Positions 1 to 64,000 of a DNA stretch of 64,000 nt are shown in pieces. The notes beneath the pieces were generated by a model, which saw only the letters and a program-made list of their open reading frames with translations, did no database searches and was not told where the DNA came from. Each line of letters begins with the position of its first letter. The first letter of the stretch is position 1. This DNA is from Umbilicaria muhlenbergii (taxonomy: Eukaryota; Ascomycota; Lecanoromycetes; Umbilicariales; Umbilicariaceae). The translations under genes and the position numbers were made by a program. The DNA is taken from NCBI GenBank assembly GCA_000611775.1, contig KK106982.1, positions 1,658,643 through 1,722,642 of the forward strand. Reading direction: 5' to 3'.

Positions 1-339
1 TGACACATGATTTATAAGCTTAAGAAGAAATATCCTCAGTCTTTATAATTATTATCATAAAAGTCAGTCATGAAGTGTTCTCATGAAAAGCAGTCATAAA
101 AGATATTTACAAATCATCTTGTGATTTTGCTCATAATCAGTGAGCTGAACAAGTTGCTGTGAAATGATGCAATCATGAAGCTGAGCCTCTCTGTGAAGGA
201 CTACCTCATGAGAAGTATGATTACATGAAGCTTCATCAGCAGCCTGCATGAATAAAGGAAATAAACAAGAATTATAGATGATTTATTTAAGAACATTAAC
301 TGTGTGATTAATGTAAAGCATGATGAGCTGTATCACTGT

Positions 340-430
340 TAATGAAAAAGTATCATGAAGGCAAGCACTGTAAAGGCAAGTATCATGAAGACAAGCATCA
401 TGAAGATAAACATCATGAGAACAAACATCA
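340..430. repeat. Short minisatellite, 15-16 bp unit
   Basis: Five to six imperfect copies of a unit close to CATCATGAAGACAAG follow each other, with only transition-type differences in most copies. It sits in the same AT-rich block. No function is apparent. Confidence 0.6.
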
Positions 431-1309
431 CAAGAGTGCATCATAAAAATCATTATCATGAATTTACCTGATGAGGGATGAGAGGGTTGAAGTTGTAAAG
501 ATTGTTAATAATAAAAACTCTGACCTTATGATCTGAGCTGAGTCATTCATGATGCTTGACAAAGTGAATCTGAATGACCTCATGAACAGCTGAACAAGCT
601 TACAAAAATGAGCAACAATTATCATGAACATTGAGTTAATGTATAAATTAATCATAACTTCACAAACATCTTGTGAAGGGAGACTTTTTTTCTCACTGAG
701 TTTTAATGAGCTTCATGACATATTTTTTTTTTATGATTTTAATTTTTTTAAACTTAAGAGGTCATTTTTTTTACTGTTATCAATGCATTGTGAAGCACTT
801 CTCAGTGAAGGCTTACAACTGTGAATGTCATCATACTTATAAGAACATGAGCCTTTAAAGGAAGAAAGTAATGTGAGCATTTAATGCACAAAACTCATCA
901 AGCGCTAATTTAAAATAAGAAAGATTATGCTTAACAACAGCACAGCTTTGTGAAGGTAACTTTCATTAATGAATCAACTTCATGAAAGAACTCAGTTAAT
1001 AAACATTACTTCTGACACTTCATAAAAGTGATTAAAAAAGTTAACATCATTGATGACACTTAATGAAGGTGTGATTCAGTAATGAACATCTTATGAAATC
1101 AGCTTCATTGAGATAACTGCTTCATGAGATCTTCCTCAAGCAGGTTAACTTCAGAAGGAATATATTATAAAGTTAAAACATGTCTCACTTTCTTTCTTAG
1201 CAATATTATATTATTATAAATCATCAACTATAAGTTTAAGTCATTATTGTCACATAGCTTCATAATTCCTTAGTTAAGTTATTACCTCATGATAATATGC
1301 TTATAAGGT

Positions 1310-1530
1310 GCCTTCTCAAGTCATTTTTAAAACTATTTTTTAAGGTTGTCATCAAAGTCATTTTGAAAGTTGTTTTGAAAGCTGTTTTAAAAGCTGTTTT
1401 TTGAGGTTGTTTTTCAAGGCTGTCATTGAAGCTGTTTTAAAAGTCATTTTTTGAGGCTGTTTTTTGAGGTTATTGTTAAAGTTGTTTTAAAAGCTGTTTT
1501 GAAAGCTGCTTTGAAGGCTGTTTGAATGAG
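1310..1530. repeat. Degenerate minisatellite, 11-13 bp unit
   Basis: About 17-20 imperfect tandem copies of a unit close to AAAGCTGTTTT / GAGGTTGTTTT are visible. The array lies in the RIP-like block and its copies differ mostly by C/T and G/A, so the parental unit was probably richer in G and C. No coding potential is evident. Confidence 0.7.
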
Positions 1531-1739
1531 TCATATACATGAACTTGAACTGAGTTACTCAGTGAAAAACTCAACCCAAACTCAAAAAAACTCAACTCAG
1601 TGTGACTCAACTTAAAAAAAACTCAACTCAGTCTGACTTGAGTTACAATAGTCAAAACTCAGCTCAAACTCAACTCATGATGCAGTGTACATTTGCTTTA
1701 ATTTGTGACAATTTTAATGAAATATTTAATCTTATCATA

Positions 1740-2480
1740 ATTATAATACTCTTTTTTTCTTATTTTTCTTGAAATTCTTTAACTGTGTCATATTAATTTT
1801 CATCAACTTTGAGTTGTGATAATATTTTTTATAAGTTTTTTCTGTAATAATTACATTGAAATATTTTTTCTTCTTCAATCATTATTTATACTAATGATTG
1901 TTGATGTGTATTATTTAATTAATTATAACTTTTAAGTCTTTTAATCACATTAATTATGTAATCTTATCTTTTACTTCTTTCTTCAGTTTTTAATAAAACT
2001 GAAAAGTAAGAGTGCTGTCTCCTCAGTAAATTAATGTGATAATATGCTAAAACTTCACTGCATACTCAGTGATGAATTTTCTTTAAATAAAGTAATATAA
2101 TTATCTTTCTGCAGTATGTTTTTCATTGATGTTTTCAAAGACTCTTATCATTGCATTCTTGAAAATTATTAAGAATTTAAATATTTTTTTAATTTTATCT
2201 TCTTGCTTCATTAAGTTATTATTTAAATAATCCTTTAAGTGTAACTTCATTCAAGTGAAAACTTCATCATAAAGATATATAACAGCATAAAATACTTTGT
2301 CAGACTCTGTTGCAAACTAAGTACTGTTGAACTTAACATATAAGTTAAATTAAAAGAAATAAGTTTCAAGTTTGATACATTCTCCTTTGAAAAGATCAGA
2401 TGAAGTTATTTTAAAAGATTTAATAATAATTATGTTAAAGATAATCATGAGTTATTTTTCTGCTGAGATGACAGAGGGGC
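1740..2480 (-). mobile_element. Second Ty3/Gypsy gag relic (fossil)
   Basis: Read on the minus strand, scattered stretches recall a fungal Ty3/Gypsy Gag (retrotrans_gag family): SDKVFYAVIYLYDE near 2,240-2,290, then a block with FENINEKHTAER and a downstream stretch resembling the conserved FY..LKEEVKDEI region. Spacing and order fit Gag. The element is heavily broken, with many breaks, and is old or strongly RIP-mutated. No LTR pair could be assigned, so the boundaries are approximate. It lies next to, not inside, the LTR element at 3169-8989. This call rests on visual motif recall and is moderate. Confidence 0.5.
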
Positions 2481-3168
2481 TTTGTTTTGAGATAATCATC
2501 ATTTCAATTTAAAGTAAATAACAAGTTGATTTTGATGCTCAAAGTGTAACAGCTGATTATTAATCCTCAATCACATGAAGCTGTCTTGAGGTAGACTTAA
2601 AGACTTATCAGATACTTTATATCATTAAAGTTTAAAGTTGTTACTAATAATGTAGAATTATTGTATTAAGTTGAGCATGAAACTTTTAACTATGCAGGAG
2701 TTAAGCTTATTTATATAATAATTTATAAACTTCCTGCTCATAATGATTGAAGTGATCAAAGTCTTAATCAACTTGATCATCTCAACTATCCTCTAATCAC
2801 AGTGATCAGAGTGATTGAAGCCTCAATTAACTCAATCAGCTCAATCACCTTGAATCATCATTACTTCAATTCAGATGACTAAGCAGTCCTGCTGACTAAG
2901 CTCATTATAACACATAGCTCTGTCACAGCACCTAGAGAGCAGCTTTCTTTGAGTCAGTCACTCACATTTACTGAATCTTGTAATAATAAAACACTGAGAG
3001 TGCCTGTATATGAATTTAACTTAAAGGTAAGCACAGTGAGCAGTCACATGATAGAGGTTAAAAAAGTATATGTATGAGGTGCAAATGTTACAATTGAGAG
3101 TGTTAACTCATAAGGACCTGATAAAAGAATATTACTCACATTACTTCTACAGGCCTGTTGATGCAACG

Positions 3169-3431
3169 TGTCAGAACTATGCAGATTATGAATCAATGCA
3201 TGTGTTTTAACAGCTGGTATTTAGCTACAGAGAAGAATTCTAATCTAAGAAGCAAAAGGAAGAAAGAGCATGAAGATTAAAGTCTTTATGTGTGTGTTAA
3301 GCTCACTAATCTAAATTGCTGCTAACTCATTCAGTCATTCAGCGCTAACTCATTTGGTCATTCAGTTCAGTACATCATTCAGATCATTCAGATCATTCAG
3401 TTCAGTTCAATGTTTAAGTGTAAACCTGACA
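3169..3431 (-). repeat. 3' LTR of the Ty3/Gypsy element (RIP-mutated copy)
   Basis: Its length of 263 bp is identical to the other LTR. All differences from it are C-to-T or G-to-A in this copy, with no transversion or indel seen, and CpG sites are hit most. The terminal TGTCAG and CTGACA are intact. Confidence 0.9.
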
Positions 3432-6400
3432 TTATCTTCTCCTCTGTTTAATGAGCTTCATGAGCTGATCATTTACTTTTCTGCTTTGTTGTTAATGTAT
3501 TTGATGACTCAGCCGGCTTATTTGAGTACCTTTCATGAAATGCCTCTTTCAGTTCAAGTGAGTGTTCAAACCTGTCAGTGTTGTATCAGGTCTTGTCAGG
3601 TGAGTACTTTTTTCATGTCACTTTATACTGTAATTTGTTTTTTTATCAACAGTTATTGTTAATCTGTTCAACTTCTCATTTCAGTTCAGCCTGTTCAGTT
3701 ATCACTGATGATGACGATGACTCAATTTGTTCAGGCAAAGGATCATTCACAGTGAGTCATAATAAGAAGATGTGAAAGACAGGGTGTATCTTCATTGACT
3801 TAAGCAGTTCAAGCTCATATATTTAAGCTGATATTTTCTTCTTGATTCAAAAAGGTCCTTTATTCTTGTGATTCAGCTTTTTGAACAGGTGAGTCATTCA
3901 AATGTTTTTTGTTGATAATCATATCAAGTCTCTCACTTTATATGCTGAGGTCAGCATTTAAATTCTGTTCATGAAATCTTCTTGCTGAAGTTGTGCTGCT
4001 GTCATGTTGTCTTGTAACATCACATGTAGAGTCTTCATATGATTCATTATGAAATCAGCTTTTTCCTTCAGAATTCATTCTCTTGTCAGCAGCAGAGTGA
4101 TCAATCATTTAAGATTGAAGCTCATTCAAAGGTGATATCCTTTATTCACAAAAAAGGGTAAAACTTTGATGAAGTCAAAATCTGCATTATTGGCTGTGAA
4201 CTCAGTCATTGATAATCATTTAGTTCAGTCATCTTGCTGATAGTTCATGAATGCTTTAAGATAGTGTTTGACATTTGCATTTGCATTTTCAGACTGCCCG
4301 TCTGTCTCTGAATGAAAAGCGGTTGAAGGTTTCAATCTGATTTGAAGTTATTCACAAAGGTGTTTTCACAGTACTGTGATAAATTGTGATCTGCAGTCTG
4401 ATGTTATTGTTTGTGATAACTCATGAAATCTTCATACATTTTAAAGTAATAACTTTGTGATGTATTTCACTGACGTTCCCTCATTCTTATTTATTAAATA
4501 AGAGATATAATGTCTCTTCTTAATCAGTCTGTAAATGATTATCAGGATTGTGTTGAATCCTTTGCTTTCAAATAACCTGATAATCAAGTTAAGTGAAATA
4601 TCTTGTCATGAATGACTTGAAATTGAAAGTGATTTCAGGGCTCCTTGATACTGCTCATTCATGTTCTTTGTTCAGCAGCAGATGTGGCAATTTCAAACAA
4701 AATGACTTATTGTTCAATTCATTCAGGGTCAGTAGTAGAATCATGCAAGCAGTTTCAGAGTCTTTCAGTGTTTTATATGTTTTACTGCCAGCTGTTCATG
4801 AGCTTTCTGAATTAATCATCATCATAATTTGTTCTGATTCAGATCATTATTAATGCCTGAGACTCATACATGTTTCTGATAAAGCAGTCAGCCTGTGTCC
4901 TCAGTGCAGTCACTGAGAGAAATTTTTGTTGAATGTCTTACCCTGATTTGTAATAAGCTTAGAATTTCCTGGCAGAAATCATCTGTTTTCACATAATGAG
5001 TAATCAACTCATTTAAAGTTTCATTCAGGGTTGATTCATTTGAGGCTGATTCATTCAGAGCTGATTTTAAAAAGTGAGGAGCTTTTTCTTCTTGTTTAAT
5101 AATGATGTGTGAGTCTAGGCAGTGACTCAGCAGCATGATTTAAGACTGATATTATAATCACTCATTATTTTCATTCTTCTTTAGTTAATCATCTGAGTGT
5201 TTAATGAGTGTGTTCACTTTTTCATTTTCTTTGCCTGTTCAGTAGGTGATCACAAAGTTAAATTATAAGAGAAATTCAATTCATTTAAATTGAATCTTCT
5301 GTTCCTGCTAGTTCAGCACGTCATTCCTTTAAACTTCAAATGATGATCAACAATTCTTTGTCATAAATCTCATAATTACATTCAGCTGGTATGAGTTTCT
5401 TAGAGAAAAATGTCATTGAATGCATTAATTTTTAATCATCTTTCTGAGATAGTACTCCTGAGAAAATCAGATCAGATGAGTCACATTTAAGATAACATGT
5501 TCAAGTTCAGTCAAAGTGTTGTAATACTGACATGTTAATCAGTCAGTTCTTTAGTTTATTAAACACTTGAAGACATTGTTCAGTTTGCATATTAAAGAGT
5601 ATGTTCTTGCCTGTCAGTTTAATTAAAGATTTTGCAATTTTAGAATATCCTTTTATGAATCATCAGTAAAAGTTACAAAAATCTAAGAATGCCTGCAGCT
5701 GTTTTAAGTTGATCAGTACCTCTTAAGTCTTAATGACTGTGATCTTTTCAAAGTTCACTTGAATGTCATGACGTCTTATGATCAGTCTTAGGTATTGAGT
5801 TTCAGTCTTGTGAAATTCACACTTCTTGATTTCAGCCTGTAAATTTGCCTTCCTCAGTCATTCTAGAATGATTTAAACATGAGTTCAGTGTTCAGACAGA
5901 GACTCTGAATAGATCAGAATATCATTTAAATATGTTGTACAACAGGTGTTCAATAGATTGAATAATATATCATTAATAAAGTGCTGAAAGGTGACTGATT
6001 TGTTAGTGAGTCTGAAAGGCAAGACCTTATATTTGTAGAAATCATGCCTTGTTCAAAAGGTTGTCAGATCTTCAGAATCAGGATTCATTTGTATGCAGTG
6101 AAATGCCTGTTGTATATTAATCTTGATGAAGTATTTTGCCTTTGAAATCTGAGTCAGGGTTTCCTCAATTAAAGGCAATGAGTATCAGTCTTTCTTCATA
6201 ATTGAATTCAGCTTTCAGTAGTTGATGCACAGTCATAAAGACCTGTCTTTCTTTTGTATAAACAGAATCAATGAGGCTACTGATGACTGACTGACTTCAA
6301 TGAAACCCTTTTGCAAGTTGTCTTCTATGTAATTCTTCACCGCTATCAGTTCTTCATGTGACATATTGTAGAGGAGTGTGTATTCAAGCTTTTATTCACT

Positions 6401-8560
6401 CTTTAAAACAATTTTGTGATCATAAAGTCAATGCAGAGGGAGTTCATTTACAGTCTTTTTAAAAAAGACATCAATCAAGTCATGATATTCTGAAGGGAGA
6501 ATCATCTTGATGTTCAGTTCACTTGACTTTAATTCAAGGTTCAATGCTTCCTCAATCTGTTGAATAAAGATAACAAAGATTTTGTTGTCTTCCTTCATAT
6601 TCAATGTGAACAGTGCTGCGTCAATCATCTTGATATTAACTGCATGTGAGGGGCTATTACCCTTTGATGCAGAGGCTGATTCAGGATCAACTTTTGTAAT
6701 GAATTTCTTCAGGATCTGATAAGGTTTTCATGATTCAGTTCAGTCATTTGATTCAGGTTCAATCACTCAGTTTGTTTGTTTATTCAGTGTGCAGTTGTTC
6801 AGGTTTGTTCATTCATTCAGTTCAGTTCATTTGTTCAGTTCAGTTTGTTCATTTGATTTCATTTGTTCATTCAGTGGGAAAACCACTACTCAGTTCACAG
6901 GGTTGATTAAAATTCAGGTGTGATTCATTCAAAGTAATCTCAATATAATGCTGAGATCTTTCATGTCTATGATCATCATGAGAGTGAGTCACTGAGAATG
7001 ACCGCAGACCTTCATAATTGAATAAATCACATGTGTAACTCATTTCATAATCTTCTTTTGAAAATCATGTAGAGTTCAGGGCTTTGGCAATGATACTGCC
7101 TCAATTTCAGATCATTCAATCAGAGTCTTTGCCAGGTTAACATTAATGAATGCATATTCAGTTGACTCAGTATCAAGTAGAGCCTTGGCTCATAGCTTGA
7201 CCTCATTCAGTGTGAGCTTGCAATTCACTTTGAATGATGTTCAGGTGAACAGAACATCTTCATTGATCATTAATGTTGATATCACAAGAGAATTATCATC
7301 ATTCTCTATCATGACTTTGATAAAAGAACGCCTTTTCCTGAATCTGATTCAAAATTGAAGTCAGAGTTGAATATGATTCATTGCACATGTCTTAATGTTG
7401 AAGTCTCTTTCTTTTTGTCCTTGTTTAAATAATTTAAGGCAAGGTGTCTCTGTTCATTATATTTAAAACATCATCCTTCCTTCATTTGTTGTTCTTTGAC
7501 GACGTCTGAGTGTGATGTTCAGTTCAGTGTTCAGGGGACTGACTCAGTGACTGTTCAGGTAGTTGATTTTAAGGTCTCAATAAAACATTCAGTTCTTGTA
7601 TGAGTTTAACTTGTGAAGGAGGATATCTGATTCAGTTTGATGATCTTCTTTACATCAAGCAGTCATAAAGTCTGATTGATTCACTGACAGCGCTTGATGA
7701 GTTCATAAAGGTCTTTAAGTCTGTCATCATCAGTATTTAATTGTTGTTGAATGATGCTGTTTACCTTGTTCAGAAGTTCTCCTATTCAGTATAAATTAAG
7801 AAACTCATTCAGTTCAGCAACATATCACTGAAAATCAGCTCAGAAGGACAGGAAGTCTTTGAATTCTTAATAAAGCTTGCAGAATTCATCAGTGATGATA
7901 TGTTTTCAGTCTGAGTCTCTGTAGATTCAGGTCAAGTGTTCTAGCAGTTCAGTAATGTTTAAATAAGCTGTTCAGGATGCTGAATTCATTCAAGGCCTTA
8001 TGTGTTTGGCAGGGTCACCCTCAACTCTTGTTTTCACATATGTTATTTTCATCTGTTCAGTGAGGTATCATTCATTCATTGTTAGTAGGTAGTTTCTGAT
8101 CTTCATTACTCATTCATCATATTTTGAATGATCACTGAAGAACATCAGTGAATCAGGGAGCTTTAATAATCTGAATGATCCTTCAATTGTGAGTTGAGGG
8201 AAATCAGGTCAGGGGGTGCTTGTGGCTGTGATTCTTTGTTCAAGGTATGTTATCACATCAGCTTGTTCAGTGACTTTCTTCTTCAGTTCTCTGTTCTTGT
8301 CTTTCATTCTTTCATATTTCACTTGTAGTTCTTCGTGTGCCTTTATAACGGTGTCAATTTCATTCAAAGACTGCTCATGATTGGTGATCAGTTGTTGAAG
8401 AGCAGTCATTGCTTCAGAGGGATGTTCTTGTAAGAGATTGATCAGGGTCTCTGCAGTCAGGGCTGTCAGGATCTGATTGATCAGGTTTTCATTCAGGGTG
8501 AATTGTTCATCATTCACAGAGGTCAACAACGACTCTCTGATTCATGGGTAGACTTCGCTA

Positions 8561-8989
<429 letters not shown>

Positions 8990-8994
8990 CAACG

Positions 8995-9473
8995 TCTAGG
9001 TACTCAGAGTAATTGCTCCTTGGCTCATTTCTAAGTAGCCCTGTGATGTTCAACACTACATTCGTTTTGCTCTATATAGAGTATAGGCATAATTAGACTT
9101 TGTGAGTAAAGGACTGAGTGATCTCAAAATTTCTGCAGATGTTTCCTTAATGAGTTGAAAAAGTGACTAGAAACAATGTGGAAATGACCTAATAATGAAA
9201 ATGCCCCTTGATGACTGCCTGAAACATGATATCATAGATTTGATACGATGTGCGACCGCTAAGCCTGTGGACAAAACGGTGACAATGTCGGCTGAGGATC
9301 CTCGCTCCAAAACAACAACGAAAGCGATGTATCTAGATTCATGGAGTGGATGTTGTAGGTTAATAGCTTTTATTATCTCTTACCCCACGTTCCTCAAGAT
9401 TTCCCATGGTAGTTGCGTAGTCGAGGAATTCCTCAGCTGATGACTGCCACATTTCTGTCAAATATGCGGAAAC
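8995..9473. other. Intergenic, LTR element to transporter
   Basis: Ordinary base composition resumes here. No gene was recognised. A short plus-strand frame at 9195-9440 has no convincing features. The stretch includes the 3' flank of the minus-strand transporter gene. Confidence 0.5.
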
Positions 9474-11914
9474 CTAGACTGTAAATCGCCTGGCGATCTT
9501 CGGGGCAGGAGGCGAGGAATCGCAGTTCTTAGCCCGATGAAATTTGAGACCCTGAATAGATTCGCTGGCAAACAGTAGGCTGGGTTTGTCGACTGGAAGG
9601 AGCCGTCAGCAAGGTTTTCAACCAGATAAGATAGACTTACATATGAGATCAAGATCTTCCAATGTGCGCTGCCGGGTTTCTGGAACGAGTAGAAAGATCA
9701 TGATGAAGGCAATGACGTTCAAACCACTGACCAATCAGCCATAGATCATAAGACAGGTTGCGGGCGTTTTGTACTTACGAATAGAATATGAAAGTGCCGA
9801 CGGTGTGAAACGAATGGAGCATAGACGGAAACGTGACTGAGAGAATAGCGGCGAACATCAAATTAGTTGCCACAGCAAAGCCCATACCAATCTCTGCAAC
9901 CAGGAATCAGAATTATGTCATAAGAATGATGATTGAGAACCAACCTCTATGACTCAAAGGAAAGGCTTCTGCTGAGTATGTAAATGGTACGGGACCTTCA
10001 CCAGTCGAATAAATCGCGGTATACAGGATCAAAAAGGTGGTGAGAAGGCCGATTTTGACGTGTTCATTCGAGATCGTGGAGCACAGGGCGGCTGCCAGCA
10101 GCGTCAATGCAAGTTGGGGGAATGTTATGAGAAGCAAGGTTCTTCTTCCCCATCGGTCGATTGTTTGGGTCGCGGGAAAGGCAAACCTATAACTCATTTC
10201 AGCGAACGTTACCGAGAGCAGTGGGGAAGCAACAAGAATTACAGAAAATTCGTGAGTCCAAATCCAAAAGAACACCAAAGCGTCACTACTGGTTTTGTTT
10301 TCATGTTACCGAAGATTATAGAGGCGTAAAAAGCGAGGATGTTAACTATGCGAGTCAGTGAAGTTGACCGATGTATGATACTTGGCTTCACTCACTGCCA
10401 CACATCTGTTGTGCTATCATCACAGTGAACGAGGCGATAGTGGCCTGTCTGACCCGATTTTTGACGAAAAGCTCCTTCAATCGTACTAAATAGCTTCTGA
10501 GACCTTGAGGAGTCTGACTGACATTGAATTTTGCTGTTCCCACACTTGATGATCTGCCAATACTTGGCGATGTGGCACAAGTCTCGTCAGTCAACTGCTT
10601 ATGAATATAGTACAGATCGCGGGCAGCTTGAAGCTTTGTATTACGCAGTCTCTTGAGTGATCTGTAAGCATCGTGATATCTGCGCTTCTTGATGAACCAG
10701 CGAGGTGATTCTGTCTTAGGTCAATTGCATGGCTTCTGATAATTTGAGGTGGGCCCACTCACCAGGGCAGAAGTATATCCCGAGCAACAATGGGACAGCA
10801 GGAATGAATGCAGCTCCGAGTTGTAATCGCCAAGTCATATGGCTGTCGTGATCAACGCAATAGACAAGGAGGTTGGCAGACGACCCTCTGAACCCGCATC
10901 AGCAATAACAGCCCAATGAGAAAACCCATAACTTACAAGAATATACCGAAAGCAACACACATTTGCCATGTCATAACCAATGCACCTAAACGGTGAAAGA
11001 TTAGCATCAATGAGCACTGGAGTCATTGAAGCTAATACCCCTGATGGATTTCGGCGCATTCTCAGCCATGTAGACGGGAACAGTTGTCGCCTTGACACCC
11101 ACTCCTAATCCAAGTAACAAACGACAAATGAGTAACTGCTGCCACGTTTGCACAAAAGCAGAGCCGATGATCGGTAAGATACAGAATATTGCTCCAATGA
11201 AAATGCATCCCCGCCGACCAAAGTAAAGGTTCAAAGGATCGGAGAGCCAACATCCGCTGCAGCATTCAGCATGTGCCACCCAAAGTGGACGATACTGATA
11301 CTCGCAGCATTCCAGCCGATATATAAGGGGCAGCATTAACCAGTCCAAAGAGAGCGCCAGTTTTACCATGGGGGATCTGGAGGGCTTCCGGCCAAGCAAG
11401 GTTGGCTCCGTTCGATGCGGTCTGGTCCCAGCCTCTTGCCAGAGCGTGAGAGTCAGTGCAGGGCGCGAGGAAAGGCACTGATGTGAGGTATATGTCCGGA
11501 GTGACTCACTGCACGGCAGCCCCTATGGAACAAAGTATAATGGTTCGAGGTATCTGCTTCCTATGATGCCATGGATTAACCAGCTCATCCTGCAGGGCTT
11601 GGACGTCTGGGGGTGTGGGAACATAGAGCGAAGAGTATAAGTCAGGATTGGCAGCTTTCAACGTCACAGTCTTATCATAAAGCGTGGGATCTTGGGCAAG
11701 GAGTGCTCCTGTTTGGAGTATATCCCGCTTGTCTATTAAGTTGTGTTCTTGCACGAATACGTCAACGTCTTCAAGGAGTTGCTTGTGAGTGATGCTGCTC
11801 AAGGCATTGGGGATATAAGGAGTCCGTTGGCGACGTTCTCTAGGAAAAGAATTAGCAAATACCGTATAAATAACTTCCATTTTACCTTGAGCTCCGGCCA
11901 TGGCTTTCTTGCAT
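9474..11914 (-). CDS. MFS sugar/polyol transporter, 12 exons
   Basis: A major-facilitator sugar-porter, likely plasma-membrane, importing a sugar or polyol. Splicing 11 introns (9593-9640, 9727-9778, 9894-9944, 10187-10242, 10346-10395, 10711-10762, 10888-10936, 10986-11038, 11257-11305, 11435-11509, 11840-11885) keeps one frame of 619 residues from the ATG at 11912-11914 to TAG at 9474. Family marks in order: [41 protein letters not shown] (loop 2-3 D-R-x-G-R-R type), [17 protein letters not shown] (PESPR), TIDRWGRR, and [13 protein letters not shown] near the C terminus. The intron at 11257-11305 must use a GC donor (GCGAGT) to keep GMLGCWLSDP in frame. The long hydrophilic N terminus (ending [17 protein letters not shown]) matches the fungal myo-inositol/polyol-transporter-like subgroup. 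Substrate is not readable from sequence. It looks intact. Confidence 0.88.
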
Positions 11915-12385
11915 TTGGGGCGACTGCCTGCTCGTCTAAAATTAATGAAGTCGATTACTTCTTAATGAGCATGAGTTCACCCACGCATTCATTGTTCTCT
12001 TCCAAGTATATTGACCGTGGAAAGATTGTATCTAACTCACGCCAGGTCCAATTCGCAGGTGAAGCAATGGAGGAAGAAGACGGGGACCTAAGAAAGCCGA
12101 TCGACCGCTATATAGCGTGAGGCTCCGACGACTCGCACAGGCTTTTTTGTTCCCGCTGCGGCGCAACACCTTGCAAGGCAAAATAAGGCGATGTTCAACA
12201 CGAGGTCTGCCTAGCACTGTAGCACAGGCGGCTAATCCACGAACTCGGGCGCAGAGAGCGGGGCACCGGGGCCCTTCCCGCTTCTCTCAAAGAGTCATTA
12301 TGCGCAGCGCCTCGATTTATCCCTCCTCACCACCATCACCCCTGAGACAAAAGACGAGGATCTTGGATGACTGGTCCCTTCCATC
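11915..12385. other. Divergent intergenic region
   Basis: It lies between the divergent start codons of the transporter (minus) and the STAND-N protein (plus), so it presumably holds both promoters. Short frames here have no recognisable content. Confidence 0.5.
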
Positions 12386-13627
12386 ATGGTCCTGCCGGGT
12401 TACGGCCTCAGTGACCTTGCACTGATTGTCAATATCGCCAGTCAGATTCACGATGCTTACAAAAACTCTCCGAGGGAGTTCCAAGCCCTTTCACGGGATA
12501 TGGAGACTCTCAAGGCTCTAGCGGAACAGTTTGCGCAGCAGTTTCCCGATAGTCAACTGTCATCGGAGTCGAAGGAGCTCTTGGAAAAGCTCGAGGCACG
12601 ACTGGATAGATATAAAAGTCTTGCCACGAATCAGAAATTACCATTAGACCGGTTGCTATTTGGAAGGAAGAACACCCAGGAACTTCGACTCCAGATTCAA
12701 ACCCTCAAATCTTCCATGCAAGGATTTCAGGTAGGGAGAGTACTACAGCAGATGAACCTCATCAGGTTTGTAAATTCATCTTATTGCTTTCTGACAGGAA
12801 AAGGCTGATGGTTGCAATGAAGCACAATAATCACGCAAATCACGCAGATCTTTGAAACAGTGGTCCGAGACAGAATCAGCGATAGAATCATCGGATCAAC
12901 GCCGTTTCCCGAGTCTCTCAACAAAATATACCTGGGATTGGGGAAGGAAGATGTATCAGAGGACGACATCAAAGGGAACACAGACCTTATCATCGACTCG
13001 ACTGTAAAGGACGTCGAGAAACAGAAGTCTACCCTACCGAGAGTCCCACCTGCAACGCAGTCAGACACGCTGGCAAGGCAAGACGATTCAGAGAGCGAAC
13101 AACTGAATGGAACTACACTGCAAGGATCCGAGCCTGACTACGAGGGTACAAGTCGATTTCTAGGATACTCACGGGGAGCCCAAAACCCTTATGCGGCCAA
13201 TTCAGCTTCGATTGCATCTACCGATGAGGGAGCAGAGCTAAAAGCGTCCATACTCCACGCGGTGACCAGAATCAGCTTTCGGTATGTTGGCAGAAGCAGC
13301 GTGGCACATGCTGGTTGGCCTTCTGGCCCACCATCCGAGTCCATAAGAAAATCATCAGCACTGTTTGACCGGGGCGCTTTCAGGCCCGCCAGGTCCAGCC
13401 ATGGCATGCTTTCTCGTGAACAAAGGGCTCAAACATTATTTGTCGGAGAAGCATTCTCAGAAGTGGTGACAAGGGCCGACACGTGGTCATCATCAGCATC
13501 GACCCGCACTTCGCCCTCAGTCATTCAGCAACCAACGAGAAGAAAGTTCAGAACTCTTCTGCGCAACATCGGTCACTCATCATGGGGTTCGATGGAGAAG
13601 ACCAACAAACAGCTGAGGTTGCATTGA
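12386..13627 (+). CDS. Protein with stand-alone fungal STAND-type N-terminal domain
   Basis: Residues 1-115 (GYGLSDLALIVNIASQIHDA, then helices with SKELLEKLEARLDRY and DRLLFGRKN) match the pattern of the fungal N-terminal domain often placed in front of NACHT/STAND, ankyrin or HET modules. No P-loop or repeats follow. A frame break after codon 115 is explained by an intron at 12731-12847 (GTAGGG...CGCAG), giving about 374 residues. The acceptor choice is uncertain. The second half is Ser/Arg-rich and looks disordered. The role is unknown; by family it may be a heterokaryon-incompatibility or innate-immunity accessory, which is inference only. Confidence 0.6.
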
Positions 13628-15280
13628 CCTCAACGCTAGCTTAGGCTTTCAGCGGTACCTTGTCCCGGCACGGCTTTAATCGTACCCATGGGTCCTTAGG
13701 CCAAAAACGAAATTTCCGCGAAGGCGATCCAACAAAGCTTTCACCCACCAAACGCGAGTGGGAAACTACTTCTTTTATTCAGGCTGGAGATCGCTCCGAA
13801 GAACCATCACAAGCCAATACTTTTCTTTCAAATCCAATTCATAAGCTTACTGGCTGCTGGTTGGTGCGCTTTACTGTGAGACATTACTTGTTATGTTGCA
13901 TATAGGCGTGTCGGCTATCGCAATCACAACGGTCGCATGTCATAGTTTAGGCAGGCGGCAGGCCGGGACCTTTATAGTTACGCTGTTATTCCCACATTAT
14001 TTCTCTGTAACTTTATAAGTTTGTAATATTAGCGATGAAGATAACGATGCCTGTGTACACTGTGAAGGATTCACGTCGTATTTTGAATGAGGCGGAGTAT
14101 CGCTTCTCGTTACCGTGGGTCTTCGAGACTTGAACACTGATGATCACTGTCCTTCCTAAGGGGGTCCATACAATGACACTCCAGCTTCTTGCTTGAACAC
14201 CCCCAAAATTGTATGTTTAGATATATTCCTGGATCAAACTACCAATCCGCTCGCCGCGCGCGCACCTTATTCTAACCCCTTATGCCACAAGGCTTGATCA
14301 TCAAAGATTGCTAATGAAGGCGCGGGTTAGAAGTAGTCAAGTGGTTAAGTGATCAGATGTTAGGTGGCAAAAGTGTTAGTAAGAAATTCTGGGGAAAAAA
14401 GAAAGGGCGAATGAATAACAAGTCTTGATGAATGAGTGGCGATATATACTTAGGGTAGATCATTCATACTTGCTGAAGCAGAGGTAGAATATTCATTACT
14501 TAGTATTTACTGGGTATATAATCCATTCGCTCAGAAATTTATTTACGTGGAGGAGGGTGCCCATTGTAGGCGGTAATATGTATATTCCTAAGGATGACGT
14601 GTTACCGAAATAGCCAATTGGCACCGCCTTAGACCAGGACCAGCACCATGGAATAAGGTGGAGGTGTCTTTGCACGAGGGCCCCGAGTAAGCGACCGCAA
14701 GCCTTCTGGACCGGCAGATTTGGCCGGCAGCCTTGTTGTACTGGCAGTCTGGATCGAGAACATCCACAATCTCCCAGAACAGCCCCCACCCCGCCGGTTT
14801 CAGCTCCCAATGATGCTGCTCCTTAAGATACTTCCAACACGCACGAATCTTACTCCGCCATCCGGCACCTCGCCCCCAAATATGGCGGGGCAGTGAACTT
14901 TGCGCTGCGCTCATGAAGATGGAGCGCCACCAACATCTAACTAAGGTACCTGCGGGGCGAAGCCGCCACCAGTCTTAAATTTGCGACGAAACCTCGGCCC
15001 TCTCATCTGCGTTTCTGGATGTTGGTATCTGCTTCACGTCTTCTCTTCATTCTTTGACTGCGATCCTTCGTTCACGCTCTTTCAAGGCTTTGCGTCTGTG
15101 TTCAGTCACGTTTGCTGGCTACAAGCGCCGCAGTATTGATCCGAGCTGCTCCTGTTTGTCCATTCTTAAGACGTTCTCTGATTCATCTGGGCGAGGCTTC
15201 AGAATTCAAGCCGGAGCTGCATGCATCTCGACATTGACTACAACCCATAAGCGTCTAAAAAGAGTCCACCAAAGCCAGTT
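13628..15280. other. 1.65-kb region without a supported gene
   Basis: Several short frames exist, including overlapping minus-strand frames at 14496-14914 that contain Trp/Cys-rich stretches, but none has a recognisable domain or convincing splice structure. A small hairpin (CATACAAT ... ATTGTATG) lies near 14,170-14,220. The last ~250 bp is the promoter/5' leader of the next gene. Confidence 0.4.
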
Positions 15281-16266
15281 ATGTCGTTAACCGCGAGTAC
15301 CAGTCCGTCGATAGTGTCATCGACAAACATCGGACCTATGATCACTCCACTGACATTCCCTGCTGATTGCACCACAAATCTCTACAACATGCACACGCCT
15401 GGATTCGGTGTGCCCCAATGGACATATTGGACACAGGGGTGTGCCATCGCCTCTTGCTGCCCGTCGAGCAGCTTCTACACCACCGCCTGGGCTTGGTATT
15501 CGAGCTACTACAGCCCAGCCGTGTGCCCCGTTGGATACCAGACATGCTCGGCGGCAGACATCATTCGTCCGAAGCCCAGTGAGACAGTGGCTTGGTGTGT
15601 GCTAAAGTAAGTCGTACATCCTCCGATTGACAGATCTAGTACTGACAAGCGTCCAGTGCTTATTCCTGCCCTCCCACTACAGTTGCATCACCTTATTACA
15701 ATGTTTTCCCCCAAGATACATCCTTCCCAATTGCCAGCGCCGTTGTGGTAGACAACATCTTCAACCAGACCAGTCTCAGCAGCACAACTATTACCCAGTT
15801 CTACAATATAGCGTATCCGTTGCAGATACGGTGGAAAGCTGGCGATTTTGACAATACGACAACCATCACTGCAGGCACCGCTGCGGGCACGACTGGAACA
15901 ACAGGGTCATCCCACATAACAAGCGTCACAGCTACCAGTGTACCATCTGCCGCAGCTTCCGCAGGCCCGAGCTCTAAAGGCCTTTCGACGGGTAGCATAG
16001 CTGCAATAGCGGTGGTCGCGGCAATCGTTATAATAGTTGCGCTACTGGGTTTCTTTGTGTGGTGGAAGCGACGTCATAGTCCGGCCCATGGAGGGAAGAT
16101 ATCGAATGATCCGTCCATCGATGATAAGAAATATGCGAATGTCGGGGAGCTCGAAACTTCAGCAAATATACCCGAACTCGGAGGACGGCATAGACAGGCT
16201 ATAGCAGAGCTTGGCGAACCAGATAGAGCGGAGCTGGGGGGGCTTGGGAGGTCGGAACCGGAGTGA
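15281..16266 (+). CDS. Single-pass Cys-rich surface protein with ELGG tail
   Basis: One intron (15607-15656, GTAAGT...GTCCAG) joins two exons into a 311-residue protein. There is no strong signal peptide at the first ATG. The N-terminal half carries paired cysteines (GCAIASCCPSSSF, CPVGYQTC, CVL/NAYSCPP) and aromatic residues, followed by a Ser/Thr/Gly-rich stalk. One membrane helix follows (IAAIAVVAAIVIIVALLGFF) with WWKRRH at its inner edge, then a cytoplasmic tail of about 65 residues with repeated ELGG/AELG motifs. The layout is that of fungal cell-wall sensor-like type I proteins. A sensor role is inference. Two proteins at 53.6 and 59.8 kb share this architecture. Confidence 0.75.
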
Positions 16267-17132
16267 ACTTAATAATGATCAAAGATGGTATGAGTTCAGG
16301 CCTGAGGTGGATGGTTTTTTAGGTAGGGGGTTCCCCTTACTGGTCTCGTTCAGAGGACGGCCAACGCCGCGTAAACTAAATTCAACGTCACGGATGGTTT
16401 CCTACACTTTACAACTTGAGGGCCCTCTTGTATAAGTCATTGTGTTCCTCCGCAATATTTCTCTGGCTCTGTTCAGTTATTGACAAAGAGATTTCAAGAC
16501 TCAACTGATGACCATCTACTGTCTCTAGTTGTTGATCAACAACTTTAGTCACCTTGATCGACTGAAATATATGTCTTCAGAGCCTATGAACAACATAGCT
16601 GACAGCCTTTAGCTGAGACTCTGCTTGCAAAATACCAATGCAAGTGGTTCTTGAGGTGTATGTCATATGATAAAAACCTAAACCCCTAATAGGCACCGTC
16701 AGCTGTCTTATAAACAGGACCGCCCTTTTGCCACTGCCATCTATCTTGATCCTACTCCTGTCTCTCTATCCATAACTTATGATAGGTTCTCTCACATATG
16801 CAGTCTACATCGGCGACCAAAGTAACGATATCATTGTCACTATACCTGGCCTCGATTGACCCAACCCCAGTTGCCTCCGAATGCCCATAATATCCATATA
16901 AGGTTGGGCACTCTCCGCAAGACCCTCCGGCCCCTCTTGGCTGCTAGCTTTGTTCGCCTCTTCTGAAATGCTGAACAATTCAGCCAAAGTCCCATCCACT
17001 CTCCAATGCCAAGTGAACAAACGCCAGCACATGAACTATGCGACCAGAGCGCTGTTGTCTTTACAAACCTCGACCTTTCAGCCTAGTAAATAGTAGAAAA
17101 TGTGAGAGCTAGTAGTAGGCTCATGAACTACG
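16267..17132. other. Intergenic region
   Basis: No gene could be supported. A minus-strand frame at 16805-17032 is open but resembles nothing I know and has no splice partners. Confidence 0.4.
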
Positions 17133-18640
17133 TTACTCTACCGTAACCGCCTTCGTTAGATTCCTTCTCCTGACCAGCAATGATATGAAACCGCAATGCG
17201 TCAGCTTTGTAATCGATGACCTGACCACGTTGACAATATCGACAGCAAGATCTCCGCGCTCTAGACAATACGGAAGCGCGATGAAAGAAGCGGCCGTGTC
17301 GCCAGACTGGGAGAAGAAGATGCGGGTATCATTGCGCAAGATTGGAGGCTGCCGATTCACAAAATCGGAAGCCAGTTCGACCGTGATGGGCATATCGATG
17401 ATTCCCTTGAAGGTGTCTCTGACCGCCATACGAGAACGATAGCCGGTGCCACAGGCAATGGATATGATTCTTCAGCAACGGCGGATAGTGCTGAGGTATT
17501 GTTCCAAGCCACCAAGCGTGACTGTGTTATTAGCGACGTCGAGGCGGCCCCCGCATGGTACTCACAACTGAGTGCGGCTGTTCTAAGATCTCTTTCTGCA
17601 CAAAGTGCTCGAATTCACCATTTATGATTAGCTGAAGTTCCAACTCCAGGGTTTGGATGGCGCGGATTTTCGATTGCCCACTCTCGTTCGAGACGCGGTG
17701 GATATTCAACAGCCCTCGTGGATGTAGGCTATTGTCATCCTCGAGTTAGAGAACTTTCTTCGTGTGCTCGACGAATGCGGAGGGTTCGGAAGATAGGAAA
17801 TATTCACTGGCGCCGGAATCTTTGCGGCGAAATGCACGCCTATTAGAAGGGGCAAATGCCGTATTGGGCTTATTCTCGAGAGCAACATTCGTGAGTTTCT
17901 AGATGACCTGGTCAGCGAAAACAGTGACCTCGTCGGTGTGCTCTACGTCGACAAAGTCAACCATTTACCTGCTGAAGGTCCAGACCCAAGGACTAATGGT
18001 GAACCTTGACGAGCAGCGACAATAACATGCGGATAATGAGTAGATTTGATGAGAAGACTAAACGACCCTTCGAGCTCCTTGATGACTGCCTTGGCAAGTG
18101 GCACGAACTGGATCTGGGGTTGTTCATCGTGTAAAGTATTTGAGGAGCTCCGTAATGCCCTCGGTATCGGCGTCGGTTTAAGATTTGTGTCCTTTGGCTT
18201 CTAGGAGAGTTGTTAATTCTATGTACTTAGTGATAGTTCTATTGTGTACAACAGAGGACCCCCAATTTAGATATGAGCGGTGCGATTGGCAATTCCTGCG
18301 GGGGCGCTTGCGATGAGTGGCCCAGCGAGTGAGAGCAATTCCAGCGTGCGAATCGAACATCATAGCGAAATCTGCTATGAATTCTCCGATGAGACTCTCC
18401 AGTTTGGACACCTTGCCGACCTCTTTAAAAGCAAGGATATTTTTATTCCCGTCGCCATCGATAGCGAGGCTAGCGGAGTCATAACCATGGTATTCAAGCC
18501 GTGCAAGGCCTGATGACGTGAAATATCAGCAATCTTTTTCTCCAAGAGAACGATCGAACTATTTTACCTTTAACAAGTATGTCAAGTATGTACTTCCTAT
18601 TCCTCTCCTCAAGGTGGTTTGTATAATCGAAAATGCCACT
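17133..18640 (-). pseudogene. GFA1-like glucosamine-6-P synthase relic
   Basis: GFA1 (glutamine:fructose-6-phosphate amidotransferase) makes glucosamine-6-P, the first step to UDP-GlcNAc and chitin. On the minus strand, fragments follow the enzyme's order: SGIFDYTNHLEERNRKYILD (glutaminase start), intron near 18516-18567, GLARLEYHGYDSASLAIDGD, HAGIALTRWATH, VVHNRTITKYIEL, ELEGSF/LLIKSTHYPH, FVEHTKK/IAYIHEG, QKEILEQPHSV, LGGLEQYLSTIRR, CGTGYRSRMAVRD and MPITVELASDF...FFSQSGDT (first SIS domain). After LTHCG the sequence jumps to RNLTKAVTVE and stop, the family's exact C terminus, so most of the second isomerase half is missing. At least five breaks occur, including TAA at 18178-18180 and shifts downstream. 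The Met-Cys start is not visible. It is a dead, presumably duplicated gene, since GFA1 is normally essential. Confidence 0.8.
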
Positions 18641-19239
18641 AAAACGGATGTCAGCCGAGTACCTTGTAGAAAGTGGGCAGGGCAGTCGTGTCAGCTAGTT
18701 TTATGCATGGGATCTACTACTTGGCGAAAGGACTGTTGCAGACAGCGAAAAACGACGATGATATCAACTTCCGTCGAAAAGTACCAGGCCTTAGGAACTC
18801 GTAAACAACAAGACCCCGATGAAAGCTCCTCAAGCCGACGATGATGAGATTTGAGAACAACCGTGTATTATACTGAGACAGTGAGCGCCATCAAAAAGCA
18901 CTCTCGACATCCTTCCGATACATATCGAATTTAATGAGAACGATATAGATATTTGCGGTCGTGCCATGGGGAACTCCTCAAATAGTCCAGCCACGATGAA
19001 ATGTGTGAGACAGCTGGTCCGAGTATAGCCTCACCGTTTTCTGGAAGGCTAGTGGTCTGTCTAGCTAAGAAGTGACTTGACAGAGGGTGAATGGACGAAG
19101 GAAAGAATAGACGCCACTATATTAATGGTACCTCGGTCCGGGCTATGAGACTTCGCCCCGTGTATGCTGCCATGGTACTTACCACTCGTGACCGTAAACG
19201 ATCATACGATGGACTGTTTCAGGGTCCTGTTGCGTTTCT
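18641..19239. other. Region between GFA1 and GH16 relics
   Basis: This is presumed upstream sequence of the GFA1-like relic and downstream sequence of the GH16-like relic. No separate gene was recognised. Short plus-strand frames (for example 18518-18844) look like chance. Confidence 0.4.
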
Positions 19240-20160
19240 TAGGCTCCGAACAAGTGCATTTTTGTCCCTAGGCAATGTCGAATGGGGGCGCATATCTGGG
19301 ACGGCTTGGAATCGCAGAAGACTCCGCAAGTGGAAGTGGAGATTCCAAAGCTAAAGTGCTCCTAAGCCAAGTAACGAATAAGTTTCGAGTTTTGGTACCA
19401 ATGGATAAGTTCGGATGTCCAATCAAATCATACGCTCTTGGTACTGTGTGGAAGGGATCCTGAGTTCTTCCACTATGGTCGCGCCGAGTATGGCATTACC
19501 GCTAGGATCCGTCGCTGTGGAAGGTGTGTTAGACATATTATATGATCAACGTAATGAAGAAGGGGAACTCACTTGGCTGTGTAGTATAGTGGACTGCGGT
19601 GTCATTCTCCTTACCGAGCATCTCAATGTCTATTTCATTCGAATCATCCTATCGGGCGGGGGTCAGCTTCATCACCCATACGTTCAGATGAAAGACAACT
19701 TGCCTTGTAGAAAAATGATCCTAAAACAGTCCCTCGTTGAGCAGCTCGTTGGGAAAGTCCCACTTGGATACCACTCGAAAAGATCCGTGCAGATATCTGA
19801 TCGCTGAGTTATGATTTCTGCAGCATCCACAGTCTGTGTCATCGCACCATTCAGAGGGTATGCCACTTGTCTTAATTTCAACGCACCCTTCTCGATCCAG
19901 ACATTTGCATCGTTATGAAACAGATTGTACGGGGCACTCCGGGTCGCTGGCCGTGTCGAGTTTATGACGGTCCAGGATTGGTTGAATACTGGAGAATCTT
20001 CGTTGAGCGACTCAGCGTCGGCGTAGGTGCTGAAGTCATTGGAAATGAAGTGAGTGTAAAAGTCCCCTGTCTCCTGCAACTTATATCCACATTCGCATGA
20101 TGCCTCTACTCGTAATTGATCTGAAAGTGACAGAACGGCAACAAAAGTTGCTATGAGCAT
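19240..20160 (-). pseudogene. GH16/ConA-like secreted protein relic
   Basis: The minus-strand frame from 20160 begins with a signal peptide (MLIATFVAVLSLSDQLRVEA), then CECGYKLQETGDFYTHFIS, a start typical of fungal GH16-like/ConA-fold secreted proteins. Next come NVWIEKGALKLRQ and DAAEI. The frame then shifts by one to read QISARIFSSGIQ and LGSFFY. A GC-AG intron (19649-19703, donor AAG|GCAAGT) leads to DDSNEIDIEMLGK, the family's E-I-D-I-E catalytic-region motif, and VHYTT. A second intron follows, then FDWTSELIHWY in another frame. At least three lesions make it a pseudogene unless the assembly is wrong. Its place between GFA1-like and dehydrogenase relics suggests glycan processing within one locus. 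Confidence 0.68.
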
Positions 20161-20783
20161 GTTGATAGATCAAGGAACGAAAATCGTGTCTTACTCGCAG
20201 CGTACGAATGGATTTCCAGGATATGCATTTATCGTTGACGAGAAAGTAGCCGGGAAAGCAGTCAATTATTCAACGAGCACGCATCAGATACATAAAGCGA
20301 TTTAAAAAAAAAGATATACAATGCGGTATCAAATTGATGCTCGGCGTAGAAAGCCATTCATGCTCGGCGGTGACGAACACACAGTGGCAAATACCGAAAA
20401 CAGCCCAATTTCGAGGAATGCCACGTATTCAAATAGCCAAAACATCTTTTGACGCCAAGGTAGTGCAAGTATCTCAGGTTGGTACACATTCTGGCGGGTG
20501 GTGGCGCACCGTCAATCTCCGATGTCTCCATGCAATCCCGGCACACGCTGACCGGACGACAAGGCATACCATACAATCACTCGATTATGGGGCCCAGTTC
20601 AGAGCAGTGGTCAATGTTTCCGTTCAATGAAGTAAGTGTCAATTGTACTCTACTTACAACCAAGCCAGGAAGTGGCAAGGCAAGTACTACGGGCGTGGCT
20701 TCATCAGAGTATGGAGAGCCGTAGGTTCTATCCGCGGGCAGAAGGCGCCGAAACGGCGCAGCTATAAGAGAAAGGGGATTAGT
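20161..20783. other. Intergenic between GH16 relic and dehydrogenase
   Basis: The stretch is about 620 bp and contains the upstream region of the GH16-like relic. Open plus-strand frames at 20334-20724 show no recognised motif. Confidence 0.4.
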
Positions 20784-22084
20784 CTAAATCCCTGCCAAGT
20801 CCATCACTAGAGCCAATTGCGCCATAGCGCCTGTAACCTTAAACCCACGACAGGCTGAGTCAACCGAAGACATCTCTTGCTTCCCTTTCCTCAACAAAAC
20901 CAAGAAATCAGAAGCAGACCAGAACCACGTCACTTTAGCCCGCTGCACCTTTTCCAAAACGCTGAAGTCAACTCTTGACTGCTTGACACAAACAACAATG
21001 GCGTCGAACTCCGTATCAATGGACTTCGCGTTGAAGGCGTTGGATCATATTTCCTCATCCATCGGACCCTCTTCTGCTCAACCAAGGGGTCATAGTACGC
21101 CAGGTGCTTGCATCCTAGCTCCTTTAGTGTCGCGCAAAACTGTAATCCCGGGGAATAGGAGATGACGCCTTGGCCTGCCTTGAAACCAAGGCCAATAACT
21201 AGAATCTGAGGTAAGTGATTCTTGTTCTTGATCAACTGCTGGGCGAGAAATTTGCGCGCAATCTTCTTCGGTCTGTTCCACATCCTTGTGGTTGCCATCC
21301 TCAACAAAGGTAACGTGTTGTTGGCCATGAGGTAGTATGGATTAGTGGGGATACAGTGGCCACCGATTCCAAGCCCAGGGCGGAAATTTTGGAATCTGAA
21401 AGGTTTTGTTGCTGCTGCGTCTATAACTTCGTTCACGTTTATTTGCTGTTTTTGGCAGGCGTCCGCGAGCTCATTGACATAGGCGATGTTGATCGTCCTG
21501 TAGCAATTTTCGTACAGTTTCGTCATTTCCGCAACCTCAGGTTGTGAAACTAAGACTACCTGCTGAAATACCTGCAAGTAAATACCCTTGATGGACTCGA
21601 GAGATTCGTCATCCAATCCCGAAATGACCTTGGGTATTTCGCCCGCGGATGGTACCGTCCGGCTCGGATCGACACGTTCAGGCGACATGCCACAACGGAA
21701 TTTCTTGAGGTAGGGACCGAGAAGGGAGCGAGTCATCCCAACAGACACACTGCTCTCAATCACAATAGTACTATCATGTCTGGCATAGGCAACTACCGTT
21801 TCGATGGTTTTGACCAAATGTGTTGTGTCAACCGTCTTGTCGTCCGTGAGGAGGGTAGGTACCGAGATCAGGTAATGCGTCCCTTTCAACAACATGTTTT
21901 TGTCTGACGTGAGTTGGACCTTTGGAAGAGCCTTGAAGTTTTCTTGAAGCGTTTCGATTCGTTCGACAGAGATATCGAATCCAATGAAGGAGAAAACGGA
22001 GCCGAACTCGCTGAGCAAAATCTCGCCGACTTATCCAACGCCAATGACACAAACGACGACAGACTCGTCAGGTGGTGTCAACAT
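20784..22084 (-). pseudogene. UDP-HexNAc/UDP-sugar 6-dehydrogenase, broken
   Basis: This belongs to the WecC/WbpA-like UDP-N-acetylhexosamine or UDP-glucose dehydrogenase family, which oxidises a UDP-sugar to its uronic acid using NAD. From MLTPPDES at 22084 the protein reads VVVCVIGVG, then TAA at 22031-22033 replaces the Tyr of the Rossmann G-V-G-Y-V-G, then EILLSEFGSVFSFIGFDIS. Next come HYLISVPTLL, VIESSVSVG, GMSPERVDPS, PEVAEMTKLYENCYR, FRPGLGIGGHCIPTNPYY (catalytic Cys kept) and the C-terminal domain ILVIGLGFK. A frameshift near 21,010-21,040 leads to EFDAIVVCVKQSRVDFSVLE, and the frame ends at TAG 20784-20786. Only these two lesions were seen, so inactivation is recent or one may be an assembly error. 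It diverges from the GT2 gene. Confidence 0.85.
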
Positions 22085-23426
22085 TCCGCTGTCTAGTTCA
22101 TGGAGTTGGTGGGCCTTCGTCGCTGCCTGTATCGCACTATTATTTCAGATCATGTCAGCTGCAGGCCAAACTCCTTGGCTAGGTGCATTTATACCTAAGT
22201 ACGCCCTTGTCTTCACCTTCTCCTTGCTCGTTCTGAACGATTTGAAGTTGGTCAAGTACAGTTCGAAGGCTTTGCCTCCTTGTAAGGTGTGAGTGTGAAT
22301 GCATTCTAAGCCGTAATCTCGGTCGTGGACGAGTGTGGGAAGCAGTGAATGAGGGGTACTGGAAGGATATTGGATCGAGACGAGGTCTACGATGATTTAC
22401 TTAAGTAAACCATCTCGTGCGATTCGAGACATCTCCCTTTGTACCGCAAACGGGCTCACATCGGCTGTATCTCAAGTTCTTTGGGAAATTCTTACTGCAC
22501 GTGTGGCAAGCGAAGTTGCTGGTCCGATTTGGCTGCTTTAGGACATAGATCGTGGTACAGCTGAGCCGACACTGAGGCGAATCGACAGTCTCGAATGCTT
22601 GGCAAACGTATCCTGGTTGGCTGGTCTACTGGGAACTTTCGAGCAGCAATAGCCGGGCTTTACAAGCTATATCCTCGGGTGTTAGTGGTAGACGTTTAAA
22701 ATGTCCGCCTTTGCTTTGGAGGGAATGGGGCCACCCCGCATGCCTTACAGAGGACGTGTTACTGCATCTTGAGCGATGTTCATATGTATTTCGACCACAC
22801 AGAACGCTTTCTCCTTGGATCTTTTCATCATTCACACGACCATTAACTCCATTCTTGCTATAGCCACGAGACGATATCTTTGTTGAGACCTCTACAGCCC
22901 TAGCACGCATGTCTACCGATCAAGCAAACGACGTCTGGGGAAAGTATTGTGTCATACACGGCCATTTCTATAGAAAATTCGCGTGGATAGGATGTCAGCG
23001 CCCCTCTTTATTCATACTCCAGTACCAGAACTACCACGCAAGCCTGAAGTCGAATATCGTAGGAGAGCTAGCTTTATTCGCAGATTGAGCTTCAGTCGAG
23101 CTAGCCTCGGTCGATCACGCACGACTGATGCTGTGCCAACGATACGGGCTCGATCTACATCCCATGCCGGCCATGCTGGTGACCACGAACGGCCTCAACG
23201 GCCGGAGACATCTCCTCATCGATGATGGCCGACTTTTTCATCCAGGGCGAGCTTCGGTCGGCTGGATACATTACATGCTATAACGTCAACTCGAGCACTG
23301 TCGGCGTCATATGCTACTCATAACAGCTCTGGGGTGAAACGGCAGAGGCCAGCAACCGCTTGAGCCTCGCACAGTTTTTCCCATAGTTTCAGTCGGCTCC
23401 GTACGCAAAGCACTCCAGGGAACTCC
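22085..23426. other. Intergenic between divergent dehydrogenase and GT2 relics
   Basis: It probably holds the shared promoter region. A plus-strand frame at 22983-23225 (basic, Arg/Ser-rich, with RRRASFIRRLSFSRASLGRS) could be the N-terminal exon of the GT2 gene but cannot be joined with confidence. Confidence 0.35.
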
Positions 23427-25771
23427 GGCGGAATTACTAGACAGCATAGATGAGCTAGTTTGGTGTCATCTCTTTCCTTCTACATGGCTAAAAAGTCAAG
23501 TATCTCTTTGAGACCCGAACTTCCAATCTTACGGTCCGATATTACGGAGGATGCCGTTCGAGAATTTATGACTGACGTTGAAACGCGACAGAAGGGCCTG
23601 AGATAAACAAAATTATTCAACAAGTCCTTTGAGGTAGTGTGAAGGTTCTTCACTATATGCTTGATATATTTCTTACTTGAGGGATATCCCTTATGGGATG
23701 GCTTAGTCTATGTTTTACGGTACGCATCACATGTCAAATATTGTTGGTGCGTGTCTGAGGAACCTCAGCTTACCGACCTTAGGAAGTTGTTCCATGACCA
23801 TACATCATTTACATTCATTTCAGTTATATTTCTATGTTGGGGTGCTGTCATCGCATTTATCGCTCCAGTCTTCACCCAATTTGAGATGGAAGTTGATGAT
23901 CCCGAAGCCCGTGACGCTTCTGATACGGCTTTCATCATTCCTGCATACAAAGCTGCCGGCGCACTCGCGAGACAATTATGCATGCGAAGAAGATATTCAG
24001 GGGCGACCAAATCTTCATCATCGCCAACGGCAACTCCTCAACGCCGCTCGACAACACCGCCGAGGTTTGCGCTGAGCACGGTGTTAACCACATGAGGGTC
24101 TCAATCGGTAGCAAGCTCCTTGCCGAATTTGTCGGCGTGGCGTTGGCCAAAGACTACAAGTACGTTATGTTGATTGACCACGACGTTCATCTACCGGCGA
24201 ATCTTCCCATCGGGACCAATCGGATGAACGACACGGTCAAATGCATTGGGTACTCCATCAAGAGTACAGGGCCCAACGGCGCGCTGGGTACAGTCATCCA
24301 ACAAGCGCAGGACGTGGAATACAAGTTATCTGGCCTTGGCAGAACCTTCATGGGGAAATATGGAAGTGCCACTTTCCCACATGGCGCAATATGTCTTTGG
24401 GATCAGGAAGTGTTGCAGCATCTGTTTTGGAACCACCAAGGGTTTACAATCTCTGAAGACTGGTACTTCGGACATACTTGTCGTGTAAGTCTCTACCCGC
24501 TAGCTAATATGTAAGAGTGTCGGACAGAAGTCATGAATAGAGGGAGATTTTGACACCGCAAGACTCCGCGAAAATCCACTGCCAGGCGTATGGACAAAAT
24601 GCAACTGACAATCGTCAGCTAGGTCCCCTCAACCACTTGACAGAATTTGAGGAATGGTTGGATTCCTTCAGGAGTGTAGATAACACTGCATCACTTTCAC
24701 TTTAACAATATAAAAAGGGGCCTTAGCTGGAGACTGTCATTATTTTGTTCATACGCCCGCTGGCTGTTTCCCTCGATTCATGACTTATGACTAATACTCT
24801 TACCAGATAAATGATAAGTTGCTAACAAATCATAGTCTGCTGGCTATTGAATCCAGTTCTGCTACCAAGTGTTTGTCGAAACCGAAACGCCACCCTCCAT
24901 CCTCATCGCCCAGAAGTCCACCCGCGGTGGCTACGGTGAAATGACCATTTCCAAACAACGCTTCTACCGCTGGAATTTTTCTACCTCTACCGAGTGCGTG
25001 ACAACCTCTACTACCTTCTCCTCGCCTAGCGCCTAGGCCGCTACGAAATCGTCACTAAATTCTTCATCTTCTGCGAAATCTACAACAACATGACCTACGT
25101 TCTCCGCGTCCTCGTCTACCCCATCAGCCTAATGGCCAACCTGAAAACAGCAATGATCTTCACCGCCGCCCTCCTCGCCGTCTATGTCGTCGTTTTCATC
25201 TTCTTCAATAGCGTGCACCTGCGCCGCAAAAAGGAAATGGTAGCCTGGAAAATCCTCCCCGTCTACTTCGGCATGAAATTCTGCCTCATGTTCGTCAACA
25301 CTGCCTCCATTTACTACGCCATGTGCGCTTATGCCAAATACTTTGCCGTCCTTCATCCGCGCGTAACCGAGAACCACGTCGCCCTAACCGCAGTGCGGAA
25401 ATGCCTGCTCGACCAGAACGAGAAAGATTTTGCCATGAGATATATGAGTATTGCCGAGGAAGACGATGGCATGGACGTATAGACACTTCAGCCGGAGCTG
25501 GTGGTGTTCCGCTCGATCTAGTCCCGGGAAGCGGATTGGACTGGAAACATACGGAGAGAATGAACAAGGCAGCAAAGTATTGCTCCTGATGCGGATGTTA
25601 GGCCTATCAGGCCGGCGTTGGCGGTACTACAGCCGGCTCAGGAGCCGGTTCAGCGGTTTCATCAACCACCAGATCAGCAGCCTGATGAGGAGCCGCCTCG
25701 ACGGCCAGCGCAACGGCCACAGGAACGTGCGCTTAGTAGCTCATTTGATGACCTTGATTTTGGGTTTTAGA
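23427..25771 (+). pseudogene. Hyaluronan-synthase-like GT2 polysaccharide synthase, broken
   Basis: A membrane glycosyltransferase of family 2 (processive type; fungal CPS1/ZtGT2-like by recall). Pieces in order: DELVWCHLFPSTW, ILRSDITEDAVREFM, KLFNKSFE|GYPLWDGLVYVLR|KLFHDHTSFTFIS (two short introns), a membrane segment, DTAFIIPAYKA, VMLIDHDVHLP (D-x-D), SEDWYFGHTCR (E-D acceptor motif), an intron of about 350 bp from 24,486, QVFVETETPP, KQRFYRWNF (R-x-x-R-W), then membrane helices and a Pro/Gln-rich tail ending DDLDFGF. Lesions: TAA 23604-23606; frameshifts near 23,964, 24,976-24,980 (five T where six are expected) and 25,590; TAG 25026-25028. It pairs divergently with the dehydrogenase, which would supply the uronic acid donor. 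Confidence 0.8.
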
Positions 25772-26305
25772 TATCCACATCCTACAACTAAACTGTTCAA
25801 AATCCGATCCGGATTGCTTTCATGATAGGTAATGACCGGATACCATGAGATTTCAGAAGCAGTTTATATAAGTGGATAAAGCGCCCATAGGGAGCACGCT
25901 TAGAGAGCCCCCCATAGGCAATGCATGTACGGAAGTAGGGGGCGTTATAAAGCGCACGGTCCCTATACTGGACTTTTATTCCCGTACCTTCAGCTGGGCG
26001 GCCGCGGGTTTTTGGCCTTGGCGGCGGTAGCGAATATTCACCACGTACCACCCGACACTGGTTGAGTCAGTTAGCCAGACCACGTCCTCCGGCATCAGAG
26101 TAAAACGACGACCGTATCAGTCCATGCTAGAAACCCGAGTAATATTTGTCCCCTCAGGTCAGACTTACAGGCAAGTCTCCTGGAAGCCAAGAAAAATACG
26201 TAAGCGAACGCCACACGCACGCCACATATTCCATCCAACCTACCTTACCTGGAACAGCCCACTACACCAGCTCGATCCCCAGACAACCCCTCTCCCTCTA
26301 CCACG
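25772..26305. other. Intergenic GT2 relic to ECM15
   Basis: The stretch is about 530 bp. It contains no supported gene and includes the ECM15-like promoter. Confidence 0.5.
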
Positions 26306-26894
26306 ATGTCCCAACCCCCACCCGACCCTTCCACCCTCGCGACGCCGCCCTCCTGCGTCGCAGACTTCTGCCTAATCCCCGTACGCCCCTCCTTCCCACC
26401 GCCCCACCCCCACTAACGCCCACCCACTTCCAGCTAGGCACGCCCACGGCGTCCGTATCACAGCAAGTAGCAGACGTGCAGCGACTGCTGCGAAAGAGCG
26501 GGTTGACGTACTCGATGCATTCGGCTGGGACTACTGTTGGTGCGCTCTCAACCCTTTCTGTCGTTCCGAAATCCATTCGTTGAGGGTAGGGTTCAACATT
26601 TACATAAGAGCTAACAGGGCATGGTATGGCGCGAGGCAGAAGGGTCATGGGAGGCGGTGATGCGACTGATAGGGCAAGCACACACGCTGTTGCATGAGAA
26701 GGGGATAGTGCGAATACAGACGGATATAAGGGTGGGGTCGAGGTAGGTGGTTGATCGAACGACTATTGCGAGTGTATTTATGGAGAGGGGTATACTAATG
26801 ATGGATGGGTGGGTGTAGGACGGACAAGAAGCAGTCGTTTAGTGAGAAGGTTACTGCGGTTGAGAAGCTGCTGGCGGCGGATAAGGAGTCATGA
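26306..26894 (+). CDS. ECM15: UPF0045/ECM15-like thiamine-binding protein
   Basis: Three introns (26381-26433, 26540-26639, 26743-26818, with CACTAAC and TACTAAT branch sites) join four exons into a 119-residue protein. It has [12 protein letters not shown] at the start of the fold, [38 protein letters not shown] and [12 protein letters not shown]-type strands ([12 protein letters not shown] here), ending [15 protein letters not shown]. This is the small ferredoxin-like MTH1187/YkoF-type fold that binds thiamine or related ligands in yeast Ecm15 and archaeal homologues. It is likely cytosolic. Length matches the family (about 100-120). It ends 182 bp from the convergent PLC-like gene. Confidence 0.85.
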
Positions 26895-27076
26895 GTTTGT
26901 TTTTGGATGTTGGGGTTAATCTATGAGTGTACATAAGGGTACTCTTGTGAGTGCGGGGATGATGGCAACGCCGCGCTATGCTATGACTAAACCTTCCCGA
27001 TGTTGGTGCGCCGGCTTCAATAGCCATCAGCGTTATCCGATTTATAACCCAATGCCATTTTCCAAGATACTCTAGC

Positions 27077-28294
27077 TCATATGAATGTCCACAGAAGCAC
27101 TGCCGCGGCGCCTGTCGCCCAAGTCCAACTTCGAGTGGAACCTCCAGACATCGCGGTAGGTCGTGGGCTCGCAGTACTGGTAGCACTAGCGACCTGCGAA
27201 GCAGTCGGTCCGGTTCTCCCCACGGGCGTGATGCCGTTAAGCTTATCAACAGTAGCAATAGCAGGACCCTGGTCGAAAAAATCCACGAGAATATAATTAG
27301 GCGGCTTGCCCCAAAGCGCCGTACAGTTTGCAGCGGTTCCTCCAAGATTTCCCGTGCCGCCAGATGGAGCATTGGTGATGCTGATGTTGCCGATATCCGG
27401 GACTTCGATGCCAAAGCCCTGCTCCTCGTAGAGGAAGTGGTTCATCAATGCCAGACGCCCTGAACTGACCGCGGCCTCGGTGTTACCGTTGACAGCTGGC
27501 GGTCTTTCGGGGACGCAGGAGAAGTTTGAGAGACTGGAGACGTCGTAGGGATTCTCCCAGATGAATGTGAATTCATCCATCAAGTATGGTGCGACGGTGT
27601 TAGTCGATGGGGTCAAGGAAGCGACGAACGTCATCAGACGAGTCCCGTTCGCGATCAGAGTCTCCAGCGTAGGCCATGTTGCTATGGCGGTGGACATTGT
27701 AGGGGGTGTGTACGCGTAAGACGTTATATTGGCAGCTTCGAATTGGGAGTTCAGTTCACTAGGGCTGGCATTGTCCGAGTTCACTAGTAGTACAGTGACC
27801 ACTTCGAACGAAGACTGTTAGCTCGAGACATGTGCTAACACGATTCCATCCTACCATCGTTGGGATTCGCGTCCAACCACCCCTTGATTTCTACGAGCCA
27901 GTTACTCAAAGACCCAGCGTTTAGCAAGCCACAGGTTGTATGGCATAAGTCAAGTGAGCCGTTGTTGCGGTGGACTTGTGCAGTCAACAGCCGAACGCCA
28001 GCATTCAATTGTACGGTGCTGTTATAGTATCTGGGAACGTCATTAGTATGGACGGCAGCCACAGAGGATGACGAGGTTCCCCTACTGATTACCAGAGTCC
28101 GAATTACTCGTAGAGGAGTCACGTAGGAAAGGGCTGTCATGTGCCCCAAGGTATGTAATATTCGAGTATGAGCGAGTGCAGAGATCTGGCGAGTTGTTGC
28201 ATACTAGCGTCGTGCTCCGTGGCGCCATACTGGTGGCGAGCGAGATCGGAACGATGGACCACAGTAATAGAGAAGAAAGCATTCTAGGGTACAT
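27077..28294 (-). CDS. GPI-anchored PLC-like phosphodiesterase-fold protein
   Basis: Introns at 27802-27854 and 28031-28085 give 369 residues. The start [12 protein letters not shown] at 28294 is preferred because it opens a clean signal peptide; the longer frame upstream has no ATG. Domain marks are [21 protein letters not shown] (His of the X-domain), [53 protein letters not shown], and [13 protein letters not shown] Ser/Thr/Ala-rich linker and a hydrophobic end ([14 protein letters not shown]) suggest a GPI anchor. This is the fungal PLC-like TIM-barrel family. Catalytic activity on phosphoinositides is unproven, and a cell-surface location is inferred. Confidence 0.85.
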
Positions 28295-29002
28295 GTGGGC
28301 GGTGTAGAGCCCACAGACAGGAGACACAAATGGTTCGTTCGGTCGTGAAAGATGTAATGGTATCCGCCGGTAGCGAGTGGCAATATGAGGATGGTGGCGA
28401 ATGTTTCTTTGTGAGAAGGTGTAACGACAGACAACAAACGAGAACCAGAATCAAAACTGAACTAAGATACAGCGAAAGACGAACAGGTAGACAAGGGAAG
28501 TATGTAAATTTGAAGATCGAACATGATTACGATGATGGTAAGAAGGAGCCCCCCACCCCCCCAGGATTACGAGGACTCAGCCCCCCGGTGGAGATCTGCA
28601 GTCGTAAGCTCGTCACAGCCTCCTCCAATCGGCGTCATTCCAACACCAACATCACCCTAGATTCCATTATCCTCCGGTTCGTTTGACCAATGCAAGGGCT
28701 GAAAATACAAGACGGGGTATCAAGGATGAAGCTGCTTGCGTAGCAGTAGCAGCACCACGAAGGCTTTCATGCGGCTCTACAGAACATCCCGATGCTAATT
28801 TTGGCAACGACGCCAATCCCAATAAGGCAGGTTACGACTTCAGCCGAAGATGCGCCCGCTCATGTTACAAAGCTTACGAGCATCAGAGAGTGAGGCCGAG
28901 CCACGATGCCATAGCCTTACGCTCCGCGCTCGTCCAAGAGGGCCGTCGTCTACAAGACTTTACACTTGTGCAGCCTTCGCAGATTCAATCTCGTAAGCCG
29001 CA
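28295..29002. other. Divergent promoter region, PLC-like / HET gene
   Basis: About 700 bp lie between divergent start codons. A plus-strand frame at 28683-29072 overlaps the HET gene start in another frame and has no recognised content. A C/A-rich tract (ccccccacccccccc-like) lies near 28,548-28,562. Confidence 0.5.
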
Positions 29003-31384
29003 ATGGCAGCAGGCGATAGCTTCGACTCATTTTCAAGCCTCGATCACCTTCCGCATGTTGAAGATCCAATAACTCCACCTGTGAAGGTGCCCTTCTTGGG
29101 CGTGTTCTACGATGGCAGCAATTTCAGCACCTATCCCGAAAGTAGAGGTTGGGACACAGAGCGGCTTCTCTGGGCACAGCTTGGTGGGAGATCGGGGGCC
29201 GACGCAGAATCTTTCCTGCAGAGCTGGCTCTTCTTTGGTGCTTTGTGTGAAGTATTAGGCATTATGGGCATTGAGGTTGACCAAGAGGACTTCGTACGCT
29301 CAGATGCCCTAGGCAACACGTGGATCACCACACGCGCGCTTCGCGACTATATCACTCTTTGGGCCTGCCGCACTCCACGTGTACCGCCAAGGGTTTATCT
29401 TGGGTATGAATCCAGAATACGGACCTGCCTGGCGACCTTGGCCCTTTTCTTCAAGCGCCACGTATCTTTCATTGGCCGCATGAAGTCCGACGGCCTTGTT
29501 CGTCCCGAAATTGGGCTCTCTTTCGGAATTCTGGGGAACGCATTGGAAGCAGCTACGTTTCATCTCGTTGTTGAGCCTTGGCCGACCGCCTCTGGATGGA
29601 TTGCGAACGCTTGGCCGCCAACTGATTCTCTGCGTAGTCACTTTAGGGCGAGTGGCCGCTGCCCTCGTGCCGCCGCAAGGCTTGAAGATACTTGCAAGCT
29701 TGATACCCTTTACTTTTTGTCTCTCCTCCAGCAACCGATCACACGAGTAGATCATTCAGCCTGCAATAGCGAGAAGTGCAACGCGGAGAACATTGATGAA
29801 GCCACTTATGAGCCAAGACACATTACATGCTCTGGTACCTGCAAACATATAAGTATCAACAATGACGCTGTGTGTTCCACACTAAAGGAAGGGGGAATTC
29901 CAGTTATCTTACTCGATCCTTCCTTAAGTAATGATGTTTCTCCTCTTACAATCTGGCATGCAGGTCCTGACATTGAGTATATCGCAATATCCCATGTTTG
30001 GCAGGATAAAATGGGTAATACAAGGTCTAATTCTCTACCATCTTGTCTTCTAAGGCATCTCATAACCCTTGTAAAACGTACAGCCCAGCTTCGAGGTCTC
30101 GGTCTTAACGGGAGGAAACTTGGGTTTTGGATGGATACGCTCTGTGTTCCTGTCAATCCGGATTTGAAGCACTACAGGAAAAAAGCCATCATGCAGATGA
30201 GGTCAACGTATCAGAGTTCTTCAGTAGTGCTGGTGTTGGACTCGACCTTGCAACAGATCAAGGCTCCACAAGACCCTGATGAACTCGGGCTTCGGCTTAC
30301 CACTTCTGGCTGGTCCCGTCGTCTCTGGACCTTACAGGAGTGTGCCTTTGCCAGCGAACTATGCGTCGGCTTTTCTGATGGGATAGTCAACGTTACTCGG
30401 ATCGCGGGGATGGAGGCTGACACGTTTGCCTTACTAACAAACCTTCCGGGTGCGAGCATGGCATTTTCCAACTTAAGACAAGACGGTTGGCGTCCATTCC
30501 ACGCCACTCGTACGCTTGCCTTCATTCAGGCCGGACATCTCGCAGACATGAAAGTCTTACCAGATGGCAGAACTGTGACTGATATCTTTGCATGGCATGT
30601 CAGCGCGATGCGAGACCGAAACACAAGCAAGGCCGGCGATGAAGCCCTCTGCTTGGCTACCCTCTTGGAGCTCGATTTGAGAAAACTGCTCGAAACTCCG
30701 GACGCAGAAAGAATGAAAGCGCTGTATTCAATGCTAGCCACTGTGCCGCCGCTTCTGATCTTCTTCCACGGTCGAAGGATTAAAGAGATTGGCTTTCGGT
30801 GGGCCCCACAGAGCTTTCTCGGAAAAGGCAGTCGGCAGCACCAAAATGCAGTCATTGGATCGCCCGCGGTGCGAGATGATCGACATGGGATCAAAATAGC
30901 ATATCCAAAATTTCGGCTTTTTGCACAGGCGGAGTATCCCAAGTCTAACATCACATCTCTCGTTTCTCCAACAACAAAAAGGATTTTCTTTAGGGACACA
31001 TTCTCCAACATTTGGTACATGTTAGTGCTATCCACGAAGGAGAACAGTGTCATGGAGGAAACGTTTGATCCGGCCCCTTCGCCAGAGCTGCATCAGCCCA
31101 TAGTTGTTCTACCACATTGGTCGAGTAGTAACCAGGCTCAATGGACACAACGAGGGGCACTCGTTACTTTGCAACGTGAAGACCTTGCACGAAACGCCTT
31201 CTATACCAGATACGAGTTCGTCGTTCAGGTTCGAGAACTGACCGGCCAGCACGATGCGCAGTGGGCAAATCGCCATTGGCCGTTCCTTCGCGCATCCAGG
31301 AGCGGGCAGGATCTCGCCAATGGAGATCGAGTAATTGCAGAAGCAGAGCGCATTAACGAGGACACGGAGTTCTGGATTGCGTAA
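29003..31384 (+). CDS. HET-domain heterokaryon-incompatibility-like protein
   Basis: A single uninterrupted frame of 793 residues. The HET signature blocks are at about residues 323-337 (YIAISHVWQDKMGNT), 374-386 (FWMDTLCVPVNPD) and 437-447 (SRRLWTLQECA), with the Tyr-stretch helix YQSSSVVLVLD between. The N-terminal 300 residues contain a Cys/His-rich part (ACNSEKCNAENID, HITCSGTCKHIS) typical of the larger HET proteins. The C-terminal third has no recognised domain. HET proteins trigger cell death on fusion of incompatible hyphae when paired with an allele or partner; whether this one does is unknown. No intron is needed. Confidence 0.92.
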   Translation: MAAGDSFDSFSSLDHLPHVEDPITPPVKVPFLGVFYDGSNFSTYPESRGWDTERLLWAQLGGRSGADAESFLQSWLFFGALCEVLGIMGIEVDQEDFVRSDALGNTWITTRALRDYITLWACRTPRVPPRVYLGYESRIRTCLATLALFFKRHVSFIGRMKSDGLVRPEIGLSFGILGNALEAATFHLVVEPWPTASGWIANAWPPTDSLRSHFRASGRCPRAAARLEDTCKLDTLYFLSLLQQPITRVDHSACNSEKCNAENIDEATYEPRHITCSGTCKHISINNDAVCSTLKEGGIPVILLDPSLSNDVSPLTIWHAGPDIEYIAISHVWQDKMGNTRSNSLPSCLLRHLITLVKRTAQLRGLGLNGRKLGFWMDTLCVPVNPDLKHYRKKAIMQMRSTYQSSSVVLVLDSTLQQIKAPQDPDELGLRLTTSGWSRRLWTLQECAFASELCVGFSDGIVNVTRIAGMEADTFALLTNLPGASMAFSNLRQDGWRPFHATRTLAFIQAGHLADMKVLPDGRTVTDIFAWHVSAMRDRNTSKAGDEALCLATLLELDLRKLLETPDAERMKALYSMLATVPPLLIFFHGRRIKEIGFRWAPQSFLGKGSRQHQNAVIGSPAVRDDRHGIKIAYPKFRLFAQAEYPKSNITSLVSPTTKRIFFRDTFSNIWYMLVLSTKENSVMEETFDPAPSPELHQPIVVLPHWSSSNQAQWTQRGALVTLQREDLARNAFYTRYEFVVQVRELTGQHDAQWANRHWPFLRASRSGQDLANGDRVIAEAERINEDTEFWIA

Positions 31385-31654
31385 ACCTGCATTATCTATC
31401 AGCACGCGACATTCAGCACCGGGTAACGGAAGGCTACAACTGATCCCAGAATGCATCGACGTTCAGCCCTCTCTACATACCCCCCAAACAGCGTCCTGCG
31501 CAGCGACAAAGACTGAGTGCCAGCGATTCCATCACACGAACCCGGGATACCTTTGCAAGTGATCCTTCACGCTCCACAAGCCAAAGGCACCCAGGGAGTA
31601 AAAGAACAACAGAATTTCAGCTAACCACATCAACAAGGCCGAGTCTATAATCAC
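31385..31654. other. Convergent 3' flank, HET gene / secreted protein
   Basis: About 270 bp lie between convergent stop codons. Nothing else was recognised. Confidence 0.5.
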
Positions 31655-32366
31655 TCACCTCCCCCCCACCACCCTCCCACATATCCTCCAGCCCCGACCA
31701 TCCCTCTCCCCTCTCCAAACCTCAAACGCCGCCTCCCCGTACCCATACGCATCCATAAAATCCCTCAACGCGACCAGCGCCGCCCCGAGCACCCCCCAAG
31801 TCATCTGATGATTCGCCGCGTTCCTGACATCCAGACGCGGGCCCCCGGCCACCATTTGCACGGTGTATTCGCCGCCGCGGACGGGGCCGTCGCGGCCGTG
31901 GCGGATGTTGAGCAGGACTTGGGCGAGGCCGATGCTGACGACGTCGCGGACGGTGGGGCCGGGGATGAGGCGTGTGAGCTGGATCATTATGGAGGTGTGG
32001 GTGGAGGGGGCGTGCCAGGTTATTAGGGCGGGGTTGCCGCGGGGGGGGTGGGNNNNNNNNNNNNNNNNNNNNNNNNNNNNNNNNNNNNNNNNNNNNNNNN
32101 NNGGGGGGGTGGGGGGTTGGGATGCGGCGGGGAAGGGGGCTGGTGGTGGGGGGAGAGGGGTGTTAGGGGTCTGGGTGGTGGAAATGAGGAAGGGGATGGG
32201 GGGGTGGTGGGGCGACTTACGTTGCGGGTATGGTGTGGGGGGCGTTGGCGCAGGATTGGGTGCGGGGGTGCAGTTGGGAGGGGGGGCGCGGGGTGGTGGG
32301 GATGGCTATGCTTAGAGTAGCGAGGTGGAGGAGGGATAGGAGGATGGTGGGATAGTGCGGGCGCAT
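31655..32366 (-). CDS. Small secreted protein interrupted by a sequence gap
   Basis: The first exon (32221-32366) opens with a signal peptide, MRPHYPTILLSLLHLATLSI, and a donor GTAAGT at 32215-32220. A 50-N gap (32053-32102) lies just downstream, inside the second exon or near its start. After the gap the frame reads GNPALITWHAP, SIMIQLTRLIPGPTVRDVVS, VRGGEYTVQMVAGG, RNAANHQMTWGVLGAALVAL, YGYGEAAFEVWRGE and stops at 31655. The body is similar to the protein starting at 63400 (NANNHQVTIMTLQLAL, YNYGVAEFDIFDG), so the two are paralogues. Function is unknown. The C-rich coding strand around the gap probably caused the assembly break. Confidence 0.72.
32053..32102. other. Assembly gap (50 N)
   Basis: Exactly 50 N flanked by G-runs on the plus strand. 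It interrupts the secreted-protein gene. The true length is unknown because 50 looks like a placeholder. Confidence 0.98.
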
Positions 32367-33001
32367 GGCGGGTGGGGGTGCGGAGGTGAGGGTTGAGGTA
32401 GGCGTGAAGTAGAAGGACAGCGGGTAGCGACTTAGGGCAAAATTTTACACAATGACGAGCTACTAACTCTTTGAATAAGACGGTGTCCGCACAAGGCTCA
32501 TTTCAAGTTGCGATCTTGCAGTCTCGTTGTGCTGGAGATTATCGCTTCCATGTGAAACCAGACTCCTGGAGTAGTAGATTGCAATATGCGCTCTGGCGCT
32601 CTGCTACCTGGATTGATGATCGTTAACAAGAGCGCTTGAAGCTTCCAGACTAATTGTTCGCTTCACCTTAGAAGCTTTCATTTCCTGGACTTCTCTGCAA
32701 CGGGGTGGGGGCGTGATGCCTCTTATAGTCTGGAGACCCGGCAACAGCGCCAGGAAACAAAACAGAAGCAGAAGTGTTGCCAATCTTATCTGCACTCTTT
32801 CCACTTGCGTTCCATTGTTCTCAGTCTTTCAGAAGACCGGCCACTGCTTTTTTGGTCATGCTGAGTAACGGAAAAAGTCTAGAGGTCTTTCATGCGGTGG
32901 TCGGGTTAACTTAGGTGAGAAGGGTCCCCCTTTTAAAGGTATCAGTCCGTACAAAGGCATCATGGTGAATATGGCAATGTGTTAAAATTGGTCCCATTAA
33001 A
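32367..33001. other. Intergenic region
   Basis: The stretch is about 635 bp. A minus-strand frame at 32604-32804 has a hydrophobic, signal-like start but no ATG, so it is not called. The rest is presumed promoter of the secreted protein and 3' flank of the F-box gene. Confidence 0.45.
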
Positions 33002-34537
33002 TTAACTATGGATAAGCATGCAAAGGAAGCGCTTTGACCAGTCATAGCTCGTGGATCCAAGCCCTCGAATCCTAGACAATCTCTCATTCTCGTCTATCAA
33101 AGTCGGGTCATTGAACGGGTTTTGGGCATTTCCATACAAGAAACCCTTGATCGACTCTCTGGACACAGCTCTCTCCTCGAAACTCTGCTCCCAAATGGTA
33201 CTGTGTCGAGCGAGATATTCCCCAAAAGCAAGGTCATAGAAAGCCGGACGATCGATCCAGCAATCGTCCAACTGCACGACCGACTCATCATGCCATGTCT
33301 TTACTTGGTCGAGCAGGTTGGCCCAGCTTCCATCAGCTAACGTGATTTCATCGAGCTCAATATGCCGCAAAGTCTGAGCGTGGTTCTCGATGAAGTCGAG
33401 TACACTTTGAATGGACAAGAACAAGCCTGCAATTCGAAAGTGACGAAGGCGCCCCCACGTAAAGGATGAAGAGCCTTTTGAAGTGTCAATGTCAGGGCAG
33501 GTATTAGAAGACGAGGCGGGAAAATGCGAAGACCATCACGAACCTAGTATTTGCGTCAACGACTCGGGATGTTGCATCTCAAATTCGAATCTCAGGCGCA
33601 GAATCTCAAGATTGGGTGCGGATTTGAGGAGGTTTCCCAAAGATCCGTCTTGTTCTGGATAATTGGACAAACAAGATTCGGTGGAGTAATACATGGAAAG
33701 ATCCAGTCTCTTCAGATGGCAGAACGCAACTTGCCAATGGTTGAGATTTTCTGGTGAAAGGTCGAAAAACCCGAGAGCTTGCAGAGGCACTCGATACCCG
33801 ACCACATCCATATCAAGAGACAACAGTGGCTGCTTAGTGGACTTGGTGGCGATCGTGCCGACAATCTTCAGGAAGAAAGCTAACCATCTTCTTTCATGTT
33901 CAAACCTCGATCTGACATACCAAGAGTGCGTCTCTTTCATGACATAGATATTAGGGTTCAGGACGGTAATGTCCCATGAGCGGCCAGAGGGTCCCCCTTC
34001 ATCCCCACAATCATTTTTCCATCCAGTGACAACTCTGAACTTCTGAAGATTCGACAGCCGCGAAAGTGCAGTGGCAAGACATGCTATCGTAGAACTGGCC
34101 TCCATTGAGTGGCGTAGCTCCTGGTAAAAGTCAATGTATTGCTTATAGCTAGCTGCGAGTGCGCCTTCCGACAATTCAAGATCGAAGACTTTGTTTCTAT
34201 ACAGCTGGTTACGGAGAAGGTTCCCATAATGGCTCTTGAATTCATCGGTCGTCATGTTCTTATCAAATATGCTGATGTTGTATACCAGTTCCGTGACATG
34301 CTTGGCGAAGACAGGATGCTCGGAGATAGACTTCAACACCTCTTGGTCTCGCCGGTGGCCCGAAAAATACACTGAGCGTACCAAGTATGGAGATCCGCAA
34401 AGGTTGAAGCACTTAGATACCTGGCGTATACTTTTGATATCGCGTGACGATAGATGTTGAAAAACACCAAACAGGATGTCGTCATGAAGCCGAAATGTGT
34501 CTCGTGTCGCAGGAACATGATCAACGGTGGAATCCAT
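33002..34537 (-). CDS. F-box protein, first of a related pair
   Basis: One intron (33475-33543) yields 488 residues from MDSTVDHVPATRD at 34537 (no ATG lies further upstream in frame). An F-box-like helix bundle is at residues about 15-55: DDILFGVFQHLSSRDIKSIR, then VSKCFNLCGSPYLVRSVYFS. The rest is leucine-rich and irregular (LKRLDLSMYY, APNLEILRLRFEF, LDFIENHAQTLRHIELDEI), as in fungal F-box/LRR-like proteins. F-box proteins recruit substrates to SCF ubiquitin ligases through Skp1; the target is unknown. The next gene, same strand, has the same layout. Confidence 0.85.
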
Positions 34538-34910
34538 GTTTGCCAACAAATATGAAGAGATATGGTGATGTTCCGAGTTCAAATAGAAACGTTGGTGCAA
34601 GACGTTGGGCGCTCCACTTGCAGCCTAAAGCTTCAATCAAAGCCGTCGTGAATGCCCATACGACGCGTCATCAACGAGTAGTGAATCTGGTGCAACAGCA
34701 GCCGCGAAGCCAAGAACAATGGTCGAAACAATATATTAATTCACAGAATGAGGGAGCTCCCTACTTTACCATACTCCCGCAGTGCACTAAAAGATAGTAC
34801 TCTCACAGGACCTGCGATCCAATATGCGTTGACGATGACCCAGACCCGCACGCGGCCACGCTCGACCCAGAGACTGGCCCTTGTCAAGCTTGTGCGAGAC
34901 GCTGTAGGTC
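34538..34910. other. Spacer between the two F-box genes
   Basis: The 370 bp presumably hold the promoter of the downstream (left) F-box gene. No other content was recognised. Confidence 0.5.
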
Positions 34911-36361
34911 TTATTTTACTCTTATTCGGATTGGATTTTTACAATCGCCGTCCAGAAATGACATCAATGTGGCAGATGAGATGTCGACCATGTCAAAAAC
35001 GCGGCCCATTTCCCCTCCCCGGCCATCACCTCCCCAACTAAAAGCAACTTCGAAACTCGTGAGTGCTAGTCCCAGATCTCTCACCGAGTCTAGAAAACTG
35101 GCCCATGTGTCTCGACTCCCATAGCCGAAAATTTCCTTCAGTCTCAGATCCCGAAGGGGTCCTCGATGTCGGTCCAAGAATCCAAGGATCTCGTCCACTT
35201 TAACCACGAGTGATCCGAATGAGAAGAACCTGAGCTCCCTGAAAGTCGGGGATCCTACGTAAAGTTCTGAGCAAGGATAGATCGAGAACGTGTAGCAAAA
35301 GGCTTACCTATGAGTTCCCTAAGCGACATATCGGACTTAACGCCACCTAAGCTGAGATTGCCTTCAAAATCTAATGCCAGAAACCTCAAGGACTCAGTAG
35401 CACTCAGTAGCTGGGCTAGAGGACTTCCTTCGGCCGGAACATCTCTCGACAATCGAGCTGTCGGGACTGAGATATTGATGTGAGTAAGACTCTTAAATAC
35501 CGATGAAGAGTGTTCCAATGGTAAGTATTGATCAAAGCGGTCCTGGAAAGATCCGTGGAAAGATCCGTGCTGAGGGTCTTGACCGATGTCTAGCGATTTA
35601 ATTCTAGTGACCAGGTCTCCCTGTGAAAGAGCCTTGACGATCACAGGAAGTTCCATGTTTACCATTCCACGACGCGTGACGTCTTCATGCCTCATTCCAG
35701 TCATTCCGGACGTAAAACCTCGGGGGCGCGCGTGTTGCGGATTCCAAAGCCTGGTAAGGGGACTTGGTGGCTCATACTCCTTATCATGATGATAATATCC
35801 TCGTTGAGGTCCCCAGGGGTGGGGATCAGGACGTCCCCAAGTGTAGGCAAACGACACGGCCCGGACGTTGCGCATCCTGGGTAAAACGATGCGTAAGCAC
35901 TTCAGCTGAGCTTCCTCCTTCTTCGATTCTTCCTGCTGCCGATGAAGTCGGCAGTACTCTTCGAATCCTTCATCGACCACCGCTTGAGTTAGATCCAGCC
36001 ATGAAAGTCCGGTTGATGAGCTGCTACCGGGGCCAAAGTGGTATTTCATTTCGGCAACATATGCCTCTCTGTGGGTCATTCCAATGTCCAATTGTCGGAC
36101 ATGGCACACAAGCTCCCGGACACTCTTGCTGAAGATCGGATGTTCGGATATTTTGAAAAGGATATCATGGTCGAAAGGATGTACAGAGGTATGAGCGCGT
36201 GTAAACAAGTGGGGAGATGCAGCGAAGTTGAAGGTTTGGCACACTTGACGGACTGATTTGAGCGATAGCTTATCGAGGTGACTGCAAATGTACCCAAGGA
36301 CCTCGGTGGGTATCTCAACCGGAACTCGAGTGATGTGGATTTGGTTAACGGTTAATCGCAT
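34911..36361 (-). CDS. F-box protein, second of a related pair
   Basis: An intron at 35255-35307 (GTAAGC...TACGTAG) gives 465 residues. F-box-like start: VEIPTEVLGYICSHLDKLSL, then KSVRQVCQTFNFAASPHLF. The following ISEHPIFSKSVRELVCHV parallels ISEHPVFAKHVTELVYNI of the neighbouring protein, and the C-terminal exon GFLDRHRGPLRDLRLKEIFG parallels DFIENHAQTLRHIELDEI. Both genes place their intron just before this C-terminal repeat-like unit, which supports an old tandem duplication. It is presumably an SCF substrate adaptor of unknown target. Confidence 0.85.
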
Positions 36362-37478
36362 CGTGTTCAGTGCTCGATACCGGCGATGGGACTGCTTTGC
36401 TTATTGCTCCACAGTGCAGTACTTTTTCCAAGGTACAAGTTTGGAGCTGAGTAGAAGAGCTGGATCTGAAACAGGCAAATGAAACCAGAGCGTGGGCAAG
36501 AAGGCCGTATGTATGAGTACTGGGTGCGGTGAGTGCCAAAAGCGGGCGGCAGTGCAGAAGTGAGCAGCTTATATTGAGTTGTACAAACACATGGCCTCAA
36601 TCCCCTAATCGAAATGAGTCATCTGGTCATCGTTGCCTCGAATGCGCAAGGTAGGGGAATAAGTTTGGCGGTGTCGGTATTACTATGAGTGTTGAGATGA
36701 GTCTGGAGCCTGGCGCCTGGAGCCTGGCGCCTGGTGCGTGTTGCCCTCCCCAGCCGCGTGAGGTTGCGGGCCGGTGCAAGAAGTGGCAACACGTAAACTG
36801 AGATGCCGCATACAAATCTAGTAATAGAATCGAAACACTCGCGCGCACTGCTTGAATTTATTCCATGCAGCAACAGATGGTTCTTATAACCTGTGACCTC
36901 AGGATCAGTTTGTCCATGTACTGATTGAATATTTCCGAGATTGAAACAGCCTCAACGAGAATGTTTGGTTCTGTAGTTTCCGTGTGCCACTTCTGTTTGC
37001 ACCGGCCCTCAGGCGTGAGATGGATGTGCAGGGTGGCGTCGGTGGCAGGTCTCGTCGCCCTCTCCTTCTCGTTGCTCCCGCCGACCGGGAATCCCTCCTC
37101 CCACTCTCCCTCCTCCCTTTTAGCCGAGAAGCGTCGTTCTCATTCTCCGACTGTTGATGGCCCAAACATCGCTCAGCACTTGCTTGCCGGCGTCTCAACA
37201 GCATCGCCATCATTGTGTGACAAGTCCATTAGATATATGAACACTCTCGCTGCATGTCGACGCCGGCACTGTTCGACTCGTATCAGGTCCCCACCGAATA
37301 GGCTCGTGGCGACCCATCCTCGGTTTTCGCTCTAGTCACCAGGTCGCTAAGGCCGCACGCGACAATCCTCGTCCTCATCCTGATTCTCCGATCCGAACCG
37401 CAAAAGAGGTGCTCACATCATCTGCTGCGACTCTCCACTGCCACAGCAACACATCAACTCCGGCAGTAATGCGTCGAA
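36362..37478. other. Divergent intergenic region, F-box / MDM34
   Basis: This 1.1-kb region carries both promoters. A short direct repeat (two copies of AGCCTGGCGCCTGG, about 36,705-36,735) is visible. CT-rich tracts near 37,050-37,120 fit fungal promoters. No gene is supported. Confidence 0.5.
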
Positions 37479-39341
37479 ATGGCCTTCAACTTCAACTGGT
37501 CACCGTTGACAGCAGACGCCGACTTCTACACCCGAGCGCAGGAGCTCTTGACCACGGCGTTGAACAAATCCCCCAAACCTCCCATCATCGTCGATGATAT
37601 CCTGGTCAATGAGCTCAATCTCGGTTCAGTCCCTCCGGATTTGGAGATCCTCGAGATCGGGGACTTGGCTGAGGATAGGTTTCGCGGCATCTTCAAAATG
37701 TGCTATACTGGAGACGCTTTCTTGACCCTCAAAACAAGAGTCCAGGTTCGTATGCTCAGCACCGGTCGACACTGTCAACCCAAGATGCATACATTGCTAA
37801 CATCGGCGTTTCGTTAGGCAAACCCTCTTAATACCTATCTGTCGACAAAGCCCTCCTTTGCCTCGCCACAACCTTTAGCGGCAGCTTCTGGCTTGACCAT
37901 ACCTTTACAAATCACCTTGTCGGAGATCAAACTCTCCGCTTTCATCATACTGGTGTTCTCGAGACAAAAAGGGTTGACCCTGGTGTTCCGCAATGATCCC
38001 CTGGAATCACTCAAGGTATCATCTACATTCGACTCGATCCCCTTTGTCCGGGATTATCTCCAGAACGAGATCGAAGGGCAGCTCCGGACGCTACTGATGG
38101 ACGACGTTCCAGCCATTATACACCGATTGTCATTGCGGCTTTGGGTTCCGGAATACGGATTGCGTGAAGACCAAGATCTAGCTGGCGGCGTTGGAAACCC
38201 TGTACTCACGGAGAAGGTAGTCGATCCGCTGGCCAGCCCACCACAAGATCCGTTAGACCTCTCTGGGAACGCTTTGGACGCTTCACAGATAGCATCTCTA
38301 TCCCTGGATTCAATCTCGGAGTCACCCTCCGTGTTCTCGCAGAAGAACCTGCTGCGACTGGCAGCTTTGACGGATTCTCACCGAACATTATCGCTATTTA
38401 CTCCTGGTATTCGGGACGCAGTCTTCAGGGCATGGGCTGGTCCAACCGAACGTGGAGAAGCATATGGTAGTACAACGCCAGCCACCCCGGTGACACCTGG
38501 AATTTCCCGGACACACTCCTACATAGGGAGCACGAGTACCACATATACCTTCTCGGATGGCCTAGATAGCGGGGTGCACACAACCAGGCCAACACTCTCA
38601 AGCTATGGTTCAGCCGCCGCTGGCTTAAGCTTAGGAGCCGGCCGGCACGGCAAGCCGCACACCGGTCGAAAGAGGAAGCACCGAGTCGTCAATCTCCGGA
38701 AACGGCAATCCGGTATCGACGACATCGGTAGCGTCAGCGGCGAAAGCACCACCACAGCCACCACATCATCCGCCGTCTCAGAAGAAGCAGCCAAATCCTG
38801 TGCGGTAGCCGAAGAAGGCGACGACGAGCTCGTCACCCCTCCACGCTCACCCCAGCACCAAGTCCGCTTCCGAAAGAGCCAAGACAGCATCGATCTCGGG
38901 GACACGCCTCCACGTCTGCGCAACCTGACTCCCCGCCAACAACCTCGAATGGAACCTCTCACGTCCTTGTCCGCGAAACCCGATGTTGTCCTACCCGCCC
39001 AACCTCAATCACCTCCCCCACAACATGTCGAGCCACCCACGCGACCCAGACTCCGCTCTACCCCCTACATTTCCTCCCACGCCTACCCGCAAGAAAAACC
39101 TCAAGCCAGCACATCCACATCCACATCACTACCACCCTCCCAGCCTCTAGCGTCTCCGTTCCCTTATGTCGAAACCCCCTCCGGCGGTATCCTCGAGCAA
39201 GCGTGGCTGATGAAGATGGCGGGCGAGATAGCGAGGAGGGCGCAGGAGGAGAAGTCGACGAATAGTGGGTTCTGGGATCAGAGAGATAGGGATGGGGATA
39301 GGGATAGGGATGATACGCCACCGCCGGCTTACGGGGTATGA
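37479..39341 (+). CDS. MDM34: ERMES complex subunit Mdm34/Mmm2
   Basis: One intron (37746-37817) gives 596 residues. The N terminus [20 protein letters not shown] and the SMP lipid-binding domain (residues about 1-200: [76 protein letters not shown]) are diagnostic of Mdm34. It is the mitochondrial outer-membrane member of the ERMES ER-mitochondria tether and takes part in lipid transfer. The long Pro/Ser-rich C-terminal part with [14 protein letters not shown] ([16 protein letters not shown] here) and the end [20 protein letters not shown] is also conserved in filamentous fungi. [10 protein letters not shown] repeat precedes the stop. It looks intact. Confidence 0.95.
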
Positions 39342-39936
39342 GTCGCGGGGTCGGGTTGGATTTGTGAGAAGGGGTGTGGGATGTACGATGGATAAAAGGT
39401 GCGGTTGTTATGTCGAAGCGATTCTAGCGTGTTTTATCTCTGCCTCTACTTACATTTGTGGCGCGAATGGGCATTTGAGAATCGCAGGTGGCGACCTTGA
39501 GCTCACGACCGGGCCGTTGGGCTTTGGGTGGGAAGGCGCGGAGGTCGCTTGCTGTTACTTGTGGGGGAGAGCAAAGGATACGGCGCTGAGAGGGGGACTC
39601 TACTCAGCTCCTAGCTAGCATTGAATGGAATGGATAAACAAGAGTCCGCATGTCAAAGAGTTGTCGTTGTGGAAGAGGTTCTGTCCATGTTTGCCTCGGA
39701 GGAGATTACAGTACTGACTATATGACCGCCTTTTCCGTTCCCATCGGCAAGATAACTACATCTGGCATCGGCTTTCATAGCAAGGATATGGGTACATTCA
39801 TCCAGATACGCTCCCCCAAATAAGCTCGATCAACCTTTCCACCCACCTCTTATACCTATACACCCCCCACATCCCACCCCCCACTTCCCCCTCCCCAACC
39901 CCCCTCAATCCTCTCCCACTTTCCTCCCCCCCACAC
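39342..39936. other. Convergent intergenic region
   Basis: The 600 bp lie between the MDM34 and DUF1682 stop codons. Long C-rich tracts lie from about 39,840 to 39,935. No gene is supported. Confidence 0.5.
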
Positions 39937-41441
39937 CTACGCCTTCCGCGTCATCTTCTTCCCCTGCCTCCTATTCCCCCTCTCCCTCTCCCTCTCCAAA
40001 AACCTCCTCTGTTCATCCGCGCCCATGCCCTTCAACCGGCCCTCTCTAAGCTCCCTCTTCCTCTTCTCCCCCTCCACCCGCCTCTCCTCCGCCTTTTCTT
40101 CCTCGTCGACTTTGCGCAGTTTGGCGCTTTCGCTTTCGCGGGTGGCGCGGATCTTGCGCAGGACTTCGGGGCGGAAATGGGCGCTGGTGACGAGGAGGTC
40201 GGGGAGGCGCAGGAAGAGGGTGAAGAGGGGGAGGGTGGGGGCGTGGGCGGTGGGGGAGGTGGAGGGGGGGAGGCGGAGGGAGAGGTGGATGCGTTTGCGG
40301 GGGGTGGTTTCGTTGAGTCTGCGGCCGGGAGTTAGGGGGGGTTGGTGGCGAGGTGATTTGGGGGGGGGTTGGCTTACTTCAATGGTTTGTCCTCTGGTTG
40401 GTCGGTTACGATGAGGTGCTCGAACGCGTCGCCGGCTTGCTCGATGGCTTTGACGAGCTCGGGTGTCAGTAGGGTCTCTGTGACTTCGGCGCTTTCGCTC
40501 ATGACGGTCACCCAGGATGGAAGCCGGGGGTGATCTTTGGTGCTGGTGAGGGAGATGTCGTAGCGGTCGTCGCGGAGCTGGCGCATCCCGTCTTTGTTGA
40601 CGACAGCCCAGACGAAGCCGTCGTAGGAGGACTGTAAGCCCCTAACGCGCGCTTCGAGGTGTTCTCGCTCTTGCTTGTTGGGGACGGGAATAAGATCTTT
40701 CTCTTTTCCGTCGAACGCGTAGGCTGTAGCTTCCATTCGCTCCGTGGGCGCTTTGATGCTATCCATGAAGAAGGCCATAATGGATTCAGCGACCAGGTAG
40801 CCCGGATTGTAGCGCTTGAACAGCTTAATCTTGACATCGAGGAATGCGACATTTTGTCTTCCACTCGCATAGGTCACGTATTCCTGCGCGGTCTTCTCCT
40901 TGAGGAGCTCTGAGGGAATGTCCAAGTCGTTAGACAAGGACGCTTTCGCAAGCCCAGAGCTCTGCACATCGTCTACCGAAGGCGACTTCCGACCGCCGAA
41001 GCCGACGACTGCGAACTCTTTCTCGAGTACTGGCGCATGCGCTTGGATCCAGCTCTTCGCTTTGCGTTTGTTCTTGCCGCGACCCCAGACATGGAGGAAA
41101 ATGATGGCGAGGATGAAAGGGAGGATGAAGGCTTCTTGTAAGAAGTCTCTATAGGTTACTCTCTCCCATAACCGGTACCACTTGGTGTAGGGAACAGCTG
41201 TTTGATAACCAAAAGTAGGGACGGCTGGTTGCGCGCCTGTGGTGGATTCAGACACCGGTAATATCGAAGCAGGAGATGGGGCTGGAGCTCCTGCGAAGTC
41301 GGCGAAGTCTAGAACAAGGTCTTAGGAGCTATCTCGAGCCCATTGATAGTTGCAGGAGTTCTTACCTGCATCATCTGGGGAGGAAGCTGCTGATGGCGCA
41401 GGCTTTGAACCTCCGAAGAGGCCTTTGAAAAGACCGTCCAT
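39937..41441 (-). CDS. CCDC47/DUF1682 ER membrane protein
   Basis: Two introns (40319-40377, 41309-41365) give 462 residues. The true start is MDGLFKGLFGG at 41441, in a 76-nt first exon that joins in phase to DFADFAGAPAPSPAS. A membrane helix LQEAFILPFILAIIFLHVWG is at about residue 85. The DUF1682 body has AVVGFGGRKSP, YVTYASGRQNVAFLDVKIKL, ESIMAFFMDS and DDRYDISLTSTKD. The C terminus is a Lys/Arg/Glu-rich coiled coil (KKRKRELREGRLKGMGADEQ). The animal homologue CCDC47 is part of the PAT complex that helps multipass membrane proteins fold at the ER. A similar role here is by family. Confidence 0.88.
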
Positions 41442-41977
41442 GGCTGTCTCAGGGATTGATGAAAGCACGAGAAACGAGATTTATGCCACCATGTTACAGC
41501 CTCATTCCTGTCGCAGTCTCAAGCTCACCAGGATGGAGGCCAAAGTGGAGGTGAGTGTGGATCTTTGCGGGAGAAGTCAATTTCGGGAAGACAGCACGAT
41601 TCGGTGCAAAGCCCGCGCTAGCCCAGCTGGGTCACTGATATCTGAGCATCCACCATGAGGAGCATGAGAGCTCTCCGGGTCGAGTCAATGGCTGGACCAC
41701 CTTAATTTCTGCTGTGCTACTTGCTTGGTGTTATACGTAGTGCATGGGCAGCTGAAGAGTTAAATTAACCCAGATATTTCAGAACCACAGCAGTTACTTT
41801 GGGACTACCGGTGATTCCACAGGTATGTTTATCGAGCGATACTGTAGCTCATGTCACACAAAATGATTGGGCATGATTAATTGTTACGTTGTTCGCCCAT
41901 TGTTTGCCCGGTTCTTATGTACAGTTAAAAATGATTGTCCCAAGTCTGCCAGACGTCGACTCCTTCCTCGGCCCTAT
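41442..41977. other. Intergenic DUF1682 to COX7
   Basis: It contains the upstream region of the DUF1682 gene and the 3' flank of COX7. No gene was recognised. Confidence 0.5.
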
Positions 41978-42648
41978 TCAATACCACGTCTTGTGTCCCT
42001 ACACGGCGTTGTCAGTAGATTCACAGGTAGACTGCCGATCTTCGGCATGGCTAGAAAGAGTGGAAGTTTGACGTGCAGTATAGGGCCACATACCAGCACC
42101 AAGCGGGACATCATATACATAGATCCTTGCAGAACAAGGGGTTAGCAGAAGCTCGAACCAACTCTGATAGGGTGTGATAGACGATCGTACCTGCAAAGCC
42201 ACCCCACAGAATTGTGTAGTAGGGCATCAGCAAGTATTTGCTTCGAGAGGTCTGATAAGATATGTTCATCAGTCATTGTCCAACCAATATGCACTATATA
42301 TCCCCCACATCGCATCCAGGGTTCCATTTCCGTCCATGAAGCCCGAGCCAGTCCATAAAACTTCGGGAAGGAAGAGGGGGTTTTGCTACTGACCTTATTC
42401 CACTGGCGTAGACCATCGTGTCTTTGGAAGAGTCGCTGATAGTACGGGACACGATTCTCTCGGGTGATAGGCCAGCTGTATGATATAGAAAGACTTAGCC
42501 AGTGTCTGTTTGAACAGGATCTCGAATGGTATTCGAGTGTTTCTGCATGCTGGCAAATGAAGCCGGTATGTTCGCGGGGGTTTCTTTGAGTACCCCGATA
42601 TAGGCGGGAGGGAAGATTTGCTCATAGAATCTGGTAGACTTACGCCAT
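41978..42648 (-). CDS. COX7: Cytochrome c oxidase subunit 7 (Cox7), five small exons
   Basis: No long frame marks this gene; it appears only after splicing four introns (41999-42093, 42126-42190, 42252-42393, 42476-42643). The exons are 5, 82, 61, 32 and 21 nt, and they sum to 67 codons in perfect phase. The 66-residue product reads MAWPITRENRVPYYQRLFQ, then KYLLMPYYTILWGGFAGSMY (membrane helix), then the end LVLGHKTWY. The pattern NRVPYYQ..FQ, one helix and a GHKTW end is that of the fungal inner-membrane cytochrome c oxidase subunit VII. The first coding exon is only ATGGC. It is divergent from the PPR-like gene, with 253 bp between start codons, so the two mitochondrial genes may share a promoter. 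Confidence 0.82.
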
Positions 42649-42901
42649 CTCGTGAAAAGATACGACGTTGCAATTGATCTTGAAGGGGGTGATTTTGGTA
42701 GTTCTGAGCTGAGAAGAGGTCGGCGTTCCGTCACTGAAGTCATTCGAGCTGCGAAGACCTCCGCGCCTAGCGCTTAATCCCCGCGCTAGCAGCCTTATGC
42801 GCTTTTGAAACTCATCCTCGCCGCCAAGCCCAGCAGTTCCAACAAACACCGTCCCTCTGCGCCTTGGGTCGACCTTAGGATGCAAGTGCGCGGTTCCTTC
42901 A

Positions 42902-45436
42902 ATGCGACCGGCTCTGCAAAGGCTTCTGGCACGCCCTTCGGCCCTTCGCTTCCTTGCCAATTGCCTCGAATCACCACCCAGTGACTCGCTACTCAGCCTG
43001 AGCAAGAATTCGTCATGCATAGGCTGCACCTACGGGAGCAGGATATATGGGCAACGGCGATCATCCAGAGCAGCTGTGGCCACCGATGAAGATAAAAGAG
43101 ACCCTCTTCGACAGCTTCCCACCATTCAACACCATCCAAAAGCTGAACCCATTCACATCGGTCCAGTTGCGAAAGTGCCCTTTGGGAAATCGAATGCTTC
43201 TTTGCGATGGAGTGATGGACTTGAGACATTCGAGCAATTTCACTACGAATCAGAGCTTGATACGATTGCTACTCGAGGTCCGCGGCTAGTCGACCAAACC
43301 GACTTCAGCAATGATTTTGAACTCTGGCTGCAATTGCTCAAATTTAGGCGGCGCACTTACGGTGGAAGCGGTGTCGCAACTATCTGGAATGGCATACTCA
43401 AGAGAAACATTGATCTGCCTATGGCTGGCCCAGTAGCAGACGAGTTGTGGGACGCCTTCCTTAGCGCTGCGTTCCAGCGCCGCGATCTGGCGAACAAGTT
43501 CTTTAAGTATGTAGGGAAGCTACATGAAACAACTGGGAGAGCATGGTCAAAGCTTTATCTCAAGGTCTTGGAGCATGAAATTGAAACACTCTCCCCACAC
43601 TGGAATCAGTGGCATCAACGCTTACGGAAGGACTTTCCTCCCTCGGTCGAGCATCTTCAGATATTGTTCAAGAAAGCTATGTCAAGTAAGCACGGACTAG
43701 GGGTATTCAAAAGCATCTACTTGGATCTTCCATTTCGCGGGATGTACTCGACGATTGTTCCATCACTGTGCGAGGAAGGAATGTACAAATCCGCACTCAA
43801 ATGGCACCACCTCCTCATGCGTTTGGACGACCTACCCTCCAGTTCCGTGGTTGCGCAGCCATTACTTCATCACTTGGCAATATACGGTGATCAGGGCGAG
43901 TTGACTGAGATCACAAAAGGGATGGTCGATGCAGGAGTCCAATTCGCCAGACCCGTTGGTAGTCATCTGAAACAGAATGCTATCATTTCCCGCGAGATCA
44001 TGAACAGGATACACGGCGAAATCCACAACATTGCGCCTAAAACCATCAACGATAGCTTTTGTGCGAGATTCTTCGCCACCAGTGTTTTCCCGGTCGACAT
44101 GGTAATAAGCGTCCTGAAAGTGCTGGGTGCCGAGGAGATCGGGCCATTGTCTTTGAGGGAGATTGCAATCCGTGAAAAGTCCGCCAGTGCCGTCTCAGAC
44201 CGTATAACACAATTGCAGGAAGCTGGCATATCCATAGGGGTATCAAGATTTTCAGTGACGGTGAAAAGTCTGGCTGAGGAGGGAGATGAAGAACTGCTAC
44301 GCAGTCTATTAACAAGCGATCAACACCCAGACGAGCTAGACAATTGGAGAATCCAAGAATCACTACTTGCCTTTTATCGTCGGGCTAACGATAAACTACA
44401 ATACCGGAGGACTCTAGCCATACTGACTGGACACGTTCCGGCCAAGCTTGTACCGCAAGAGATCTGGAATCTCCAGTTACGGAGCTACGTAACAGATCGC
44501 GACATCAATGCCATAGTGCAGACGATGGATGGCATGAGAGAAGCTCGGGTTAGGGTGAGCTCGAAGTCAAGTGGCTACATACGCCAGTGCTTGTTATCGA
44601 CGCGGTCGCCCAGTAAGCATGCATATAGAACGGACGACTTGCCCATTCTTGTGAACATCTGGCAAACAATACTCCGAGACGGTGGATCTGTATCGCCCTT
44701 TGCATGGAAAGAGGTCCTGCGTCGTTACGGCATGGCAGGGCGGCTTGACGAGTTGGAGAAGTTGGCTCTCTGGCTCGCCTCGTGGTATTCCGATCCGAAG
44801 GCAAGAGCTCAGCAGACAAGTAAAACGCATCACTTTCACCCTCGAAACCAACATGTTGCAGATCAAATGCTTCAAACTTTACCCACGACACATGCGAAAC
44901 ATCCGCTCCGCGTAATATTCACACCACAGGCACAAGAAGCTATCATTGCTTGGGGTTTTCGACAATACTCCTGCCAAGAGACGCTAGATGAATACAAGGA
45001 GCATGCTATGCCTGCAGAACTCGAATCGAGTACCAAAAGATGGGCTTGGGGCTTGAGACTCTTGTCACAGCTAAAGCAAAGCGGCGTACATATTCAGACC
45101 CCAACGATTGGAGCAGCGTGTCGAAACCGTCTTGTCATCTTGTTCGGACCTGGAATATCTAGCAGATTGGTCAACCGCGAAATCCGGGCTAACAATCCAT
45201 TCACGATCGAGCAGATGATCTTGGGGTTGGAGGAGATTTGGGGACCTACTTTATTTAACTCCGACAAAACTTTACCACCGCCAGGCTCCCATCTAAGATT
45301 GCAAATGATCAAGGAGAGCATATTTGGCGCACATCAACTGCAACTTCCCCTTCCACCTGAGGCACCACCTTCCAAGGAAAACGATTGGAGTGGTTCTGGA
45401 GACTTGGAGTATCCGCCCTTGTTCTCCGCAGGCTAG
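42902..45436 (+). CDS. PPR-like mitochondrial protein
   Basis: One intronless frame of 844 residues. The N terminus MRPALQRLLARPSALRFLAN is Arg/Leu-rich without acids, as in mitochondrial targeting peptides. The rest is almost wholly helical, with repeated degenerate pairs of helices (for example YSTIVPSLCEEGMYKSALKW, LLHHLAIYGDQGELTEITKG, SVTVKSLAEEGDEELLRSLL), as in fungal pentatricopeptide-type RNA-binding proteins. Such proteins handle mitochondrial RNA processing or translation; the target cannot be read. The stop is 9 bp from the convergent SRPK stop, so 3' ends overlap. Confidence 0.7.
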   Translation: MRPALQRLLARPSALRFLANCLESPPSDSLLSLSKNSSCIGCTYGSRIYGQRRSSRAAVATDEDKRDPLRQLPTIQHHPKAEPIHIGPVAKVPFGKSNASLRWSDGLETFEQFHYESELDTIATRGPRLVDQTDFSNDFELWLQLLKFRRRTYGGSGVATIWNGILKRNIDLPMAGPVADELWDAFLSAAFQRRDLANKFFKYVGKLHETTGRAWSKLYLKVLEHEIETLSPHWNQWHQRLRKDFPPSVEHLQILFKKAMSSKHGLGVFKSIYLDLPFRGMYSTIVPSLCEEGMYKSALKWHHLLMRLDDLPSSSVVAQPLLHHLAIYGDQGELTEITKGMVDAGVQFARPVGSHLKQNAIISREIMNRIHGEIHNIAPKTINDSFCARFFATSVFPVDMVISVLKVLGAEEIGPLSLREIAIREKSASAVSDRITQLQEAGISIGVSRFSVTVKSLAEEGDEELLRSLLTSDQHPDELDNWRIQESLLAFYRRANDKLQYRRTLAILTGHVPAKLVPQEIWNLQLRSYVTDRDINAIVQTMDGMREARVRVSSKSSGYIRQCLLSTRSPSKHAYRTDDLPILVNIWQTILRDGGSVSPFAWKEVLRRYGMAGRLDELEKLALWLASWYSDPKARAQQTSKTHHFHPRNQHVADQMLQTLPTTHAKHPLRVIFTPQAQEAIIAWGFRQYSCQETLDEYKEHAMPAELESSTKRWAWGLRLLSQLKQSGVHIQTPTIGAACRNRLVILFGPGISSRLVNREIRANNPFTIEQMILGLEEIWGPTLFNSDKTLPPPGSHLRLQMIKESIFGAHQLQLPLPPEAPPSKENDWSGSGDLEYPPLFSAG

Positions 45437-45445
45437 CATCCAGCT

Positions 45446-47370
<1,925 letters not shown>

Positions 47371-47884
47371 ATGGGTTCCAAATCGAGTAAAGTGGCCAAA
47401 ACCAGCACAAGAACACTCTCAACCAGGGTCCGCCACGTTCTTAGCGGCCCTAGGCCTCCCACAAGCCCAGAGGACTTCAAGATAGTCTGGAGACCGGAAG
47501 ATCTCCTAAGCAGCGACGAGAGAGAGAAAGAGAGGATTGAAGGCTTGGCAAAAGCTGCCTTGCAGCGCATGATAAGTTTGGGTGCTGGATTTTGGGGGTT
47601 CGTGATAGTGTAAGACATCTTAAAATAATAGCGAAACAATGAAAGGAACATGTATTCCATGGGGGCTGTATCACTGACATTTGAACTGAAATAGAAATGT
47701 CTGGCACACCTCACACTCACGGCGTGATGGGGTGCCGGGGGACCCCAAGAACCACTGTACGGCGGTACCGCTCAACCAGGACGGCAGAGAGGTTTACAAG
47801 AAGATCCACATCTATCCCAATGGTGCCGATAATTTCGTCATGGAGGACTACCAGCGGGAAGTGGCAAGGGGGCGAAGGACTTAG
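47371..47884 (+). CDS. Small protein of unknown function
   Basis: Two exons joined across 47610-47694 (GTAAGA...AAATAG, CACTGAC branch site) keep frame for 142 residues: a basic start MGSKSSKVAKTSTRTLSTRV, TSPEDFKIVWRPEDLL, a helical KERIEGLAKAALQRMISL, a short hydrophobic GAGFWGFVIV at the splice junction, NVWHTSHSRRDG, and a polar end GREVYKKIHIYPNGADNFVM. No family was recognised. Clean splice sites and coding-like composition in both exons support a real gene. Confidence 0.55.
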
Positions 47885-48098
47885 TTGTTCTGCGCTGTGA
47901 GTGAGGTTGAGGTGAGGTTCGAATAGAAGTAGTTCCGATAAAGCTGATTATCACCGTAGCGACGACGTCAAAACAATCGATTTTCCAGCCACCCCACTCC
48001 CCTCAACACGCATCACCAGCCACCAGCTTGGCGGCCTACATCATCAAAACCGTTTCTCCATCCCACCTGCAGACACCACATTCCAACCCACCGCAACA

Positions 48099-49319
48099 AT
48101 GGCTCCACTGCCAACAATCGACTATACACTCATACCCGACCTCAGCATCTCGTCTCTCGAACTCGACCGTCGCTCCTCATCCGCCGACCTCGCCACCTAC
48201 CTCTCCGACCGCGAATCCCTCAACCCATCATCCCTCTTCAAGCGCACACTCCCACCCGCCGACCTTTTCCCCCGCGCCCTCCACACCCTCCTCCACAAAA
48301 AAGACACCTCCCCATCCAGCCCCGCCTTTGACCCCAGCGCCGGCAGCATCCCCCCCAGCGCCATCAACAACAAAGGCGTCCTCGCCCTCTTCGCCCTCCT
48401 AAGCGTCGGCCTCGTCCTATCCTCAATCTGGTTTTTCTTCTGGGCCAAAAACGGGGGTTTCGTCTTCCGCGCCGGCGACTGGGAAGAGTACAAATCGACC
48501 GTGCTCCGCCGCAAAGGCCCCAACGGCACCACCCTATCCGGCGCGACCAAAACAACCGAACTAGGCGGCGGCAGCATCGTCGGCTCCGAAGGCTCGCAAT
48601 CCGTGCCGGACGACGGGGAAATCGAGTACCTAAAAGCGCCTACCAAAAAGCCCCGTCGCGGCCGCGGCGGGAAAAAAAGCGGCAAAAGGGCTCCCGACGC
48701 CGACGTGCGCGCCTACCGGCACGAAAAGCCCGCCCGAGTCGGCGGCTTGAACCGCGAAGCCGACGCCACCTACACCGACTACACCGCGACGGACCCGTCC
48801 GAGCACGCCTACAGCGCCTACACGCCCCCGCCGAAAAAGGCGGCGACGCCCAAATCCCGCCATCCGTCCTACACGCCGAACTCGGAGTCCGCCTTCAGCG
48901 TCGCGTCGAACGACTCCCACCGCCCGCTGCGCCCGGCCAACCCTTCGCCGGCGCCCTCGCCCACGCGCCACCATACCCACAACCATACCCACAACACCCA
49001 CACCCGTAGCCGGTATTCCGCGCATTCCTCGCCCGCGCACACGCCCACGCGCTCGCGGCAATCGTCCCCGACAAAAGGCCGCTACACGTCCAGCGCGCCG
49101 TCGTCGCATCGACACAGCCACGGCAACTACACCGAGCCGATTGATTTCTCGAGCCGGTACACGGCGAGCGAGGCGGAGACGGACGAGAGTAGGGGGACGA
49201 AAGCGTATTTTCATCCGATACCTGGGTTGAGCAGTCGGGCGGAGGCGAGGGGGGATGGGTTCAGGAGGGGGGCGGGGAGGAGGCGGGATAGTTTGAGTGA
49301 TAGTGAGGGGGAGGTGTGA
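48099..49319 (+). CDS. Conserved fungal single-pass membrane protein
   Basis: One frame of 406 residues. The luminal/N-terminal part has SRESLNPSSLFKRTLPP-type Ser/Pro sequence (DRESLNPSSLFKRTL). One membrane helix, VLALFALLSVGLVLSSIWFF, at about residues 95-115 is followed by the block FRAGDWEEYKSTVLRRKGPN and GATKTTELGGGSIVG, which I recall as conserved in filamentous ascomycetes (some database entries call it endosomal SPRY-type, but no SPRY fold is visible). The C-terminal 250 residues are disordered, rich in Ser/Pro/His/Arg, with a HTHNHTHNTHT stretch. Function is unknown. Confidence 0.75.
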   Translation: MAPLPTIDYTLIPDLSISSLELDRRSSSADLATYLSDRESLNPSSLFKRTLPPADLFPRALHTLLHKKDTSPSSPAFDPSAGSIPPSAINNKGVLALFALLSVGLVLSSIWFFFWAKNGGFVFRAGDWEEYKSTVLRRKGPNGTTLSGATKTTELGGGSIVGSEGSQSVPDDGEIEYLKAPTKKPRRGRGGKKSGKRAPDADVRAYRHEKPARVGGLNREADATYTDYTATDPSEHAYSAYTPPPKKAATPKSRHPSYTPNSESAFSVASNDSHRPLRPANPSPAPSPTRHHTHNHTHNTHTRSRYSAHSSPAHTPTRSRQSSPTKGRYTSSAPSSHRHSHGNYTEPIDFSSRYTASEAETDESRGTKAYFHPIPGLSSRAEARGDGFRRGAGRRRDSLSDSEGEV

Positions 49320-50198
49320 GGGCGGGGTTGATATTGGTGGGTGGGAAAGGGAGCCAAGGACAAAGGTTATTATTGGCTTGTTCTTTGAGAGTTACCGGCT
49401 CGGCTGTCCTGAATTGGACGACGTTGGTTGGGATTCAACGAAACCGTTGGCTGAGCGTCGTGCGCGGGATGACCCAAGATGAGTCCTTGAGAGCATGAGA
49501 CAGGTGTGGGGATTTGGACTAAGGATATGGGGATTTTTGATACCACGATTAGCGAGCGAGCGGGCATTTTGCGGGATTGGGGATTTGATCAGGTGGCATG
49601 TAGCATAGCGCGGCGGTGCGAGATATCGGTTGTGACTTGTCGCCAACAATGGCTTTCACGAGCGAGCGGGATAGATAGATATGCATGAATGGACACGGAT
49701 ATGGATGGAATTTGTCTGCAACAGGCTTAGAGTTTTGTAAATCAACCAGAGAAGCTCCTATCACCACAGGATACATGCAACAAACTTCAAGGCTCGCAGA
49801 GAGCCAAAAGTTGGTTTCATATCACCAACTCGTATGACCCTTCACTTTCCACAACGCAAGCCCATCGCTGTCTTCGCTGTAGCAGATCACCGCCTTGGAA
49901 TATCCCCTCAGCACTGCCGTTTGGAGACTGATCCGGATAGCTGTAATCATGAGGAGGTCCAGTCCTATCCTGACAGTCTCCAGGCACCGTCGGTGGGTGC
50001 TAGCCGGTTCTCGACTTGAAATTGGCGGAGCTGTTCATCCCAAGTCAGTCGGGTGATATTCGGATACGATGACTCTGATGCCATGGCGTCGGATTGCTTA
50101 CAGGCGCAACAACGGCGTGAAAGATCGACGTCGTGTTATCCACGGTATAGTTTCCACCTCATGGCGTGAGTCATACGCTGTTAGTACCGAGGGCTGTG
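49320..50198. other. Convergent intergenic region
   Basis: The 880 bp lie between the membrane-protein stop and the GH47 stop. Overlapping short frames on both strands at 49,297-49,776 have no recognised motifs. No gene is supported. Confidence 0.45.
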
Positions 50199-52039
50199 TC
50201 ACGTAGGCCGCTTAAACGGATGAGCTTCCGTATTCCTATATATTCCCCAGCCGTCAGTCCTTGCCCCTACTAAAGCCATATCCGTCGAAAGAATACTCAC
50301 AACACATATTCATCCAAGCTCACAACATCTGGCTCACTGAAGATGAGATAGAAATACTTCAACGTCTCCGCCAACCAAAAGCTCTCCATCCGATTATCCT
50401 TCCACGGCGCCTCGACCGTAACGTCGTTGATCGCCGAGTTCGCCAGTTCCGTCCGTGTGTACTTCTCGGTGTTCGTAAACATGCGCCAGGCGGCGTCTTG
50501 GAGCGCAGGGTCGCCGGTAATACGGTATAGGATGAAGATGGACTCGATGGCTTCGGGTCGGAGTAGGTACCGCCTGTCGTCGATGTCGGTGAATCCGGGT
50601 GGAAGTCTGTTGTGCTTGATGAAGTATTGGACGCGTTCTTCGGTAGTCATGGAAGCCGTCTCTTTCGTATCTTTCTGCCGTAGTGCGATAGCCGTGTGCC
50701 ATTTGTTCTCATCCCAAGTGCAGTTCGTTGCATCCTCGCACAGGACCGTGTGGAACTTCTCCGGCATGATGCCAGTTACCATGCTATCGTAAGCCCAGAT
50801 GCAACCATCGACAAGCTTGCGAGCCACCTCGAGGTCTTGTGATCGCTCGAAGAGCTTGGCGCCAATGCCAACCATTCCGCCTACGAAACATGCTAGATGT
50901 TGCCCTTCGGGGTCAAGCATAACCGTCCTCCTATCATTGAATTGAGCGTATCCCGACAGAAGTACATCAGGGTCCTTAGGGGCCATAGGTCGGTAGAAGA
51001 GATGATCCTTAGCCGCATCGATTGCTCCTTCGTACAACTTTCGGTATTGCTGCCCTAGCCCTCCCAGAACCATATGCTGCTTGGGGAAATACTCGTATAG
51101 AGAATCTGCCATGCCTCCGAGAGTAAACCCAGAGTGGTCGAATGTCTTGCTTTTGGCGTTCATGGCCACAGGCCACAAACCCGGGATCTTGGTTGTGTAC
51201 TGGGCAGACTCGAAGATATCTGAAATCCTTTGCACAGCGTCGTAGTACTTTGGGTCTCCCGTCAATTGGGAAAGACGAGTAAACTCCAATGTCAATGAGC
51301 CGATTTCAGCCACCAGTACCGCTTCCCCAGCTATTTGAGGTACGCCCATGGCTGCCGCCCGCCAATCCCATCGAGTGACGGGCATCCTATTAGGGGTGTC
51401 GAACGCACAGTATAGCATTTCTCCGAGCTCAGTGGCTTTCTCCAGCAATGCCGAGTACTTTCCATTACTGAGGTCGTATGCTCCAAGCAGCCCGCCAAGA
51501 AAGCGGATCGTCGATTCGAAAACGTTGATGATGTTCAGAGTGGATGTAGTAAAGTCAATCTTACCAAGATCTTGCAAAGCAGCCTCGAACTCGTCGTCCA
51601 ATCCCATCACCAACAGAGTATCAAGGGTGTCCACGTATGTGGCGGCCCATCCACCAAAATATTGAATATACTGCCCGGTCACTGGCGCCATTTCGTCTCT
51701 CATGTAGGCATGGTTAATATAGCTTCCCCATGCGAGTAGGAAGCTCTCCTTGACCGCATCCAATCTGTCGAGCCTTTTGAGCTTTGCCTGCTGCGTCTCC
51801 GGGCCGAATGCATACTGGATTTGGGGGATCGCCGCGGGTCGGCCAGTGGGAAGCGGTGTGATCGAGGACACAGGGTAGCGCTGTTTATATTTGGCCCAAT
51901 CAAACACGACTTTATCTAGCCTGGATGCCCCAAGCTTTTCCGGGGCGTACACGTCTGTGAGGCCGGTGATATACCAGATGGTGAGCACGGCGGCAAAAGA
52001 AATAATCAACAGAGAAGAGGATCTGCGCGGGAAAGGCAT
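50199..52039 (-). CDS. GH47 alpha-1,2-mannosidase, type II membrane
   Basis: A type II signal anchor (SLLIISFAAVLTIWYITGL, residues about 9-27) precedes a complete GH47 domain: AWGSYINHAYMRDEMAPVTG, YVDTLDTLLVMGLDDEF, VFESTIRFLGGLLGAY, TFDHSGFTLGGMADSLYEYF, HLACFVGGMVGIGA, CEDATNCTWDENKW (disulfide Cys pair), YLLRPEAIESIFILYRITG and DNRMESFWLAETLKYFYLIF. A 37-nt last exon, after an intron at 50236-50300, supplies LNTEAHPFKRPT, with the Ca2+-binding Thr of N-T-E-A-H-P-F. The total is 591 residues. Such enzymes trim Man9 N-glycans in the ER/Golgi. Exact specificity (MNS1-like or Golgi class) is open. Confidence 0.92.
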
Positions 52040-52380
52040 CTCGTTCCCGGAATATCAGAAAGACTGCGCCGGTGGCTACTGCGGGGTGGATTGAGATGAG
52101 TAGATGGCGCTGTGTTAGCTCCCTTGTGCTACCAAAAGCAGCTGCAGCACTAAATGATGCGATGCTCTCATGATGGAATACTTCAAGAGAGGTCGGGGAA
52201 ATCCCCCTCCCCAGTGTCACACAATGCAGGAGCGATGCAGGACACCGCTTCTGGTGGGGGGGTGGGCAGGAACCATCATGGCCCAAGCGCCCACCCGCAT
52301 CGGACCCTGACTCGACCTCCCCCACGCCCCCCCCCCCAACCTTACTCATCCACCCATCGCATCATGGAACCACGATAACA
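52040..52380. promoter_or_regulatory. Shared divergent promoter, GH47 / MED20
   Basis: The 341 bp lie between divergent ATGs with a C-rich tract (CCCCCCCCCC-like near 52,326-52,337). No motif was assigned. Confidence 0.4.
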
Positions 52381-53180
52381 ATGCCAACAACAGGGTCTGT
52401 AACTCTCCCGCCCTATAATCAATTGTCCCAGCTAATCACCCCACCAGCCTCTTCTTCCTCCCCTCCCCCACCTCCACCTCCACCCCCACCACACCCCCAC
52501 CCCTGCAAACCCTCCTCACGCGCCTCACCACAATCTACACAGCGACCCCGCTCGCCCCCTGGGTCCTCTCGCACCGACTCTTCCGCTCAACCCCCAGCAA
52601 CACCATCCCTCCTCCCGGCACCACCACCTCTCCCCCCGACCCTTCCAAACCATCCACTCTCCGCTACCTGCACATCCTAACCCTCTCGCACCGCCCCTCC
52701 AACACCCACATCCTCATCACCCCCCCGCAGCCCCCCCCCGCACCAGGCGCCGCAGCCACCCCCGCCAGCACCGCCGATCCCACCGCCGACGCCGCAACCG
52801 TCATCGCCATCCCCCCCGGCCCCCAAACCGAAGACTTCACCACCCTCCTAACCTCCAAACTTCCCCCCCTATGGCAGCCGCGCCACTCGATCCACATATC
52901 CGCCGGGCACGGGTTCGAAGTCGGGGATTTCCGCATCCGGATCGGGGAGGTGAGGCAGGGCATGGGCGGCACGGTGCAGGGGCGGGGGGTGGTGGCCGAG
53001 GTGGAGTATTTGGGTGGAGATGAGGGAGAAGAGGATCGGGAGGAGGGGGAGAGGGTGATACGGGCGTTTTGGGAGGGGTTGGGGGTGAGGGGGGCGAGGG
53101 AGGTGGGGAGGGTGCCGGGGTGGGAGGAGGGGGCGGGGGATGTGAGACAGTGGTGTGAGGTGCTTCGGTTGAGGGGGTGA
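52381..53180 (+). CDS. MED20: Mediator complex subunit 20
   Basis: A 14-nt first exon (MPTTG) and an intron at 52395-52447 lead to GLFFLPSPT, making 248 residues. The N terminus MPTTGLFFLP, then LAPWVLSHRLFRSTPS, STLRYLHILTLSHRPSN and HISAGHGFEVGDFRIRIGEV match MED20 (SRB2), the TATA-box-related-factor-like head-module subunit that helps couple activators to RNA polymerase II. The C-terminal GVVAEVEYLG and IRAFWEGLGV complete the fold. Low-complexity Pro/Thr and Gly/Glu stretches separate blocks. A copy of its 3' end occurs at 61497-61572. Confidence 0.88.
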
Positions 53181-53552
53181 GGGGTTGCTTTGTGAGCGGG
53201 GGGTGGGGCGAAATAAGTGGCGGTCATCAGCTGGGGGTCCCCTCAATTACTTAGCATCCAAGACAGATTCAAGGATCGGTTAATGCCAGAGGTGAGGTTA
53301 CAATAAGTGATATTTTCAAGTGAGGTTACTCAGGCGGCCTTCAGTAACAACTTAACAATAGACTACAATGTCTAGACATGACTATCACTGCCGACCTCTG
53401 AGTCCAATGACTTCATTCGCTGTTGTGATATTGAGAAGGGGCCCCAGGGCCAGCTGAATACAGTCACTTGTTCTGTCTCGACGTCTGCTGCCTGCTGACT
53501 GCTTCCCCTCTATTCGGGACCTATGTCCGATAGTCTTACTGTTACAACTGTG
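53181..53552. other. Convergent intergenic region
   Basis: The 370 bp lie between the MED20 stop and the surface-protein stop. Nothing was recognised. Confidence 0.5.
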
Positions 53553-54538
53553 CTACCCTCGTTTGTTTCGCACAGTTCTCCGGCCGCTCCTGCCCGCAGA
53601 AAGTGGCAGCGTTGCCGGCAGCTCTGCCACTGAACCAGATGCTAGTTCCAATCTCTCTCTATTAGTTGGAAGCTCATACAACTCTTGACCGCCCAATTCA
53701 GGTATCATCTCTGTGTCTGCTAGCTCATTTGCCACCTCTCCGCTACTGAGCCCAGTGGCCGTGGATTTCTCTACTCCTCCATACGTACTGTCATTCTGGT
53801 GCCCCGGTTGTATTTTCCGTCTACGCCACAGCAGCCATGCCAGCACCGCAAATAGGACAACGCCTACGGCTATTCCGACAGCCGTTCCTACTTTGAAGCC
53901 GACGTTTGAGCTTGAGGAGTAGGAAGAGGTCCTGGTTGGCCAAGAGGTGCTCCGCGGCATAGATGTGGTGGTTATTGTCGAGGAACTTATGCTTGGTGAG
54001 CTTGAGGTGGCAGGTGTCGAGGTCCTGCTAGTCGTGGTGGTCGGAAGTAGCGTCGGGGTTGCAAGTGTGACGAGTGTGGTGTCGTTGCAGCAAGAGCGCT
54101 CCGTAAGGCCAGATGTGTCATGGGAATTGTCGCAGCAGAACAACGTCTGCTCAGCATTGCAGGCCCAAACCGCAGCGCCACCGCCGGGCACTTCTATCAA
54201 GCTTTATCAGTACAGTGCTTCATCTGATCAAGTCTGGAATTTGTTCATGGGAAGGTGATCCACGAACGGGCATTGCACATGTTCAGGCAGCTCGACGAGG
54301 TGAGGCTTGTACAACTGCCCCGACCATACAGCCAAGTCGCTTCTTGGGTGCCATTGATATATTCCACGCGGCATAGCCCATTGGACATGCATGCCCATCC
54401 TGGGCTACAACACCATGGCGATGCATCCCCGGTGATGCATGGAATATCATTTGAAAGACTGCCATCTGGGTAATAGCACACAGTAGCCGCTACCGGCGAA
54501 AGCCCCCAAAGGGCAATAGTACACAAAGTTAGCAGCAT
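53553..54538 (-). CDS. Cys-rich single-pass surface protein (CYYPDG type)
   Basis: Intron 54194-54267 (GTTCGT...GATAG) gives 303 residues. Signal peptide MLLTLCTIALWGLSPVAAT is followed by CYYPDGSLSNDIPC, CCSPGWACMSNGLC, RGSCTSLTSSSCLNMC and ACNAEQTLFCCDN (extracellular disulfide-rich domain), then a Thr/Ser-rich stalk. The membrane helix is VGTAVGIAVGVVLFAVLAWL, then WRRRK, and the tail has IPELGGQELYELP and VAELPATL. The CYYP-D/N-G...PC...CC...C...LC pattern is shared with the gene at 59796. A cell-wall sensor or receptor role is inference. Confidence 0.8.
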
Positions 54539-56313
54539 GTTTTCTTAAGTCATGCCAAGAAAGAAGTGTCCTTAGTAAAAAATATGCTGAGCGAAGAAAC
54601 AATGTACTGCAATTCGAGAAGTATTTTGAAGATTATATAGGATGCAAGAAAGGACCAAATGCAGAAGAAAGACACATCTTCTCCTCCTAGGCTGAAACCT
54701 CCGCCTCCCCCGAAGCACACTTGCTGGAGGCCATGCTGGAACTCTAGTGGTTGGGCCATACTGTCGCCGGTACTACCTCGCATCCAGTATAATAATTGTT
54801 GGCTTCTTGGTATTATGAGGGCGGCGTGGACAGGTGTAAAATTTGACAAAGGGGCGAACAACTATGATGCCAGAGGACATGTATATTCGGATTGGTCCTG
54901 CGTGGAACGGGGACCGCCAGTCGTCGCCCTTAATGCGCCACGGCGGTACTCCAGAGCCTTCCGACCGCCGCATATAATCTGGCTGTCCTCAGTCGGGGTC
55001 AAAGGGGAGGGAAGTGGCTTCAGAAGTTCAGAACAATTCTCGGCGGCAACTTCAACATTAGAGTTCCTACATTTTAAGGCTCAGCCGTGGGGAGTTTCTA
55101 TTTTGCAGCCGCGCCGCCAGGCCTGTTTGGGGTGGCACAGCAACATCGTCGAACGTAGTAGCCCAGAATATGGACACCCTCGTCCCCGAAAGCTACAACA
55201 TATGCAAGGATGGGTCCCGTGCGATTGAATCTTCTGGCATCAGCAGTATAATGGCATCAGTAGGTTCTGCCTCCAGGCTACCATCTGAAGAGTCAAGTTG
55301 GGTTGGGAAATGAGTTGGTTGTTGATGGTCAAATGGGTGGGAAACGGCCTCAAAACAGGCAGATGTCCCGGTGCACTTCGACATGAGAGTTCCTCTATTT
55401 AAGGTTCGGCCGCGATATCTCTTTTGAATCAGAGGTTCGTCGTCGAACGTCGTAGCCCGGGATTTCAACACCCCCCCGCTTGAGGGGCATTGCTCATGCT
55501 TGGAGTGGTTTTTAGTGATTCGGATTTTTGGTACCAATAGTCAAATGGCATGAGCAGACCTTGTCAAAAGGGTTTCACTCAGAGGGCTGTGTTGGGGTGG
55601 GAAATGATGTGGATGGACGGCTTCACATTGGTGAGGAAATGCTGGGAAGGTTGCAAAAGACCTGACGTGAGCTTGTAGATGGTTGCCAGATGATAAGACT
55701 ACAGGAATCTATGTCTACCACCTCACTGGTACCCTCCTTTTGCCACAAAGGAAGTTGTTAGGACAAGCTTCCGCTTGCCCTCAGCCCTCAGCTTCCGCTC
55801 AGCTATGCAATAAGGCAGTGACCGCTTCCCCCAAGGTATTACCCCGGAGTACCCCTCATCCGTTGAGGCTGTTCTAGTTAGATGTTCTAGTTAGACGTTC
55901 TAGCTAGATTTTTTAGTTGAGGAAAAAGTAAAATTGAGGTAGTAAAGTAGGCGTACTGCTAACCGTGCCAAAAGTTGGAAGGCGGCAACATGGGAATGGA
56001 GTACGCCCGGGGAAGTACATCAACTGATGGGGGGGAGTCCCGGGTAACAAATATCTTGAACAGGAACTTATAAGGCATTAGCCAAGTAGTAATCATGTGA
56101 AGAAATTAGTACATGCTAGTTTTGAGTGTACTTCAGTTTCTTCAATAATGGCGTGGATGGGGACTTTGATAGGAAGGGCAGGGAAACCCAGTACTAGCAT
56201 AAACGCGCAAAGAGGAGGGAATGCGAATATGAAAATCAGGAAGATCCTTCCATACAGATATCTATATAGAGGTAGAGAAAAGTAACATAAAGTGTTGACT
56301 GCGTACACATGCC
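54539..56313. other. 1.8-kb region with imperfect ~300-bp repeats
   Basis: No gene is supported. Imperfect copies of a ~300-bp segment follow each other from about 54,990 to 55,680: shared marks include AGAGTTCCTA/CTATTTAAG, GTCGAACGTAGTAGCCC versus GTCGAACGTCGTAGCCC, and TTGGGTTGGGAAATGAG versus TTGGGGTGGGAAATGAT. A plus-strand frame at 54659-55228 crosses the repeats and is not believable as a gene. Confidence 0.5.
54990..55680 (+). repeat. Imperfect direct repeats, ~300-bp period
   Basis: Two fuller copies (about 54,990-55,240 and 55,241-55,545) and a partial third (about 55,546-55,680) share short near-identical stretches in the same order. Divergence is high, so this is an old local duplication of non-coding DNA. 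Edges are approximate. Confidence 0.5.
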
Positions 56314-57837
56314 TCAATAATCAGGATATATCTCATCCACTTCCCTAGCCACCTCAACCATTTCCGCCATCCGTTCCCTATCACCAAAAGGTAAAGGCTC
56401 CACTCCTGACGCACACCACACATTATCCGCCTTGTACTTCCAAGCCGGATTCTGCTCCATGTTCATTGCACCGGGTATATAATGCGTAAAGTTTGCAAAT
56501 TCGCGGCTTCGCTCGAAGGCTTTGTTCTTTCTAAGACTACCGTTGTACCAGAATGGTTTCCCATCGGCGTTGAAATGAAGGATTTGCACACTGCACATAC
56601 TGGCCTTGTCGCCATTAGCAGTGTCTTGGGCGTTCCCCAACATGCCGGCGTAGGTGGGGTGGAAAAAGTAGGGAGAGGAGGCGAGTTCGGAGGCGAGCCA
56701 GAATGTTTCTTTGTCACCTGGAGATGAGACGAAAGCACATCAGCTCAGCCGAACATGGAATGGTCTATTCCTAGGCGGTTTACCAAGAACATGCCCATAG
56801 ACAACCTCGTCCCTAACTTTCTCCGTATTCATCCAGCTCGCAAATACCAATCCCATGAATGCACTCGCCTTCGCCTTGTCTATGCACACAACACCCGAGT
56901 CCATCTCCTGCCACAGATCATGTTTCCAGAACAAACTCTGATTTAGCGTTGCACTGGGGTGATTCCCTCCCAACAGCCCCTTGACCCAATCCCGTCTGCT
57001 AAAATCTCCATTCCGGGGATACGCCCGGTCATGCCAGAACAACGTCCCTGTCTCTTTCAACATGGGGTGAGTTTCGAAAATGGTATCGGGGCGCTGGAGG
57101 AAAAGGACGTCGGCATCGACAAGGATGGCTTTTCGGAATCGGCTGGCAAGAAGAGCAAAAGGCTTCATTGCATAACCGCCCTTCTGTAACCCAGCGATAG
57201 ATTCGTCGAAGTACTCGAGGAGGTCCATAGTCTCTAAGTTTGAATCGAGTGCTTTCAAGGCATCCCGTTCAGCGGCGGGAAGATCGCTGTCGCCCGCGTA
57301 GGCGATCTCGATGGGAAGACTCGATTCCATCACGACTCGAAGCGTGCGAATGAGATGGGCGGCGAGAAGGAAGTTTTTGGAGCCAATGCAGATGACAAGC
57401 CCTGTTTCCGCGACCACAGGGTTCGATAATGGAGTGTAAGAATGCGATTCAACATGTCGCAACCAAGGGAATTGCTCTCTAAACAGCAGCAGTAGAGGAC
57501 TTCGATCAAGGTGTGAGTCTGCGACCAGGGCTTCCGTTAGCGAGGCAAAGGCAGCTGTTCGTTCTCCCATGCCCCTGAAGTCAGATATGTTGATGGGCTT
57601 CTGCACCATCAATTGCAGCTTCGTCTGAACATCTTGGGCGATATGGGCGGGCGCATCTTCGGAGATCGGGGATTGATTAGCATTGAGAGCTTCGCTGGCA
57701 GAAAGACTATTACGCAGGGCGTAGATCAGAGCGACGAACAGCGCTGTAATAAGGATGATGCTGGGTTTCAAGCGCCGTAAAGGCATCAATACCCAGGCAG
57801 AAACATGGTGGTGGAAAGACTCAGGAACGGGAGCCAT
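56314..57837 (-). CDS. MNN1-type alpha-1,3-mannosyltransferase (GT71)
   Basis: Intron 56718-56783 (GTAAAC...CTCCAG) gives 485 residues. A cytosolic tail and signal anchor (PSIILITALFVALIYAL, residues about 25-41) make it a type II Golgi protein. Family marks: GLVICIGSKNFLLAAHLIRT, LPIEIAYAGDSDLP, KGGYAMKPFALLASRFRKAI, LVDADVLFLQRP (D-x-D donor site), FWHDRAYP, MDSGVVCIDKAK and GDKETFWLASELASSPYFF. GT71 enzymes add outer-chain mannose to cell-wall glycoproteins. A Tc1/mariner-like MITE starts 78 bp upstream of the ATG and may affect expression. Confidence 0.88.
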
Positions 57838-57915
57838 GTGTCATGATGAAAATGACGATCTTGCAAGCAAAATCGTTGAAGGACTAAGATCACTCATGGA
57901 GCTCATAGACGAGTA

Positions 57916-58173
57916 CTCAGGCGGGTTTTACCGGAGCGGACACAGAACATCTAGAACACCCCTTTCATGAATAGCTATATAACTTCAGAACGCGCGCAGA
58001 GATAAAGAAATACTCAGCTACAAGAAAATAGAGTTAATCTAGCTCTACAATCTCTACAATCTTATAGCTGAAAGTTTCTTCACAATGATTGCGGTTGTGA
58101 AGTTAAGTAGCAGTGAAATCTGAGACTGCAGTTCTGAATGTTCGCGTGTCCGGTCCGGTAAAACCCGCATGAG
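57916..58173. mobile_element. MITE, Tc1/mariner-like, 258 bp
   Basis: 28-bp terminal inverted repeats with two mismatches (core GCGGGTTTTACCGG and CGGACAC) bound a 258-bp AT-rich interior without coding capacity. A TA dinucleotide lies directly outside each end (57914-57915 and 58174-58175), fitting the TA target duplication of Tc1/mariner/pogo transposases. It must have been moved by a transposase elsewhere. It lies upstream of the GT71 start codon. Confidence 0.8.
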
Positions 58174-58260
58174 TAAGTGGATTTCTATTCCTAGTAGTAG
58201 GGGTGGTGTTCTATGAGCAAGACTAAAGATATAGAGGGGTGTGGTTAAGTAATGGCGCTA

Positions 58261-58762
58261 CATCGTGCCCAAGGGTCCTTTTGCAAAAAATGGATTTTTG
58301 CGAAACACTGAAGCCTTCGCCTTTAGTGCCGAACACCTCAATGTCGCAGATGGCTTTTGAAATCCAGATTACAATCCCAACACAAGAAGAAACCTACAGT
58401 TAATTAGTATGAGCCTAAATATACATGTGATGAATCAGTCTGAGTAATAATACTGTTAAAAAATATATGTTGTTGAGGATTCTTGAACAGAGATGTGTCT
58501 TGTTTTTCATGATTTCTAAGAAATATTATTTATTGACAAATTAAATAGTTTCGCACACTTCGCCAGCTTTGATTAAACTCAAATTTGCACAGATGGTAGA
58601 TCTATATACTCTTCAAATCATGCAGCTTTTAGTAGATTTCGCAAAGAATTCTACATCACACAATTCAATAAAACGACGTTGAGGTGTTAGGCACTAAAGG
58701 CGCAGGCTCTAGTGCTTCGCGAAAAATTCATTTTCCTCGATGGAACCCATAGGCACAATTAG
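58261..58762. mobile_element. Second TIR element / MITE candidate, ~500 bp
   Basis: An inverted repeat of 60-85 bp flanks an AT-rich, non-coding centre of about 330 bp. The best-matching arms are 58283-58346 and 58674-58739, sharing CGCCTTTAGTGCC and AACACCTCAA (as reverse complements). Outer similarity (GTGCC..AGGG) extends to about 58261 and 58762. Arms are about 80% alike, so it is older than its neighbour. No clear target duplication was seen. Confidence 0.6.
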
Positions 58763-59795
58763 TACTGAACGCTCGAAACCCTGGATACGAGGACGGAGCT
58801 TCAAGTGCGGAGGCTGATGACCAGAAGCAGGCGTGCAGCGTGCTTGAGCAGCGGCGCCTGCGTGTAAAGGCGCTTCTCTTGGGCATAGCAGGTGATTGGC
58901 TCCGCTTGGCTGCAGCATCTGCGGCAGAGAAGCCTCCTTACCCGAGAGATGGACGTGTACTTCAGCCCTGTGAAGGCTAATGGTAGGGCTAGTAGCAGGC
59001 ATCCGCTGTGGCGGTTCGCAAGACTCGTGTCGTCGACTCGTCATTCGTCCATTCCGTGACAGGCCCTGTGCGTTTACGTGCATTCATACTTGATGAGGGG
59101 GACTCCCGGGCCATACTCTTGAGAGGAAAAGTACTCAGGAGTCTTTAGTCGGAAGGGATATCTAAAATTACCACCATCAACGTTGGAGCTTGAGTGTGCC
59201 TCGTCGTCTCCGATTTATGACTCAAGCGCTACTTCCATGCTTCATAAACCCTTTCGGGAAATTGGGAGTCTGTCGCAGGTATAATTAAGGGCGGAGGATT
59301 TTCAGCCGTAACCACGATTTTTTATGCTGTAAGACCTCCCATTGGTGCAAGACTGTTTTCTCCCACTCAAAGACGATAACGGCGGCTACATGCGGTGACA
59401 TCCGTGTCGAATGCGTGCGGCCCTCATAAATCAAGCGCTTGAGAGGGCCGAGGCTGTCGTCGGTAAGAGAATCTACTATAAGTCATCCATAGAGGGAGAT
59501 TTCGCCCACTTAAGCGAGCTGTTGCGAAACTCTAAGCCGTGCTATGAAACATTGCAGTTTCCCGCGCAGGACTTAGCGAAAATCAACTGGCAGTTCCCCC
59601 TCTATGCATGGTAGATTCTCTTCCACAAGGTACCCATGTAGTTGTTATAAGAATAGTCGTTCAGCGAATTACTTCTTTGGCTTCAATGTCTACGTTGGCT
59701 TTGGGTAAAGCTGCGAGTATAACACCGAGCTTATCCCTTTGAGATATTTTCAGCATTTTCATGATCTTTGCTACTTCAATAAAACTGTCCTTGAG

Positions 59796-60704
59796 ATGTC
59801 TTCTCAAAATTGCTTTTTACCGCTTGTCCAATACCTCTTGTTCTTTGCTCTACTTCAACTTTCCACTTGTACCCAATGTTACTACCCTAACGGAGCAGAA
59901 TCTCCGGATACTCCGTGCTCAAGTTCTCCCAACAGCGCATGTTGCGCTGCTTCTGCCTATTGCCTCTCAAATAACCTCTGTATGACGAATATGATTCTAT
60001 CACGCGGATCTTGTACGGACCAAACCTTCAAGGCTGCCGAATGCCCTAATTACTGCCTGGAAGGTGAGTTGTTAACTCTTACATCCAAGGGCGGCCGTAT
60101 GCTGACAGATCTTTGACTAGTAAACCCCGGCGGCGGCAAAGGCATGGCACCGTGTAGTAACACCCTCTATACGTGTGACTACGGGACTTGCCCCCAGTCT
60201 AACTTCAGCCTGCCATCCGCCAGTATAGTCCTACGGAAAGACCAACTAGCGAGTCTAAACATTGGGACCACAGTCACGGCAACAACTACAGGAACCTCAG
60301 CAGCCGCAGTTTTAGCTGAGGCAACAGAAACAGCCGCGTCCGTAACCATCATGGCTACCACAACAGCCACTACGACGGCCGCCTGCGCCTCATCCCCACA
60401 AGGGGACGCCAATGTTGCATCCAGAACTTCGACCATAACCTCCAAGCTCATAGCAGTCGGCGCCGGTGTCGGCGTTCCACTTGCCGTTGCAGCACTAGCG
60501 GCACTCGCCCTGTTCTTCCGAGAAAGGCGGCGAAGTAAACGCCTAGAACTAGAGAACGAGCATATATTGACCGAGCGGAGGGATAACGACTGGAAGGTAA
60601 TGCCCGGCAAACATTTGCCCCAGTATCAGCAGCCGCAGGAGCTGATGGGAAACCAACGGCATGAGCTGGGAACAGATAGACCATATGAGCCGGGATATCA
60701 ATGA
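59796..60704 (+). CDS. Cys-rich single-pass surface protein (CYYPNG type)
   Basis: Intron 60064-60120 gives 283 residues. The start MSSQNCFLPLVQYLLFFALL is chosen because it opens the signal peptide. The extracellular part is QCYYPNGAESPDTPCSS, ACCAASAYCLSNNLC, RGSCTDQTFKAAECPNYC, then VNPGGGKGMAPC and TCDYGTCPQ after the intron. A Thr/Ala-rich stalk and helix VGVPLAVAALAALALFF follow, then RERRRSKR and a tail with HLPQYQQPQELMG and RHELGTDRPYEP. Cys spacing and intron position match the gene at 53553-54538, so the two are paralogues. The role is unknown; sensor-like layout only. Confidence 0.8.
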
Positions 60705-61002
60705 ATGATCAATGGGGCGATAAGAATAAGGCTAGTATGAACTAGAGTCCTCGGCGACGTTGGTATCGAATTTCGGGCCACTACGCCCGACGAGAAAAGC
60801 TGACAGCCAAATACATATCGCAGCGGCTACGAACGAAACATTATCCTTGCACTCCCGTCTGTCGTCTCTTTCCCTCAAGCGAAGCGGTGCAAAATGCGAA
60901 GATCACATGGCGGCTTTCACGACGTCTAATAACAAATCGAGATAGAAGCTCGATCAGTCCGGCACCACTCGATTCAGCTTTTACGCCAGCACCGAGAGAA
61001 TC

Positions 61003-61497
61003 CACTCATTTCACTACCACTTCGTTGCCCCTTAACCCTCACTACCGAAACTATTACGCTACCCATCTCAACCATTCAGGTCAAACCCTTTAGGCCAAAC
61101 CTACATGTGCCAATGAACTACTGATTCCAAAAATTGGGCGCCAAAGGAGCATCTCTATCATGTATAATGGGCGACGAGGATGGGGGTATCGATTCTCGGG
61201 CTACGACGTACGACGTTAGGGCATGCGCTGCCGAATCGGGCTAGTGCCACAATCGGGCAAAGTTGGGGATTCTACCATTTGCAGTCATGGACAAAAACGT
61301 GACCTCTTTGTGGACTGTGGAAGATATGATATGGAGAGCCTCCATCCTCTACAGCACACCTGCGTGTGTCACTTTTTGACTACAAACTTCATTCTCTTTG
61401 TTGCGCCTATGATAACAGCACCTGAATTCTCAGGGACTGACGCTGACTGCGTTGAATGTGAAGAATACTTACTTGACGTCGAGGGTGCTTGACGTCG
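61003..61497 (+). repeat. Duplicated block, copy A
   Basis: It aligns along its length with 62290-62692: shared stretches include GTCAAACCCTTT, ATCTCTATCATGT versus ATTCTATCATGT, GAGAGCCTCCATCCT, ACAAACTTCATTCTC and GCACCTGAATTCTCAGGGAC. A 16-bp tandem doublet (TTGACGTCGAGGGTGC twice) closes the copy and runs into the MED20-like fragment. Confidence 0.7.
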
Positions 61498-61572
61498 AGG
61501 GTGCCGGGGGGGGAGGAGGGGGCGGGGGATGTGAGACAGCGGTATGAGGTGCTTCGGTTGAGGGGGTGATGA
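61497..61572 (+). pseudogene. Fragment of MED20 3' end
   Basis: About 75 bp match the last codons and stop of MED20 (53109-53182) with few differences: GGAGGAGGGGGCGGGGGATG, TGAGACAG, TGAGGTGCTTCGGTTGAGGG and GGTGA. It has no upstream coding part, so it is a duplicated scrap. Confidence 0.8.
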
Positions 61573-62289
61573 GGTTGTGGAGATTGCTGGCGATGAGAGG
61601 ATGACGCCAGGGCGCACGCCTAGATCAAAAGTTGAGCTCGCGGAGCAATCACCTGCTGTATAAGTCGTGCAGTATTTGCTCTTGAAATCGTGTAAATAGG
61701 ACTACGTTAGTAATGTTCAGGCTTGTGCTTTCTTTTCGGCCGTTGTTGCCTGATGTGTTCTGGCCATGGCCATAAGTTTTCTTGCGGCCCCACTATGTTG
61801 ACTTGAAATGGCGTCTGAGAGCCTCATGACTAAAGTGGTAGGCCTATGATTTGCTACAGTACGGGGAATAAAGCTGAGAGAGCGGGATTATCCAAGCTCT
61901 ACGTATTCAAGTTCATATTTATTTTCTCCCCGTGGCCGTTAAAGCGAATGCACAGGGGTTCGTCACAGCGGATGGTTATACGAGAAGCGTCGTAGTGGTG
62001 GCTATCCAGGGGCAGCCTGTTCCATCAACGCTGGTCTCAATTGGTTCAACCATTCGAGGAAGACAAAATAGTAAAAATTGAAAAAAAGCGTACTTTGGTA
62101 ACTTATAAGGATTGCTGGCGCAGTGGTTATGCCTAAAAAAATAGGTATTTCGAAGGATCGCTGACTCAAGTTCTTCAATGAGCGAAATGATTTTTTCGTT
62201 CCAAGCCACTCAAATGAGCCACAGGTGCCCCCCACTGAGGCGATCACTCTCCCGTAAAATATAAAAATAATCTTCCAAGCGCACACCTT

Positions 62290-62692
62290 CCAATTTGTTT
62301 CTACCATTTCGCTGCTATTCAACCCTCCATACTGAAATTATTGCACGACCCACTTGAATCATTCGAGTCAAACCCTTTGGGTTGAAACCTGCACTTGCCA
62401 ATGAACCACTGTCTCCCAAAAACTGAAGACGAAAGGAGCAATTCTATCATGTGTAACGGTCGATGGGGATGTGGGTATCGATTCTTGGTAATGGACAGAA
62501 AAGCGAGATCTTAGTGGCCAGTGGAATAGACCATATAGAGAGCCTCCATCCTTTCAGGCACGCCTGCGTAGCACTTGTTGGCTACAAACTTCATTCTCTT
62601 TTGATACGCCTATGACAGCAGCACCTGAATTCTCAGGGACTGACACTGACTACGTCGAACATGAAGAATAGTTAATTGACGTTGAGGGTGCT
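62290..62692 (+). repeat. Duplicated block, copy B
   Basis: This is the direct-repeat partner of 61003-61497, about 1.2 kb downstream, with small indels and many substitutions. It ends at the same TTGACGTTGAGGGTGC mark but continues into unrelated sequence instead of the MED20-like fragment. Confidence 0.7.
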
Positions 62693-63399
62693 GGGGCCGG
62701 CGATTCAGGCGCTGTTGAAGTTGATGGCGAATCAGAGGTGGTGGGTTGCAGCGAGAACGGGGTGGTGAGAAGGGGGAGTGAGGTAGGGATCTGGTTGTGG
62801 GTGGGAGGTGGCCTGGAGGAAGCGCAGGGATAAGTGGTGGGGGGAGTGGAGAGGCCGGCGGAAATTGGTAGTACCGATGGTGGTGATGAGTGCGGGTGCG
62901 GGAGGGGAGGGGAGAGGAGGGCGGATGAAAAGGTACTAGGAGTCAGGTGAAAATCTTCATCTGCGTGCTCTTTGCATGAAAATGAGGTATTCGCTGACAA
63001 AATGTAGTCTCTCCAGTATGTTATATTCCTCGCTAAGAACATGAAACGCTTCCGCCACCCTTCTCGCGAGACCCGCCACCCGAGTATCCGACCAGCCCTT
63101 AAAGAAGCAGCAGGCTCTTGCACCATACCTTTGAGTTTGAAGCTCTCTCACAAGACGCCTGGACTACTTTTAGTGAAATTGGCAGAGCTTGTGACGGATT
63201 TGCGTTTCTAGTTACATATGGATACTAGAATCCTCTGACATGGCCGGAATGACTCATTAGGTATCAAGCCACTCTAAACACGTTGGGCTCGACATGTGCC
63301 TGCGACCTGCACACCTTCAATCACATATCTCAATCTGATCTTCTCACTTTCGAGTGTCCTCCAACCTCACGTACCCAGACGTGGACGACCACATCCACC

Positions 63400-64000
63400 A
63401 TGTGGGGCGCCTCGTTGCCTCACGCCGCTTTTCTGGCTTGCATTGCCATCACCAGCCTGGCAGGACCAATCATCTCTCCACCAATCACTGCCCGCAATGT
63501 AGATGCTTCCAGCCCTCCTCTGATGCCAGCCGGGCCGTAAGTCAATCTATGCGAAACCCTAATGCGACAGATACACATCAACTGACAACACAGCATATAG
63601 ACAACTAGAAAAACACAGTCTACAAACAACCGAGCAGCCATTCACCCTCTCCCCCCGCGCCCCGGTCAAATACGCCGTCCCTGGAACCAGCGTCTACATA
63701 ATGATCGAGATCGGAGCCCGCGTAGTGACCTCCACCGGCATCATGAGCATCACCAACATGCTCAACGGCGCCTTCCGGCAGATAGCCCGGATGGAAATCG
63801 ATCTCGGCTTGGAAACTCTCATCGCAGGAGGCATGTTCAAATACGGCAACGGCCCACAAATAGTGGTCTGGAATGCCAACAACCACCAAGTGACGATCAT
63901 GACCTTGCAGTTGGCGCTCGAGGGCGTGTTCAGGTATATGCGGGAAAAGTACAATTACGGCGTCGCGGAGTTCGATATCTTTGATGGGGCGAATCAGGTT
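63400..64000 (+). CDS. Small secreted protein, partial (runs off window)
   Basis: The signal peptide MWGASLPHAAFLACIAITSL starts at 63400. An intron at 63537-63600 (GTAAGT...CATATAG, AACTGAC branch site) joins in phase to QLEKHSLQTTEQPFTL. The body reads VPGTSVYIMIEIGARVVTST, FKYGNGPQIVVWNANNHQVT and MREKYNYGVAEFDIFDG. It is paralogous to the protein at 31655-32366 (RNAANHQMTWGVLGAALVAL; YGYGEAAFEVW). No cysteine-rich or enzymatic motif is visible. Function is unknown. The 3' end lies beyond the window. Confidence 0.78.

Follow-up and report, generated by a model that had tools for sequence, protein, structure and literature searches.

A UDP-GlcNAc 6-dehydrogenase (UNGD) encoded together with a chitin-synthase-like protein (CHSL/CHS8) and a polysaccharide deacetylase forms a cluster that is described for fungi and algal viruses (PMC4059230, PMC5122149, PMC7053769), and which is the closest published kind of system to the locus analysed here. 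A dehydrogenase-GT2 pair of such logic is on record for fungi (PMC4059230, PMC5122149), the deacetylase is adjacent to the pair in only one of two clades, and the UNGD-linked CHS8 of Trichoderma is described as homologous to hyaluronan synthases (PMC7053769). Single components have other precedents. The second GFA1 of Aspergillus niger, gfaB, is treated as a chitin-precursor and cell-wall-stress gene (PMC7761569, PMC7389268), and fungal GT2 proteins of the ZtGT2/FgGT2/MoGT2 type are discussed in connection with the extracellular matrix and as widely conserved in ascomycetes (PMC5653360, PMC6731526), the phrase 'gene cluster' being absent from the available text of PMC5653360 on this type.

The window, a stretch of 64,000 nucleotides from the Umbilicaria muhlenbergii genome (34.8 Mb in 7 contigs, with fungal-type genes), contains between 16.3 and 26.6 kb four gene relics side by side, with lesions in every one (Table 1). 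As in the UNGD-CHSL/CHS8 cluster, a UDP-HexNAc dehydrogenase lies beside a GT2 which it is proposed to feed; unlike there, the GT2 falls under PF13641/PF13632 and under no chitin synthase model, and the window adds a GFA1 paralogue and a GH16-like gene, all dead. Hyaluronan synthase systems likewise pair a GT2 in the membrane with a sugar-nucleotide dehydrogenase, there of the UDP-glucose type, whereas the dehydrogenase here is of the UDP-HexNAc class. With gfaB the locus shares a second transaminase paralogue beside a housekeeping GFA1, but three relics are found here and none is intact. ZtGT2/FgGT2/MoGT2 resemble the GT2 here in being fungal type 2 glycosyltransferases. A fungal cluster of GFA1, GH16, UDP-HexNAc dehydrogenase and GT2 was not described in the titles and abstract openings of the literature searched.

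Table 1. Features of the relic locus and its surroundings (window coordinates)
Feature	Position	Strand	Basis and remarks
Cys- and Ser/Thr-rich single-pass membrane protein gene	14918..16267	+	open exons 15281-15610 (A) and 15745-16266 (B); edge of duplicated block
GFA1-paralogue relic (glutamine--fructose-6-phosphate transaminase)	17167..18637	-	SIS domain; frameshift-aware alignment to own intact GFA1
Probable GH16 (ConA-like secreted glycoside hydrolase) relic	about 20160-19450	-	frames, EIDIE motif, sub-cut-off PF00722
Stretch upstream of GH16 start, common to C1	20272..20703		62-71% DNA identity to C1:9396899-9396513
Nucleotide-sugar dehydrogenase relic, UDP-HexNAc class	22084 to about 20890	-	TIGR03026, PF00984, PF03721; 3' end approximate
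Open stretch, two hydrophobic segments	22062..22292	+	between dehydrogenase and GT2 relics
GT2 (processive-type glycosyltransferase) relic	about 23661-25482	+	PF13641 and PF13632; 5' end uncertain

Results

The dehydrogenase relic scores 221.6 bits with TIGR03026 (cut-off 189.8), and the central (PF00984, 84.6 bits) and N-terminal (PF03721, 40 bits) domains of the UDP-glucose/GDP-mannose dehydrogenase superfamily pass their curated cut-offs, the C-terminal PF03720 remaining below (21.3 of 30). It is broken by a TAA at 22033-22031 within the NAD-binding GxGxxG motif and by a C-terminal frameshift near 21045. Three UDP-ManNAc/UDP-GlcNAc dehydrogenase models gave 127.5, 111.4 and 105.1 bits, none reaching an equivalog cut-off, against 65.2, 49.5 and 42.4 bits for three UDP-glucose dehydrogenase models. 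Among solved structures, 4r16 and 3ojl ranked first, an archaeal UDP-ManNAcA dehydrogenase and Cap5O, the latter likewise of the UDP-HexNAc type. By these profile scores (105-128 against 42-65 bits) the gene belongs to the UDP-HexNAc 6-dehydrogenase (UNGD/UNMD) subclass, as the sequence-only reading had proposed. PF00984 finds two places in the genome, the window relic and a UDP-glucose-dehydrogenase-like gene on contig C6 that holds no stops within the matched stretches; a second UDP-HexNAc-type dehydrogenase was not found at E up to 0.001. A bacterial origin was considered and set aside: in genome contigs the best identity is 39% (24 loci, taken from 58 candidate stretches with patterns built on one sequence), and the 15 plasmid records listed out of 695 reach no more than 34%, so that no recent bacterial transfer is visible. 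Viral scans, weak because their patterns came from one sequence, gave no algal-virus relatives.

The GT2 relic exceeds the cut-offs of PF13641 (39.9 bits) and PF13632 (37.2 bits) and displays, by eye, the motifs SEDW and QRFYRW, the latter one residue longer than the classical QxxRW; domain score and motifs class it as a processive GT2. It carries frameshifts near 23975 and 24990 and a stop at 25027, and a further stop at 24848 is avoidable with a later splice acceptor, which makes one or two stops in total; 24485-24835 is probably an intron. When 16600-26498 was scanned against Pfam in all six frames (E up to 0.01), PF13641 and PF13632 were the only matches for the GT2, with no chitin synthase domain (PF03142 or PF01644), and no polysaccharide deacetylase appeared beside the relics. 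A hyaluronan-synthase-like enzyme, as had been suggested, was not borne out: the sole matches of a 178-aa piece to solved structures at E up to 1 were two lectin chains (E 0.04 and 0.15), with no hyaluronan synthase chain, although such chains exist in the PDB. With E up to 0.001 as the limit, the genome has no second copy of the piece, and E 0.17 was the best value for a paralogue when 14 further GT2 loci were compared (12 places; the genome list has 18 rows including repeats and the relic, two of which were left out of the test). A plasmid search with the GT2 gave no match. The GT2 product is not readable from the sequence, and the folds predicted for isolated GT2 and GH16 pieces, with mean pLDDT of 34.9 and 37.8, were set aside. 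The open stretch 5' of the GT2, without a Pfam family match above cut-off, is possibly what is left of the N-terminus of the GT2, or else of a small membrane protein.

The GFA1 relic retains a SIS isomerase domain (PF01380) over cut-off, and the intact housekeeping GFA1 of 695 aa, whose presence elsewhere in the genome had been put forward as a check, lies on contig C3. The two share 61.5% amino acid identity over 465 codons (residues 3-481 of 695), interrupted by four stops, seven frameshifts as counted by the aligner and a 10-residue gap; the relic ends at residue 481, the last 214 residues being gone. One of the frameshifts consists of 58 extra bases (18567-18510, GTAAAA...GCTGAT...CATCAG), probably an intron absent from the housekeeping gene, which leaves six true frameshifts. 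Differences at codon positions 1/2/3 number 124/74/280 in the 465 codons (27/16/60%, p 3e-32), and the paralogue therefore evolved under constraint before its death. The separate GFA1 paralogue claimed for the locus is thus, on codon-position evidence, long a constrained, real gene. The introns of the housekeeping gene at residues 11 and 102.7 have no counterpart in the relic. A retrocopy origin was ruled out because a GFA1 piece on contig C4 holds a 54-base insert (GTACGT...GCAG) at residue 567, the same place as a housekeeping intron.

The secreted relic, read earlier as GH16/ConA-like, has an N-terminus that by eye looks secreted and a GH16-type EIDIE motif (ExDxE catalytic type) at 19636-19622, with GTVLGSFFYK (19733-19704) in one frame and NEIDIEML in another and frameshifts near 19790 and 19745; PF00722 gave 14.3 bits against a cut-off of 22 (E 0.029), so that GH16 identity is only probable. 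The EIDIE exon may be flanked by introns on either side, of which the first would have a GC donor. Two TAGs were discarded as stops, lying out of frame or inside a possible splice acceptor. The 158-aa frame used as query, which ends in an out-of-frame tail, matched 27 PDB sequences, xylanases and fusions, at E 0.05 or worse, and the genome gave no second copy of the GH16 piece (E up to 0.001).

Parts of the locus occur on two other contigs, dead fragments which are new here. C4 carries, colinear and dead, GFA1 residues 387-694, a GH16 trace of 109 bases and the tail of the membrane-protein gene; C1 carries, likewise colinear, GFA1 residues 591-694, an apparently living membrane-protein gene and the stretch upstream of GH16. 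This stretch scores 85 against C1, with at most 18 in 200 shuffles, and 23 against C4, with 16; the duplicated block has its edge here (20703), with about 190 bases between it and the dehydrogenase relic. The window's membrane-protein gene, with neither stop nor frameshift in exons A and B, is apparently alive; it is 71% identical to C1:9399173-9397842 over 1362 aligned bases, with differences by codon position of 6/2/38 in 108 codons of exon A and 36/35/74 in 163 of exon B. In GFA1, C4 and C1 differ evenly (20/20/23, p 0.87), window and C4 by 23/26/39 (p 0.085); the divergence of C4 and C1 is neutral, which places the copying between them at or after the paralogue's death.

C4 and C1 share an apparent one-base loss near codon 666, seen by eye. 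Three independent losses of three working copies are not taken as the default, given this shared loss and the even divergence. Across the 99 codons that C4 and C1 both retain, no other lesion is shared (C4: 608, 619; C1: 624, 657, 685 and a further base near 669), window and C4 share no lesion among 94 common codons, and in the GH16 piece C4 has, at the window frameshift, one base more plus a TGA of its own; these unshared and differing lesions count against a shared death. A TAG common to window and C4 in the GH16 piece is out of frame. No convincing trace of dehydrogenase or GT2 was found on C4 or C1: one GT2 match had E 0.70, and matches that reached E 2.5e-4 when composition correction was switched off lay in frames other than the coding one. 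Both contigs have large deletions, so this absence is weak evidence.

Discussion

The decay is real. Reading frames and frameshift-aware alignment confirm the earlier claim of four linked genes, all broken, with 17 or 18 lesions in total, and, with dead pieces of two of the genes elsewhere, the trait has apparently been lost from this fungus. Errors of sequencing or assembly, or introns taken for lesions, might make a living cluster look dead, and some apparent lesions are indeed probable introns (one GFA1 frameshift, two GH16 stops, possibly one GT2 stop). Introns explain only this part, including 24485-24835; GFA1 keeps four stops and six frameshifts and lacks its last 214 residues, an intron cannot be fitted in at the dehydrogenase stop or at the GT2 frameshifts, and lesions also break the pieces on C4 and C1. 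Neighbouring genes hold frames of up to 875 codons, and a given 362-codon frame is stop-free by chance with p about 3e-8. Stop-free frames of at least 250 aa number 12 in 26.6-64 kb (3.2 per 10 kb) and one each in 16.3-26.6 kb and 9.0-16.3 kb, and this contrast disfavours a local sequencing fault; we give a misread living cluster very little credence. Inactivation by repeat-induced point mutation (RIP) beside the LTR retrotransposon at 3.2-9.0 kb, a decayed element of the Ty3 type that lies, with AT-rich DNA, 8 kb from the locus, is rejected as still more improbable: the composite RIP index is negative in 32/32 two-kb bins and in all four genes, and frameshifts, which RIP does not make, account for 11 of the lesions.

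We infer, with somewhat better than even confidence, that the locus is what remains of a small fungal cluster in which the four genes worked together to make an acidic amino-sugar polymer outside the cell. The extra GFA1 would have raised glucosamine-6-phosphate and hence UDP-GlcNAc, the dehydrogenase would have oxidised UDP-GlcNAc or an epimer to a UDP-HexNAc-uronate, the membrane GT2 would have joined one or both sugars into a chain and exported it, and the secreted GH16 may have trimmed or remodelled the polymer. Ordinary mutation, not RIP, would then have killed all four genes, and parts of the GFA1-GH16 half with the adjoining membrane-protein gene would also have come to lie on two other contigs, the gene parts dead there. 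A more specific version, in which a non-chitin GT2 served by a dedicated GFA1 and GH16 built a polymer from GlcNAc and/or its 6-uronate, a pathway parallel to the UNGD-chitin-synthase cluster but distinct from it, lost, and copied in parts to two contigs around or after its death, is offered tentatively, at about one chance in three.

The four-gene unit may consist of two neighbouring pairs. C4 and C1 carry only parts of the GFA1-GH16 half, which marks it as an old neighbourhood, and its tie to the dehydrogenase-GT2 half is drawn from adjacency and substrate logic. Two unrelated dead pairs, a GFA1-GH16-membrane-protein segmental duplication and a dehydrogenase-GT2 polymer pair brought together by chance, are the most serious alternative, somewhat unlikely in our estimate: the C1 block runs from the membrane-protein gene to 20703 and no further, C4 holds part of the same block, and the dehydrogenase, ending at about 20890, has no copy elsewhere in the genome. 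Yet GFA1 feeds, from pathway knowledge, exactly the sugar nucleotide used by a UDP-HexNAc dehydrogenase, all four genes are dead in one place, and the deletions on C4 and C1 weaken the argument from absence. Hyaluronan or a close GlcNAc-GlcA polymer, the product earlier envisaged, needs a dehydrogenase of the UDP-glucose class. The apparently intact gene on C6 could have provided the UDP-GlcA, and the locus does combine a GT2 with a GlcNAc-supplying GFA1; the dehydrogenase in the cluster belongs to the HexNAc class, however, and the GT2 piece, 178 aa searched at E up to 1, matched no hyaluronan synthase. Even with the described hyaluronan-synthase homology of UNGD-linked CHS8 (PMC7053769), this product, supported by neither dehydrogenase class nor structure matches, is improbable.

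Very little is known of acidic amino-sugar polymers in fungi, and the literature searched gives only few clusters with a dehydrogenase beside a GT2. Fragments of a dead cluster can occupy several places in a genome, and counting each as a separate loss would mislead. If living relatives carry all four genes together, the cluster would be a ready target in the search for a new polymer of the fungal matrix or capsule, and the Umbilicaria muhlenbergii genome would be a natural loss-of-function case.

Results

The four adjacent genes that the sequence-only reading had called broken form a real dead cluster, in which the GFA1 paralogue, the GH16-like gene, the dehydrogenase and the GT2 all carry lesions. 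The window (C2:1658643-1722642) belongs to a genome of 34,788,950 bases in 7 contigs, with fungal-type features that include a HET-domain gene, a GH47, introns and a six-exon GFA1. A six-frame Pfam scan of 16600-26498, with X put for every stop and E up to 0.01, placed the SIS domain of GFA1, two GT2 domains and two dehydrogenase domains over the cut-off, a third dehydrogenase domain below it, and no further domain.

Features of the locus, in map order, and related copies on other contigs (bare positions are window positions)
Feature	Position	Strand	Remarks
Ty3-type LTR retrotransposon	3169-8989	-	decayed; 263-base direct repeats at both ends, 86% identical; fragments of reverse transcriptase, RNase H and integrase scattered across two frames; no ORF of at least 150 aa; AT-rich, without RIP indices
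Membrane-protein gene	14918-16267	+	apparently alive; Cys-rich, single-pass
GFA1 relic		-	
Extra 58 bases in GFA1 relic	18567-18510	-	donor-, branch-point- and acceptor-like ends
GH16 relic		-	
Dehydrogenase relic		-	
Interval without recognisable domain	22300-23650		~1.3 kb, between dehydrogenase and GT2 relics
GT2 relic		+	
Assembly gap	32053-32102		run of 50 N, outside the finding
Membrane-protein paralogue	C1:9399173-9397842		Cys-rich, single-pass
C4 GFA1 fragment			residues 387-694; 5 frameshifts, 2 stops
C1 GFA1 fragment			residues 591-694; 3 frameshifts, 1 stop
Duplicated stretch, open PF13641 glycosyltransferase frame	C1:1483508-1488344 and C2:4082502-4077640		4.8 kb; 96.8% identity, 2685 bases 100% identical; among other shared repeats

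The genome holds one intact GFA1, on contig C3 (six exons, 695 aa). The gene in the locus was rightly read as a paralogue, one with a constrained past and an intron pattern of its own. The relic is 61.5% identical to it across residues 3-481, with 7 frameshifts and 4 stops assigned by the aligner, a count that varies with the alignment penalties chosen; the 58 extra bases are probably an intron, which the housekeeping GFA1 does not have there, and as one of the frameshifts belongs to it, 6 remain. Differences fall 124/74/280 at codon positions 1/2/3 (465 codons, p 3e-32), and most of the divergence therefore predates the loss of protein coding. Two introns of the housekeeping gene are absent from the relic, and the paralogue's own intron pattern, together with the intron kept at residue 567 of the C4 piece, argues against a retrocopy origin.

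The dehydrogenase relic clears the threshold of the general nucleotide-sugar dehydrogenase model, and its scores with UDP-HexNAc models are roughly double those with UDP-glucose models. Its nearest solved chains are an archaeal UDP-ManNAcA dehydrogenase and Cap5O. One stop falls inside the NAD-binding motif, so that a protein from a downstream start would be without it. A genome-wide search found no second dehydrogenase of the UDP-HexNAc class; a gene on contig C6 resembles UDP-glucose dehydrogenase and is stop-free in the matched stretches.

A 178-aa open piece of the GT2 relic matches two GT2 models; Pfam does not place it among the chitin synthases. A genome search at E up to 0.001 gave no paralogue, the plasmid and viral scans that were run gave no relative, and no structure match was useful. 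The domain-free interval beside it may contain the remains of a decayed GT2 N-terminus, or else a fifth gene that has been lost. The PF13641 duplicate either was copied recently or arose in the assembly.

Unexpectedly, parts of the GFA1-GH16 half of the locus also lie dead at two other places in the genome. The copy on C4 was first seen by a SIS profile scan of the genome, and a DNA search with the tail of the membrane-protein gene matched both C4 and C1, where the GFA1 pieces adjoin this gene or its tail, convergent as in the window. On C4, 109 bases match the window GH16 piece (score 36, where 500 shuffles reached no more than 19); KWDF and GTVVERFFYK can be read there in a single frame, separated by a TGA. 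The stretch upstream of GH16 is present on C1 (85 versus at most 18 in 200 shuffles) and weak on C4 (23 versus 16).

The membrane-protein gene has no Pfam match over the cut-off. Its window and C1 copies both appear to be alive, with no lesion in exon A or B of either. Between the two, exon A is strongly constrained (6/2/38 differences by codon position, protein 92.6% identical); exon B differs at 36/35/74 and its protein is only 63% identical. On C4 only the tail was found, with one frameshift.

Codon-position comparisons among the copies rest on small numbers. C4 and C1 differ evenly (20/20/23, 99 codons, p 0.87), which indicates that they split after constraint on the gene had ended, and by eye they may have in common a one-base loss near codon 666. 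Window and C4 differ at 23/26/39 (94 codons, p 0.085) and have no common lesion in GFA1 or the GH16 piece, so these copies may have died separately.

Discussion

The enzyme classes of GFA1, dehydrogenase and GT2 are clear, and the GH16 identity is probable. Adjacency and substrate logic suggest a joint pathway in which GFA1 would have supplied GlcN-6-P towards UDP-GlcNAc, the dehydrogenase UDP-HexNAcA, the GT2 would have joined the sugars into a chain and the GH16 would have trimmed it. The lost polymer had been proposed as possibly hyaluronan-like, a label supported neither by a dehydrogenase of the UDP-HexNAc class nor by the structure matches; a HexNAc-uronate polymer fits better.

In certain fungi and in algal viruses, a UDP-GlcNAc 6-dehydrogenase (UNGD) gene is described as lying next to a GT2 that resembles chitin synthase, with a deacetylase added in one clade (PMC4059230, PMC5122149), and Trichoderma is reported to have a similar arrangement whose GT2 shows hyaluronan-synthase homology (PMC7053769). 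The Umbilicaria muhlenbergii locus shares the logic of the chitin-synthase-like cluster, but its GT2 is of another kind and two more genes are present. No four-gene fungal cluster of this kind appeared in the literature searched, a coverage that most subscription papers fall outside, and novelty is unproven. That the locus records an undescribed pathway for a polymer of GlcNAc and/or its 6-uronate, with a non-chitin GT2 and its own GFA1 and GH16, lost and partly copied, is a tentative proposal. The best explanation, plausible and somewhat favoured, is that the lineage would have lost an acidic amino-sugar polymer trait.
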